A DNA stretch of 64,000 nt, from assembly GCF_026210795.1 (NCBI RefSeq), contig NC_089444.1, positions 858,501-922,500 of the forward strand. The letters run 5' to 3'. Position 1 is the first letter of the stretch; each line of letters opens with the position of its first letter. This document shows, one piece after another, positions 1-64,000 of the stretch. Source of the stretch: Rhizophagus irregularis (lineage: Eukaryota > Glomeromycota > Glomeromycetes > Glomerales > Glomeraceae). A program made the translations under genes and the position numbers. The notes beneath the pieces were generated by a model, which was not told the DNA's origin, ran no database searches, and was given only the letters and a program-made list of their open reading frames with translations.

Positions 1-977
1 CATTTGAGAGGCGTCCTTAATAATTGCCTTGCAGTAAGGGCATACTTTTTCATCATCATCATCATCATCACTATCTTCTTCATAATCTATTTCCTAAAAA
101 ATAATGAAATTTTAAAAATGAGATATTTAACAACAACGATAACTATTATAACGTATATTATATTTACCTGTGCAACGATATCATTAATAGGCCACAATTC
201 TAAAGTAAAACCTGGTAAAATTTTACCACCTTCCAAATTTTCCCATGGTTGTGATCGACGATAAGGTTCACCATTCTTATTTCTTTTGTAAACCCAGATT
301 ATGCGATTCAATGGATCAAATAACCATCCTAACTCCACGGATGTACCACTTGCAAAATATTCCTTCTTGAATCTGGTATCAATTTCTTTTTCTACTTCTT
401 TTTTCTTGAGATTTGCAACTTCAACAACAAATAAAGGGGTAAAAGGTTGCCCATTAAAAGACCAAAGTTGTTCTTCATCAAGCGAACGATAAATATTGGC
501 AGATGTAAAAGTAATGTCTAATGCTCGAATTTTCTGACTACCAGAAACATTAAAATCAAAACCTCCTTTAGATGTGGTTACAACACCATTCTTGGCATTA
601 TTAATATTCCAATTACCAAGCTGTCTAGAGATTTCATGTACAATAGCTTCATATACAATAGGAGAATATGGAATAGAAACTAGTTTTCCACCTACAAGCT
701 CAAAGTTGGGATGATTATTCTTAATGTGGTTTTTGATGAGTTCAAACTCCTCAAGGCTGTAAGTACGGCTGAAATCTATATTATTAATATCTATAAAAAA
801 AAAAAATAAAGAGTTAAAAAGAGTTATATATATGTTATATCTTATCAATTATAAGGAAAGTTTTTTACCAAATTTCTTCCTCGAATTTCCTGAATTGGTA
901 AATTTCTTCCTTTTTGATGCTGAATTTTCTGAGTCTGCTAACTTTACTGAGTCTATTAACTTCCTTTTTTGCGTCAT
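1..977 (-). CDS. Uma2-family (DUF820) nuclease-like protein, 3' end beyond window
   Basis: Three exons can be read: 977-869, 790-168 and 93-1 (continuing past the left edge). Splice sites are GT..AG (donors GGTAAAA and CAGGTAAAT, T-rich acceptors), and the frame runs through both junctions; exons 1 and 2 total exactly 244 codons. Exon 1 is Lys/Ser-rich. Exon 2 carries the Uma2 fold of the PD-(D/E)XK nuclease superfamily: an FELVGGKLV strand, RALDITF with the expected Asp, and FVVEVAN with the Glu. Exon 3 starts an acidic Asp run followed by CPYC, which looks like the first half of a zinc finger. Uma2 proteins are common in cyanobacteria and other bacteria. In fungi a role is unknown, and transfer followed by intron gain is an inference. 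The start ATG at 977 is the first in frame with exon 1. Confidence 0.8.
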
Positions 978-2463
978 CTTGAATAAGAAAGAAAGAAAAA
1001 AAAAGAAAGAGAAAGGTTATACCGTTGTTAAGAAAGAAAGAGAGGTATAAAGAGAGAAAAGTTGTTGAAGTTTTATTTTATCAAGTAAACAACTGTTTGT
1101 AATTTTTTTTTTTTTTCGCAAGCATTTTATATTCTTAATTTTTATTAAGTCATACATACTCATTATTAGCAAAATGTATCATTGATTCATAATATTTAAG
1201 GATATCAATGTGGCTCATAAAAAAGATTTTAGACATATAGTATTGTACTACAAGAGAATTATTAGTGAGGAACAGAAATGTGATTTGGACTCATTTTAAT
1301 TTAAATCGAATAATTTAAATTCTTAAGAAACTTTTTGTTTATTAACTTTTAATTCAAATTTATCATATTAGATTGTTCTATTTTTTTTTTTGTCGGTTTA
1401 ATGATTTAATATATGATATTCCAATATGAATCTTAATAATTAATTTTATACGGAAAAAAAGATTTTGTAATTTTAATATATATGCAATATATATACTAAA
1501 TTTGTACTAGTTTCGCAGTGATTATATTTATTCTTCTTCTGAAACATATAAGTGCTATTCCGTTTTTATTGAATAAATTACTAGCTAAGTAAGTTATAGT
1601 ATTTTTTTTGTTTATAATTGTAGAAATTTTAAAATAATAAAATATAGATATTTAAAAGGATGGGAGAAATTTGTTCAAGCTGTTCAAAAATGTCTACAAT
1701 TCACCCTTACGAGTAATGATTTAGATAAAATTCATTAGAATTTTACAAACATTATGAGAGGTGAGTATGAATAAATATTATTTAAATAAACGCATTATTT
1801 GTATAATACATTAAATTATCAACCTTCTTATTAATAATATAGTAAAGATTTTCTACTTTCTAGAAAACCTACGCAACGATCTATCGGCATTTTTATCACA
1901 ACTTTCGTTTTTAAAAATAGGGTTTACGGTAATTTAATTAACTAGTGAACGAACGTAAAATTAGTAGATTACATTATTTTTCGAAATTTCGTACATTTTA
2001 TTATCATGACGAATCCAAAAAAAAAAATCATCATACAAACAAAATAAATTTAATTACAATAAAATGGCATATAATAATATAATTACTGCTTATTTTGTTA
2101 TTGCCTTTTCTTTTTAATAATTTTAATAATACCAAACATGCCACCATAACAACTAAGTATTAATGAAAAGTTTTTTTGTTAAATTAATCGATATATTTTG
2201 TTTTCGCTAATGCATTTATAATAAAATACGTTGTTTGATGAGTCGTATTTGAACGGTCCGCATTGATTACGTCACCTTCATAAAGCCCATTTTCATCTAT
2301 CGTTAATATAAAGAAATAAAAATTAAATTATGTCATGCATGGCATTTGGGCGAAGTTGTTTTGTAAAATTATTTGGATCTGTAAAAATTAAATTATGTCA
2401 TGTATCAGCACTCTCTGGAAACAGTTTAAATACATGAAATGAAGGTGTCCTACTGCACTACGC
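978..2463. other. AT-rich intergenic DNA, no gene seen
   Basis: About 1.5 kb of A/T-rich sequence with homopolymer runs. No open frame with codon-like content, splice-bounded segment or RNA gene was recognised. The first 100 bp beyond 977 should hold the promoter of the Uma2-like gene, but no clear TATA element stands out. Confidence 0.5.
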
Positions 2464-2830
2464 TTATGCTTCGGTCAAAAACTTATGACTTGGGTTATCA
2501 TTACAATCTCCAAAAGATCCTGCATTGTTTGTAACTGTATGATCTCCAACTTCTTCCCACACTAAAGTACAAGATTTAATTTTGTTATTCATGAAAAATA
2601 TGAAAATATAATATTAGTAAAAGACAAATTAATACATACACCAAACAACACTTTGTCCATCACGAACAATAAGATCGGGATAAAATCCAGTGTTATTAAC
2701 TTTTACTGCTGCTTTTTTTTTTGTTGTAATAAGACCCACCCTTTAAAATATAATTTTGTGCAAATACTACTTGCAAGACATAAAACATTAAAATGCTTAA
2801 TAAAGCTATGATAGATTTTGTCATTATCAT
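2464..2830 (-). pseudogene. Secreted cupredoxin-like (blue-copper) gene, broken
   Basis: Exon 1 (2830-2640) begins with a clear signal peptide: MIMTKSIIALL, then a hydrophobic stretch ending VFAQ. After a run of ten A (about 2714-2723) the frame shifts and then reads VNNTGFYPDLIVRDGQ and SVVW. An intron 2639-2562 with GTATGT donor and TTTAG acceptor follows, and exon 2 continues WEEVGDHTV and NNAGSFGDC before a TAA at 2464-2466. The order (strand, V-x-W, G-D-H-T-V, A-G-S-F) is that of fungal plastocyanin-like cupredoxins, and the His of GDHTV matches the first copper ligand. The C-terminal Cys-His-Met ligand strand is missing. The A-run shift (real or sequencing error) and the early stop make a functional copper site unlikely as written. 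Confidence 0.6.
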
Positions 2831-3046
2831 TGTACGTATTCAATTTTTTTTTATATTTTTGTAAGGAAGAAGTGAAATTTCCTTATGGTCAGTGGAAATT
2901 TCCCTATCGTTTTAAATAAATATTGTTATTATAAAATGGTACATTATAGGCAAACGTTACAAAATGTTGGTTACATTGCACTCTTACGTTTCGCAATACC
3001 ATTAATTAAAAATTTAAAAAAATTGATTCTATTTCTTTATTTTTAA

Positions 3047-3050
<4 letters not shown>

Positions 3051-3083
<33 letters not shown>
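3051..3083. repeat. TA microsatellite
   Basis: Uninterrupted alternating TA of about 33 bp, just upstream of the MITE at 3103. Confidence 0.9.
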
Positions 3084-3086
<3 letters not shown>

Positions 3087-3102
3087 AATACAAAAGCAGT
3101 GG

Positions 3103-3339
3103 ATCAGGACCCAGAAATATATATAAATTCAGGTTTGAGTTTGCGTATTTTGAACTAACAAAAATCATGAAAATCTCTCCTTTTTTAGATAATTTTTGAT
3201 AATGCCAGTCAGAATTTTATTTCCTATTATAGTTACCGACTGACATTATCATAATTCCGGCCCTGAAAAAATGCGTACAGCTCATAGTAAAAAATTTTTT
3301 TCATCACCTGACCCCTATATATATATTTTTGGGTCCTAG
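3103..3339. mobile_element. MITE, CAGGACCCAGAA family, copy 1
   Basis: About 237 bp bounded by imperfect inverted ends (left CAGGACCCAGAAATATATA, right ATATTTTTGGGTCCTAG). The interior is nearly identical, in opposite orientation, to 51755-51994, including GCGTACAGCTCATAGTAAA and the palindromic GATAATGCCAGTC / GACTGACATTATC core. It encodes no protein. Inverted ends, small size and two dispersed copies fit a non-autonomous DNA transposon. Ends of type CAGTAGGACCC resemble Tc1/mariner relatives, but the TA duplication is not clear at this copy. Confidence 0.75.
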
Positions 3340-3803
3340 TGGGACAACGATCCCAACAAAATTAAATTTACTTGTTACAAAACGTAAAATTAAATTTTTA
3401 TAAAAATTACTAATTAAGGTCAACATAATTACACCATTTAACGTAACATTTCGAAATATTAATTTTGATGATTTTGCTCAATTACAAACTGATTTTATTG
3501 ATGTAAAAAAACAATTTTTACATATACTCTATAAATCAGTGTTGAACTAAAACATGTAATTATCCAATAAATATACTAAAATAATATATAGATAATAAGA
3601 GTGTAAATTTTTTTTTTATTTTTAATAGCCCATATTTACTATATATTGGTCATAGTAATCAACCGAAAAAAAAATATAATAAAGAAATTTACTATTTTTT
3701 TTAAAAAAAAAGGACACGAACACAGTTCTTAGTCTATATCAAAATAAATTAGGATAAAACTTAACTAAATGAAATCTATAGTATAATGTACATTGAAATC
3801 AGT
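3340..3803. other. Short intergenic stretch downstream of kinase gene
   Basis: AT-rich, no coding signal seen. It should contain the 3' UTR and polyadenylation region of the kinase gene ending at 3804, with A-runs near 3700. Confidence 0.4.
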
Positions 3804-4670
3804 TTAATCAGCAATTGAACAGTCTAAACATTCGGAATGATCATCATTATTATCGCATTTCGAAAGGTCTTTTGTAAAAGGGTTTAATAATCGAGATATA
3901 TTACTAGCTTGTGGATGTGTTGTTGATTGGTTAATTTCAATAGATGAAATAGATGAAATATTTACTTTTCTGTATTCTTCTGCTTCTTTAAATTGCTTTT
4001 TAATTTCACTGTTTAAACCAAAATTATACGAGTAAATAATATTTTCTATTTCAATAGCATTTGGTCTATTGTCTGGAACCGAATCCCAACACCTTTCCAT
4101 TAATTCAACGTAACATTTTGGTGCTTCTAATTCATTTAATTTAGGTCTGATTCCATTACATATACCTAATGCCAATACTTTATCATGAGCATGATCAAAG
4201 AAAGGTTGTCTTCCGGTTGCTACAAAATACATAATCATACCAAAACTGTATATATCTGCTGCTTTGGTGTAAGATTTTCCTCTTAACACTTCTGGAGCTA
4301 CGTAAGGCATTACTCCGTAAATTTTGGATTTGTCTACACTACCAATTTCTCCACATAATCCCATATCTGAAATATACGTATCATTATATCGGTTAACATA
4401 TCCATATTCAAATAATATATTTCCTGTGTGAAAATCACGATGAACCATCTGTTTTTGATGAATTTCATTTAAACCAATAATAATATTATATAGTGTTCGT
4501 AATTTATTATTCCAGTCAAAATGTTTATAACATTTATTTATCCAATCATTAAAATTTCCACCTTCTGCATATTGAAGAACTATAATATAATTCTTTGTTT
4601 TCAGATCTTGAGATATTCCATATATTTTAACAATGTTACTACCACATTTATTCATTGAATATGCTTTAAT
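3804..4670 (-). CDS. Array 1 terminal exon: kinase hinge, C-lobe and tail
   Basis: This exon supplies what the cassettes lack. It starts IKAYSM after a TTGGTAG acceptor and reads KIYGISQ, the hinge LQYAEGGNFNDW, catalytic loop HRDFHTGNILF (Asp and Asn present), then SDMGLCGE (DMG in place of DFG, as in the sister gene), PYVAPEVLRG (APE), DIYSFGMIMYFVATG and the conserved RCW...RP Arg. The C-terminal tail carries THPQ..SRLLNPFTK and ECLDC, also seen at the end of array 2. All catalytic-loop residues are present, so an active kinase is plausible when joined to an intact N-lobe. It stops with TAA at 3804. Confidence 0.9.
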   Translation of the reverse strand: MKAYSMNKCGSNIVKIYGISQDLKTKNYIIVLQYAEGGNFNDWINKCYKHFDWNNKLRTLYNIIIGLNEIHQKQMVHRDFHTGNILFEYGYVNRYNDTYISDMGLCGEIGSVDKSKIYGVMPYVAPEVLRGKSYTKAADIYSFGMIMYFVATGRQPFFDHAHDKVLALGICNGIRPKLNELEAPKCYVELMERCWDSVPDNRPNAIEIENIIYSYNFGLNSEIKKQFKEAEEYRKVNISSISSIEINQSTTHPQASNISRLLNPFTKDLSKCDNNDDHSECLDCSIAD

Positions 4671-7600
4671 CTACCAAGATAAGAGCTTAGTTGTTAATAT
4701 ACTTATAAGTCATATATTTAATAACATGATATAACATAATCACATACCTCTTTTAAAATTTCGTCAATTATATCATGTGATTTATTTAACAATTTTAAAG
4801 CAACTTTTTTATACGGCCCTCTTTTCCATTCTTTATCATAATGCAATGGACCATTTTTCCATTTCGCTGAATATACTGTAGCAAATCCACCTTTACCTAT
4901 TATTTTAATAGCCTTAAATTGATTATACGGTATCCATTCAAATACTATAACATTTGGGTTATTAATTTTTAATTGCATTGCTTGAATAAATTCATCAATT
5001 TTTTCATTCCCACTCCAATTTGTAAAATTTTTTCTTAAATAATCAATTTGACATGATTTACACCATTTACATTTTATGTCTGTATATTCTTCGATACATA
5101 TCTCACAATAACTTCCAACATATCCTTTATGATTATTCTTAAGAACCATAACATAATCTTTGGAATCGGGCTTTTGAGTTATTCCATGTATTTTGAAATA
5201 GTTATTGTATATTTTCACCTAAACAATTTTAATTACATTAAAAGAGTATTAAGTTAGATTTATAGAAATTAGAAACTTTCGTAAAATCATACCTTATTTA
5301 GAAAACCATTAATCGTATTTTTTGAGTTACATAATTTCAAAGTAACTTCTTTGCTAGTTTGCACTCTTACCCATTTCTTTTTATTTGACTCATATTCCAA
5401 TGGGCCATCATTCCATAATGCTGAATATATTGTATTGTTTACTTCCTTAATACTACTAAATTGATCATATGATATCCATTCAAATATTATATCACTTGAA
5501 CAATTTACTTTTAATTGCATTTCTTGAATAAAATTATCAGTTTTTTCATTTCCACTAGTCCAATTTTTAAAATTTTCTTTTAAATTCTTTATTTGACATG
5601 ACTTGCACCATTTATTCTGTATTTCTGTATATTTCTCATCACATTCTTCACAATATCCATCTTGAGAAACCAAGACATAATCTTTTGTATCAGGATTTTG
5701 AGATATTCCATATATTTCAAAATTTTCATCACTTCTATATACTATAATCTGTTTAATAACAAAATTAATATTAAAAATTGTATTTATCTAAATTATACTT
5801 AAAACTTTCATACCTTATTCAGAAAATTATTAATTATATTTTGTGAATCACATAGTTTCAAAGTAACTTCTTTAGCTTGTACTCTTGCCCACTTCTTTTC
5901 ACTCAAATTATATTTCAGTGGGCCATCTTTCCATAATGCTGAATATACAGTTTTATTTATTATTTTAATATTATTAGATTGATCATATGATATCCATTCA
6001 AATACTGAATCTTTTGGGTTATTGACTTTCAATTGCATTTCTTGAATAAAATTATCAATTATTTCATTTTTACTGGTCCAATTTTTGAAATTTTCTTCTA
6101 AATATTTTATTTGACATAGTTTACACCATTTATGTTCTATCTTTTCAATGCATTTTTCACAGTACCTTCTGTCATATTTCTTTTGAAGAACCATAATATA
6201 ATCTTTTGTATCTGAATCTTGAGATATTCTATATATTTCAAAAATTTTATCATTTTCATATACTTTAATCTATTTTAATAGAAAAAATTAATATTTAAGA
6301 TATATATAGATTAGTATATTTAAAACGTTCATACCTTATTAAGAAATTCATCAATCATATACTGTGAATTACATAGTTTTAAAATAACTTCTTTAAATTG
6401 TATTCTTACCCACTCTTTTTTATTCTGATTATATTTCAATGGACTATCTTTCCATAATGCTGAATAAACTGCATTGCTTATTTTCTTAGCATCACTAAAC
6501 TGATCATATGGTATCCATTCAAATATTATATCTTTTGGGTAATTGATTTTTAATTGCATTTCTTGAATAAAATTATCAATTTTTTCATCTTCACTAGTCC
6601 AATTTCTGAAATTTTCTTTTAAATTCTTTATTTGACATGGTTTACACCATTTATACCTTATATCTGTATACATCTCACTACATCTACAATGTCCATCTTC
6701 AAGAATCAAAATATAATCCTTTGTGTCAGGATTTTGGGATATTCCATATATTTCAAAATTTTTATCACTTTCATATACTCTAACCTATTTAATAGCAAAA
6801 TAATTAATAACTAAGTAATATGTACTATTTAAATTATTCTTAAATTTTTCATACCTTATTAAGAAATTCATCAATTGTATTTTGTAAATTATATAATTTT
6901 AAGTTAACCTCAATTTGGACTCTTGTCCGTTCCTTTTTATTCTGATCATATTTCAATGGTCCAGTTTTCCATAATGCTGAATATATTGAGTTACTTATTT
7001 TTTTAATACTGCTAAACTGATTATAAGGTATCCATTCAAATATTATATCATATGAATGATTTACTTTTAATTGCATTTCTTGAATAAAATTATCAATTTT
7101 TTCATTTTCACTAGTCCACTTTATAAAAGTTTCCTTTAGATACTTTATTTGACATGGCTTACACCATTTATCCCATATTTCTGTGTACTTTTCGCCACAT
7201 TCTTTACAATAGTATCCACATTGAAAAACTAAAATATAATCTTTTGTATCAGAATTTTGAGATATTCCATACAATTCATTTTTACATGCTTTTAACTATA
7301 TTAATAGCAAAATTAATATCAAAATAATAATTATTTTAATTGTATTTAAACCATTCATACCTTATTAAGAAATTCATCAATTATATTTTGTGAATTAAAT
7401 AGTTTCAAATTAATCTCAACTTGTACTCTTGTCCACTCTTTTTTGTTCTGATCATATTCCAATTGGCCATCATTCCATAATGCTAAATATATTGTATTAC
7501 TTATTTCCTTAATATCAATAAATTGGTTATATGATATCCATTCAAATATTGTATCACGTGGATGATTTACTTTTAATTGCATTTCTTGAATAAAATTATC

Positions 7601-10600
7601 AATTTTTTCATTTCCACTAGTCCAATTTTTAAAATTTTCTTTTGAATTCTTTATTTGACATGGTTTGCACCATTTATACCATGTATCCGTATACTTTTCA
7701 CCACACTTTTCACAATGGAATCCAGTTTGAAGAACTAATATATAATCCTTTGTATATGGATTTTGAGATATTCCATATATTTCAACATTATCATTATTTT
7801 TATATTCCACAACCTATTTAATAATAAAATTAATATTTAAATAATATTTACTTAAATTGTATTCAAAATTTTTATACCTTATTAAGAAATTCATCATCTG
7901 TATTTTGTGAATTAAATAGTTTCAAATTAATCTCAACTTGCACTCTTATCCATTCTTTTCTGTTCTGATCATATTTCAATTGGCCATCATTCCATAATGC
8001 TAAATATATTGTATTACTTATTTCCTTAATATCACTAAATTGATTATATGATATACATTCAAATATTATATCACGTGGACGATTTACTTTTAATTGCATT
8101 TCTTGAATAAAATTATCAATTTTTTCATTTCCACTAGTCCAATTTTTGAAATTTTCTTTTAAATTTTTTATTTGGCATGGTTTACACCATTTATACGATA
8201 TTACTGTATACTTTTCACCGCATTCATCACAATGGTATCCAGTTTGAAGAATTAATATATAATCCTTTGTATCAGGATTTTGAGATATACCATATATTTT
8301 AAAATTATAATTTTTATATTCAACAACCTATATTAATGACAAAATTAATATTTAAAATAACAATTACTTAAATTGTATATAAAATCTTCATACCTTATTA
8401 AGAAATTCGTCAACTGTATTTTGTGAATTAAATAGCTTCAAGTTAATTTCAACTTGTACTCTTGTCCATTCTTTTTTGTTTCGATCATATTTCAATTGGC
8501 TATCATTCCATAATGCTAAATATATTGTATTACTTATTTCCTTAATAACACTAAATTGATTATATAATATCCATTCGAATATTATATCACGTGAACGATT
8601 TACTTTTAACATTTCTTGAATAAAATTAATATCAGTTTTTTCATTTCTACTAGCCCAATTTTTAAACTTTCATTTAAATTTTTTATTTGACATGATTTGC
8701 ACCATTTAAGGATTATATTTGTATACTTTTCAACACATTCTTTGCAATAGTATCCATCTTGAAGAACCAATATATAATCATTTGTATCAGGATTCTGAGA
8801 TATTCCATATACTTCAAAATTATTATCACTTTTATATTCTAAAACCTATTTTAATAACAAAATTAATATTAAAAATAATATTTACTTAAATTATATTTAA
8901 AATTTATACCTTATTAAGAAATTCATCAATTGTAATTTGTGAATTACATGGTTCAAATTAATCTCAACTTGTACTCTTATCCATTCTTTTTTGTTCTGAT
9001 CATATTTCAATTTGCCATCATTCCATAATGCTGAATATATTGTGATATTTGTTTCCTTAATATCACTAAATTGATCATATGATATCCATTCAAATATTAT
9101 ATCTTTTGGGTTATTTATTTTTAATTGCATTTCTTGAATAAAATTATCAATTTTTTCATTTCCACTAGTCCAATTTTTGAAATTTTCTTTTAAATTTTTT
9201 ATTTGACATGGTTTGCACCATTTATACGATGTTTCTGTATTCTTTTCACCACATTCATCACAATGGTATCCAGTTTGAAGAACCAATATATAATCCTTAG
9301 TATCAAGATTTTGAGATATTCCATATATTTTAAAATTGTCATTTTTGTATTCTACAACCTATTTTAATGACAAGATTAATATTTAAAATAACAATTACTT
9401 AAATTGTATTTAAAATTTTCATACCTTATTAAGAAATTCATCAATTGTATTTTGTGAATTAAATAGTTTCAAATTAATCTCAACTTGTACTCTTATCCAC
9501 TCTTTTTTGTTTCGATCATGTTTCAATTGGTCATTATTCCATAATGCTGAATATATTGTATTGCTTATTTTCTTAATATCACTAAATTGGTTATATGATA
9601 TCCATTCAAATATTATATCTTTTGGGTTATTTATTTTCAATTGCATTTCTTGAATAAAATTATCAATTTTTTCATTTCCACTGGTCCAATTTTTGAAATT
9701 TTCTTTTAAATTTTTTATTTGACATGGATTGCACCATTTATACAATATTTCTGTGTACTTTTCACCACACTCTTCACAATATCTATCTTGAAGAACAAAA
9801 ATATAATTCTTTGTATCAGGATTTTGAGATATTCCATATATCTTAAAATTATCATTTTTATATTCTACAACCTATATTAATGACAAAATTAATATTTGAA
9901 ATAACAATTACTTAAATTGTATATAAAATTTTCATACCTTATTTAGAAATTCGTCAACTGTATTTTGTGAATTAAATAGCTTCAAGTTAATTTCAACTTG
10001 TACTCTTGTCCATTCTTTTTTGTTTCGATTATATTTCAATTGGCCATCATTCCATAATGCTGAATATATTATATTGCTTATTTTCTTAATATCACTAAAT
10101 TGATCATATGATATCCATTCAAATATTATATCTTTTGGGTTATTAATTTTTAATTGCATTTCTTGAATAAATTCATCAATTTTTTCATTTTCACTAGTCC
10201 AATTTTTGAAATTTTCTTTTAAGTATTTTATTTGGCATGATTTACACCATTTATAGAATATTTTTTCATACTTTTCACCACATCCTTTACAATATCCATC
10301 TTGAAGAACAAAAATATAATCTTTTGTATAAGGATTTTGAGATACTCCGTATATTTTACAAATATTGTAGTAATTACTACTACTTCTAATTGAGTATTGT
10401 CTAGCCTAGTATTAATTAAACCAAAAAAGTATTAATGTATTAAAAAGGAGTGTTGCTAATCTTAACCGGGGGAAATCAACTGGGTAAGGAATTATGTTAA
10501 TTCTGGTACAATTCAGTTTTGATGCTTGACTAGGAATTATGTAATTCTACCTATCAGTTAATTTTCTCCCTGGTTAATTGCAGTTATTCTCTTGAAAAAA

Positions 10601-10908
10601 AAGTATTTTAAAAATTAGAATTTACATAAAAGAATTCATACCTCATTACGTAATTCATAGGTTGTGATACTTTGTGAGTTATTTAAATATTTTAAATTAA
10701 CAGTCACATCGTTCTGGTTACACTTCCATTTTGCTATTGCAAAATCACCATTACCAATCTTTTTAATGTTACTAAACTGATTATATGGCACCCATTTAAA
10801 TATAGTATCACTTGGGTCATTAATTTCTAATTGCATTTCTCGAATAAAACCATCAATTTTATTGTTCCCACTGGTCCAACTTCTAGAATTTTTTTCTAAA
10901 TTTTCCAT
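3804..10908 (-). CDS. TKL-like protein kinase with 12 tandem N-lobe cassette exons (array 1)
   Basis: Thirteen exons are supported: 10908-10642, 10405-9938, 9871-9425, 9358-8910, 8845-8394, 8327-7878, 7813-7361, 7295-6855, 6784-6335, 6269-5814, 5748-5293, 5218-4748 and 4670-3804. Donors are mostly GTATGAA, acceptors T/A-rich ATAG or TTAG. All exons are phase 0-0 and divisible by three, except 9358-8910 and 8845-8394, which each lack one base. Each internal exon encodes the beta4/beta5 hinge (YGISQNPDTKDY), a C-x2-C..KWC-x2-C knuckle, a helical part (NWTSGNEKIDNFIQEMQ), FEWI-YNQF and beta1-alphaC. If all were joined the product would exceed 2,000 residues. The first-exon start (ATG 10908) is the least certain point, since its upstream sequence reads on as KPCK. 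Possible alternative: exons used singly by alternative splicing. Confidence 0.75.
4748..5218 (-). CDS. Array 1 cassette 12: intact N-lobe exon next to the C-lobe
   Basis: A 157-codon exon, phase 0-0. It reads the hinge KIHGITQKPDSKDY, a Cys knuckle (CEIC ... KWCKSCQ), FEWIPYNQF, then a full glycine loop IGKGGFATVYSAKW and beta3 VALKLL with the ATP-binding Lys. It ends LKE, retaining the alphaC-type Glu. It is the only cassette of array 1 with a normal G-x-G-x-x-x-V loop, and it directly precedes the C-lobe exon, so these two exons reconstitute a canonical kinase domain. The donor is GAG/GTATGTG. Confidence 0.85.
8394..8845 (-). pseudogene. Array 1 cassette 5 with one-base deletion
   Basis: The exon is 452 bases, one short of 151 codons. 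The knuckle KWCKSCQIKNLNES reads normally, then a missing T in the Phe codon before KNWAS shifts the frame. The downstream part (FEWILYNQF, YLALWND, INLKLFNSQN) is open in the family frame. EMQLK is also reduced to EMLK by an in-frame loss of Gln. Two neighbouring cassettes, each with a single-base loss, argue that inclusion of every cassette is not strictly selected. Confidence 0.7.
8910..9358 (-). pseudogene. Array 1 cassette 4 with one-base deletion
   Basis: The exon is 449 bases, one short of 150 codons. The frame is lost after VEINL: the next bases read NHVIHKL, whereas a one-base insertion would give the family ending NSQ.TIDEFLNK. If this exon were included the message would be out of frame, so either it is skipped, the gene is damaged, or the base is a sequencing or assembly error. 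Confidence 0.7.
10466..10573. mobile_element. 108-bp MITE with TTAA duplication inside kinase intron 1
   Basis: TTAA at 10462-10465 and 10574-10577 flank inverted ends CCGGGGGAAATCAACTG and (inverted) CCAGGGAGAAAATTAACTG. A TTAA target site with C-rich ends is the pattern of piggyBac-type elements. It lies in the intron between the first two exons of array 1, which is longer (about 236 bp) than the other introns. Confidence 0.6.
10642..10908 (-). CDS. Array 1 first exon: linker plus N-lobe start
   Basis: An 89-codon exon beginning MENLEKNSRSWTSG and ending ELRNE before a GTATGAATT donor. It has FKWVPYNQF and a partly preserved loop KIGNGDFAIAKW, but no second loop Val, and VNLKYL at beta3. 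Direct splicing of this exon to the terminal exon (4670) would keep the frame and give a single kinase domain. The ATG at 10908 is preceded in frame by a KPCK codon run, so an upstream exon containing half of the knuckle may have been lost or lies unseen. Confidence 0.6.
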
Positions 10909-11116
10909 TTTGCATGGTTTAAGCCTTAATATTATTTTGAAATTCTTAAACTAAAAAAATTTCGATTAGTAAATTTACGCCAATAAATACAAAACCGGAA
11001 AAATTACAGCCCGAGAATACGAGAATAGGCGTAATCATAATTGATTATAATTGATGAATCATTGGGAATTCGAGATGCAACTTTCAGAATGACAAAATTA
11101 TAGGTGCCAATAATAA
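10909..11116. other. Region upstream of kinase array 1
   Basis: A divergent gap between the kinase first exon and the ORF1 relic. It should contain the promoter of array 1, but no clear element was recognised. Confidence 0.3.
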
Positions 11117-11780
11117 GTGATTACAGTAACGCCAATGGAACCAATAACATTTCAAAGCAATGAAGATCAACGGAATTTAACGGGACTATCATTACTGCAT
11201 ATTAAACTGATGATGTTATACAAGGACACGATCTGCCGTATTAGCTCTACGAATCATCAAGGCCAGAATTGCAATGCCGCCTGGCATTATCCAAAAAAGG
11301 AAGGATCTGCGCATTATTGGCTCATTTGCGCTGTATTGTTTGTTACTTTTTTATGTAAGGTTCGAGTCCGTACCCTGACTGTGTACGACATACCAGCATC
11401 TTTGTCCCAAGATAAAGTGCTTACTGCGCTAGCAGAGATTATGTTATGAATATTTGGTATTGGAAGCTCAAGGATCGCAAGTAACGTAAGCGTGACCATG
11501 CGAATCCATATAACATAAAGATATTACTTCAGATATTCTTTTAGCTACTCTCAACTTGACCAACAAAGATTTTATAAGACCAAAATTAGAAGTTTGTCAT
11601 CAGATGACACTAAAAGATTTATTTAAACTCACAAGAAGATTTTGCATGTCATGTGGGCATAATGTAAAGTTAGCATCCTGTTATGTTAGTCGTGAAAAGA
11701 AGAAATTTTCAAAAACTCAGATTCAAGAGACTAATCTAAGAGCAAACACTCTCGTAAGGAAACAAAGGTATCTTTCGCAG
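11117..11780 (+). pseudogene. Decayed LINE ORF1-like relic (5' part, interrupted)
   Basis: Open segments at 11117-11449 and 11556-11777 on the + strand. The first ends RVRTLTVYDIPASLSQDKVL, which resembles the RRM-like strand/helix of LINE ORF1 proteins and matches in pattern the relic at 42262 (IYDVPARDLVMKVLEPLG). The second has a Cys/His knuckle-like FCMSCGHNVKLASC, then a Lys/Arg/Ser-rich stretch. Stops and frame changes separate the parts. At 11781 the sequence is broken by the element 11781-13380. Past it, at 13384, an open frame continues with ADAFIKFIRYWEKTRSEHL. The identification rests on pattern, not on a database match. Confidence 0.4.
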
Positions 11781-12059
11781 CCCTATAAGAAATATGTATA
11801 CGGAAAGGAAACATTTTGTATACATTTTATGTACGTTTCTATAGATTCCGTATACAAATTCCGTATATTTAATAAGCAATTCATTTTTGAACATTTTTTA
11901 AAAAAACTAATGTATAAGAAATGTATACGGAAAAAATTAATCATACGGAATGTATACGGAATTTATAAACTTAATATTTTTAGAAAATAATTTTACAAAA
12001 ATCTCGTATCATAACACGAGATCACGTGATTGTTTATTGTTTTGTTATGATACGTTTTT

Positions 12060-12100
12060 TGTTTTTTATATAAACCCTTTACTTTGATGAGTTTGATCTT
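12060..12100 (+). promoter_or_regulatory. TATA-box-like promoter inside the TIR element
   Basis: TTTTATATAAACCCTTTAC is followed by TTTGATGAGTTTGATCTTC and then a pyrimidine-rich tract. A closely similar TTTGATGACTTTGATC occurs at about 27064, just before the other T-rich array, so this may be a shared start-site module. Transcription is not proven. Confidence 0.4.
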
Positions 12101-12184
12101 CCGATCTTCTTTTCTGTCTTTCCCTTCCTTCTCTTTTCTCTTGTCTTATTTTTGTTATTTTTTCTAAATTTTTCTTCTTTTTTC

Positions 12185-12500
12185 ATCACCCCCCTTTTAA
12201 AAAAAAATTTTTTTTTTCGTACCTCACTTTAAAAATTTTTTTTTTCATCACTTTCCTTTAAAAAAAAATTTTTTTTTCATCACTCCCTTAAAAAAAAAAT
12301 TTTTTTTGATTTTATTCTTTTATTCCCACTATTCCCACTCTTCTTTTTTTAAAAAAAAATTTTCTTCTTTCTATTTCTATTTCTTCTTTATAAAAAAATT
12401 TTTATTTTTCTAACTTTGACGTCCTCCCTTTAAAAAAAAAAATTTTTTTTAACTTTCCTAACTTCGTTACCCTCTTTTTAAAAAAATATTTTTTTTTGAT
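12185..12500. repeat. Array of A8-10/T8-10 palindromes
   Basis: About nine units of roughly 30-45 bp, each with a run of 7-10 A immediately followed by 7-10 T. Several are separated by TCATCACT.CC or TTCCCACT spacers. Each A/T block is self-complementary and could extrude as a hairpin or act as a rigid A-tract. Confidence 0.7.
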
Positions 12501-12539
12501 TTATTTTTTATTCCCCTTTCTTTTTTATTTATATATCCC

Positions 12540-12930
12540 TTTTTTTATTTCATAGGCCAGCAGATTTTTTTTTGTGAGAAGATTCAGTTTCTTTTTTCTT
12601 TTTTGTAGATCAGTTTGGAAGTCCTTTCCTTTTTGTAGGATTGTTTAGGATTTTTTTCTTTTTTTAGGTCAGTTCAAATTTTCTTTTTTTTTTTGTAAGT
12701 TGGGTTTAGATTCTTTTCTTTTTGTAGGTTGTTTCAGTTTGTTGCTTCAGAGTCTTCTTTTTTTGTAGGTCAGTTTTGGATTTATTTTGTTGTTTTGGTT
12801 TCTTTTTCATCAGATGCTTCATAATTCTTTTCATTTATGTAGGTCAGACATTCTGGAGTTCTCTTTCTTTTTTTGTAGGAATGCTGACCTTTGGTGACTT
12901 GGACGATTGCAGATACTATATGAAGGGGGG
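12540..12930 (+). repeat. Tandem 3'-splice-site-like units (TTTTTGTAGGTCAGTT)
   Basis: About nine units in which a pyrimidine tract ends in TAG or CAG and is followed by a 15-30-base segment, often GTCAGTTT. Unlike the array at 27326-28560, no regular GTAAG-type donors follow the segments. Confidence 0.6.
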
Positions 12931-13383
12931 GGTTTTGTTTCCAATTAAGCTAGACATTCTTATGTTTCTTTTTTTTGTTTTTTTAGGTTGTTTGACTCCA
13001 AATGAACCTGAACTTATAGATAATTTTGGTTGCAATAGGTGGTTTTAATAAGGAGGGAATTTTCATAATGTATTTGTATTTTGTTTATTTTTTATTTTTT
13101 ATTTAATTTAATAAAGTAAAATTAGATTTATGTAAATATAATTATAGTAAACTGTAATACAAATAGTAAATTCAGTGACCAAATCGTATAAATTTCGTGA
13201 TAAAATCAGTGATCAAATCATGTAAATTCCATATGAATTCCGTGCAAATTCCGTATCCAAACCATATTTTTAGTGATACGGAATTGTGCATTTTTCCGTA
13301 TCCTATTATGATACGTTATTTCTAAGGAAAAAAATCGTATAAAAACTTTATAAAAAACGTATCCCAATTTTTTTATAGGGCAG

Positions 13384-14635
13384 ATGCTTTCATAAAATTC
13401 ATTAGATATTGGGAGAAAACCAGGTCAGAGCACCTTAGGATAATGCTTTTATTTCTTATTTCATTTTTTTTAGTTTTTCGATTTCCCTTCTTTCCACCCT
13501 TCGGTAGTCTGGGAGGAATTTATTTGGTTACGCAATAAGTTTTCTAGTGGGTTACACACGAGCTTTGCTTACATTGGTGGTATTAGTCTGGACTTATCAA
13601 ACTTTTTTTCTCAGTAAGACTACAAAAATTCAGCAAAAAAAAGGAAGAAAAAATGTCAATAATGTATGAATTTCTTTTATATCCCAATTTTATTCAAAGT
13701 TTACAAGAAAAATTAACTAGGTTTAAAATACTTATAATTACTTAAGTTTTTAACATTATGTTATAATTCAACTTTGCAAGAGCAGGTGTATCACCTGACC
13801 AAGAAACTACTGAACATCATAAGGTAAAAGTTTCTTTTTTAAAACCATCATAGCATTCTATACATTCTATAATAAATAAGATTATTATTTAATTAAAATT
13901 ATAAATATCATTAATAAATAATATACCTTTAAGAGATTTTAATTCATTTTATTAGTATTTATATATAAAAAAGAATTGAGATCAAATGGTGCATTAGGTC
14001 CAGGAATAATTACACTAATTAATAAATTACAGTTATAAGCAGTAGAATCGCTTATGAACTAGAATCATTTTTGATGAAGTACATTCACTACTAATGGTAT
14101 TATCTATTTCTTGATCAACGTCAGTTGTCATTTATAGATTGTTGATTAAAATCTTCATCAAAATCATTGAAATCTCTGTATTGATCAAAATTATTAATTG
14201 TTTGTTCAGATTGCTCTTTATCTTTCATTCCATGGCATGTTCTTGTTGCTTTTGAAACTTTTTATATCCATTTGGATATAAACTATAAGATTAACAATTT
14301 CATTCTATAAAGTATTTTTTTTCTTTTTCAGTTTTTTATTTAAACTTATATATGCTATACTAGTCAATAGTAAATATAGAAATAAGATATAAAAATTAGG
14401 ATTTAATAATTGTATAATATTATAAATCATAAATCATTGATGTAATTATTTAGTAATCACTGTTTACTTTGTGAGCATTATTAAACTATTTAAACTTAGC
14501 CACATTTTCCCACATTTTTACTCTTTTTATGTTCTCTTTTGTATACAAATGAAAGAATACTGTTTCCATAAAATTTATGTAAAATATATATTATGAAACA
14601 AAAAATCCTTCAACAGTTCAACTTATTATCAGATA
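13384..14635. other. Tail of ORF1 relic, then non-coding AT-rich DNA
   Basis: 13384-13480 reads on as the 3' flank of the interrupted ORF1 relic (RYWEKTRSEHLRIM in the + strand). Beyond that only short open bits occur (for example near 13780), with no gene recognised. Confidence 0.35.
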
Positions 14636-15690
14636 ATGATTCTTCAAACTTTTCTACAGATACTAGAAAAAAATACTTTGACCAAAATTGCAAAACTTGA
14701 AAAACAACTTAAACTACTAAAAGAACAAACTTCTAAGGATAACAAAAAACAAAATAGTGAAAAACAAAAGACATTTGAAGCTGTTGAACAATCAGATGAA
14801 AAACCCAAACAATCTTCAATTAAAGAAATTTGTAAACATAAGATTAATTGTAAAAAAAACAATTATACCTAGAAAAGAATCTACTGAATGGTCTTCATCC
14901 TAGCACCTTTGTAACAATGTAACAAGTAAATAAAAATTTTCCAATACCCTATTCCAAAATATGATAAAGGTTATAATTATTATGAGAATATAGAATGGAT
15001 ATATGGTAAAATATTTAATTTTTTGGTAATTTTTACTTGCATTACACATTAATGCTTTTAAAACATAATACTTTGAAAATATGAAGCAATGAGACATATA
15101 TATAAAAAACATCTAACTGAAATTGCTAATACTACAATGTATAAGGATATTGATGCAGGCCTTCTTAATAACATGATTGATAAGATTAGCAAAGAGTAAA
15201 ATTTTTAAATTCTATAGTTGCTATTTAATCTAATATTTCATTCTTCTAGTTTAACAAGAAAAATTATTGATTTCCAAAAACAATTGATAATATGGCTCAA
15301 AGAGGGATGATCTGATGATATGTTAATAATTTCAGTAAATATCTTAAAATTTTAAATTTTAAATGAATTGTAACATTAATTCTTTAGTATAAGAGAGAGC
15401 AGAAGGAATTCAACTTATGGCAAAATGAAACTAATCTGAGAAAAATTATTAAAGAAATAAATGAATTATATATTAGTTCAAATATAATAACATCTAAACC
15501 ATGATAATATGTCAAATTCTAAGGATAATAATATGGGTTATAACTCTATAGCAGATACTCCAGAAGATATCACAACAGATTCCCTAGAATATTACGCCAT
15601 ATTCTCAAGAGCTTATTACACCAGTTTCTCCAGAATATACTAATCATGAATAACAGAATGATACTGATACTTGTACATGTTAATTATTTT
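14636..15690 (+). pseudogene. Decayed multi-segment gene, family not recognised
   Basis: Several codon-like open segments lie in order on the + strand with stops and T-rich gaps between them. At 14636-14872 is a Lys/Glu/Gln-rich, coiled-coil-like stretch ending in a short Cys-containing basic tail (ICKHKINCKKNNYT). Near 15086-15198 is RHIYKKHLTEIANTTMYKD and a helix ending KISKE. At 15388-15505 is QKEFNLWQNETNLRKI and a helix. Near 15545-15660 is a Ser/Thr/Pro-rich acidic tail. This looks like a former multi-exon host gene or accessory protein, but no family can be named and no complete frame exists. Confidence 0.3.
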
Positions 15691-16179
15691 ATTTTTTATA
15701 ATATTTCCTATTTTGAGCTAACTATACTAATTAATTGTTTTTTGATTTTATAGATATCTAAAGCAGCAGTACAATCAATAATGATAAAAAACAGAGAAAG
15801 TATTGAGTAACCAAAATACAACCACAAAGCAAACACAAAATCTCAAGCTGAATAGCTCTAATGGAAGCCATAGTACAAATAAATGTGAGCACTACTACTA
15901 CTTTGCTAACAATGCTAAATTTTCATAATGCATAGTGTGATCCTTGTACGAGCCTTGTACAAGGTATTTTAAATCTGAAAATATATAGTACAATATTTCT
16001 AACAATCCATTTTTAATATTAATTTATTTATAATCAATTGTAAAATATATAATTCTGATACATTTTTCAATGAGTCTTATAATTTTTTACAATGTTTCAC
16101 AAGATTTTACTTATGTATATATTGTACAAAATATTGTATAATGAATTTCACAATTAATTATTTATAACATAATCTAATT
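15691..16179. other. Non-coding stretch before the LINE
   Basis: AT-rich sequence with short duplications of TTGTAC around 15945-15965 and 16120-16140. No gene seen. Confidence 0.4.
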
Positions 16180-16194
16180 ACCATTAATATATAC
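16180..16194. repeat. LINE target-site duplication, 3' side
   Basis: ACCATTAATATATAC, identical to 26990-27004. On the minus strand it follows directly after the LINE's TAAA-type tail. Confidence 0.9.
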
Positions 16195-16457
16195 TTTATT
16201 TATTTTATGTAAAGTTGGAAGGACTATTCTAAGAGAGCATTAATTACAAGAATTGCGCCCAACATTTAGTCCATCATCTATCCCGAGGGGCAGACCCTAA
16301 CTAATTATTATATACCATAGACTACTCCAACAACACGACCGATGAAGGAGCAGGTAGAAGGAAAAAAGAAAAAAATAAAGAACTAACTATTATCTACAAT
16401 AATAAGAAAAAAACTATGGAATTAAAATATCTGATATAAGAATTAGATGTGGCAAAA

Positions 16458-18177
16458 CTAGTATACATTATAAAATAAACAAGCATCTATAGATAAAGGA
16501 GAATTATAGGTAATTTCGTCATTCACTTCTAAATGCGTAAAAAAAGGACCACTATGTAAAAAATTAGAAGAAGAAAATAAAATATAAAGAAAATCTTTTG
16601 ATAATTTAAAATTACGAAAACTGTTAAAGGGATTAATATAATTGAAATCTCGAATGTTTCTTTGTCTGTTTCGTGATGAAGGTTGTGCTGAAGGGTTGTG
16701 ACGGTATGTTTGATGATAGTCTTTAAAAGATTTTTTAGTTAATCCTAACAGGTCACGTTGAATTTTCCACTTATCGTTCCTTTTTTTCCATATATTCATT
16801 TTAAATAAAATACTACATTCATGGATAAAGGGTAATAATAGTTTGATTATGGATTTTAGTGAGTTAAAGTGTGAACGGAATATACCAATGATATCGTTGG
16901 TAATAAAAGATTTAAGTAGAAGGATCGCAACAGGATGTAATTCTTCATCACGATTCACGATAGGCCCATCAGAAGGTTTTGGAAAATTTAACGCTATCAT
17001 CAATCAATAGTAATGATTTTTCGGCGTGCTTGTTAAGAAGGTCTATCAAATTGTTGCCCATTATAATAAAACACTCCTTTATGATTTCTCTGGTACTCTT
17101 ACACGTCCAGAGGTGGTGATTGCTTTCAGGATCAGAGTCACAAAATAAACAAGTAATGTTATTATTAATCAAAAGTGGGTAATTTCTATTTAAAATGTCT
17201 AAAGTTGGCAAGGAAAGTGTAGAACAACAAATTTTCCATTTTAGGTCTTTGGTGTGTTTCTCACTAGTACTATCATTCCATCCATTAAAGTTGAACCATT
17301 TCGATGATAGGGACCAATCTATAAGATTATTTTTTGTAGCGTCTTTGACAAAAGATAAAGAGGGGTGTTGGATATGATCTTCATTCCATTCCAAGGTAAG
17401 TGTTTGTGATGGTAAATGTTCATGATTAATGGTAGTTGGGGTTAGAATAAGCCTCCCAGCTTTGGCTAATGTATCTGCAGAATCATTGTAATGGTCGCCT
17501 GAATGTGCTTTTACCTTAAAGAAGGAAACTTTAATAGATAATTTTTTGATTATATGGTGGATCGTTGACCATAAGATATTATTGTTTATCTTGTTAAAGC
17601 GTCATGGTGAAATTGAGTGTAAATTTTTTGATTTATGAAAAGCATCTATTGCCGCTTGTGAATCTGTATATATTTCTACTATACAATTAGGGGGACATAC
17701 TATGAGCGCTGTTAGAATGGCCATTGTTTCGGCTTTGGTTGACGACGGAAAAAATTTTAATGATCCTGAGTAGAAAATGTTGTCATTTAAATGGTTAGCT
17801 AATATCCATCCATAGCCCATAGGTGGTTCATTACCGGTACTATTATTCTGATATGAGCCATCGGTGTAAAATTGGAGTATTGTAAAATCACTGAGCATCA
17901 ACGCTAAATTTTTAAGATCAGAAATTATAGAATCTTGTAAAATTAAACTACTAATTAGATTATCGTTGGGATTATATGGTTGATTTGGAGCTGGAGGAGC
18001 GATAGGAAGATCTATGTATGGAGGAATTTTTTTATTTTGTATCAAGTAGTCATTGTATGCTGAAATACGATAACTAGGGTGACTATACTTGAGTAGTTGA
18101 AATGAGTTTACATCTCTATTATTGACGTTCGTTAAATTCAATTTTTTTTGTTTACTGAGTGTTTCTACAAGTAACAA
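16458..18177 (-). pseudogene. LINE ORF2, RNase H and C-terminal Cys/His region
   Basis: RNase H motifs are clear: FYTDGSYQ (Asp), SSTKAETMA (Glu), VEIYTDSQAAID (Asp), and after an in-frame TGA at 17602-17604, FFKVKAHSGDHYNDSAD (last Asp). Then comes a Cys/His knuckle CLFCDSDPESNHHLWTC typical of LINE C termini. A frame change near 16980-16995 moves to the frame ending at 16458 (YNVY). RNase H removes the RNA strand after first-strand synthesis. Presence of this domain downstream of RT supports the Tad-like assignment. Confidence 0.85.
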
Positions 18178-18210
18178 GTCTTAATGTTTGATTTGTAAAA
18201 TACATTTAGG

Positions 18211-20613
18211 TCATAAATCACCCACATAATAGCTAAAGTGTTGGTCACATCCTGGGCATTGAACGATCATGGTAGGTAACGATCGGGGGGTATCGTTTCT
18301 AACTATGGAAGATAAATCTTTGTAAATCCAATGTTCTATATACGATACTGGAATGCAATTTGGATAATGAGTAGTAGTTAAAAGTTTTCCATAAACTAAA
18401 GCCGATTTCATTGGTATCCATGCCATCACCCATTTTTGTAGTCGTTTTGTATGATATATAATTTCTTGTGAAGTTGGCGGAGTAGAAGGTCTAGCCGCAG
18501 TAGGATTTTGGATTACTGGTAGCGTTAATTCAACGTTCAACCTATAATTATTGATGGTGATATGGTCTTGTAAGAAAGTATACCACCGAGGGATTTTACC
18601 ACCTTTATGTTGTAAAGATTTCTTGATCGTATTATAATCATGGAGAAAAGCGTAATCTTTCGTGATGATATGATCTAAGAACATTATCCCTTTGTTCTTT
18701 AAACTATCTATATGACTCATTAAATATTTCGGATCAATTATAAAATGTGATATCGGATAATTACCACCTTTAACATTAAAAGTAAAATTAGTGGAAATAG
18801 AAAGATTATAAAATTTGAAAAAAGTTAGTAAAGATTCTATTCGTGAAAAATATTTTAAAGGTTTATCAAAAAGATTAAAAAAATTAATAGGAGAATTCGG
18901 AAGCCAAAATTTTTGTTGTGTAAGTAAAAATAAAAATTTTAGAGTATTTGAAGTATGAGGATAATTTGCTTGGGCGACTAGTAACGATGATTGAACTTTC
19001 AATTGATGATCAAAAAAATTGACAATATTAGGATAAATATTACAGTGTAATACTGAATTATATAAATTTTTGGGTAAATTTAAAGAATGTTTAAAAGTAG
19101 ACTGAAGGGAAATATTAATTTTGTTACACTGGTTGGGTGTTAAAATAAAATTTTGTGAAATATATTCGATTCTAGGAATAATTACGCGGTTGATCACATA
19201 GATCACGTGATCATGTGTAAGTTTTTTCTTTCTAATTAACATGGTAACGTAATTAATCATATTAAAAATTTTTTTGATACTTGTTTGACGACCATCATCC
19301 GCGTTAAAATATACTCCTAAGATACGCGTACTTTGATTTCTATTAAGTACAGGTACTTTGATCTTTGATCTAAAGTTAATGTCGATATAAGGTGGATTAG
19401 CTGCTATAATACGTGAGGAGCTTTTCCTAGCATATCTATTAACTAATATAAAGGATTTATCCTTGTTGATATGAATATTGGCAAGTTCGTAGAAATTATT
19501 AGCAATCATTAAATTGTTTTCCAGATCTTCGATGTTTTCCGCTAACCAGGTTGTATCGTCTAAGTAACCAAGTACTTTGTGTGATAGCGTTTCTTCGATT
19601 ATATCATTATTATCGAAATCTTGTAATTTAGGAAAATAACATTTTCTTGTAATTTGTGTTTTATAATTAATACCAGGAAAAAAGGAGGAATTGATTGCTT
19701 CGAACATGGGGTCGTAATATATTACCCATAAGAGAGGACAAATTGATTCTCCTTGATCAATACCAATTTCGACATCATATGGATCTCCGATCCAATCACT
19801 AAAAATGACTTGATTACTTCTATTGGTAAATAAATTAATGATAAAATTAATAACGGAAGAGGGAATACAAATTCGCAACAAAGCTTGTTCTAGTAACAGA
19901 ATATCGACGCGATCATATGCTTTCGATAAGTCTTGAATTAATATATATAACGGTTTGTGTAAAGTTTTTGCTGCAGTAATCGAGGCTTGTATGTTAAATA
20001 TAATTTCCATACACGATGAATATTGCACCCCAGCTCTGTTATTGTGTTGTAAGATGTTATTGAAACTCAAATATTTATTAAGGCGGTTGTTAATAATTTT
20101 CGTGAGTAGTTTCCTAATTGCTTCCAATAATACAATAGGTCTTGTATGTTTGATGTCATTATCCCACCATTGAGGTTTTGGTATCGGGTAAAGGAGAGCT
20201 TTGAGCCAGCTGTTGGGAATTACTTCATATTTTAATGAAAAGTTATATAAATAAAGGATTTCCTTGAGAAAATTATTAGGCAATTTTTTAATAATTTCAT
20301 AAGTGATCTTTGATACCCCGGGCACTTTATTGTTGGGTAACGTTCTTATAACATCTTCCATTTCAATTATTGTGATAGGAGATTCTAAAGAATTAGATTC
20401 TTCTAAAGGAATATTATGCTTGGGAGTATAAAATTCTTGCCAGTATTGATCAAAACCGTTATCTTTGTTATATTTTTGATTACTTGTATTCGATAAACCA
20501 ATATTTTTAAAATGTTCATTAGTGATTTTAGTAATTATGATCGGGTCGTTCGAGTACTTAATTTCGTCATTATCTTGATATTTGATTCGATCAAGCGTAA
20601 TCTTTCTAGGATG
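18211..20613 (-). pseudogene. LINE ORF2, reverse transcriptase region
   Basis: Continues in the same frame as the endonuclease. From 20613 it reads [12 protein letters not shown], then [17 protein letters not shown] motifs in order: [27 protein letters not shown]; motif [12 protein letters not shown]; motif [14 protein letters not shown]; motif [11 protein letters not shown] (YLDD in place of the more usual F/YADD); then thumb-like sequence. A TGA at 18211-18213 (after YYVGDL) and a TAA shortly after interrupt the frame before the RNase H part. All catalytic Asp residues are present. Confidence 0.88.
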
Positions 20614-22057
20614 TCATTCTAATATAGAGTTTAACATCCGTTTGTTATTATTTTTTATATCATCATCTCGTCTATTAATAAATTTGTTGATTTGATCTTT
20701 ATCCCATTGTGAGCGATCCTTTATCAAAGAACCTTTAATATGCTTTTCCAATTGTTGAATAATGGATATGATAATATCGATTTCAGTTATATTTTCTAAA
20801 TTGTGTGGTAGTGAATCGACTATGTTTAGGTTATGAATTTTGGAAAGTTTTATGAGCCATTTCCTTTTTCTCCTCCAAAATTTTCGAAATATAAAAGAAA
20901 TTTTGTTCATATCTATTTGGTCACATGATATTTTATTCAAATTCGAATTAATCCGTTCAATTACTGAGTGATTATCTATTATTTGTTTTTTGTCGTTCAT
21001 ATAAACGGTAAGGGATCTAAGTTGATATAACTGATTATATTGTTGTCTGATATGTAAAGGAAAATCATTTCTTCTTGGAATCGAAGGTTGATAAGTTTTA
21101 ATATCTACTTTAGCTAGAGCTTCCTTAATATCTCGATCTATTTGATTCATACGTAAATTAATAAATTGTTGTGGGTCACCAATTCTATCTGATTCTTCAT
21201 ATATGGGATAAGCACAGTTGTTCAACAGCATTTGGAATCTATTCCATTGATCTGTATTTAAGTCTTTAATATTGTAGTGATCGTTGTCGTTTGAGGAGCT
21301 AGCTCTTAGTTTTGAGTAGTTATTGTTACTATGTACTCTGATGTATTCATTAGGGTGATCTATCGATACCATTAAAAGGTTGTGGTCAGAGTTATAATCA
21401 TTAAATTCATCGTCTACCATGTTAAGAATCTTAAAGTTTAAAGTTTTATTACATAAATTTTTAGATCCAAATATGTAATCAATAACGCTCAGTTGTTTAT
21501 TAGAATCTGACGGGATATGTGTCGGTGCAGTAGATAATCCAAACTTGTCAGCTAAATTAATTAAGTTGAAATGTTGTAATATTAAGTGCATAATATTTGA
21601 ATCTGTTGAATGGTCTTCTATATATTGTTTTGAAAACAGAGTTCTTTTTACAGAAATTTTCTTTTGATTGAGATCTCGTATATTAAAATCTCCTAATAAT
21701 AGAGTCACGTGATTTTGCTTTGTCGGTTGTTTGGAAAGCGTTGAATATAATTCTATAATAATATCTTTGTAAAGTGTTTTGTGTTTAAGTTCAAGGTGTG
21801 GTAAATAAATTGAATGGATAAAAATTTTTGTTTTGTTTTTGAAATTGAAAGTAGTGTATATATATCTTCCTTTGATCTTGATGGTCATACTTTCTAAGTG
21901 GTTATGTAGTTGTTGTGTCATTATTAATGTTGATCCCTCTCCCGTTTTATTTTCATTCGGGTTGTTAATAATATAAAATGTTTTGTAAGGAGAGTCATCT
22001 TTTGGACTAGGTGAGACATATCTAATATGGGCTTTGGATTGTGCTAAACTAAAATTA

Positions 22058-24123
22058 CACAGGCAATCTCGATAAATCGGATCAGTTGGTTCCAGTAAAA
22101 ATATCCGATATATCAAGACATCCGATATATCGAAAAAATCTCGCCAAACCGGATTTATATAAAAATATATGAAAAATCCGAAATACCAAGAAATCACGTG
22201 ATTTTTCGTTCAAAATTTTCAAAATTTTATTCAAAAATGAATATAATTTTATTATTATAAAAGAACTATCTGTCATACATTAAAATCAAAATATTCATTT
22301 AGTTTACTTTGCCTTTTTTCATTTATATTATCAAAAAAGATCCTTTTTTTCAATTTAATTAAATTTTTCATTTCTAAATTACCAATTTCTAAATCTTTTT
22401 GTTGAATATATTTAATTACATTTTCAATGCTATTTAACGCAACTATTGTAGAGATTTCATCTTGCTCCTCTTCCTCTTCAATTTCCCTTTCATTTGTTCC
22501 CTTTACAACGTCAACAATTTCTTGTAATGATAATTCCTCTTCAGCAGATGCTCTATTATCAATATTAATATAGTCATTCACAGCTAAAGGATCTACGAAT
22601 CCTAACTCATCAATTAATGATTGTAATTCATGTCCAATATTATCTTCTTCATAATCGGAATTGTCTGAACATTCAGAATCTTCCATATTATTATTGGGAA
22701 GGATTCCAGCTTTAGCCCAACTGTTAAGAATTGTTTTTTTAGATACTTTTTTCCAGGCATCAGCAATTAAATTGATTGAATCAAAAATATCAATTGGGGG
22801 TGGAATGGGGTCTCCCTCTTCATAAAAATCATAAGCTTGAATACGATTTTGACATAGCAATTTGCGATATTGTGCTTTTAAACTATAAATAATGCCTTGA
22901 TCTAATGGTTGAAGAAATGATGTTGTATTTGGTGGTAAAAAATGAACCTTAACATTTGAAAGACTATTGATGTTCTCAGATTCATGACATCTAGCATTAT
23001 CTATTAGTAAAATAATATGCCGATTTTCTCTAAGCATTTTGGAATTTAATCTTTCAAGATAATGTTTGAAAATACTTCTTTGCATCCAAGCTTTAGAGTT
23101 CCAATAATACCAAACAGGGAGAGATCTTTTTTCAATTCCCTTTAATGCACGTGGTGTTTCATATTTATGAATAAAAACTAAAGGCAATCTTTCATCACCA
23201 GAAGCATTACAAGTTGCCAAAATACTAACACGTTCTTTAGGACGTTTTTTACCAAGTACAGGATCATGTGCTATTGTTTTGGATGGTTCTAAACGCCAAA
23301 AAAGAGCAGTTTCATCACAGTTCCAGATATCTTTTAGTTCATATGCTTGAAGAATTTCTCGTAATTCAGCTCTCATTTGTGGAAGTTCATCAATAGGAGC
23401 ACTGCCAGCTTCTCCTTTTTTTTTATATGTATGCAAATTATTTCTCTGTTTAAAGTTGCTTAACCATCCTGCAGATGCTGAAAAGTTGGTGATATCAAGT
23501 AAGTTAGCACACTCTACTGCTTTTTGTTGGATAATAGGCCCATTTATAGTTAAATTTCTTGAAATTTGTTGATCAACCCAAATGCTCATTACTTCTTCTA
23601 GTTGTGGATAAACACTAGATTTTTCACGAAAATTATTTGCATTTGGTAAAGTGGTATCAATGGAAAGCCAATGTTCTGATCTTTTTAAAATATCGGAAAC
23701 TGTGCTAGTGGAAATTCCATATTGTGCTGCTAATTGAACACCACTAAGTTTTTGATCTCTGTTTTTCGCAGAGTTCTTTCTTTTGAGCTAATGTTAAAGA
23801 TTTCTTCTTTTTATTATTCGTATCTTTGTTTTCTCTCATGCTAAAGTATATTTTGAAAAAAAAACAGTGAGAAAAATTGTTTGCCTAATTAATAAATGAT
23901 TGACATAATTATTTCGGACTCCGAAAAAATTAATACGTCATATCAAGATTTTTTAACTATAGTTGATCTAGAATAAAATCCGATTTACGAAATATCAAGA
24001 TTTTACTAATAAAGTCCGATATATCAAGACTGTTTTAATATAGATGATTTGGTTCCAGAAGAAAAATCCGAAATAGTGCCAAATCCGGTTTATCGAGGAT
24101 CCGATTTATCGAGATTGCCTGTG
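22058..24123 (-). mobile_element. Pogo/Tigger-like DNA transposon nested in LINE ORF2
   Basis: 2,066 bp with perfect 26-bp inverted ends beginning CACAGGCAATCTCGATAAAT. A TA dinucleotide flanks both sides (22056-22057 and 24124-24125). Further GATATATCAAGA / ATCCGATTTATCGA repeats lie inside both ends. Removing the element and one TA restores the LINE reading frame (ERDN to NFSLAQ), which proves insertion after the LINE was in place. It contains one transposase gene on the minus strand. Confidence 0.95.
22273..23839 (-). pseudogene. Pogo/Tigger-like DDE transposase with one frameshift
   Basis: ATG 23839 starts MRENKDTNNKKKKSLTLAQK, a psq-type helix-turn-helix. After EKQR the frame breaks (stop SKT*), but the next frame reads DQKLSGVQLAAQYGISTSTV and joins the long open part. 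From 23589 comes a CENP-B-type DNA-binding segment (NFSASAGWLSNFKQR), then the DDE core: IWNCDETALFW (Asp 1), HIILLIDNARCHE (Asp 2), LPPNTTSFLQPLDQGII (Asp 3), with an acidic C terminus. The TGA stop is at 22273. The enzyme cuts and pastes the element at TA sites. The shift near 23770-23790 is either a lesion or a sequencing error; all three catalytic Asp are present. Confidence 0.88.
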
Positions 24124-24125
24124 TA
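24124..24125. repeat. TA target duplication of the pogo-like element
   Basis: The TA at 24124-24125 duplicates 22056-22057. One TA belongs to the original LINE codon AAT-AAT. Confidence 0.9.
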
Positions 24126-24561
24126 TTATCTCGTTCATTAGTTTCACATATATGTAAAAAGTCTATACAATGATGAGCCATCATTTCGATAATTTCTGTT
24201 CATTTCTTTTTTGAGCCTCCTTGAATATTATGGCTAGCAAATGTAAATTGTTTGATATCGTGTATCCAATCAAAACAATCGGGAACGCCTGAATTATGTG
24301 AAGAATCATCTATATTATCTAAATTTTGATTAAAATGTGTATCATTGTTGTTAATAAATGAATCTTTTTTTGTGATTTTTTCTTGGTTTTTAATATTTTT
24401 TTGTGGTTTTTATTGGTTTTTTTGTTTATTATTAAAAGAAGAAGATATGTTCGAAGTTATATTTCGAACTTTCGTAACCAATTTGTTAAATTTGTTGTCC
24501 ATCATTAGTCCACCCTGATAGTTTGAGAGATATTACTCGTTATATGGTAGATTATAATCTA

Positions 24562-26845
24562 CTATTGTTGCCTGTGGCCTAAGCCTAGCATATTACCAAA
24601 TTTATTACTAATGGAAGAAGTGATAGTGGGATAACCTCCTGTGGGTCTTGAGGGCGTATAGTCCGTATCCAGGAATACGTTATGAGTTTCAACTGTGCTA
24701 GATGATTCGTATCCGCTCTGTGAATCATTATATTCTTCTTGCAGGTGTTCTTCAGTGACGAATTCATCATGAGGAGGATAACTGTAGTTGTTTGATCCAT
24801 ACGCTTGGTTGTTATCGTTAAATTGTGAGAAGAATCCATTTTGTTCCAGGTTTTCTAGGAAGGTTACTATTTTTGGCACACCACTAATTGTAGCGGCTTG
24901 TTTAGCCATATTTTCATTGATCGTTGTTAAATGTTGATTGAGTTTTTCCATATTGTTCGCATGTCGCGTTTCTTGTTCCTTCAAGAAAATAATGTCTTTT
25001 TTATGCTGTTTATCTGTGATTTTTAATCCCATTATTTCTGAGCTGAGATCTTTAATAATTGTTTCTAAATGAACGATTCTATTAAGCAGTTCATCGTTGT
25101 TAGAGTTGTCTGATGCCCTTTGTTTACCTTTGATTGTGGGTTTGTTGGCATTAGCGTTATTTGGATTAACATCCCAGTTATTCATATCATTATCTGGAAT
25201 AAACGTGGAACGAGATGCGGGACCACGATTATGGCGTTTATCACGAGGAGTAAAAGTAGAATTATTAGGTGCTTTAGTTTGGTAACCCTGGTTGGGTGGT
25301 GGTCTTGTGTTATGACGACCATGTGGATTAGGACGGTTGCGTTGTGAAAACATTAATGGTTTGATTTGATCATAAGATAATTTAACATTATCGTTAAGAG
25401 TATAGGAGTTTTGTCTTTTCAAGAATTTTTTCCTATATTTTCTTTCTTTATTATGTGGGATAATTGTGTAATCTGTTTCACTACAATCATAGACGTTGTG
25501 ATTTTCCTTGCCACAGTAGCCACATGTGTCATTTAGGTTAAATTTCTGGGCAGGGTAAATATGTAATTGGAATCCTTGAAAATTTGTGTCGAATTTAGAA
25601 TATTGTACGTGATTATCATCATCAATATTACAATATATATTAGCTACTTTGTGTAGTGATACTGGTTTAGTAGGGAGAAATTCAATGGATCGTGCGTTTA
25701 GATGGTCTGTTAAAGGAATTAAATTCAACACGTTAGCATTGAGGGGATCCCTGTAACTACATACGTAGGGGTTGTTCTATTTTTAAAATTATGTTGTTGT
25801 TCGTCTATAGGTACAATTCTAATGAGAAAGTTTTCTATTAAAATGCCCCATTTGTGTTGTGATAATAAGTATTCTACTGCATTTGGTTTATTGAATGTAA
25901 GCGTAACTTTTTTATATGTAGGCGATCTAAGATTGTATTTGATTCTAGATGGTAAATTGCGGTTGGTAATGCGTCTATTGGGATAAATTCTTTATAACTG
26001 TCAATGGCGCTGCTGGTAAAGTTAGCTATATGTTTGATTAAAAGATTTATATCATAGTTGATTGGCACGTTTAAAAGATTGACTGAGCGTGCTCTTAAAT
26101 TGTTAATATCGTGATTAATCAGGTTGTCTATAGCATCGCGGGAATAAATTTTTGGCGCAGTATTGTTCAACAATGGTACAGGTTTATCTTTAATTTTGTT
26201 GAACGTTTCTTCTGTACCAATAAGAATAGTGTAAAATTCAATTGTGGCTTTTTTGTTGATTTTGTATTCGATTACGTCCTTTTCCATTAAAAATGCATTT
26301 TTTAGGTCATTGAGAATTTCGTTGTTTGATTTTTCTTTATCAAATTGGTCTCTCATGAAAAATAATATATATTGACTGTCTGAACGTGAGTTATATTCCT
26401 TAAAAATTTCTAAGTTATGTGAGTTTACATCATTGTTTGTATCAGATGTAATTTGTGTATCTGCAGATCCTTGTGTAATTCCTTTATCTGAATTGTTTTC
26501 TGGTAGATCTGTGTCCATTGCATCTTGGCTATTAGTGATTGGTGTTTGCGAAACGTTTGTAGATGCGTCACGTGATGAGACGTTAGGTTCAGAAGAAATT
26601 GGGTGTTCCATTTCGTTTTTATCGTCTATGATCATATTATTATCATTGTTATTTGGAGACGATAGTGAAGAAGAGGCTTCAGCTTTTTTTAATTTTTTCG
26701 TTGCTTGAGACAACGACGAAGCTTTTTCTTTAGCTTTATAAGTTTCTGCGACCATTTCTTTGTCTGATAGATTATTAGTATAGTTCTCAAATTGTGTTTT
26801 CTGGCTTGATCGTTTATTACTTTTGGAGCGAGTATTTTCTGCCAT
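24562..26845 (-). pseudogene. LINE ORF1 protein (nucleic-acid chaperone), one frameshift
   Basis: Two open segments, 26845-25874 and about 25965-24562, join into one protein if a one-base shift near 25960-25968 (after DALPT) is allowed. Order: basic N terminus MAENTRSKSNKRSSQ, a low-complexity Ser/Asn/Asp region, an RRM-like middle part (SQYILFFMRDQF; VPINYDINLL), a zinc knuckle C-x2-C-x4-H-x4-C (CGYCGKENHNVYDC), a basic Arg/Pro/Asn-rich region and a Gln/Asn-rich tail with a coiled-coil-like stretch. ORF1 proteins of this class bind LINE RNA in the retrotransposition particle. The TAG stop lies 56 bases before the ORF2 start. Confidence 0.8.
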
Positions 26846-26989
26846 GTTGTTATATGCTTTTCACGTCGGAGAGTTCAAAAATTTAATAAAATTTATGTGT
26901 TTATCTATTGAAAAAATATTTTTCTATGTAAAGTTCGTTAGCTGTATTTTGGTCAAGAGATCGACGTGAAAAGGTTTTGAAATACCCTC

Positions 26990-27004
26990 ACCATTAATAT
27001 ATAC
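26990..27004. repeat. LINE target-site duplication, 5' side
   Basis: ACCATTAATATATAC, identical to 16180-16194. On the minus strand the LINE starts directly after it with TGAGGGTATTTC. Confidence 0.9.
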
Positions 27005-27325
27005 GTAAAATAAACCCCTATGGCCCTATTTATATATTACGTGCATGTGATATAATCCGCAGTTTGATGACTTTGATCAACTAACTTTTTTTAAACTTTT
27101 TTTTTTCTTTTTAAACTTTCTTTCTTTTAAACTTTTTTTTTACTTTTTTTTCATTCTTCCCTTTTCCTTTGTTCACCCTTTCACTTCCCTTCGTATTCTT
27201 CTTTTGTCTCTCCCTTGTTCTTTCCTTTTCCTTTCCTCCCTCTTCCCTTTACTATTCTCTTTTCTTTCTCTTTTCCTGCTTCTCTCACATTTTTTGTTGA
27301 AAAAATCTTAAGCGTTTCCCTCCTT
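27005..27325 (+). promoter_or_regulatory. Promoter-like region and pyrimidine-rich leader before the micro-exon array
   Basis: CCCTATTTATATATTACG, then TTTGATGACTTTGATC at about 27064 (also at 12084), then T/C-rich leader sequence with TTAAACTTTTTT repeats and a long CTTTCC-type tract. This resembles a TATA-containing pol II promoter with a pyrimidine-rich 5' leader. No coding start was recognised. Confidence 0.35.
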
Positions 27326-28560
27326 AGGTGCAAATTTCTGGTAAGTTTGTCTTTTTTTTTTAATTGTTTCATTTTAACGAATGATTTCTAATAGTTGTTT
27401 TTCTTAATTTTTTTTTCTTATCTATTTTAATGAAACGTTTTCTAATATTTCAGTTTTTTTTTTAGGTGGTTCTTTCTGTCTCTTTGGACGTGAAATTTCG
27501 GTAAGCTAGTTAAATTTTTTTTCCTTAATTGTTTTTGTTTTAATGAACATTTTCTAACAGTCCATTTACTTTCTTCATCTAGGCGTTTCTCTAAGGTCTC
27601 TTTGGAAATGGGATTTCAGCATGGTAATTCTTAGTTTTTTTTTGATTATTTTACTTTAACGAACTTTATTAATAATTCATTTTTCTCAGTTTTCTCTTCT
27701 TTTAGGGTTTGCCGATTCTCCCTGGAAATGGAAGCAAGTGTCATTTCTTCTGGTCTTTCTTATATCTTTTGTCTTTACTATTAACTTTCTCCTTTCTTTT
27801 TTTTGTAGGTGTATGCTTCGATTTCTTTTTACTTTTAGGTTTTGGTGGCTCTTTTGTGTTTCTTTTTTAGGTTTTGTCAATTTCTGGGTGGGTGTATTCT
27901 ATTCTTATTTTATCTTTTTGTCTTAATTACTAATAGTTTCCTTCTATGTCTTTGATACTAATTTTTCTTTTTCTAGATTTTGGCTTCATTTCGCCCTTCA
28001 GACACGTGAGATTCGGTGAGAAATCAGAAGTATCTATACTGTTGTTATATATTTCAACGAAATATATACTAATGTTTCAATTTTTTTTTTTTTTGATGAC
28101 TGAGTCTTTGGACACGTAACAATTCGGTAGGGTAGAGATTTTTTTGAATTATTCTTGGATAAAACATTTATTTAACAAAACATTTCCTAATGCTTCAATT
28201 TTTCTTCTTTTAGGCGATTCTTCAGCTCTTTAGATGCGGGACTTTGGTGAAGTATTATTTTTTTTTTAAATTTCTTTATTCCATCTTTTAAAAATGGTTA
28301 CTTATTTCTTTTTCTTTTTTAGACAGCTTTTTGGTCTCCTGGATGTGACATTTCGTAAGTTTTCAAAATTTTCCTTTAATTTAACAAACAGATATTAATA
28401 GTTCTTTTTTTATAGATATTTCTTTGAGTCTCTTTAGATGCGTAAGATTTTGTTATAGTAAGTTTTTTTTTCGTCTTAGTTTATTTATTATAATGAAACA
28501 TATATTGAAGTTTTAAATTTTTTTTTTAGACGTGTCTGGGCACATGGAAAAGGAAATCAG
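27326..28560 (+). repeat. Tandem array of about 11 intron/micro-exon-like units
   Basis: Units recur every 95-170 bp. Each has a pyrimidine tract ending in AG, a 13-41-base core (consensus like GTCTCTTTGGAxxTG.GATTTCG), a GTAAG/GTGAG/GTAATT-type donor, then T-rich DNA with a CTAAT/CTAAC branch-point-like motif shortly before the next AG. Cores start at about 27328, 27466, 27583, 27706, 27809, 27977, 28095, 28214, 28323, 28416 and 28530. One unit (28095) lacks AG. Cores contain stops in all frames when joined, so a protein is unlikely. It may be a spliced non-coding transcript or a tandem duplication of one intron-exon unit. Confidence 0.6.
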
Positions 28561-29412
28561 GAATATATTTTTTTTGAATTTAATTCTTTTAGCAAGATTT
28601 TGATGAAATGATTTTTTTTTGGCAAAACGTTTTATTAATGTTTTGCTTTTTTTCTTTTTTTTAAATACCAATGAGAGGAAATGTATTTTATAATTAAAGT
28701 TACAATACAAATTAAATTTACAATTTATTTTATAATTAAATTTTACAATATATTTTACAATAATTTGCTATAATTTATATTAAATATACATGAATAAATT
28801 AATATTACAATTGATGTTACACTAACTATTGCACTATGTCCCTACAAGACCAATAATGAGTATCTTAAAATTTTTTAAATGTATTGTAAAATTAAAAATT
28901 ACAGTACATTATATACAAACCATGTTAAGTTGTTAGCAAAGTAATAGTGGAATAGGATTATCATAGGATGATGAAGTAGGTGTTGTGTTTAGTTTTGCTG
29001 CCAAATTTCAGTTGTTATTCTAATGGGCCACTTATGTATCCCAATATAATTCCACATTGAGATTAGACTCTTTCAGGATTTGCTACTAATGTAAATCTGT
29101 AGTTTGGGCAGGTTATTGTACCCTGCCTTTATTTTGTTATAATCATTTGTAGTTGAGTGTCATATATAGTTTAAATAATCCTAGTTGATGTTACATATTT
29201 TCTAACAAGAAATAATTAGAATTAGTTTTTATATTTTAGTGTGAATGCTTTTATTGATGTGATGCTGTTGCATCAAAATTGTGATTGATTACATCGTAAT
29301 TTTTTGTAATACTGATAAAAGATTAAAAAAAAAAGAAATAATAATACTGCATATCAAAGCAAAATAATATTGAAATAATATTAAAATAACATATTTAAGT
29401 TAAACTTAACAA
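28561..29412. other. Non-coding AT-rich DNA
   Basis: Repeated TTTACAATTTATTTTATAATT motifs at 28690-28760 and short direct repeats of ATTACA. No gene was recognised. Confidence 0.4.
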
Positions 29413-29414
29413 TA

Positions 29415-29838
29415 CAGAGGCCTACAGTAATTTACCAGATTTTTTTAAAATACTTGATCTTAAAATTGCAAAATTGCATAAAAAGTCTAAGTTTCCAACA
29501 AATTTCATTCAAAATTTAGCTAAATATCATAATTTTTAAATATCAAAATAAATAGTTAAATAGTTTTAAAATATAAAAAAAATTATGGATGTTAAGCATA
29601 ACAACTTTTTATAATCAGATTACATATTAATTATATTTAAATAACTTTTGGAATTTCAATATAAATTATATCTTTAATTATATTTTTAAAAGCTACAATT
29701 GATTAGTTTTAAATAAAAAAAAAAATTGATTACAATATATTAAATTTTGACAAACTTTTATATATCTTAAAAAATGCTAAGTTTACTATAAATTACTAAG
29801 TAATTTTAAAAAATCTGGTAAATTATTGTAGGCATCTG
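29415..29838. mobile_element. 424-bp MITE with TA duplication and 40-bp inverted ends
   Basis: TA at 29413-29414 and 29839-29840. The left end starts CAGAGGCCTACAGTAATTTA; the inverted right end starts CAGATGCCTACAATAATTTA, and similarity extends about 40 bp. No coding capacity. TA target and CAG-type ends fit a Tc1/mariner-type non-autonomous element. Confidence 0.8.
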
Positions 29839-29984
29839 TATCATTTTGATGTTATTAACTTATTATAATATCATTCAATATAGTTTCAATGTCGTTTTGA
29901 TGTTATTTCAATATTGTTTTGATGTCATTCAATGTTGTTGTAATATTATATCAAATGATTTTGAAATAACATTGTTTATAGATT

Positions 29985-31060
29985 TCAAGTATCTGTAAAG
30001 AATCCAATATATTTTTGATTTGCAATTATCTTTGAGAAAACTATCAATTAGCTTGCCAAATCATTTCTGAAAAATTTCTTCAACAAAACAATTCTGGCAA
30101 TTATAAAATGATATTAGAAAACTTTGATAATGATTATCATTTAATAGCTTCCTGAGATTCTTATGAATATTTTGGGTGATATAATAAGTATAATGAACAG
30201 GATATATTAATGGAAAAACTTGTCAAACAGCAGCATCTACAGCTTGATCAGCATCTGTAATAATAATTATTGGTTATATACTGGCTGATTCTATTATCTG
30301 TTTGAACATCCATATATGTGATTCAAGACTTTATCAAGTAGAAGAGCTTAGGCAAGTAAAATACTTTAATGATTATCAAATCTAAAAAACAATAATAATG
30401 CCATGCCATGATGGTTGGTTTTATGAGTTACATTATTAAAGATACAATCAGAATAATGAATCTGATTTCCTATTTGAATTGGTAACATCCAGAATAAATA
30501 AATCAAAGTATTATTTTCATCCCAACTATGAACTACAATCCATTGAGGATCCATCTCTTTTTATTGGTCAGACCAGTTTGGTATTTGGGCTGCATTGTTT
30601 GATAAAGATTTACTACTTGGACAAAATTTTTTAATTGCAGAATATAGATCATTTAAATAGATGAGTTGCCACACCAAATGTACTGTACGGTGAATGGTTA
30701 TAATCTAATATCATAAATCATTTCAGGTGTAAATCTTTTTGCATCTTCAGTCATTGATTTATTAAAGGATGGTTATGACTTGTTTATAAATACAAAGCCT
30801 TGTGGATTTTTATTCTTTAATAAAATGCATTAACAAAAAAAGGACAATTTAATTTTTTGGTAGAAGTATCTCTGGTGGAGGATGAATTATGAATTCAAAT
30901 ATGATCACAAATAAATGACCATTAATGAAAAATACTAATCTAAAACCTTGACTCTATGTCCATTCACTCAAAGATTGTTTACATCCTTCTATAATGTAAA
31001 GGTCTTTAATAAATATAAAGATACAGTATCATGTTCATTAAATAAAATTATTTGGCCACC
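29985..31060 (-). pseudogene. FAR1-like/MULE transposase relic
   Basis: Translated minus-strand fragments appear in family order but in shifting frames with many stops. They are: an N-terminal FAR1-type segment (EWT.SQGFRL; then SSSTRDTSTKKLNCPFFVNAF, split here as RDTSTKKLN and CPFFVNAF), SHNHPLIN, then the transposase core SWDENNTLIYLFWMLPI, HYSDCIFNNVTHKTNHHGM, HIWMFKQIIESAS, ITDADQAVDAAV (second catalytic Asp region) and YYITQNIHKNLRK. The core around 30366-30554 is the best-preserved part. Mutator-like transposases with FAR1 DNA-binding domains are abundant in Rhizophagus-type genomes. This copy is dead. Confidence 0.75.
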
Positions 31061-31062
31061 AC

Positions 31063-31160
31063 AAATAACTAAAAAAAAGAAGAGTTAGATACTTATAAAC
31101 ACTAAACAAACTAACCCTACAAATAACTAAAAAAAAGAAGAGTTAGACTTATAAACTATA
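31063..31160. repeat. Tandem duplication of about 55-60 bp
   Basis: CAAATAACTAAAAAAAAGAA through GAGTTAGA..TTATAAAC..AAACTAACCCT occurs twice in a row (31065-31120 and 31121-31180). Confidence 0.75.
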
Positions 31161-31265
31161 AATAAACTAACCCTAAACCAAACCCTAAACTCAAACCCTA
31201 ATTCCTAATTCTTAACCTAACCATAATCTTAACCCTAACATGATACCAACACCAATACTAACCCT
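31110..31265 (-). repeat. Degenerate TTAGGG-like (telomere-type) tract
   Basis: On the minus strand this reads as a run of variants such as TTAGGGTT, TTTAGGGTTTGG, AATTAGGGTTTGAG and TTAGGTTAAG. It lies directly 5' of the FAR1/MULE relic in the same orientation. A similar tract precedes the FAR1-like fragment at 62390. Confidence 0.6.
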
Positions 31266-31598
31266 TATTATCAACATACCATTATTAGAACTTTTGTATC
31301 CACTTTCTTCATCCACATATTTACCAATAGAAATAACAAAAGAGTAAAAAGAAAGTTTTTAAGAGTAAAATGTTTAATAAATAAGAATAAATTAGTCACT
31401 ATTAATGAAAGTTTAAAATTGTTGGTAAACTAAAAAAGAGAGGTGAGAAAAAAATAATGATAATCTTTTTTCGTAATCTAAATATAGTTTAGAAAAAGCA
31501 ATTTACGAGTTTAAATCAATAAATAATATGATGAATCGATAAATCACATGATCTGTATAGACTAGCGATATGTCGCTATAGCGATAAACGACAATTTT
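31266..31598. other. Intergenic stretch downstream of kinase array 2
   Basis: AT-rich DNA holding the 3' flank of the kinase gene that ends at 31599. A short run of GCGATATGTCGCTATAGCGA (self-complementary parts) lies at about 31565-31585. Confidence 0.35.
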
Positions 31599-32540
31599 CT
31601 ATACTACAATCTTACAATCTAAACATTCAGTATCTTCATATTTTGGGAGATTTTTTGTAAAAGAATTAAGTAATCGAGATGTATAAACAGCCTTTGGATG
31701 AGTAGTATGTGATCGACTATTTTTATTAGATAAAAGATTATCTTTTCTGTATTCTTCTGCTTTTTTAAATTGCTTTTCAATTTCATCATGATCGTCTGTA
31801 CCTAAAATTTCTCCTTTATATGACTTATTAAATTGCTCCTTGGAAATTCCTTTTTCTGTATCAAAAATTTCTCCTCTGTATGACTTACGAAACATTAAAA
31901 TCTGTTCATACGTTTCATCAGATTTTTTTCTATTTTTTGGATTTGGATCCCAACATATTTTCATTAAATCAATGTAACATTTTGGTGCTTCTAACTCATC
32001 GATTTTAGGTCTACTTCCTTGACATATATCTAGTGCTAATAGCTCATCATGAGCACAATCAGCAAAAGGTTGTCTTCCAGTTGCTGCAAAATACATAATC
32101 ATACCAAAACTATATATATCTGCTGCTTGAGTATAAGGCCTTCCTCTTAATACTTCAGGAGCTACATAAGGCATTACTCCATAAATGCATGATTTGTCTA
32201 TTTTGCCAACTTCACCACATAATCCCATGTCAGAAATATATATTATGCTATTACTAAAAATATTTATATTTTTTGTAAAAAATAATATATTTCCTGTATG
32301 AAGATCACGATGAACTATATGTTTTTGATGAATCATTTTAAGACCATTACTAATATTAAGTAATGTATTTATTTTAAATAACCAGGAAAATTTTTCGCCA
32401 TTTTTATTTACCCAACTATTAAAATTTCCACCTTCCGCATATTCAAGAACAATAATATATTCTTTTGTAACTGGATCTTGAGATAAACCATAGATTCTAA
32501 GGATATTATTACTATGCCTATCTATTGAATATTCTTTGAT
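31599..32540 (-). CDS. Array 2 terminal exon: kinase hinge, C-lobe and tail
   Basis: Starts IKEYSIDRHSNN, then LRIYGLSQDPVTKEY, hinge LEYAEGGNFNSW, catalytic loop VHRDLHTGNILF, SDMGLCGE (DMG motif), PYVAPEVLRG, DIYSFGMIMYFAATG and ICWDPNP. The tail after the kinase domain repeats the phrase YRGEIFD / YKGEILG (a small internal duplication) and has EEYRKDN, THPKAVYTSRLLN and ECLDC as in array 1. Catalytic-loop Asp and Asn are present. TAG stop. Confidence 0.9.
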   Translation of the reverse strand: MKEYSIDRHSNNILRIYGLSQDPVTKEYIIVLEYAEGGNFNSWVNKNGEKFSWLFKINTLLNISNGLKMIHQKHIVHRDLHTGNILFFTKNINIFSNSIIYISDMGLCGEVGKIDKSCIYGVMPYVAPEVLRGRPYTQAADIYSFGMIMYFAATGRQPFADCAHDELLALDICQGSRPKIDELEAPKCYIDLMKICWDPNPKNRKKSDETYEQILMFRKSYRGEIFDTEKGISKEQFNKSYKGEILGTDDHDEIEKQFKKAEEYRKDNLLSNKNSRSHTTHPKAVYTSRLLNSFTKNLPKYEDTECLDCKIVV

Positions 32541-35500
32541 CTATTAAATCATTAAAAACAATTATTACAGTATATCATCAAAAAATAATTAAAATTTTAA
32601 AAGTAATCCATACCTCGTTTAGAAATTCATTAGTAATATCATGTGAGTTATATAAACGTTTTAAAGCAACTGTTTTATTTGAATGTCTTAGATATTTCTT
32701 TTTATTAGGATTATAAAATGATGGACCATTTTTCCATATTGCTGAATATACTGTAGCAAAACCACCTTTATCTATTTCATTAACATTATCAAATTGATCA
32801 TATGGTATCCACTCAAATACTATATCAAGTAAGTCATTAATTTTTGATACCATTTCTTGAATGAAATTATTAATTTTTTCATTTCTGCTAATCCAATTTG
32901 TGGGATTTTTTTTTAAAGAATCTAACTGACATGGCTTACACCACTTATATTGTATATCTGTATAATTATTTCCACATTTTACACAATATTTTTCAAACTC
33001 TTTTTCAAAATATTTATTGTGAAGAACCATTACATATTCATTTGCAATAGGATTATGAGATATTCCATATATTTCAAGAATACCATATAAATTAAATGAA
33101 TATGTTTTAACCTAGTTTGTAATGTAAAAAAAAACCATTAAAGAAAAAATATTAATTGAAGTGTTAGAGCCGAAGAACAGAAGAAATTTCACACCTTATC
33201 TATAAGTTCATTAGTGATATTTTGGGAATTATTTAAACATTTTAAACATTTTAAAGCAACAGTTTTTTCTGAACTCCTCATATATTTGTTTTGGTTAATG
33301 TTATAATATAATGGACCATTTATCCATTTTGCTGAATATACTAAAGTAAATTCATCTTCATCTACTACTTTATTAATATTATGAAATTGATTGTATGGTA
33401 TCCATTCAAACACTTTATCCCATGAATTAACATCCCATGAATCACTATTAATTCTTAATTGCATTTCCTGAACATAATCATCAATTTCTTTATTTTTACT
33501 TGTAGAATTTGTAAAACTTTTCATTTGGCATGGTTTACACCATTTATAATAAGTGCTTGTATATATTTCATCGCATTTTAAACAATGATTTTTGTAGTAA
33601 TTATCTTGAAGAACTATAACATTGTACTTTTCATTTCGAGATATTCCATATATATTATTACAATAGTGACTTTTTATTGAATATTCTTTAACCTATTAAA
33701 ACATAAAAAATTAACTACTAATATTATAAAAGCAATTAAATTAATTCAGAGATTTACCTTTTTATTTAGAAATTCACCAGTATTGTTCTGTAAATCATTT
33801 AAGCATTTTAAAGTAACTGTTTTATTTGAATCTCTTTTATACATCATATTATTCCAGTAAAATGGGCCATCCTTCCATATTGATGTATATATTGTGGCAA
33901 AGCTACTCTTGTTTATCTCTTTAATATCACTAAACTGATTGTATGGTATCCATTCAAATATTATATCAGATGGATCATCAAGTTTTAATTGCATTTCTTG
34001 AATTAAATTATCAATACTTTTATTATTACTTGTCCAATTTACAAAGTTTCTTTCTAAACGACTTTTTTGACACGTTCCACACCATTTATTCCATGTATTT
34101 ATGTAAACTTTATTACATTTTGCACAACATTCTTCACGAAAAACCACAATATATTCTTTTGTATCTGGATTTTGAGATATTCCATATATTGTATCAATGT
34201 ATGTATCATTAATATCATCATGATTATTTGTTAAATATGTTTCAACCTATTAATTGTTAAAAAAAAATATTATATTATTATATTATAAAACAACCATATT
34301 AATTTTTGAAAAAATTTCATACCTCATCAATTATAAATTGTGAATATTTTAAAGTAACTTTTGTATCTGATTTTCTTAGATATTCCTTATTGTTAGTATT
34401 CCAATATAATGGACCATCGTTCCACTTTGCTGAATATATTATGACACACTCATCATCATCTATTTTTATGAAATTATTAAACTGGTTGTATGGTATCCAT
34501 TCAAATATTATATCAGATAATTTCTTAATTTTTAACTGTATTTCTTTAACAAAATTATCAATTTTTTCATTTCCACTTGTCCAATTTGTAAGGTTTACTA
34601 AGTACTCTATTTGACATGGTTTGCACCATTTATGCTGTATATCCGTATATATTTTGTCACATCTTTTACAATATTCATTTTGTAAGACTATAATATAATT
34701 TTTTGTATCAGGATTCTGAGATATTCCATGTATTTCCAAATCAGGTTTAACCTACAAATAAAGTAAGAAAATAATTATCAATAATTGTTAATCATTGACT
34801 GAATTTATGGAAATATTTATACCTCATTAAGAACATGATTAATATTTTGTGCATTATGTAAACATTTTAAGGCAATTGTTGCATGTAATTTTCTTATATA
34901 CTTTCTATTATTCCAACATAATGGACCATCCTTCCATTTTGCTGAATATATTGTGACAAACTTATCATTATCTATTTTTATGAAATCATTAAACTGGTTG
35001 TATGGTATCCATTCAAATATCATATCATTCAAGTCACCAATTTTTGATTGCTCATTTTGAATAAACTTATCAATTTCTTTATTTCCACTGGTCCAATTCG
35101 TAAAATTTTCTTCTAAATTTTTTATTTGACATGGTTTACACCAATTATAAGTTGTGTTTGTATATAATTCGCCACATTTTACACAACATTCATTATGAAA
35201 AACCATAACATATTCTCCATTAATTAGATTTTGAGATATTCCATATATTGTAATATTAGTAATAGCATCTTTGATGTCATCTTTTAAATATATTTTGACC
35301 TAGTATTATGCATTAGAAAAAAAAATCATTATTATGTTACAAAATATTTAAATTAATTTTTAGAGAAATATCATACCTCATTTAGAAATTGATTAACATT
35401 TTGTAAATTATAAAAAGATTTTAAAGTAACTTTAATACCTAATTTTCTTATATATTTCATACTGCCATTATCCCAATATAATAAACCATTCTTCCATTTA

Positions 35501-37338
35501 GCTGAATATATTTTAGAAAATCTGTCATTATCAATTTCTTTAATATTATTAAACTGATTGTATGGTATCCATTCAAATATTTTGTCAGATGGAGATTTGA
35601 TTTTTAATTGCATTTCTTGAATAAAATTATCAACTATTTCATTTCCACTGGTCCAGTTAAGATTTTCTTTTAAGTACTTTATTTGGCATTGTTGACACCA
35701 TTTATTATTAGAATTTGTATATTTATTATTGCATTTTACACAAAACCCTTTTTCAAAATACTTACTATGAAAAATTATCATATAATCTTTTGTATTAGAA
35801 TTTTGAGTTATTCCATACATTTTAAAATTATTACTTAAACATTTCTTAACCTATTAAAATGAATAAAAATAAATAATTGATGTATTATTATAAAGATATA
35901 CATAAATCATGAATTTCATACCTCATCTAGGAATTTATTATTAGTATTTTGTGAATTATGAGAACATTTTAAAGCAATTGTTTTATTCAAATCCCTTGTA
36001 TATTTTATTCTGTCAACATTATAACATAATGGACCATTCCTCCATTTTGCTGAATATACTACAGCAAAACCACTTTTATCTATTTCTTTAATGTTATTAA
36101 AGTGATTGTAAGGCACCCATTCAAATACTATGTCATCATATTCATCAATTTTTAATTGCTTTTCTTGAATCAATTCATCAATATCTTTATTTTCACTAGT
36201 CCAATTTGCAAAATTTTCTTTAAAATGATTAATTTGGCATTCTTTGCACCATTTATGGTAACTATCTGTATATATATTACCACATTGTTTACAATATTTA
36301 TCTTGAAGAATAATAATATAAGCCTCTATACTTGGATCTTGAGATATTCCATAAGTCTCAATGCCAAATTTCAATGAATCTTTTTTATACTATTGAATAT
36401 AAAAATAAATTACTATATATTAACAAAAATCTAAATTTGAAAGAAATTTCATACCTCAATTAAAGATTCTTCAGTTATATTTTCCAAATATCGAAAAGCA
36501 ACTTTCTTATTTGGTTCTCTTATATATTCTTTGTCTTTCCAGAATAATGGACCAACTTTCCATATTGCTGAAAATACTCCATTTCCTATTTCTTTAATCT
36601 CACAAACCTGATCATATGGTATCCATTCTAATACTATATCAGTCGGGTTTATAATTTGTAATTGCATTTTTTGTATGAAATTATCAATATTTTCATTTCC
36701 ACTACTTTTTTTAAAATAATTTATTTGACATGGTTTACACCATTTATAATATAAATTTGTATATATTTTATCACAATTTATACAATATTTTTTGTATTCA
36801 TCCTCAAGAACAATAATATAATTATTTGTATCTGGATTTTGAGATATTCCATATATTTTATAAGCATTATTTAAATTTTTCAAACATACTTCAACCTTTT
36901 AAATTTGAACATAAAAAAATTAAATAATCATTATTATTATTTTTATTTTAACACAAAACATATTATGCATTTTAAATGGAAATTTTATACCTTATTTAGA
37001 AATTCATTTTGTGAATAAGGCAAATATTTTAAAGTAACAATTGTATCAGATTTCCTTATAAATTCATTATTACAAATATATAATGGGCCATTCTTCCATT
37101 TTGCTAAATATATTGTATCTTTAAATATTTCTTTCATGTTACTAAATTGATTATATGGTATCCATTCAAATATTATATCAGGTGAATTTTTATCAATTTT
37201 CAAGTTTATACTTCGAACGAATTTGTCGATTTCTTCATTTCCACTGGTCCAACTTACAATATTTTCTTTTGTTTTGTATCTTTTACAAATATCTGTACAA
37301 TTTTCACTACATTTCTCATGGTTATTTTCTGATGACAT
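31599..37338 (-). CDS. TKL-like protein kinase with 9 tandem N-lobe cassette exons (array 2)
   Basis: Ten exons: 37338-36991, 36895-36455, 36389-35922, 35850-35377, 35299-34823, 34751-34323, 34246-33758, 33692-33195, 33111-32614 and 32540-31599. All are phase 0-0 and divisible by three with open frames, so unlike array 1 nothing is visibly broken. Donors are mostly GTATGA or GTATGG, with GTGTGA and GTAAATC each used once; acceptors are CTAG, ATAG or TTTTAAAAG. Start ATG 37338 (MSSENNHEKCSENC) opens a short Cys-containing leader; no upstream exon is needed. Each cassette has the hinge YGISQNPDT, a C-x2-C/WC-x2-C knuckle, a helical linker, FEWIPYNQF and beta1-alphaC. Joined, about 1,670 residues. 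The ATP site is completed only with the last exon. Confidence 0.82.
32614..33111 (-). CDS. Array 2 cassette 9: intact N-lobe exon next to the C-lobe
   Basis: A 166-codon exon with hinge EIYGISHNPIANEY, knuckle CVKCGNNYTD..WCKPCQ, FEWIPYDQF, glycine loop DKGGFATVYSAIW, beta3 VALKRL and final LNE (alphaC-type Glu). With the terminal exon it forms a canonical kinase domain. As in array 1, the best-preserved cassette is the one adjacent to the C-lobe. Confidence 0.85.
33195..36895 (-). repeat. Seven internal N-lobe cassette exons (array 2, cassettes 2-8)
   Basis: Units are more diverged from one another than those of array 1. Glycine loops range from nearly intact (DKSGFAVVYSAKW with IALK in 36389-35922; NKSSFATIYTSIW with VTLK in 34246-33758) to lost (GNGVFSAIW with VAFRYL, lacking the beta3 Lys, in 36895-36455; DDDECVIIYSAKW in 34751-34323). 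Knuckle cysteines are mostly kept. Divergence with open frames suggests that this array is older and under some constraint. Confidence 0.8.
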
Positions 37339-37656
37339 TTTATTAAAAGCAACATTTAAATTTAATTTAATGAACCCAAATTAATTATTATAATGCTTTT
37401 TTCGGCAAATTTACCATTTTTGGAGCTATTACGTACAACATTCGGCAAAACATTTCCAAGAATACGTTGTGCGACAACATGTATCAAAAATCTTCCAAAT
37501 TAAGTTGTAAATCATGTGGGCGGTTATTAGTTCTTTAAACTGATCGGCATACACGAGTTACAGTATATATCAGGTGAAATATCAGCAGTAACTGATTGGA
37601 TCAAAAAATTACACAAATCAAAAATAATTTAATAAAAAAACGCGTTTTCCCCTACT
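37339..37656. other. Upstream region of kinase array 2
   Basis: It should carry the promoter of the kinase gene (minus) and possibly of the candidate exon at 37657 (plus). Two copies of a TTCGGCAAA motif occur at 37401 and 37441. No TATA element was assigned. Confidence 0.3.
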
Positions 37657-37812
37657 ATGATTTTTAATCCGACTGAACTAGATGTATATGTCGACGATTT
37701 TCTTTCGAAATTGCAAAATTATATTATAAGATTCTGCTTTAAGATTAAGAAAAAAAACTTAAATAAAAACTGGTCCAACCCATCTACCATAAGTAACAAC
37801 TATTTAACTAAG
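37657..37812 (+). CDS. Candidate first exon of an unrecognised gene
   Basis: A 52-codon open segment from ATG (MIFNPTELDVYVDDFL..) ending AACTAAG directly before a canonical GTATGTC donor, in phase 0. Amino-acid composition is protein-like, with an amphipathic start and a basic middle. No continuing exon could be identified in the T-rich DNA that follows, so it may be a relic. No family recognised. Confidence 0.25.
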
Positions 37813-39523
37813 GTATGTCATAATTATGAGTAAAATATGGCTATAATCAGAGTTTTTTCTTTTATTTTTTAGTTATTTTATCCATTTTTATTTCTTTTGA
37901 TTTTTTTTTTAAAGAAAATTTTGTTCTAACTTTCTTAGTTTTTACTTATAAAGGTATTTTTATAAAGTTGGATATTAAAAGAAGCCTAAATAGTTGAATT
38001 GGTACTTTATAATACTTTTATTTTTGATTATTTTGTTATTTTTCATATAGGATCGAACGATTTTTTTTTTGGGTGGCTTAGCATTAATATTTAATGTTAC
38101 ACTGATCTACATACACTGATTTTATTATATTTTGCCGGAATTATGAATTCTAGCCGGAATTAAAATCGCACCAAATCGCATGTATTCTTAGAACAATTAT
38201 AAATTATATCCTTAAATTACATAATACGTCCCTTGTATAATAAAGTTTAACATATATAAGTGATGAATTAAACCGTTGAATATGCCAGACTGTAACTCTG
38301 CAATGACATGAGCGAAGACCTAGAGAAAATATCAAATGGGAAAACTACAAAAGATGCGTAGGATGAGTCAAAAAAAAAAAATCATGTACAGTTCACCCAT
38401 TTTATAGCAAATTTTATGTTCCATATAAAAAATTCTAAATTCGTTATAACTAAGAATATGCCAATCATAGAGAGAACCTTTTTATAGCGAATTTTCAATT
38501 ATAAAATTCGTTATAACCTATTAATTTTAAAAAAGCTCGCTAGTTATAACTGCAGATCATTCCTTACTGGATAATATACCGGTCAGGAATTAATGCTGGT
38601 ATTATCCCAATGTACTGTATAACCATGAAATTTGGTTAACCTTAAAAAAAAATTACTTATCAAACGTCAAATCTATAAACATTCCATAATTTGTAAGAAA
38701 TTTTTTCATATGCAAAATTACTAATTCATAATAAATAGATAATTTTAAATAGACGCCTGTATAATTCAGTTAATGTCCAATCTCACATAATCGTTACTAA
38801 AAAGTGAAAATTATCTGAAACGTTAATTTTTTTCTATAAATCACTCCCGAAGGGTACTCTCAAATTAAAGTTATTAATGAGTCAAGGAAGAAAAAAAGTT
38901 CAGCGCTGGATGTATTTGATAAATTACGATAATAAAATGATTGCCAGTTAGTCAGTATATATATAATGCGAAAAGAATTGTCGAAAATATTTGATTGCGT
39001 AAACAAAATTAAATAAGTCGACAACCTCTCTTCTTTTTAGCATAGCACACGAGTAGTGTTTACAAACAAATGAATATTTAAAGTGTATGTGTTTGAAAAT
39101 ATAAAATAAACCTCATTATGTACAGTATAATGAGATTAAATTGTAGTATGACTATGAGTTGACTATGGATGCATTGGAACTGAATATCAGAGATTTATCT
39201 TTTTTATTTATTAGTGTAAATGAATAAATACATTCGTTGTATATTGTCAAAATTAATTAACAAAGTGTTATATTCGAATGTTTAATAACAGCGCAACGCA
39301 CAGCATATGACTTAAATAAATTTACATGTTTTTTTTTTCAGAGTAAAATGCATGCTGCTATAAATGCAATTACTTGTCATTCGTTTAAATTATTATTTAC
39401 GCGAATTTATTGAGTTTTTTCTTAACTGTTAAAGTTTTTATCTTATCACAATTTTATATTATCATGGAATTAAATCACCGAACTTTTTTACACAATTCCA
39501 ATCAATCACCACCAAGATGATAC
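37813..39523. other. Mostly non-coding; short ATAGCGAATTTT / AATTCGTTATAAC repeats at 38395-38545
   Basis: AT-rich. Between 38395 and 38545 TTTATAGC(A/G)AATTTT and AATTCGTTATAAC occur twice in tandem with about 80-bp spacing. They are partly complementary to each other (hairpin-prone). No gene seen. Confidence 0.4.
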
Positions 39524-39534
39524 TACAACAAACT

Positions 39535-39770
39535 AAGGATGGTCATCGGTTCTACGGTCCCAGGGCTTGTAGGACCGGACTTGCATTTTTTTGTGGCGCA
39601 GTAGGACCGACTGACCAGGTCTTCATATAATAAATGATTTTAAAATTTTTTATTTGCAAAGGTCTTTTTACAGGACTGAAAGACCGCAGTCCTACACCAA
39701 GACGGACCGGTCTGTCTTTTTAAGGTATAAGACAGTAGGACCACGGTCTTTTAGGACCGATGACCATCTT
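39535..39770. mobile_element. 236-bp MITE with 11-bp target duplication (MULE-type)
   Basis: TACAACAAACT at 39524-39534 is repeated at 39771-39781. The ends are inverted: left AAGGATGGTCATCGGT, right (inverted) AAGATGGTCATCGGTCC. The interior is GC-richer than its surroundings and full of short GGACCG / CGGTCC / CAGTCC motifs in both orientations. An 11-bp duplication is in the range used by Mutator-like elements, so a FAR1/MULE transposase may have moved it. Confidence 0.85.
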
Positions 39771-39781
39771 TACAACAAACT

Positions 39782-40808
39782 TCATAATATACAGGGCGCT
39801 CAGTCATCGCGGAATCAGGTAAAAACTTACATTATCAGATTCGGAATTGTAGTTTTTGAGTTATGCAATGTTGTGATATTTATGCAATTTACTAAAATTC
39901 AAAGCTGAATGTTTAATTAAACATTTCGGTGATAATTTTCCCTTTTATGCTTAATCTTGCTATCGTTAGTATGTATTTCATTTAATTTGTTGCTTGATAC
40001 CGGTAATTGTATATTTATTGCGTATTAATAATGATATAATGCATTCATATTTTTGTGCTTTATTTATTGTAGTGGAGATAAATACTTGGAATTATTTTTT
40101 TTAAAAAAAAAAAATTCCAATTTGTTTGTTGCAAAATGAATTAAATTTGGTGTAAAGAAAATGTTGATCCACGTTTTACATCCTATGTTATTTTAATAAA
40201 AAATTAATTTCGAATTAATCCCAAAGCTACATACCGGTCGAACGTCCTATGAATATAATAAGAAATGTTATGTCTCGTAAAACAAAATAATAATTTTTTT
40301 TTTTTTAGTAACATGCGTTGTTATTATAAAATTTAAACGATCATTTTTGGATAGTTTCTTAATAAAATTTATTTAAATTATAAATTATTTTTCTATTTTA
40401 ATATAAATTTCAATATATAAATAATTTTTAATAAGAATTTTTATTAAAAGTGAGGGTAATAAGCAAAATTAGGATTATTATTTACTATATACTTATTGTA
40501 TAGTATGAAGTGGCACAATCTGACCGATGATCAAATGGCCTCAATCGAAAACAGCACGCTATTGCCTAAAGATAAGTGTTTTACTATATAGACTCTCACG
40601 ATCACACTATTAAATCAGTCACGAGCTATTTATAGTTTATTTAAGTATAAAATCAAACTTCAAACACATAAGTACATAGTCATGACTCATGAGGGCAAAA
40701 TACGCTTCTGCTTTCAAACTCAGAATAAAAGTAAATATGTTTTGTGTCGCGTTTTTGTGTATTATGTTTAAAGACTCACTTTTTTATATTCGCTTTCACT
40801 TATTAACA
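39782..40808. other. Non-coding AT-rich DNA
   Basis: No gene or repeat family recognised. It holds the upstream region of the Mrr-type pseudogene. Confidence 0.35.
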
Positions 40809-41651
40809 ATGGCCTCTTCAGTAGAAAACAGTTCTCAGTTCGAAAGTTGCGTTTATAATAAATTAAAATCAATGAAATTATGTGTTTCTCGTACTAGGTG
40901 AGTTATATTATATCTCTTAAGATTGATAGTCATATATACCTGAAGTTACGCTGCCACTAGGTAATAAGGCGGCAGAGAACTGGAAGCGCTTCGTGCCCTA
41001 TAGATTATTTGTCGGGTAATAGTTTAGTGAACGTCCTTCTCTGCTTAGCCTTATTATTCGAAAGCTTTTATGGTTGTGGTGAATAGGGTGTATGGTTTGT
41101 AGTAACTTGAAACCGATCTCAGGTTATTGCATCCTCATGGTAATGATGTTTACTTATTTTTATTTTACTTGTTATAGGGGCTCGTATGGAGATAATGGCA
41201 TCGATATTTTTGCTCCATTAAAAGAACATATCCTCTTGGTTCAGTGTAAGAATTATACCACCGCAAAAGTGGGAATAAACGAAATCAGAGAATTTGAAGG
41301 AGCCAACTCTTTTGAATATTTCAATGTAGTGTTTTCATTACTAAATTATATTTTCATAGGTATAACAAGGACCATAGTCACCATACATACCTTAGGAGTC
41401 TTTGTTACATCCATTGAGAATGGATACACCACTTTACGCAATATAAGATTCTTTTGACTGATATTCACAATCTAAGCGGACTACCCCCTATGAGAGAGTG
41501 CTGTTGAGAACATGTTAGAGACTATTTTGAGGAAGTTAGAAAAAACGAAGGAGAGAAGAAAATAAAATACAAAAAGATTATTTGGCTAGACAGATGGATA
41601 AAGGAGCAGGACAGACGGATTTACAGTCAAAATATTATCTGCTTTTTTTAG
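40809..41651 (+). pseudogene. Mrr-type restriction-endonuclease-like gene, broken
   Basis: Exon 1 (40809-40897, MASSVENSSQFESCVYNKLK) ends before a GTGAGT donor. Exon 2 starts at 41178 (TTATAG acceptor) and joins in frame as SRTR/GSYGDNGIDIF, followed by HILLVQCKNY, KVGINEIREFEG and later TLGVFVTSIENGYT. This is the Mrr/PD-(D/E)XK core: G-x-x-G-D-x-G-I-D then Q-C-K. The intron (280 bp) is long. A short stretch (NVVFSLLNYIFIG) looks like an unspliced or inserted segment, and a frame change precedes QYKILLTDIHNLS. An in-frame TGA (after RECC) is followed by 48 more open codons to 41651. Mrr nucleases cut modified DNA in bacteria; a fungal role is unknown. Confidence 0.65.
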
Positions 41652-42261
41652 GTATAATAACATCATGTATAATATTTTTCATTCCGGATAGGTATTCGCA
41701 TTAATAATCAATCAGTTTTAAGTTTAAATTATTGAGTCCAAGTGTAAATATGAAATTTTTATAACAATAATAAAATCCCCATTGATCAACAAGTTGAAAA
41801 TTTCTTTAAATCTAAATATCCTTTATATTCGCCATTAATGTTAAAACATAATTTTACAAATTATCAAATGTCTTCCATAACAATTCTTTTAATAATGAGT
41901 TATTGACACGACTTTATTTTCATTACCTATTAAAATTCATATAATAAGCTTATCTATTGAAGCTTCTATAAAGTTATATGAGCCAATCGCAAGTCAATTA
42001 TGAGCTCTAACGTGTTTATTGATCTAAATCATATAACCACATAAAAAAGTAGGATACAGTTTTGTAGTATTGACTAAAATAATCGTATAACTTTTATATA
42101 GACAGAGTAAGTTGGAATTCCTCGTCTTTTTTAGATATTAAATATTTAAATATTAATATTTTATCATTAAATGATGATATAAATTATACATTTGGTTCGC
42201 ATTGAAATTCGTGGTATTTTACAGATCGTCGAATTTCTACAGGATTCGAAATTATTTTTGT
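41652..42261. other. Non-coding AT-rich DNA
   Basis: No coding or structural signal recognised. Confidence 0.4.
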
Positions 42262-42438
42262 TCTGAGTCACGTGAAATATTGATATATGACGTGCCGGCA
42301 AGAGATTTAGTGATGAAAGTGTTAGAACCTCTTGGATGTATTAAAAAGTTTAGTATGAAGAAGCAACATAAATAACAATCAATGCAGGCCAAAATTCAAT
42401 TCAAAGAAAAACGGTTAAAAAATGTATCAGCGGTCTAG
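42262..42438 (+). pseudogene. LINE ORF1 RRM-like relic
   Basis: Open + strand segment SREILIYDVPARDLVMKVLE followed by PLGCIKKFSMKKQHK, a TAA, then AKIQFKEKRLKNV in the same frame. The pattern (beta1 IYDVP, helix, linker, beta2 KFSMK, beta3 AKIQF) is an RRM-like ORF1 domain and parallels VYDIPASLSQDKVL near 11390. A short, old fragment. Confidence 0.45.
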
Positions 42439-43390
42439 TTTTTCAAGTCAATGATAGTACATATTACGGTGATTTGCGGCAAACAAAAATTATCAGAGCC
42501 CAACTAACATAACCATCTAAACTAAGTAAATAAGGGAAGAAGATCTAATTAGAGGCTATATCAGTCTTATGTAATGCGCCTGGCTTCAGAATCGACGTCA
42601 GTACAACCTACTCGATTATACAGTATTCATTAAACCTAAACGAAACCGACCCAAGAATACTGGCAAGCTTTAAAGTATTATTATTAGGGGAAGAAAAAAT
42701 AAACTAACATTAGTACTAATTGCATGAAAACTCTTCCGACCTTTAATCAACTTAGTTTTGTTAGCACCTGGATTCGAAGTAGTATAGTGCTAGCCGGAAT
42801 TGACATATCAGTATTAAGAATCATGTGATGCATACCCTATTTGTTTCAATTTTTTTTTTTCACATGCAAATGCGACAAGACCATTATTAAATCATAGATA
42901 AGACCAATAGTTTTTTTACCATTTTTTTAGTCATCAAAGAATCAGCAGTGTTTCACTATACAATGAGTAATATTTCACATGATCAAGATCAATCGCTAGT
43001 TATTCTTTCAAACTCAGTACAGTACATTGCGCTAAACAATTGAAGATTTTAACATTTCAGCTCCCAACCATTGTTTGCAGACTTTCATGTGATTTCAAAA
43101 ATATATATATAACTACTAGACGATATGGAATATGAAAAATTATTAAATACTTGTAAATATAATTTTTATTAAATCCGTTCAGTAAAAAAAAAAAAGTAAT
43201 TTATAATAAATATAAATATAAATTACATTTTAAATCAATTTGATTGATTCAAAACATTAATAAAATTAATAAACATTAATACTACTTCCTTATTCATCAG
43301 ATTTATTATTATTAAAAAAAATTCGTTCACGCCACTAATAAAAACATGCCCTTCTTTAAAAAAAAATTCAAAACCATAGTTCTATGATTT
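42439..43390. other. Non-coding AT-rich DNA downstream of the carrier gene
   Basis: No gene recognised. A short run of GC-richer, possibly TE-derived sequence at 42480-42800 has no readable frame. Confidence 0.35.
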
Positions 43391-44226
43391 TTATAAAGTA
43401 ACAGGTGATGGTGCTTTTTTACTTTCTTCTAATTGTTTTAATTTTTTTTCTTTCCCTCCAAAACTAATTAGAAAATTATATATTAGCATCATTTCAATAT
43501 AAAAAATAAAATACAAAATAAAACGATTGAAATTATAATTACGTACTGATAATAATCTAAATAACGATACCCTTGTAATAATTGTGCACCTTCATTTGTG
43601 AAATGACATGCAAACAGTAATGGGTTAGCAGGTCTTACTTTAACAGCGAAACGCATAAATGTAGCGGAATATATAAGCATAGCTTTAAGAAAAATAAAAA
43701 TAAAATAAAAATAAAAATAAACAATTAAAATTAGTAAATCGAACGATGATGATAATGATCACAAATAAATAAATAAATAAATAAACTTCAATTATAAGTA
43801 CCGATTGTCATTTTTGGTGATATAATTTCAGGATCTTTTCGAGAATCAGCTATAGCAGCTAAAGGAAGTCCCCAGTTCGCAACTATTCAAAATTTCAGTA
43901 CGATCAGTGAAAAATATATTAAATGAAATTTGAAAACATAAAGACATACCCGGTCCCCAGAAATGCTTCATTAATTGAATTAAAGAACATAATTGAAAGT
44001 TAGTCATAGAGTCATAATAATAATTAAACATCACGATCGCACTTCAATATTAAAATGTATAAATAATTACCGTGCTAAAAAAAATAAAAAAAAAATTAAA
44101 ATCAATACAAATATAAATTTTATTCATACAATTTTTAAAATAATTATTGGACCATTACCTCATGAGATAATCCCGGAACTCCTTACTTTTGATTTTTTGA
44201 AAGACGAAACCAACATAAGAAGTCAT
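43391..44226 (-). CDS. MPC1: Mitochondrial pyruvate carrier subunit (MPC1-like)
   Basis: Exons: 44226-44159 ([23 protein letters not shown]), an exon ending at 43950 (HFWGP), 43882-43802 ([19 protein letters not shown]), 43682-43547 ([33 protein letters not shown]) and 43463-43391 ([16 protein letters not shown]). Phases agree at the last three junctions. These are the family's signature stretches (LMS-x-HFWGPVANWG, FMRFA-KV-P-N-LLFACH, Q-GYR), with about three membrane helices in the inner mitochondrial membrane, where MPC heterodimers import pyruvate. Problem: the first junction. Exon 1 ends in phase 2, but a direct join to HFWGP needs another phase. An acceptor at about 44044 keeps the frame only by adding about 24 unusual residues. 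Either a small indel or a non-standard site is present. Confidence 0.85.
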
Positions 44227-45569
44227 ATTTAACGTATTTAATGTAATATTATTACAAGTTAATTAAACTAAAGTAATTATTTCTATAAAATAATATATGC
44301 GAACTAAAAGACTAGTACCAAAAAATATATCGGGATAAAAATTAAAAGCGTTTATATAACAAAAAAAAAAAAATTTGTACATCAGGTGATCCGATCTAAA
44401 TAAAGTGGATCAACTGCAGATAACTGCCAACTGCCAAGAGACAAACATTTGTGGCGTATTAATCTTAATTATAATAGAAGATCATTACCCATATGACATA
44501 AACATTAGGCTATTAACGAACTTTAACGGGTTAGTAACTTACGGATCTAAAGTAAATAGAGTCGTACAATAATCTTAAACCGTTAAATCTAAAATTGTAA
44601 TGTTAAACCTTGAAATAGTATTTTCTATATGACCATTATGAGTACTAGCCAAAAAAAAAGGCTGGCTTACAGTATTTAAAGCTGGTGAAAATAATTTTAG
44701 CAGCCCTTCTGTATGCACTATTTTTTCTTATTATTACTTTATATCACGTGATTTTAATAAAGTAAACTTTCGCCCCTTTTCATTCAATATATGTGAAACA
44801 TAATCTGTCCAGGAGGTAGTTCATCTCCCCCCTGTTCTTCTTTATTTTTCCAATCAAGGTGGCAACACCCTGTTTCCGCAAGGAACAGTCGTGTTTTGGT
44901 TATCAGTTTAGCAAACTACTTTCGGTTCTAGTATGTGGTGAAACTCGATTCATTTTGTGAATTAAAAATAAAAAAAATATATGTGAAACATAAAGTTGTC
45001 CCTGGCGCTGATTCCTCGTCTTGCATTAAATATTATAGATTTTTCGTTTATAATATAGTATTATATTTAGTTAAAACAAGAAAAATTGTTGAGCATTATG
45101 ACATACCTATAAAGTAAATTTTTACTATATTTACTGCATTTTTTTACATAACGAATTAATGAAGTAAATAATACGCTTCTCATTTTTTTCAGAAATCGTA
45201 AAATGTAATAAAATTCAACATTCATATTCTCTCCAACTGAAACCTACTCACCCAAATAGAAAAAAATAAATTAATTTATGCTGAGAATTTACTGCCTTGT
45301 ACCTAATATAACTTTTATGTGTCTCTTTAAGACCGATCATATACAACTGTTTACTACTTTCATAATTCTCAAAACACTTAAAAATGTATAATTCTGATTT
45401 AGAAAAATTATATTAGTTTCATAAAAAAAATAAACAAAATAACTACTTTTACTAACCTATTGGTTATATACCGGAGAGTCAAACTCATCTCAAACAAATC
45501 CTGAACAACTAAGTATTTTAATATTTTAAAATTTATCTTCTTGTAGCATTAACGAATATTAATTAAACA
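44227..45569. other. Non-coding; short direct repeat at 44786 and 44980
   Basis: ATATGTGAAACATAA followed by a similar GTCC-G-G-G-TTC context occurs at about 44788 and 44981. The stretch between (44810-44930) is unusually GC-rich for the window (TCCCCCCTGTTC, GGTGGCAACACCCTG) but has no readable gene. Possible solo terminal repeat or promoter relic. Confidence 0.3.
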
Positions 45570-46106
45570 AATGTTCTGATGTCACTGTTTGTCCTTAATA
45601 ACTTCAATCATATAGAGATGGATCCTGGAAACTGTTTGTATAGAGGTGATATCTTTGATAACCAAAGGTAAATCTGCAGAGCGTGTTTGCGGTAAAATGC
45701 TATATGGCTGAATATCTATCATATGGGCGTCTCGATGTTTAGAATAATCTTGGCGACTCGTGATGTCGAATAATCACACTCTACGAACTAATAAATTAAT
45801 TAAATTACGCTCAAAAAGCTAACTACCTACTAACTATATATAATTATATTGTAATTATTAAATATACTAACCTCAGTTAACACGACTGAAAACCTGTGAC
45901 TGCGATTCAGAACGTTCGTATTTTTTTTCCAATGATCTTTGTATATCATCTTTTACCAACAACAAATAAAAGAGAGAGTTTCTTCTTTTAATTACTTGGG
46001 TGGGATGGAAAATATCAACAAACACATGCAGCATCTGATTATCATCAATTGGAGTTATGTATCGAAATAACAAAATATCGTGAGCCGTGAGGTATATAAA
46101 AAGCAA
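45570..46106 (-). pseudogene. Two protein-like segments of an unrecognised gene
   Basis: Minus-strand segment 46106-45873 reads TAHDILLFRYITPIDDNQML, HVFVDIFHPTQVIKRRNSLF and a charged helical end (DDIQRSLEKKYERSESQSQ). A second segment at about 45775-45570 reads FDITSRQDYSKHRDAHMID, IQPYSILPQTRSADLPL and a helix to EHLFN. A GTTAGT donor-like site lies after the first and TTATTAG before the second, but a TAA precedes the donor. No family recognised. Codon content is protein-like and unlike the surroundings, so a decayed host gene is the best guess. Confidence 0.3.
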
Positions 46107-48565
46107 CGGATATTATATGTACTCTTGAACAACAAAGACATAAACGCAAAAATTATGGACTTTAACTATAATCATGCATTGCACGTGATTATTTTGATTC
46201 CGGTTAGAATTAAATTTCAGTCAATTTCAAATTTAAACATTTGTCGAATTGCGGTACTATAGCTTCAGTCGAACCATTATCTTAAACTTTCTGACTAGTT
46301 GTCTTATTTATAGACTTTTATTTTGTGAATTCTACCTGCAGACTTGTTATTTAATACAGAAAATTATGATTACTATATATCCAAATAAGAGAGGTCAAAG
46401 TCGTCAGCTAATTTCTGTGTAATATATCAAATACCCAGATACAATTTAATTGTCTATAGATTCTTAAAATGTTGTAATTCTAGCGACATAATTAACCATG
46501 CACAATATCTCTTTGTCGCACAAAATACCCCTCGGGTATCATTCACTCAAAACAGGTTTTTTGTAAAATACTATGAGCATTTGATTTCATATGATTATGC
46601 TTATGAAGTCAGCCAAGTTTACAAACTTCAAAAACTTGTCAAAATAGCTGTAATCGTTGTAATTTCCTAAATCTGTTTTTAAATCTTAAAGATATCATCT
46701 AATTGCACCTCGTTTTTTTAATATTTCTGTGGTCTATCGCCAAATTAGTTAATAATTAATAACTGACATTTAAATTAAATGCCATTAATCGTATAGTTGC
46801 TCAATAACAATTTCGTACTTACGCAGAAATTAGTAATTTAATATTCATTCATTTAGAATCTGTTATTGGTTTCATTATTGGAATATATTTTTAATTTCTC
46901 TCTTAATTCATGAATTAATTTAATTGACGTCAAAAAGTTCGTTTAATTAATTGATATTAATTCAAAAATAAATCTTCTTTATTACGCAAATAAACCATTC
47001 TATTACGGCAAGAAATTATTTTCTTTGTTAATTACTAATTTGGCTTACGTTACGATCATTATTTTTTTTTTTTTTAAAAAAAAAATAATGCAAAAAAAAA
47101 AAAATTGAATTGTTGTCGATCTTATTTTATTTTACATTTTATATATTCGGGCCCGGCCCGAGGCAGATATGAAAACGATTTGTTATTCAAATTATTATTT
47201 GAATGAACTTTTAATGAATCAGTAACCCATGAAAATTAGATTATAAAATTTTTTTCTTTTTTTTTTCTTTTTTTTTTTTTACATCAATGCTCATATAATA
47301 ATTACAGACGAGTCGGGGTTTGTTTCTTTATTGAAAATGTATTGTTTCATTTCACTATCTTAATGGCGGGATCTATATCTCATGCAACGAAAACTTGAAG
47401 TAACCCAGACAATTACAGTACTGCAAAAATTCCCAGTCCGGAGCATAAATAATGTTTCAGCACTGCTTTATAGTTCTATTGAAAAGAAGACTAAATTTGA
47501 AGCATCCAATTATTTTTTTTTTTATTTTTTTATTGAAAAAAAAATTAGATCTTCACATGGAACTTTTAAGTAGGCGTTATTATGGACCCTTACATATGTT
47601 TATTGAAACTCTATATAGTATGCAGGTTAATTGTTAAAAAGTTGATAATGTATTAATCCAATTATTCGTGCAAGAAAAAAAAAAATTTCTTTTATAAATC
47701 TTTATTAGTAAATTTTATTGACTTCAATTCTTTCATTCATACTATTTTCGCAAATGTGAGACTATAAAAAAAAAAATGTTCAATTTTTTTTTTTTTTTTA
47801 AGCCAATTTGCCTATAATTTTTATATTGCAGATCCTTTCTTTTTAATATACGACAAAACATCCACTATTAATTAACATTACTAGAACGTGCGTACTTTTT
47901 TGTTAATACCATGACTTGAAATTTCTTTTTTTAAAAAAGAAAATGCGGGATAAAAAAAAGAAGAAATGGAATGAAAGAGATTTGGCGCGAAAAAACAATG
48001 CACCACTTTACCTAATATTTACCGACACATGAAATATACCTGCCAGAGCGGCAGATTTGTAATAATTAATATAGTGTTATTCAATAAAACATTCCGAATA
48101 TAAATATGCGTTTTTTGTTTATCTCTTCAGAATAACATTTCAAAATTACAATTTTCATCATCTTTTTATTACAATTAAACTTTATTATTAAAATTTATTC
48201 TTGAGAATAATTATAATTACGATGTATTTCAGTATTCTTTTCAATCGGAAACATTAAAAGTATTAGAAGAAGTGAAATCAAAATCTACCTCTCTCTATCC
48301 CACAATTATTACATGAAAGAAAGTACAAAAACTATGATAATGACTAAGTAAAAGAAAGATTTCTGATTCATGAAAAAAATTTTAAGATGAATAGCAAAAA
48401 CTTTACCAATAAAAGTATCTATCCCCCGCATATATACACATCCGTAACTATCTATTACTACATCTGTTACATAAAGATATAACCAAAATATGATCAAATC
48501 AGAGTAAAGAGAGGAAAACAGAGGGAAGATGAGAGGAGTAATAGATGTAATAAAGAGTAATATAC
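46107..48565. other. Non-coding AT-rich DNA
   Basis: Includes a GC palindrome CGGGCCCGGCCCG at 47147-47160, long T/A homopolymers near 47060, 47250 and 47790, and TTGGCGCGAAA at 47970. No gene recognised; short open bits (for example 47382-47637) look random. Confidence 0.4.
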
Positions 48566-48726
48566 CAGTGAAAATGCAAAAGAAATAGCCCCTAAAATAA
48601 ATGACATTAATTATTAATGAGAATGAGAGACATGAAACTAAAATAGGTACTAATAAATAAACCTATTTATTACCTTAATCTTTGTGTTAAATTCATAAAT
48701 TTCAATGACTGATTTCCATAGAATAT
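48566..48726 (-). other. Two splice-bounded candidate exons, unrecognised
   Basis: 48726-48674 (after ATTATCTAG, ending before AAG/GTAATA) reads ILWKSVIEIYEFNTKIK. 48591-48566 lies between TTTATTTTAG and CTG/GTATAT. A hydrophobic open stretch follows at 48497-48400 (IIFWLYLYVTDVVID) ending before GGTAAAG. The splice signals look real, but the frames do not connect convincingly. Possible membrane-protein gene or relic. Confidence 0.25.
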
Positions 48727-48739
48727 CTAGATAATATAA

Positions 48740-51199
48740 TTCACTTTGTAATGAAAACTTAATCATTTATATTATAATCGCACGTTGTTCTCTTTCATAC
48801 CTCGTGAATTCCCCGCTTTAAAGCTGATTGCAGTTTCAAACTATCGGTTATATGATAGTAATATTTAATTAATCTTGTAATCATTCTCATTTTTCATGAA
48901 TCGGAAGAAATAATGCAGTCATATCGGTTGGCCTCCCATGTTGAATAAAAAAGGATGTGTTTTGACAAAACCTCTTCTGACACCTTTAACGTTTCCGACT
49001 GAAGAGAATATTGTATTTACGCGTAATTTTTCATTAATTCTCAAGAACAAAATTATAAATGCTTAATTGTATAAAAAAGGAATCGAGGATCTCTGATGTT
49101 CTTAACTTGATATTTATAAAAATTTTTTATATTTGTTATATTATTTTTACTTGTTAATCAAACAAGTCATTATATAAATATAAAGCCTTAGTAATAAAAC
49201 TTTAATACAATTATAGAATTATAGAAAATAACCAAAAAAGAGCATTATCATAGTACTTTGTTGTCATTGTGTGAATAAGCAAACAAACAAGACCTTTTAT
49301 TTTTACAGATTAATAACGAATGAGTGTATTGCATAAAATTATTTTTTAGTTTTGGCTGAATCATATGCAATAGCATTATAACCATTCATACTTATGAATA
49401 AAATTATTTTGGCGTTTAAAAAGTTTTTCTTTCATCCTCCTTTCACAGCTTTCTACTCAGTAAATTGTAATTCACAAAGTATAATATATCCAATTGTTTC
49501 AGATAATATTTATATTTGTTTTTATAAAAGTTCGAATTAAATGGACGAATTCTTTTTTCGCGAATAAAATTGAAGCAGGCAGACTTTCTGATTGAATTTT
49601 AAGTTTAAACTAAACAATAATGGTTATTTCAATTCCCGATAAGTTTATATTGCTACAGATTTTGCGCTTTTATAGACCATATATATTGAAAAAGAAAAAT
49701 CAAAATCTTCTTGATCTACACTTTCAAAATTCCTAAAAAACTTTTTTTCTTTAAAAATCAAGTTGTAACGTCACGTATTTGTGATCAACTGAGGCGGGCA
49801 AACTACGCTAATATATTAATGGATAAGGTAACTTCCTTATTAATTTTCCTTTCTAGGTAAATAATTAGTTACCTATTGATAAAGCTGGTTAATTCGTACA
49901 TTATTTTAATTGATATTTAAGCATTGACCCAGACCATTTCATTATATGTACTTTAAAATATACTTATTTATTATATTCTATTGATTATTTCCTTATTGAT
50001 TTATATTATTTCATTATACTATCATCAGCTTATAGCGTATTTAAGTTGAATAAATTTTATTTATTTATTTAGATTTATTATTCATATATATTTGGATTTT
50101 CTTTTTATTTATTCTTTTATTAAACATAAAAGTAAACCATTATTCTTCTATTACTAAATAATCTGATCAATCAAAGAAAAAGAGATTCCGAGAAGAGATT
50201 CGAAGATTATTACATAAAATCAAAGACGAGAAATCAGGAAGCTGATCTTTTTACGCCCACTTTTGTTATTTTAAATTAAAGTTTATTTTATATCATTTAA
50301 TCATTCGTTGGAAAAAAAAAATTGACTTTGTTTTCATAATTCTTCTTTTTTTGTGCAACAACAATAATTCGTACTTTATTATGAAATATTTCTTTGATGG
50401 ATAAGATCTCATATCCTCGGATATAATTCCTCATTGGATGCGTTCAGTCGTTCACTACAGGTTAGCATAAGTTTGACAAAACCTTAAATTCTTTAATTGG
50501 TAAGTTAATGACTTAAATACGAGTTCTATATTTAAAGAACAATATTAGGTAAACAAAGAATTATATGATGTAACAATCTATTAATGAATCGGTACGTATT
50601 TCAATAATAGATGAAAGTTGTTTATTCATTTTAGAAAAAGTTCAATGAGAAAAAATACCCTTCTAAAACGCCAAGCTGATTTAATATTTTATTTCCATAA
50701 ATATTAATAGATTCATTTGTTCGCTATTACAAAAGCACAAGAACTCTTTTTTTTTCTAAATTAAAGCTGGAAAAGCCAGCTCCGACTATTTTCTAGAATT
50801 ACAGCTTTTTATTTAAGATTATAAATGGTCAAAGTTGTTTATTTGGCGTAAAATTAATTTCATGTACGATCCGTGTCAACTTGACATCATATCTTGTAAA
50901 AAGCCTTTTTCATTGCTTTTTCTTGGCTGATAATCTTTTAGATTAGATGATATTGTCATACGCGTGATTAACCAATTACTAAATTTTTCTCGTGATTGAT
51001 AGGGACTTATAATTACGCTCGGTAAGAGAATCTATCATTATATCATACTTAATTTAATACTTTTGTTGAATGTCAGAATTGTCAAAGCCACTCAAAGGCA
51101 TACACGATGTCACCTTATGATTAAAACTTCTCAAATATATATATCTGATATATATAATATCGCGTGCACACAGTTGTGATATGATTATAAAAGTCCCAA
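48740..51199. other. Non-coding AT-rich DNA
   Basis: No gene found. 50168-50245 has one codon-like stretch (SDQSKKKRFREEIRRLLHKI..) ending in TGA, which could be the last exon of an unseen plus-strand gene, but no partner exon could be identified. Confidence 0.35.
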
Positions 51200-51215
51200 A
51201 TATGTGTTGCACTAC

Positions 51216-51402
51216 TTTATTTATTTTATTACTAAAAGAGTGGTAGAACCCAGACTATTACAAATAAAAGAAGAAAAAATTTCAAAGAAAAAGCTTAAAC
51301 CTAATATGTGTGTATAGAACTTTGTTCTTCATTCCCTACGGAACCTCACCCTTCGATCAATTCTATTTGATAAAGTAGGACTACGCTAATTAATCAAATG
51401 GG
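51216..51402 (-). mobile_element. 5'-truncated copy of the RT-less retroposon
   Basis: 187 bp matching the 3' end of the element at 53450-56190 (about 53450-53638) in the same orientation, including GCGTAGTCCTACTTTATCAA and the terminal AATAAAATAAATAAA tail. A perfect 16-bp duplication ATATGTGTTGCACTAC flanks it at 51200-51215 and 51403-51418. Loss of the 5' part together with a TSD is the signature of target-primed reverse transcription. Confidence 0.9.
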
Positions 51403-51754
51403 ATATGTGTTGCACTACATATATTTCAATCGTTTTATTGGAACAAGCAATAAGATCACGTGATTAGGTAGTACTACAAAATGTCACGAGCTACTAATAA
51501 ATAGTCGGATAATTTTATTTTTCCGGATATCCGGTTTTTATCCGGATTTGACCCGAAATAAAATTTTAAAAAAGGTTTTAATCTAAAATTCGATTTTGAT
51601 TTCTAGGGATCGATAACCATCATCCGAATATAATAAAATATATCAAACCGTATAACCTAAGATATATAGTCTTAGTTATACTTCGGAATGTTTTAAGTGG
51701 GATAATTGGACTAGGAAAAATTGAAGCATTGAAAATCAAGTGAAATATTCAAGT

Positions 51755-51994
51755 AGTAGGACCCAGAAATATATATATAGGGGTCAGGTGATGAAAAAAA
51801 TTTTTTACTATGAGCTGTACGCATTTTTTCAGGGCCGGAATTATGATAATGCCAGTCGGTTACTATAATGGGAAATAAAATTCTGACTGGAATTATCAAA
51901 AATTATCTAAAAAAGGTAAGATTTTCATGATTTTTTTAGTTCAAAATACGCAAACTCAAACCTGACTCTTTTATATATATTTCTGGGTCCTACT
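51755..51994. mobile_element. MITE, CAGGACCCAGAA family, copy 2
   Basis: 240 bp with inverted ends AGTAGGACCCAGAAATATAT. The right end is preceded on the inverted strand by TAC (TACAGTAGGACCC), suggesting a TA target as in Tc1/mariner elements. The left flank does not show a clean TA. The interior matches 3103-3339 in inverted orientation. Confidence 0.8.
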
Positions 51995-53431
51995 GTAGTT
52001 ATCAACCATAATTATATAATAATGAGATTATTAGATATGCATGGATTAAATAGATATCATACAAAAGACGAGAACGTGTTTCTTATCTAGAGAATAATTC
52101 TGGTTCTTTCCGCTTGAGCCGATGATAATTTCCGAAAGATTTTTAAATCCATCGATATCGATGCACGTGCACGTAAATCAATTCAAAATTAATATGAAAC
52201 ATAAAATATCAAAAAGAATATTTTAAAATTTACACATACAAAATTTGTAATAATGAACAAATAATGTATTAAAATTTCATCTTAAAATTATCAACAATTT
52301 GCGAGATATTATGGAATCATTGCGGATTCCCGATCTGTTAATAATATCATTTATAGAACTTTTCCGAGTATAAGAAAAAAATTACAATAAGATTTCTATA
52401 TAAATAATGTCCCGTAATTGTCAAGAATTTGTTGAGTAACAAAATGGAAAAAAGGGTTCTCATGGAGAAATATTCAGATTTAATGATGACTTTCAGCAGC
52501 CATGACTTGATTGACTTATTGGGTATCCGAAACTTTCATCGAAGTCTACTTCGCTGAAACCCATTTCACCAAAGCCATTTTGCATTGCTGAAGTGAAATT
52601 TCTCTGAAGTGTCATTTTACCGAATAGCCATTTCGTTGAATGTCCGGACATTTGCTGAAGGACTCTTTCGCCGAATTGTCATTCACCAAAAATGGTAGTG
52701 TATGGACCAACCCGCACCTTTACGTGCATGATTTATTATATCACTGCAACCGGCTGGTATGCAGAATTTGGTTTGTTGAAAAAAAAAAAAGATTTACGAA
52801 CTTTTTAACTAGATATCTTATTCTTCTCCCTCTTTGAAAGGATATTTATTTATTAGTAAATAAAAATATGTTTTCCCAAGTTCAAAAGACGAAATGAAAA
52901 TCAATAATAAAAATTAAAAATTCAAGAAGAAAAGAATTTCTAAGTTAGTATGTTATTCAAAAATACTTCCAAATCCACGTTAACATACAAGAAACTGGTG
53001 ATAGTGGAGTAACATCAAAATCACAACGAAGATGTTTGGTATGCAAAAAACCGGAAATGTCCAAACGTAAGAGAGTAAATGCGAAGTTACTATAAAATGT
53101 AGTGCATATATAGGTTTGTTGGAGTATTTGATTAGTACAACGGTTCTTTATATAGCTTTTTTAACCCCTAATAGAATGCATTGCAACATTGTACGATTTC
53201 GCGTTCGCTCTAATTAAGCAATTAAATTATCAATTAGTATAAATATTATTTCAACTATTAGACCTGGTGGGATGTTTGGGAAAAAATGAAGTGTTTCCGC
53301 ACGTTTTTCTTGTAATTCATTACTTCTAATAAAACTTGATCATTTTTTACTCAATAATTATAATAAAATGAGGAGAAAATTATACACGTTTTTATTCATT
53401 TATATTGTACTTTTATTATATTTTTTATTAT
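51995..53431. other. Non-coding, with CATTTCGCCGAA-type repeats at 52535-52695
   Basis: Between 52535 and 52695 about ten degenerate 12-16-bp units alternate around TTCGCTGAAACCCATTTC, CCATTTTGC and CATTTCGTTGAATG. The same short satellite recurs at 56995-57175. The rest is AT-rich DNA without recognised genes. Confidence 0.55.
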
Positions 53432-53449
53432 ACAATGCCATGAAAATTT
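53432..53449. repeat. Retroposon target-site duplication, 3' side
   Basis: ACAATGCCATGAAAATTT, an 18-bp sequence identical to 56191-56208. Confidence 0.95.
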
Positions 53450-56190
53450 ATTTATTTATTTATTTTATTACTAAAAGAGTGTTAAAACCCAGGCTATTAC
53501 AAATAGAAGAAGAAAGAGTTCAAAAATACTTAAAACTAATATATGTGTATAGACCTTTGTTCATCGTCCCCTATGGGACCCCACTCTTCGATCTGTACTA
53601 TTTGATAAAGTAGGACTACGCTAAAAAATCAAATGGGAACAATTGAAAAAGCTAATCTAAAAAAAGAAAAGTTAGTTGATCCGTATTTTTCTTTTGGCCT
53701 AAGCCACCACCTGTAAATACTGTCATAGGTGGAATGGTAAACACTATTCTTATTGTATATACTATCATTGTAAGTTTAAAAAAAAGAAAAGAAATAAGAA
53801 ATAGACAACGTCTATATATAAAAATGATTCCAAAATAACGAAACACTAATCTAAAGTTTTAAATATAAGAAAACTAATAAAATTATTTGAACGACCCCGC
53901 CTGCTCGGAATCGAGAGCTAGAGGAGTATCTAGGCGAGAGCGTTTAGGTATGTTGTAGGAACTCGAGTTATTATCAAAAGTGCGATCATTACGTTTCGAA
54001 GGATGGTATTCAAGTTCTTTGGTGTCGTCCGATGTGTATGGCTCGGTAGGGAGTATATTATCCTTATAATCAAACACTGATCGTGTGGTGTCACACTTTA
54101 AACTAAGAGGAGATGACACGTTAGGGTAGTTAATGAGAAAAGAATCCATTTCCGATTGTAAGAGTTTCTTCTTTTTCTTTTTCTTTTTGTTGGAAGAGGT
54201 AGGACGTTGGGGATTCATCATACAATTATGATAGGAATTGCTCCACCTGGTTAAATCACTCGCCTGACGTTGTCGATATTTGACGTGTTTAGAACTAGTA
54301 CCGTGATATATGGCTAAATCATGAATTCTAATATCTTCTTGTATTATAAGTTCGGTTATTTCCTTTGAACGTTCTTCTAGATACTGTTGATAATGAGCTC
54401 TAGAAGCGTCACCATCAGCAGTAAGTTCATCAATTCTAGCAATAAATTTAGCATCATCTGCTTTGCTAAGGCGTTCATCACGGGTATCTAAATCCAATTG
54501 ATACATATAAGTAAACCATTCCCTAGACCCAGGGGCAATAAAGGAACCAAAATTATCATAAATAGGATCAGGCGGTATGATATCGCGATATTTGATAGGA
54601 ATAAACATGTCCGGAATAGGATTATAAGGAGAAACTGTATATAATATTTCACCAATAGGCACCGAAGGTGAAGTCATAGCTATAGCAGAAGAAATATTAT
54701 TTGTAGCCCTTGATCAGTTAGGCGTATTCGTATTAATACCGAAATAATGTGGAATAGTGAAATTATAATCCTTTTGTTTAGGGGTATCAACAGTCTTCTT
54801 ATAACGTAAGTGTTTGAGAGGAGTCGTAAATTTTTGAGATGGTAAAAAGAGGAAGCGTCCTTTTTTAGCCGCGGCCAGTTTCGTTGATGTACTGGAAACA
54901 GCGTCTGGTTTAGTAACTTCTTGTGATAAGATACGACGACAAGATCGTTCGAATCTAATTTGCTGCTTTTTAGCTGTCCTCCGATTAGGACTTGGGGTTA
55001 GTTGGAAGTTATTCATAAGTTTGTGATAAATGTGAGTACGGCCAGGGCTGAATTTACGATTTGAATTGCAGACAATATATCTTGAGTTATAAGAGATGCC
55101 CGTTCTTGAAGAGAATATCGATTTCGATTCTTTTTTTATTCATCGGTCAAATGTCAAATTAGCGTGGAACTGTTTATCTTGATGTTGATTTTTAAATGTA
55201 AAATCACCATGTTCGTTTCGTACAAAAGCTATTGCAGCTGGGTATTTGTGAAAAAAATGTAAGCCACATCCATATCTATTATTAGACATTACTATAGGAC
55301 AAGGGACCTCACAAAGTCGAGGTGGAATAGATAAACCTTTTGCCTCAATCTTATAGTCGTAAGGGATAAAGATACCAAAATGAAATCTATATCTTTTGTA
55401 CGAGAAATTAAAAAAAGTTTTCGTTGTTGTATTCTTATTGTTGATTTTACTCTCACGTGACTTGATAAACATGATTCTATCTAATAATTTATTGCGTATC
55501 ATATCAAAATATTTTTTTTGAATACGACGTGGAATAACTTTTTGTGAGGAAAAAAAATGCTGAAGACCTTTGCTAATTTGATATTTGGCGTTTGGTAGTG
55601 CACTTGTGGAATGATACTTAATAGGAATAGTTGACATGAGATAATCATTTGTGTGTATCCGTAAATGAAGTTGATTGGTGTCCAGATGGTGATCAACAAT
55701 CTCAAAAAAGAAACTTTTTGAACGTCTAAATTCGTAAATCTTGTTATAACCGGCTTTGTGTATTTTGGTCACGTGAAATTTCTTGAAAGAAATGAGAAAA
55801 GAATTATCGACATTAGGTGGAGTCGTCGTTAAAGAAATGGGAGATATAGAAGAAAAATCTTTTATTGGATAGTCCTCCTGATTATTATTCGGAAAAGCTT
55901 GAGAATCAATATCCGGAATTGGATAATATGAAATATGTTGTGAAAATGAAGGGTCATCTATGCGAATAAACGAGTGTGATGATGAAGACCAGTCTATTAC
56001 TATAGGATTTGAAGAAGTCATATTCCTTTGGGTGTAGGTAAAATACTAACTAAAAACCTCGTATACAACCAGAGGCGCCCTCTTGGGCCTCTTCCCCTTT
56101 AGCGTTTCAAGTCGAAACTGAAAAAAAACTAACTAGCGCAAAAATAACTGCGGAAAATTAACAAAATGTAAAAAAAGGGGAAAGAGTTTC
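53450..56190 (-). mobile_element. 2.74-kb RT-less retroposon with 18-bp target duplication
   Basis: The perfect 18-bp duplication defines the ends. On the minus strand: 5' UTR of 169 bp starting GAAACTCTTTCCCC, containing the hairpin-forming GAGGCCCAAGAGGGCGCCTC; one reading frame 56021-53883; a 433-bp 3' UTR; and a TAAA-type tail (AATAAAATAAATAAATAAAT). No reverse transcriptase, endonuclease or LTRs are present. A 5'-truncated relative with its own TSD lies at 51216-51402. The LINE at 16195-26989 ends in a very similar tail, so trans-mobilisation by a Tad-like LINE is likely (inference). A recent insertion is implied by the exact TSD. It is comparable in concept to half-LINEs that keep only an ORF1-like gene. 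Confidence 0.9.
53883..56021 (-). CDS. Single 712-codon retroposon ORF with two in-frame TGA codons, unknown function
   Basis: Three open segments (56021-55140, 55016-54714 and 54677-53883) lie in exactly the same frame. Only TGA at 55140-55142 (after LTFDR) and TGA at 54714-54716 (after NTPN) interrupt them, and the codons between the segments are open and protein-like. Segment A starts MTSSNPIVIDWSSSSHSF and has basic strands (TKIHKAGYNKIYEFRRSK, CEVPCPIVMSNNRYGCGLHF). Segment B is Arg/Lys-rich (SPNRRTAKKQQIRFERSCRR). Segment C has REWFTYMYQLDLDTRDERL, a helical Glu-rich part, a poly-Lys run and a Ser/Pro-rich tail. No known domain was recognised; nucleic-acid binding is plausible from the basic segments. 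Start ATG 56021 is the first after the 5' UTR. Confidence 0.65.
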
Positions 56191-56208
56191 ACAATGCCAT
56201 GAAAATTT
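56191..56208. repeat. Retroposon target-site duplication, 5' side
   Basis: Identical to 53432-53449. On the minus strand it precedes the element's first base. Confidence 0.95.
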
Positions 56209-56384
56209 TTCAGAAACGAAAAAAATTTTAAATTTTAATATAAATCACGTGATATAGTAAAATATTACTCCAGGTGAATTTTACCTCTGGTGAGCATTAA
56301 GATTACTCTAAAAAAATCCTTTTTCATTATTTTATTTGTATAATTTATTATAGTTTTAATTATTTTGATAGTTCTTAATTGTTA

Positions 56385-56735
56385 AACAAACGGGTATGGT
56401 ACGACATCCCAAATGGCCAAAATCCCGACAGGTACAAAATCCAGAATAATTGGCCCACATTAAGCTTTAATGCTGCCCGAAAGTCGCTCTGTAATACTAG
56501 TAATTTAATCCTACTAATCAAGACTTTAACAAAAATTCTTGTTAAAATTTCCGACTACTCTGCTATATATATGCCGATTATGCCATCTTTCCATCCCCTA
56601 ATCTATATTTGTACATCTAATTAATTTAAATCTAATATATACAGTACAATAAAAATATATTTTCGGGATTTTGACGCGTCAGGATTTTGAATTTCGGGAT
56701 TTTGAGTTTCGGGATTTTGGACGGAACCCTAAATT
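56385..56735. repeat. Putative decayed inverted-repeat element; TTTCGGGATTTTGA tandem units
   Basis: 56660-56725 has four direct units of TTTCGGGATTTTGA-type sequence ending GGACGGAACCCTA. 56395-56445 has inverted counterparts (CCAAAATCCCGACAGGTACA). Together they could be the degenerate ends of one MITE-like element with AGGGTTCCGTCC-type tips. Boundaries and TSD are not clear. Confidence 0.4.
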
Positions 56736-56994
56736 TCATTTATATGCAAAGAGAAAATTAATGTTAAAACTAGTAAAGCACATGACAAAAAATTTGTATA
56801 GTTAACGGTTAAAGTAACTTGATTATAGTTACACAAATTTCTCTTAATATGATAAATCGGTTATATCCGTCCTGGCTAATTGGAATTTTTTTTATGAAAA
56901 AATGTATAGATAATTCGAAAATTAATATAAAAAAAGAAATTAAAATTTCACACTCACCATGACTATTTTCAACAGCATGTCCATTTAAGCAGAA

Positions 56995-57175
56995 TAGCTT
57001 CAGGGAAATGGGATTCGGCAAAGTATATTTCAGCGAAATGGATGATTTAGGGAAAGGATTCAATGTCCACTTGATAAAATTTCCATCCAGTGAAATGTCC
57101 CTTCGGTGAACCTCCTTTCGGCAAAATGGCTTCGGCGAAATTGATTTCGGTGAAATGAATTTCGAATGAAATGTA
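56995..57175. repeat. TTCGGCGAAATG degenerate tandem repeat
   Basis: About twelve units of 12-16 bp such as TTCAGCGAAATGGATG, TTCGGCAAAATGGC and TTCGGCGAAATTGA. The same family as 52535-52695, in the opposite strand sense. Confidence 0.65.
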
Positions 57176-57595
57176 CCTATTGCAAATCATGATCAGCACG
57201 ATCATTATATAGCGGAATCCAACCAGAAGACTTGATTTAACATAGAGTTATTTCTATAACGGGAAAGTATAAATTATTTTCCTCCAATTATATTTAACGA
57301 TAAAGTTATCATTATTATAATACTCTAATTTATTTTCCAATTTTAAAGATCTTGATCAAAGTAAATAATTCATTTGGACGCTTAATAGAGTTCAGTTGAT
57401 AGAAAAAATAAATGCAACAGATAAAAAAAATTGAAAATTAATATATTTAAAAATGAAGTAATCCCAAAAAAATAAGGTAATCGATCTTAATTTTCTATCT
57501 AGTAAATTTAGTAATAATGAATTAATATTAGATTTACAGCACTGCTCATTTCCAAATATTCAGTTTATTTCAATGCTATATTTAAAATTTGTAAT

Positions 57596-57705
57596 TTAAG
57601 AGAGAGAGACTATCTCATAAACCACTTGATAAATTCGATTACCATTATTTTGTCATATTCATTTTGGTTGAAGTCAATGTAAATTCGTGTAATACCTAGT
57701 AATTA
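57596..57705 (-). pseudogene. Fragment of a paralogue of the gene at 60185
   Basis: The minus strand reads QNNGNRIYQVVYEIVSLS, corresponding to QQNDNRTYQVVCEIVSPS of the intact gene, with NFNQNEY-like sequence in the flanking frame. Nucleotide similarity covers about 100 bp. The frame is broken and the rest of the gene is absent. Confidence 0.7.
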
Positions 57706-60184
57706 TAAATAAAATTTCTTTATATTTAATGTCAATATAATAAAATGATCATTTGGCGGTTGATAAAAAACTCCATGGATAAATGAGTTGATCGACAATA
57801 ATATTGTCTTTGCTGATCACTTGCTCGGGGTTTGTTTGACGGAGATGTGAAATTAATAATAGTAGTTTGAAGTCTCAGAAACAAAAAATTGAATATTTTG
57901 AGTTCATGCTTATGTTTACAAATGATTATACTTTTACTTGTTTGTAAGATAATTTTAGAATTTAAGATTTCTAATAAATTTTCTTGAAAAAAAGGGGTTG
58001 TTCAAATTCAGGGGTTTTACATATATGTAAATTGAATATTGGATAATTAATTACCAAAACAGCTTAAGCAAAAGATTTCTTTTTGTCTTATTATTTTATT
58101 CAATGATTCTTTGAATCATTTTCTTTTTATGATTCGTGATTAATCTAAAAATTGTTCAAGTAGTACAAGTTATCATTCAGGTCAATATATATACTAATAT
58201 AATCAAATATTGTTATAACCTCTGACTCCGTAAATAATAACAAATGAATGAATATAATTGGTTTCAAAAAAAAAAAAATTTTATAAGAAAATTCATGCAC
58301 TTACTTAATAAAGTAGGTTACGCAAAATCTAAGTTTCCTCAATATGGTAATAAATTTCTATAAACTTCTCAAATTAGTTAGACTCTAGCAAAAATTTTTA
58401 TTCCTTTAAGTAAATAAATAAAGTTTGATATTAAATATATAATAAAAAATGTATATGCATGTTGCTCCAATAAAATATTTTACGCCTACATTATTATATT
58501 GTCATAGAATAAATAATATCTAAGTTTGTTGCGAAGTTTTATAATAGAAACTCGCATATGCAAAAGAAAAAACTAAAATCAATTCCGATTAAAATCACTA
58601 AACAGACAAGGAAATTATAATAAATCTCATTTACACATTATTATTTTTGATATAGTAATTAATCATTTATTATTATTTGAACTAATTAGGTAAAGTTGAA
58701 TATTATTTTTAGGATTACTTTCTAATTGACGGAACGTAAAGTTCAATCAATTCCTGACCAATGTTCTCAATGAGATCGTTTGATTTAAAAAAATAATAAT
58801 CAGAACCCGAGAAAAAGATTTAATAATAAAAATCCAAAAAGGAAAAAACATTTAGAAAATTAATAATGTTAAAGTTTCTTTGTATTTAATTTTCATCTGA
58901 CAATTTCCAAATCTGTTAAGTTATTTTACTAAGTTATTTTTCTATTTTTCAGTGCTTTTTTGTCATCTCAACACATAATACTGTATATGGAATAAAATAA
59001 CGCATTCGACTCACATTTTTTGCCTTGTCTTAAAAACCCTGAAAGAAGTTATGTTTTCATGTCTTTTCCGTATTTTCCGTAAAGTAGCATATTCGTATAA
59101 TTTAAAACCTCAATTCCCTGAAATTTTGACTTGCTTAGTTTACAGAAATACAGAAATGCGGAATTATTCACATAAAATTATTCCCCATAAAAAATTTTTC
59201 AGAAAAATGATCACGTGTCTGAGTTTCTTCGGAATAAAAACTAAAAACAATCATTTATCGGAGTTTTTTCCAGAATTTTTTTATGGGATTGTAGATTCAT
59301 TAGAATAGAACTTTAAATTGATATAATTCAGATAAAAATGGCACAATATTATGAATAAATATCGTTTGAGTCTTTAGATTAAAGATATTAATATGATCGT
59401 CTATTCTGGTATGTAATTTCAATGAGTTACTGGAGTGTTAGCGGTTATATTAATTTCATTTTACTTTACAATTATTTTTTTTTTTGAAAGTTTTGAGTCA
59501 TGCATTTGTAATACAGCAAACAACTGAATACAATACGAATAAATGCTTAATAATAACAGCATTTATATTATATTATAACAACTTTCTTTATTGATAGATC
59601 TTTAATTCATTATTTCGTTATTTAAAGATCAATATAAAATATTTATTTACGAGCATCTCAAATTTCTCATTATGCTTATGGCGTATATTACACTAACCAT
59701 TTGGTCTTTCACGCCACCGTAATGGTACAAAGAACTCGAAATAAGCATAAATGAAATTCGTAATTTGTATGAAAGTAATTTCAGTTACATTTAACTTATG
59801 ATTAACTGTTAAGGAATTTTAAGTTTAAGTTGAACTCATGGCGAGCCGAGCGTACCCTAAGCAATACCGTGATAAAAATTATTTTTGAAATAATATTTCA
59901 AAGGTAGTAGTAATGTTTTCTCTACTATATAGATAATTTATTTTATATAAAAAAAGACAATTGATTTTATTAAATAAAAACGGATATCATTTAAATTTAA
60001 ATAAACTACTGAGTTAAATGTTAAAAGTAGCTATCAATATTTCAATATATAATTCTCTTAATAACATATTCTATATTTCGTAATGAATTCGAACATAATA
60101 CCTATAAATAAATTAACATAATATATTCTATTTAGAAATCAAAAAATTTTTGTCGATTCGATAAGGTAATAAATCTTATTTTGA
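57706..60184. other. Non-coding; small inverted repeat at 59183-59290
   Basis: AT-rich. At 59183-59210 CCCCATAAAAAATTTTTCAG is matched in inverted form at 59267-59290 (ending TTTTTTTATGGGATTG), giving a hairpin of about 110 bp that may be a tiny MITE. The open frame over it (59051-59308) is probably fortuitous. No gene recognised. Confidence 0.4.
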
Positions 60185-60727
60185 CTATAATGAAAATCTA
60201 TTTAGATATTGTGTTAAATAAAATTTGAGGTTTTCCTTTTGATCAAATTTGAAGATCAATTCTTCGCCAATATTTTGTTCAATTTCAATTCCATAAATAG
60301 TTTTATTTAAAAAATTAATAATAAAAGAGGGAGAAACTATTTCACAAACCACTTGATAAGTTCGATTATCATTTTGTTGTTGATAAAAGAAGAAGTATTC
60401 ATTTTGATTGAAGTTAATGTTGGATACGTTATTACTAATTTCATTTAATAATTGGATTGAGATTTCTTTACATTTTATATGATAGATGTAGATATCATTT
60501 GGTGGGCTATAAATAAATTTAATAGGATGAACGCAATTGCCTTGTACAATAGAAGAATTTACAGAGATTTGTCCTGGATTGTCGTAATATTGGTTTGATA
60601 AATGGATGCTAGTATTCTGCACATCCATATAAGGAATATTCATACGTGAACCAGCTGCAGGATTCATTTGGAATGAGAGGTTGTTATCAGAACCAAAAAA
60701 TTGGTTATTAGAATAATTTGAGTTCAT
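60185..60727 (-). CDS. Hypothetical protein, 180 residues, intact
   Basis: An uninterrupted single-exon frame starting MNSNYSNNQFFGSDNNLSF. The first 60 residues are Asn/Ser/Gln/Tyr-rich and probably disordered. The remainder alternates hydrophobic and polar residues as in a small beta-rich domain (IKFIYSPPNDIYIYHIKCKE, YQVVCEIVSPSFIINFLNKT). It ends YLTQYLNRFSL. No signal peptide or membrane helix, and no known family recognised. A broken paralogous fragment lies 2.5 kb away at 57596, so it belongs to a small multicopy family. Conservation of the second half in both copies supports it being a real protein. Confidence 0.65.
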   Translation of the reverse strand: MNSNYSNNQFFGSDNNLSFQMNPAAGSRMNIPYMDVQNTSIHLSNQYYDNPGQISVNSSIVQGNCVHPIKFIYSPPNDIYIYHIKCKEISIQLLNEISNNVSNINFNQNEYFFFYQQQNDNRTYQVVCEIVSPSFIINFLNKTIYGIEIEQNIGEELIFKFDQKENLKFYLTQYLNRFSL

Positions 60728-62150
60728 ATTTAAACTTAAATATATAATGCCGAGTTTATATACGATTTCGTACGTAATGCAATTTAACGATGTTTAACGT
60801 GAAGTTTAATTACGGTGTGCCTAATTTTCAAGAAAACCTAATAATTTGAAGTTTCTATCGAATTTTTTATTAAAAAATGGATCGAGGGCTCTTTATTTAT
60901 ATATAATAACTGATTACTGCGTATGCATCTTAAAATGTTTGATGAAACAAATAAAAATAGGCGCTCCCCATTAATTATCTGTTACGTAATATCTCATCAG
61001 TGAAGCATTCTTCTAGGCTTTTGATCAAGCTTTTTAAGATACAATTATTTCCATAGTTCACGGAGTACTGTCACCGGTGATAATATTATCAAAATAGTTA
61101 GTTGACTTCCTTTTTTTTTAAAGTTGGCGCCTAATATTGTTTATATTATTTATCTGTGTTTAAGAAATTCTGTGAAGAATAATGGAACTGATTTTTAGTC
61201 AAATTAATCAAACTTCATAATTGATGGACAAATAATAAGGTTAAATTAAAAAAGAAATAAAATCGCGTATCTTGAGTCGTGTAATATGATACAACAGGAT
61301 ACCATTCATATCTATCTATTAAAATAAAATAGAATTTTCTTGGCGTTTCGGAATACTCTCATCCATTGATTCTTACATTAGAATTTGGTGATTTTCTAGG
61401 GTATAAACAAATTTTGAAATATTGTGTAACACCTAACGTTTTTAACAAGGAAACTACCCTAAAAAAATTGTGTCTATAATCGCAAATTTTTGGAAATCGA
61501 TGATTTTTAGAGGCAATATTTATGGGATACACTAATTTGAAAAATAACAAAGAAAATTTTTTAAACCCTTTTTTTGAGATTCGGCATAATTTATAACCGG
61601 TTTTATTTGTTTTATGTAGATCCCTAAAATGGCGCGATTGAGATTTGTACTTGCAGGAGTGTCAAATGGCTAGAGTAAATTATTTAAAGTTCTTTGCAAT
61701 AATGTTTCATTTTTACGAATAAGTCGCATAAATATTATTATTATGGTATCATGAAACCTATTTCGATCAATTATAATTTTTAAATAAAAATTAGATAAGG
61801 TTAAAAAAAAGAAATTATTATTTATCGATGCTGTTTGTCACGTGAATTACGTAATTCAATATGGTAGACACGTGATGTATACTTCATAAAACTTTTTTGA
61901 TTATCGTCAATCAGTATTTCCCACGTTTGCTCGCCCTCTTTCATTTGAATATTTTTATTTTTTTCTTTCTTTAATATTGAACGTAAAACCCATAAATAAT
62001 TTCATTTATTTTTCCCTTTCGTGCAAACCTACCTTATAGAAGAAAAAGAATTCAAATTATTCATCTTTCAGAATTTGCTCAAGGCATGTAATTAGGTAGA
62101 ATAACAGATAATGTTGGCAAAATAATGTTGGCTTTAGAGTGGTATTTGGC
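60728..62150. other. Intergenic, no gene seen
   Basis: AT-rich. It presumably contains the promoter of the gene at 60727 and the upstream part of the FAR1-like relic. CACGTGAATTACGTAATTC and CACGTGATG lie at 61839-61876. Confidence 0.4.
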
Positions 62151-62275
62151 TTTGGAGCAGCTTAGGGTTAGTGTAAGAAGATTGGTTTAGGTTAGGTGCG
62201 TTATCATTATAGTAGTGTTGGTTTGGAGTGGCTTAGGGTTAGAGTAGGTTTAGAGTTAAGGATTAGGATAGATAA
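62150..62275 (+). repeat. Degenerate TTAGGG-like tract
   Basis: Variants such as GCTTAGGGTTAG, GGTTTAGGTTAGG and AGTAGGTTTAGAG are scattered over about 120 bp. TTTGGAG..GCTTAGGGTTAG occurs twice, about 73 bp apart. It lies in the same relation (5', same strand) to a FAR1-like relic as the tract at 31110-31265. Confidence 0.55.
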
Positions 62276-62334
62276 TTTCAGGTTACAATGGTAATCATTT
62301 CTAACCCTTCTTTTTATTTTATTACATTTTTTTT

Positions 62335-62625
62335 GTAGAAAATTGTAATGATGTTTGTGATGAGGCGATCTTGTCTGATAAGGATGAACATGTGCTATTA
62401 TATTCAAAAAAGAAATTTCAATTATGGAAGATTGCGAAGTTTTATAAATGATTGGGCTAAATGACAAGGGTTCTGGTCATTAAAGATCATGTAGATCGTG
62501 AGGGAGGAGTTGTCCGTCATCGTACATGTTTCACTAAAAGCACTACTGTGAAAAAAATTGGCTGTACATTTATTATTAATGTTTCATGTCCAAAATCAAA
62601 CAAAAAAAAAAATTAGTAATGCATT
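62335..62625 (+). pseudogene. FAR1-like DNA-binding fragment of a MULE transposase
   Basis: + strand fragments in shifting frames: LLYSKKKFQLWKIAKF, FINDWAK then a stop and QGF, then EGGVVRHRTCFTKSTTVK followed by KIGCTFIINVSCPKSN. The order W-K..W-A-K-x-Q-G-F, R-R-T-x-C, K-K-I-G-C-x-F-x-I-N is that of FAR1-type zinc-binding domains found on MULE transposases. Stops and shifts show decay, and no transposase core follows in this window. Confidence 0.55.
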
Positions 62626-62639
62626 ATATTGATTATTTT

Positions 62640-64000
62640 AATCAAAGATTACATAATTATATAAATACTTAGAGGTATCAATAATAGCATATCGATAACC
62701 CTATAACTAAACAATATATCTAAAAATCTATCTAAAAAAAACTATCACTTAATATTAATATGAAACTATGTAATCTATCTTAAATTATAATTAAATTTAC
62801 CTAGTAATATAATAAAGATAGATTATTGCCGTTTTCAAAATGGTGTATGCAGTTATATAGTTATATTTGAATAAGAAGACATATACCGGACGAATACTGG
62901 ATGAAAACCGGACAAATGTTGATATTCGAATATATCACAAATAAACTGCTCACACCATTTTAAAAACGGCGATAATGATAATGTATAATATAACAAATAT
63001 GTGGTGTTTTTTGCATTACACAACGATCCAAATAAAAAGATTTTTTTCCTACGTTATAGTAACCATCCTATAAAAATGCATTGTACATAAATATATATGG
63101 CATTTTTTTAACCATATAATGTCTAGCTCGTTTACTATTTGTTAAACAATAATTTTACAATTGTCCATTTTTAAATACACAAATGTACGATAAATGTTCA
63201 TCATTACGAAAATATGTACATAAAATGTAAATAAATATAGAAAATAATTAATAATTGGTATATTTTACGTAAATTCACCCTCTAAGAAAAAAAAATCTAA
63301 ATTTTCTCCTCTTTATCTATAATATAATATACTCTAAGAATCCTACGCAGTGATCAATTGCACAAGCATCAATAAATTCATGTGCACCAAATCTTAAAAA
63401 TGACAAGAGTCCTACATCATCCTCTTTAACATTTTTAGCCCAGTGAATATACTGGTAATGGATTTTCCAATTCTTTTTTTACGGTGTCTGGCTTAGGAAT
63501 TGGAATCGATTCAATCGAAAATCGAAACCCGAGAATCGATTTAAGAATCGATTAATCGTTTCTCAGTAATTTAACAAAAAAAATCATTTTTTAAACATTT
63601 TCGTGATGTAACCGCTTTCGATGATCCCGGCGGCACAAAATTTTAGGTGGATTTTAACTAAAACATTAAAATAATCTCAATTGAAAAATTTTAAAATTTT
63701 GATTAAAAAGTAAAATGATTTTATTTTTGCACTGAATAAAAACCCCCCGAAAAATTTATTAACTAAAGTAATTATTATATAAAAAGTCAAAATTTGTTAT
63801 CATTATAATAAAAAATATATGTACAAATATGCAGTAGACATTATTGGCCCGCATTATAGAATTATATTTAATTCTGGCCAAAAGATGATCCAGGCCCTGA
63901 ACTCGAAATTATCAATTAATAAAAAAATTTTTTTTAATTAATTAAACATTAGCCACAATTAACTCGATTGGATAATGTTTGATTAAATTCTCAATTGTCT
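62640..64000. other. Non-coding right end; AATCGATT-rich patch at 63500-63570
   Basis: AT-rich with ATCGATT / AATCGA repeats at 63500-63570 (partly self-complementary) and ACCGGA..CCGG direct repeats at 62886-62912. No gene recognised up to the window edge. Confidence 0.4.

Follow-up and report, generated by a model that had tools for sequence, protein, structure and literature searches.

The window analysed here, a 64,000-nt stretch of the Rhizophagus irregularis genome, carries on its minus strand (3804-10908) an array made up of a start exon, 11 cassette exons and a single kinase C-lobe exon (Table 1); a second such array lies elsewhere in the window. All 12 introns of the first array are of the form GTAT...AG and, in transcript order, measure 236, 66, 66, 64, 66, 64, 65, 70, 65, 65, 74 and 77 nt. 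A 300-nt repeat unit recurs in ten copies spaced 506-521 nt apart, nine of them 74-93% identical to the reference copy, and this repetition is far above chance. The measured exon lengths agree with the first-pass annotation, which had counted 11 internal exons, nine of them divisible by three in length. Its further statement that these exons are all in phase 0-0 holds at all exon ends but not within cassettes 3 and 4, where the frame changes. In assembly coordinates the window array lies at C16:862304-869408 and its paralogue L001 at 578300-584305. The start residue of exon 1 is identical in L001, and a tRNA scan of the whole window (bacterial code setting) found none.

Table 1. Exons of the tandem-cassette kinase gene, in transcript order.
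Feature	Position	Strand	Length (nt)	Content
Exon 1	10642-10908	-	267	ATG at 10908; open reading frame and GT donor; linker, degenerate N-lobe beta1-alphaC; knuckle mostly lost; Gly loop IGNGDFA
Cassette 1	9938-10405	-	468	beta4-beta5, Cys4 knuckle, linker, pseudo beta1-alphaC
Cassette 2	9425-9871	-	447	Open; no Pfam family
Cassette 3	8910-9358	-	449	Frameshift near 3' end
Cassette 4	8394-8845	-	452	Mid-exon frameshift giving two overlapping ORFs
Cassette 5	7878-8327	-	450	Open
Cassette 6	7361-7813	-	453	Open; no Pfam family
Cassette 7	6855-7295	-	441	Open
Cassette 8	6335-6784	-	450	Open
Cassette 9	5814-6269	-	456	Open
Cassette 10	5293-5748	-	456	Open
Cassette 11	4748-5218	-	471	Adjoins C-lobe exon; catalytic N-lobe half
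C-lobe exon	3804-4670	-	867	beta4 to end; PF07714 E 4.1e-31; HRDFHTGN, DMG, APE; stop codon 3804-3806

Cassette 11 alone matches PF07714 only weakly (positions 3-41, E 0.033), and the C-lobe exon matches positions 61-256. When the end of cassette 11 is spliced to the C-lobe exon, the match extends over positions 3-256 of 258 (E 3.8e-39), so that together they encode, as judged from sequence, a full PF07714 kinase domain with both lobes. The cassettes are thus permuted relative to the N-lobe, as had been proposed. The predicted catalytic residues are all present in the window gene (GKGGFATVY, VALK, HRDFHTGN and DMG), and cassette 11 is the only cassette of the window array with GKGGFATVY, VALK and the alphaC Glu. 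Among C-lobes of at least 200 aa, HRDxHxxN was found in 33/42, DxG in 40/42 and APE in 41/42. Pfam searches of two internal cassettes (2 and 6) matched no family, and an AlphaFold2 model of cassette 6, run with nine window cassettes, was discarded for its low quality (pLDDT 52.7, pTM 0.43).

The layout is not peculiar to this gene. In 41 scanned R. irregularis sequences, 42 arrays with a C-lobe were found, each with 3-12 cassettes (first exon counted), and the tandem-cassette kinase is a common gene plan in this species. The first exon and the C-lobe are separated by 11 exons in the window array, nine in L001, six in both L002 and L003, and two in L004. The last is a broken-looking array, in which 17 Sel1 matches share one open frame with the first cassette. 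A phase-0 donor and acceptor were present at 241 of 258 junctions, the other 17 having no simple phase-0 pair; the median intron is 72 nt and donors are mostly GTATG or GTATA. Tandem repeats can be mis-sized in assembly, and the array might on that ground be a collapsed or expanded artefact, a possibility raised in the first-pass annotation. However, each of the nine cassettes without a frameshift differs from its nearest sister by 8-23%, the read N50 of about 25 kb (PMC10234402) far exceeds the 7-kb array, and the same plan occurs at dozens of other genomic places, making an artefact almost inconceivable.

The cassettes are not equivalent. In the window array, the ten cassettes other than cassette 11 have a shortened Gly loop (e.g. 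SN----TIY) and exon 1 has GNGDFA, giving eleven degenerate N-lobe copies. Across the arrays, a complete Gly loop (GxGG[F/Y]) was found in 40/41 C-lobe-adjacent cassettes, 0/172 internal cassettes and 0/40 first cassettes, counting covered rows only (42, 178 and 42, respectively, before uncovered rows were dropped); no upstream cassette, internal or first, therefore has one (0/212). The last cassette of L038 reads GxNGF rather than GxGGF, and that of the second array in the window has DxGGF. At the alphaC Glu position, 32/32 readable last cassettes have Glu, and 110 internal ones have a mixture of Glu (62) and Lys (48). The only intact N-lobe thus sits beside the C-lobe, nearly always in the same place.

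This distribution bears directly on how the array might be spliced. The first-pass annotation had suggested a Dscam-like set of mutually exclusive exons, in which the C-lobe exon is spliced to a single cassette, or to exon 1, and the ATP-site half and knuckle are thereby swapped. The permutation does allow any cassette to complete the kinase topology with the C-lobe, and a direct exon 1 to C-lobe junction is open for 377 codons. That part of the proposal stands; an upstream choice, however, would yield a kinase lacking a complete Gly loop, and with that loop nearly always at the C-lobe-adjacent position, and never upstream, the units are not interchangeable. A single splice-site type is used throughout the window array, and docking/selector pairing of introns 1, 12 and 2 with the remaining introns (mean z 0.14, 0.84 and 0.50) was at the level of 100 shuffles. 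Duplication of one intron-flanked unit accounts for the phase 0-0 ends and for exon lengths that are multiples of three, and these features are not in themselves evidence of alternative splicing.

Fused exons argue in the same direction. Two precise intron-loss events, seen in three other genes, have placed neighboring cassettes in one exon: in L041 a pseudo-N-lobe (GKDEF) and the true N-lobe (GKGGF) lie within one 330-codon frame, and in L042 and its paralogue L043 exons 1 and 2 are joined. Cassettes sharing an exon cannot be alternatives. The Dscam-like swap was consequently rejected on Gly loop position and fused exons, and is considered highly improbable. L037 and C23:1396662 were also considered as intron losses but, judging by length, appear to retain stop-free introns and were not counted.

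A weaker form of alternative splicing would keep the last cassette and C-lobe fixed and vary the upstream subset, giving isoforms that differ in the number of pseudo-N-lobes. Since nearly all junctions are in phase 0, most subsets of cassettes would keep the frame, and cassette numbers do differ between close paralogues. As assembled, the all-exon transcript of the window array stops at codon 545 of 2042; omission of cassettes 3 and 4 together leaves 1741 codons open. Against this, introns are short with mostly uniform donors, and under intron definition short introns favor routine splicing of each one. The genes with intron losses could not omit their fused units singly. In addition, cassette order is preserved across most of the duplicates compared: in eight array pairs the best cassette match lay at the same index in 46/46 cases, although two of the seven reciprocal best pairs between the window array and L001 are out of order. 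Skipping of this kind is regarded as unlikely, if less so than mutually exclusive choice.

The two frameshifted cassettes may reflect assembly error, decay or skipping. Decay is the premise of a further explanation, in which the window copy is a decaying pseudogene of its class, broken by the two frameshifts, with paralogues such as L001 as the only functional members. Substitutions lie beside the shift in the out-of-frame cassettes, the all-exon transcript meets the early stop, and L001, whose C-lobe is 95% identical to that of the window gene, has no split cassette. On the other hand, the reading frames of the remaining nine cassettes and of the C-lobe exon are uninterrupted, and dN/dS between the window and L001 C-lobes is 0.25. 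The assembly was built from Nanopore R9.4.1 reads and is reported at Q36.27, about one error per 4 kb (PMC10234402); at such a rate an A/T-rich repeat array of 7 kb could plausibly contain two false indels. A pseudogene is considered distinctly improbable.

The upstream cassettes, although degenerate, are conserved in other respects. They are mostly open frames. The degenerate parts are N-lobes only; in internal cassettes the Gly loop is incomplete in 172/172, the beta3 Lys is retained in 162/174 and the beta2 Trp in 174/176. The four knuckle cysteines (CxxC...CxxC) are present in 167/168, 168/168, 165/167 and 168/168 internal cassettes, each at least 98% conserved where the column exists (10-11 of the 178 internal rows are gapped, mostly from the knuckle-less L037). 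Pfam zinc ribbon families matched the knuckle only below cut-off. The Cys4 unit is probably a zinc knuckle, and would then bind zinc. Eight internal window cassettes are free of stops, an outcome that drift is unlikely to have produced (product of about 1e-9).

Comparison of close paralogues gave dN/dS values of 0.67 for internal cassettes, 0.66 for last cassettes and 0.66 for C-lobes, with no difference among exon classes. These ratios were set aside as proof of selection: wrong-frame controls for the internal set (0.56 and 1.01) overlap them in this A/T-rich DNA, so selection and neutrality were not separated. In the tree of the window family, all five C-lobe-adjacent cassettes group together (SH-aLRT 99), and a second group holds 27 internal cassettes plus one first cassette (SH-aLRT 98). 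In a tree of 243 cassettes, in which many forks are unresolved, 18 changes of the C-lobe-adjacent label were counted; shuffling gave a mean of 37.5.

The reading that best accommodates these observations, with a probability of roughly 0.68, is that the gene encodes one giant kinase, in which tandem modules of pseudo-N-lobe and knuckle precede a single true N-lobe and a single C-lobe. This was the other outcome raised by the first-pass annotation, and it draws support from the position of the intact N-lobe, the fused exons in three genes and the cassette index kept among duplicates, with exceptions between the window array and L001. Within a large R. irregularis kinase class, an intron-flanked unit has been duplicated in tandem; it starts with beta4-beta5 of one N-lobe, continues through the Cys4 knuckle (probably a zinc knuckle) and a helical linker, and ends with beta1-alphaC of the following N-lobe. 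Read consecutively, the units would give a repeated series of linker, pseudo-N-lobe and knuckle, followed by the true N-lobe and the sole C-lobe. Most transcripts of the window gene would hold most cassettes. The pseudo-N-lobes would no longer handle ATP normally, and may instead serve as a scaffold or recognition arm of repeats, recruiting partners to the terminal kinase or restraining it. Unequal exchange between introns could alter the number of repeats.

A broader proposal is put forward tentatively, and is less likely to be right than wrong: that the kinase N-lobe, separated from any C-lobe and closed off by a Cys4 knuckle, now serves as an independent unit in a new kind of repeat protein. 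Such units would form fast-changing recognition arms of 2-11 repeats on dozens, perhaps hundreds, of the symbiont's kinases. Unequal exchange, perhaps together with cassette skipping, would diversify both array length and unit sequence, in a way comparable to the leucine-rich repeats of plant and animal receptors. Half a kinase domain would here have become a repeat module, and the arrays carry their own natural control, namely one intact unit per gene in a nearly constant position.

R. irregularis is reported to have 2,533 kinase genes (PMC10234402), and PF07714 to be the commonest motif among expanded genes (PMC6123716, PMC10234402). The window gene belongs to the same genome, and its last cassette and C-lobe form a full PF07714 domain. 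Passages of those reports on the Glomeromycotina expansion count kinase domains or genes, and describe no tandem N-lobe exons (PMC6123716, PMC10234402); a literature search of open-licence papers likewise did not find such exons in these fungi. Internal cassettes would probably escape domain counts, since neither of the two searched with Pfam gave a match. If many kinases carry such Pfam-invisible arrays, part of the expansion would represent repeat-based sensing or scaffolding.

Kinase-pseudokinase tandems, as in the JAK family, hold whole two-lobed pseudokinase domains. Plant examples include Yr15 (PMC6170490). These tandems resemble the predicted product of the present genes in placing a degenerate kinase part beside an active one in a single protein, whereas the degenerate part here consists of N-lobes only, repeated 2-11 times and each with a Cys4 knuckle after it. 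In Dscam-type mutually exclusive clusters, too, the exons are tandem duplicates, symmetric in phase and alike in length, but here the Gly loop is confined to one position, no pairing signal was detected in the introns examined and neighboring units are fused in some genes. Tandem exon duplications of this general kind are reviewed in PMC9013439. Sel1-bearing MLKL homologues occur in Glomeromycotina (PMC8778642), and these proteins share with the predicted array products a repeat arm on a kinase-like protein in the same fungi; in the arrays, unlike in the Sel1-repeat proteins, the repeat derives from the kinase N-lobe itself.

The array lies on the minus strand, and its features are listed in the table with those of a second array of the same class in the window. 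The first-pass annotation had counted nine cassettes with lengths that are exact multiples of three, and by exon length this holds for nine of the eleven. The introns are GTAT...AG without exception, and the exon ends are in phase 0, each exon being read in its own frame. From 5' to 3', a cassette encodes N-lobe beta4-beta5, CxxC...WCxxC, a linker and then the following N-lobe up to the end of alphaC, these strand and helix names being read from alignment to a kinase profile with no solved structure behind them. The last (C-lobe-adjacent) cassette alone matched Pfam family PF07714 up to position 41, below the cut-off, and the match of the C-lobe exon started at 61; spliced together, the two matched positions 3-256 of 258. 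The last cassette and the C-lobe exon thus complete each other when spliced, which shows the permutation originally proposed. Two internal cassettes run against Pfam matched no family, and the structure predicted for one cassette was of too weak a quality to use.

Cassette arrays in the window
Feature	Position	Strand	Composition
Array under study	10908 to 3804	minus	start exon, eleven cassette exons, one kinase C-lobe exon
Second array, C-lobe	31626-32537	minus	C-lobe
Second array, cassettes	32614-37317	minus	nine cassettes

The window locus is one member of a gene class. A search of the genome (G000; 32 contigs, 146,748,485 bases) with one window cassette returned at least 150 scored matches (from 4,387 first-look candidates), many of them in tandem at a spacing of about 550 bp. 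Forty loci were fetched, 36 via a cassette match and four (L037-L040) via a C-lobe match alone. Across these loci and the initial 16 kb of the window there are 42 arrays with a C-lobe, each of 3-12 cassettes including the first exon. The counts exclude three short runs of cassettes (L020 plus, L024 minus and L025 plus strand) for which the fetched DNA contains no C-lobe; L001, the nearest window paralogue, has an additional partial C-lobe that no array accompanies. Arrays were also present at the four loci picked by C-lobe only (10, 5, 3 and 6 cassettes, the three of L039 including fragments). HRD is changed to HHD or HCD in 9 of the 42 C-lobes (e.g., L003, L009 plus strand, L038 and L040), with the catalytic Asp and Asn retained. 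The readable cassettes of the ten in L037 (G000:C16:2454201-2459700) are without the Cys4 knuckle, and GKGGF occurs only in the C-lobe-adjacent one. Two cassette runs about 7.6 kb apart (G000:C14:712412-715154 and 720056-722743) have several equal match scores, and are likely a recent tandem duplication. In L004 (G000:C16:252501-261500) the open frame of the first cassette also contains 17 matches to Sel1 repeats (6734-9000, minus strand); this paralogue looks broken, since its last cassette is cut short and lies about 4.4 kb from the C-lobe.

The upstream cassettes are not junk. Among internal rows having the column, the four knuckle Cys residues are retained in 167/168, 168/168, 165/167 and 168/168 (gaps affect 10-11 of 178 internal rows, mostly those of L037); for the beta2 Trp the figure is 174/176 internal cassettes, and for the beta3 Lys 162/174. 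Of the 258 junctions left after four with odd gaps were set aside, 241 have both donor and acceptor in phase 0. Under a rough model of random substitutions at half the nearest-sister distance, in which common descent is disregarded, the product of the chances of being stop-free is 1.8e-11 for the nine unbroken cassettes of the window (the last one and eight internal), or about 1e-9 for the eight internal cassettes only. Close-paralogue dN/dS was 0.67 for internal cassettes, 0.66 for last cassettes and 0.66 for C-lobes; wrong-frame controls for the internal set gave 0.56 and 1.01, and the ratio was thus uninformative on selection for upstream cassettes.

Cassette position is also mostly kept. 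Among eight pairs of duplicated arrays, some sharing loci, the best match was at the same index for all 46 usable cassettes (one frame-split cassette was unusable). In the tree of the window family, the C-lobe-adjacent cassettes, five in all, form a supported group; a second comprises 27 internal cassettes with one first cassette. Two of the seven reciprocal best cassette pairs between the window and L001 are out of order, and the middle of the window array has therefore turned over.

Were the cassettes alternatives serving a single function, each gene would be expected to have several that keep the ATP loop. A complete GxGG[F/Y] loop is present in 40/41 last cassettes, versus 0/172 internal and 0/40 first cassettes (42, 178 and 42 before uncovered rows were removed, the uncovered last row being L039), and the Dscam-like interchange of cassettes suggested by the first-pass annotation was accordingly not borne out. 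The Fisher P value of 6.5e-46 for last cassettes against the others is overstated, since related cassettes are not independent. The sole counted last cassette lacking the complete loop, that of L038, has GxNGF. The second window array lies outside this count; its last cassette has DxGGF (DKGGFATVY), the first Gly being replaced, and of the eight cassettes upstream of it, the seven displayed all lack a complete loop. At the alphaC Glu position, 32/32 readable last cassettes have E; the 110 readable internal ones have E in 62 and K in 48.

The genome was also searched with a protein query spanning a cassette-cassette junction. Among the matches listed, the junction is continuous, of the right length and stop-free at three places (C5:3322396-3322707, C13:353903-354229 and C9:856927-857238). 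A fourth stop-free span, C23:1396662-1397036, is about 17 codons too long; it looks like a stop-less intron and was rejected as a fusion. The other matches that cover the full query are interrupted by stops. At the C5 place (L041), one 330-codon stop-to-stop frame encodes a pseudo-N-lobe (GKDEFFTIY) followed by the true N-lobe (GKGGFAKVY); the next exon is that of the C-lobe. At the other two places (L042 and L043) the first and second cassettes are fused; as these loci are clear paralogues, the intron-loss events are counted as two. Cassettes are therefore read together in some genes, and the two fused in each of L041, L042 and L043 can no longer act as alternatives, which supports the giant kinase among the two outcomes first envisaged. 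The L042 junction, judged by neighbouring exons, is base-exact on the acceptor side. Exact intron loss usually proceeds via spliced mRNA, and such mRNAs would therefore have joined neighbouring cassettes.

Cassettes 3 and 4 of the window copy are frameshifted, and a transcript including every exon meets a stop at codon 545 of 2042. A transcript that omits the two runs to 1741 codons; with only one of them omitted, a stop is still met. The R. irregularis DAOM197198 assembly (GCA_026210795.1) is described as polished Nanopore R9.4.1 sequence of Q36.27, with a read N50 of about 25 kb (PMC10234402). Of the 220 cassettes that are not first in their array, 20 were marked as incomplete; nine of these belong to the knuckle-less L037, two (L006-5 and L007-5) are shortened yet open, and two L005 rows are one split cassette. 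By this reading about nine breaks are left (the eight flagged plus cassette 3 of the window) over some 100 kb, which does not exceed expectation at Q36, where errors of all types together occur about once per 4 kb. Because of this, assembly error, decay and skipping are all possible explanations of the window frameshifts.

The most likely arrangement is a giant kinase, in which the N-terminal arm would be a string of pseudo-N-lobe/knuckle modules and the enzyme part would comprise the last N-lobe and the C-lobe. The modules may serve as scaffold or in recognition, which would fit the loss of the Gly loop while the fold and knuckle residues are retained; from sequence we infer this role, along with zinc binding and the ATP status of the modules.

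That kinases are expanded in these fungi is well established (PMC6123716, PMC10234402, PMC8647823, PMC9453076). The literature searched, which lacks most subscription papers, yielded no account of tandem arrays of N-lobe exons. Kinase-pseudokinase tandems are known in other systems.
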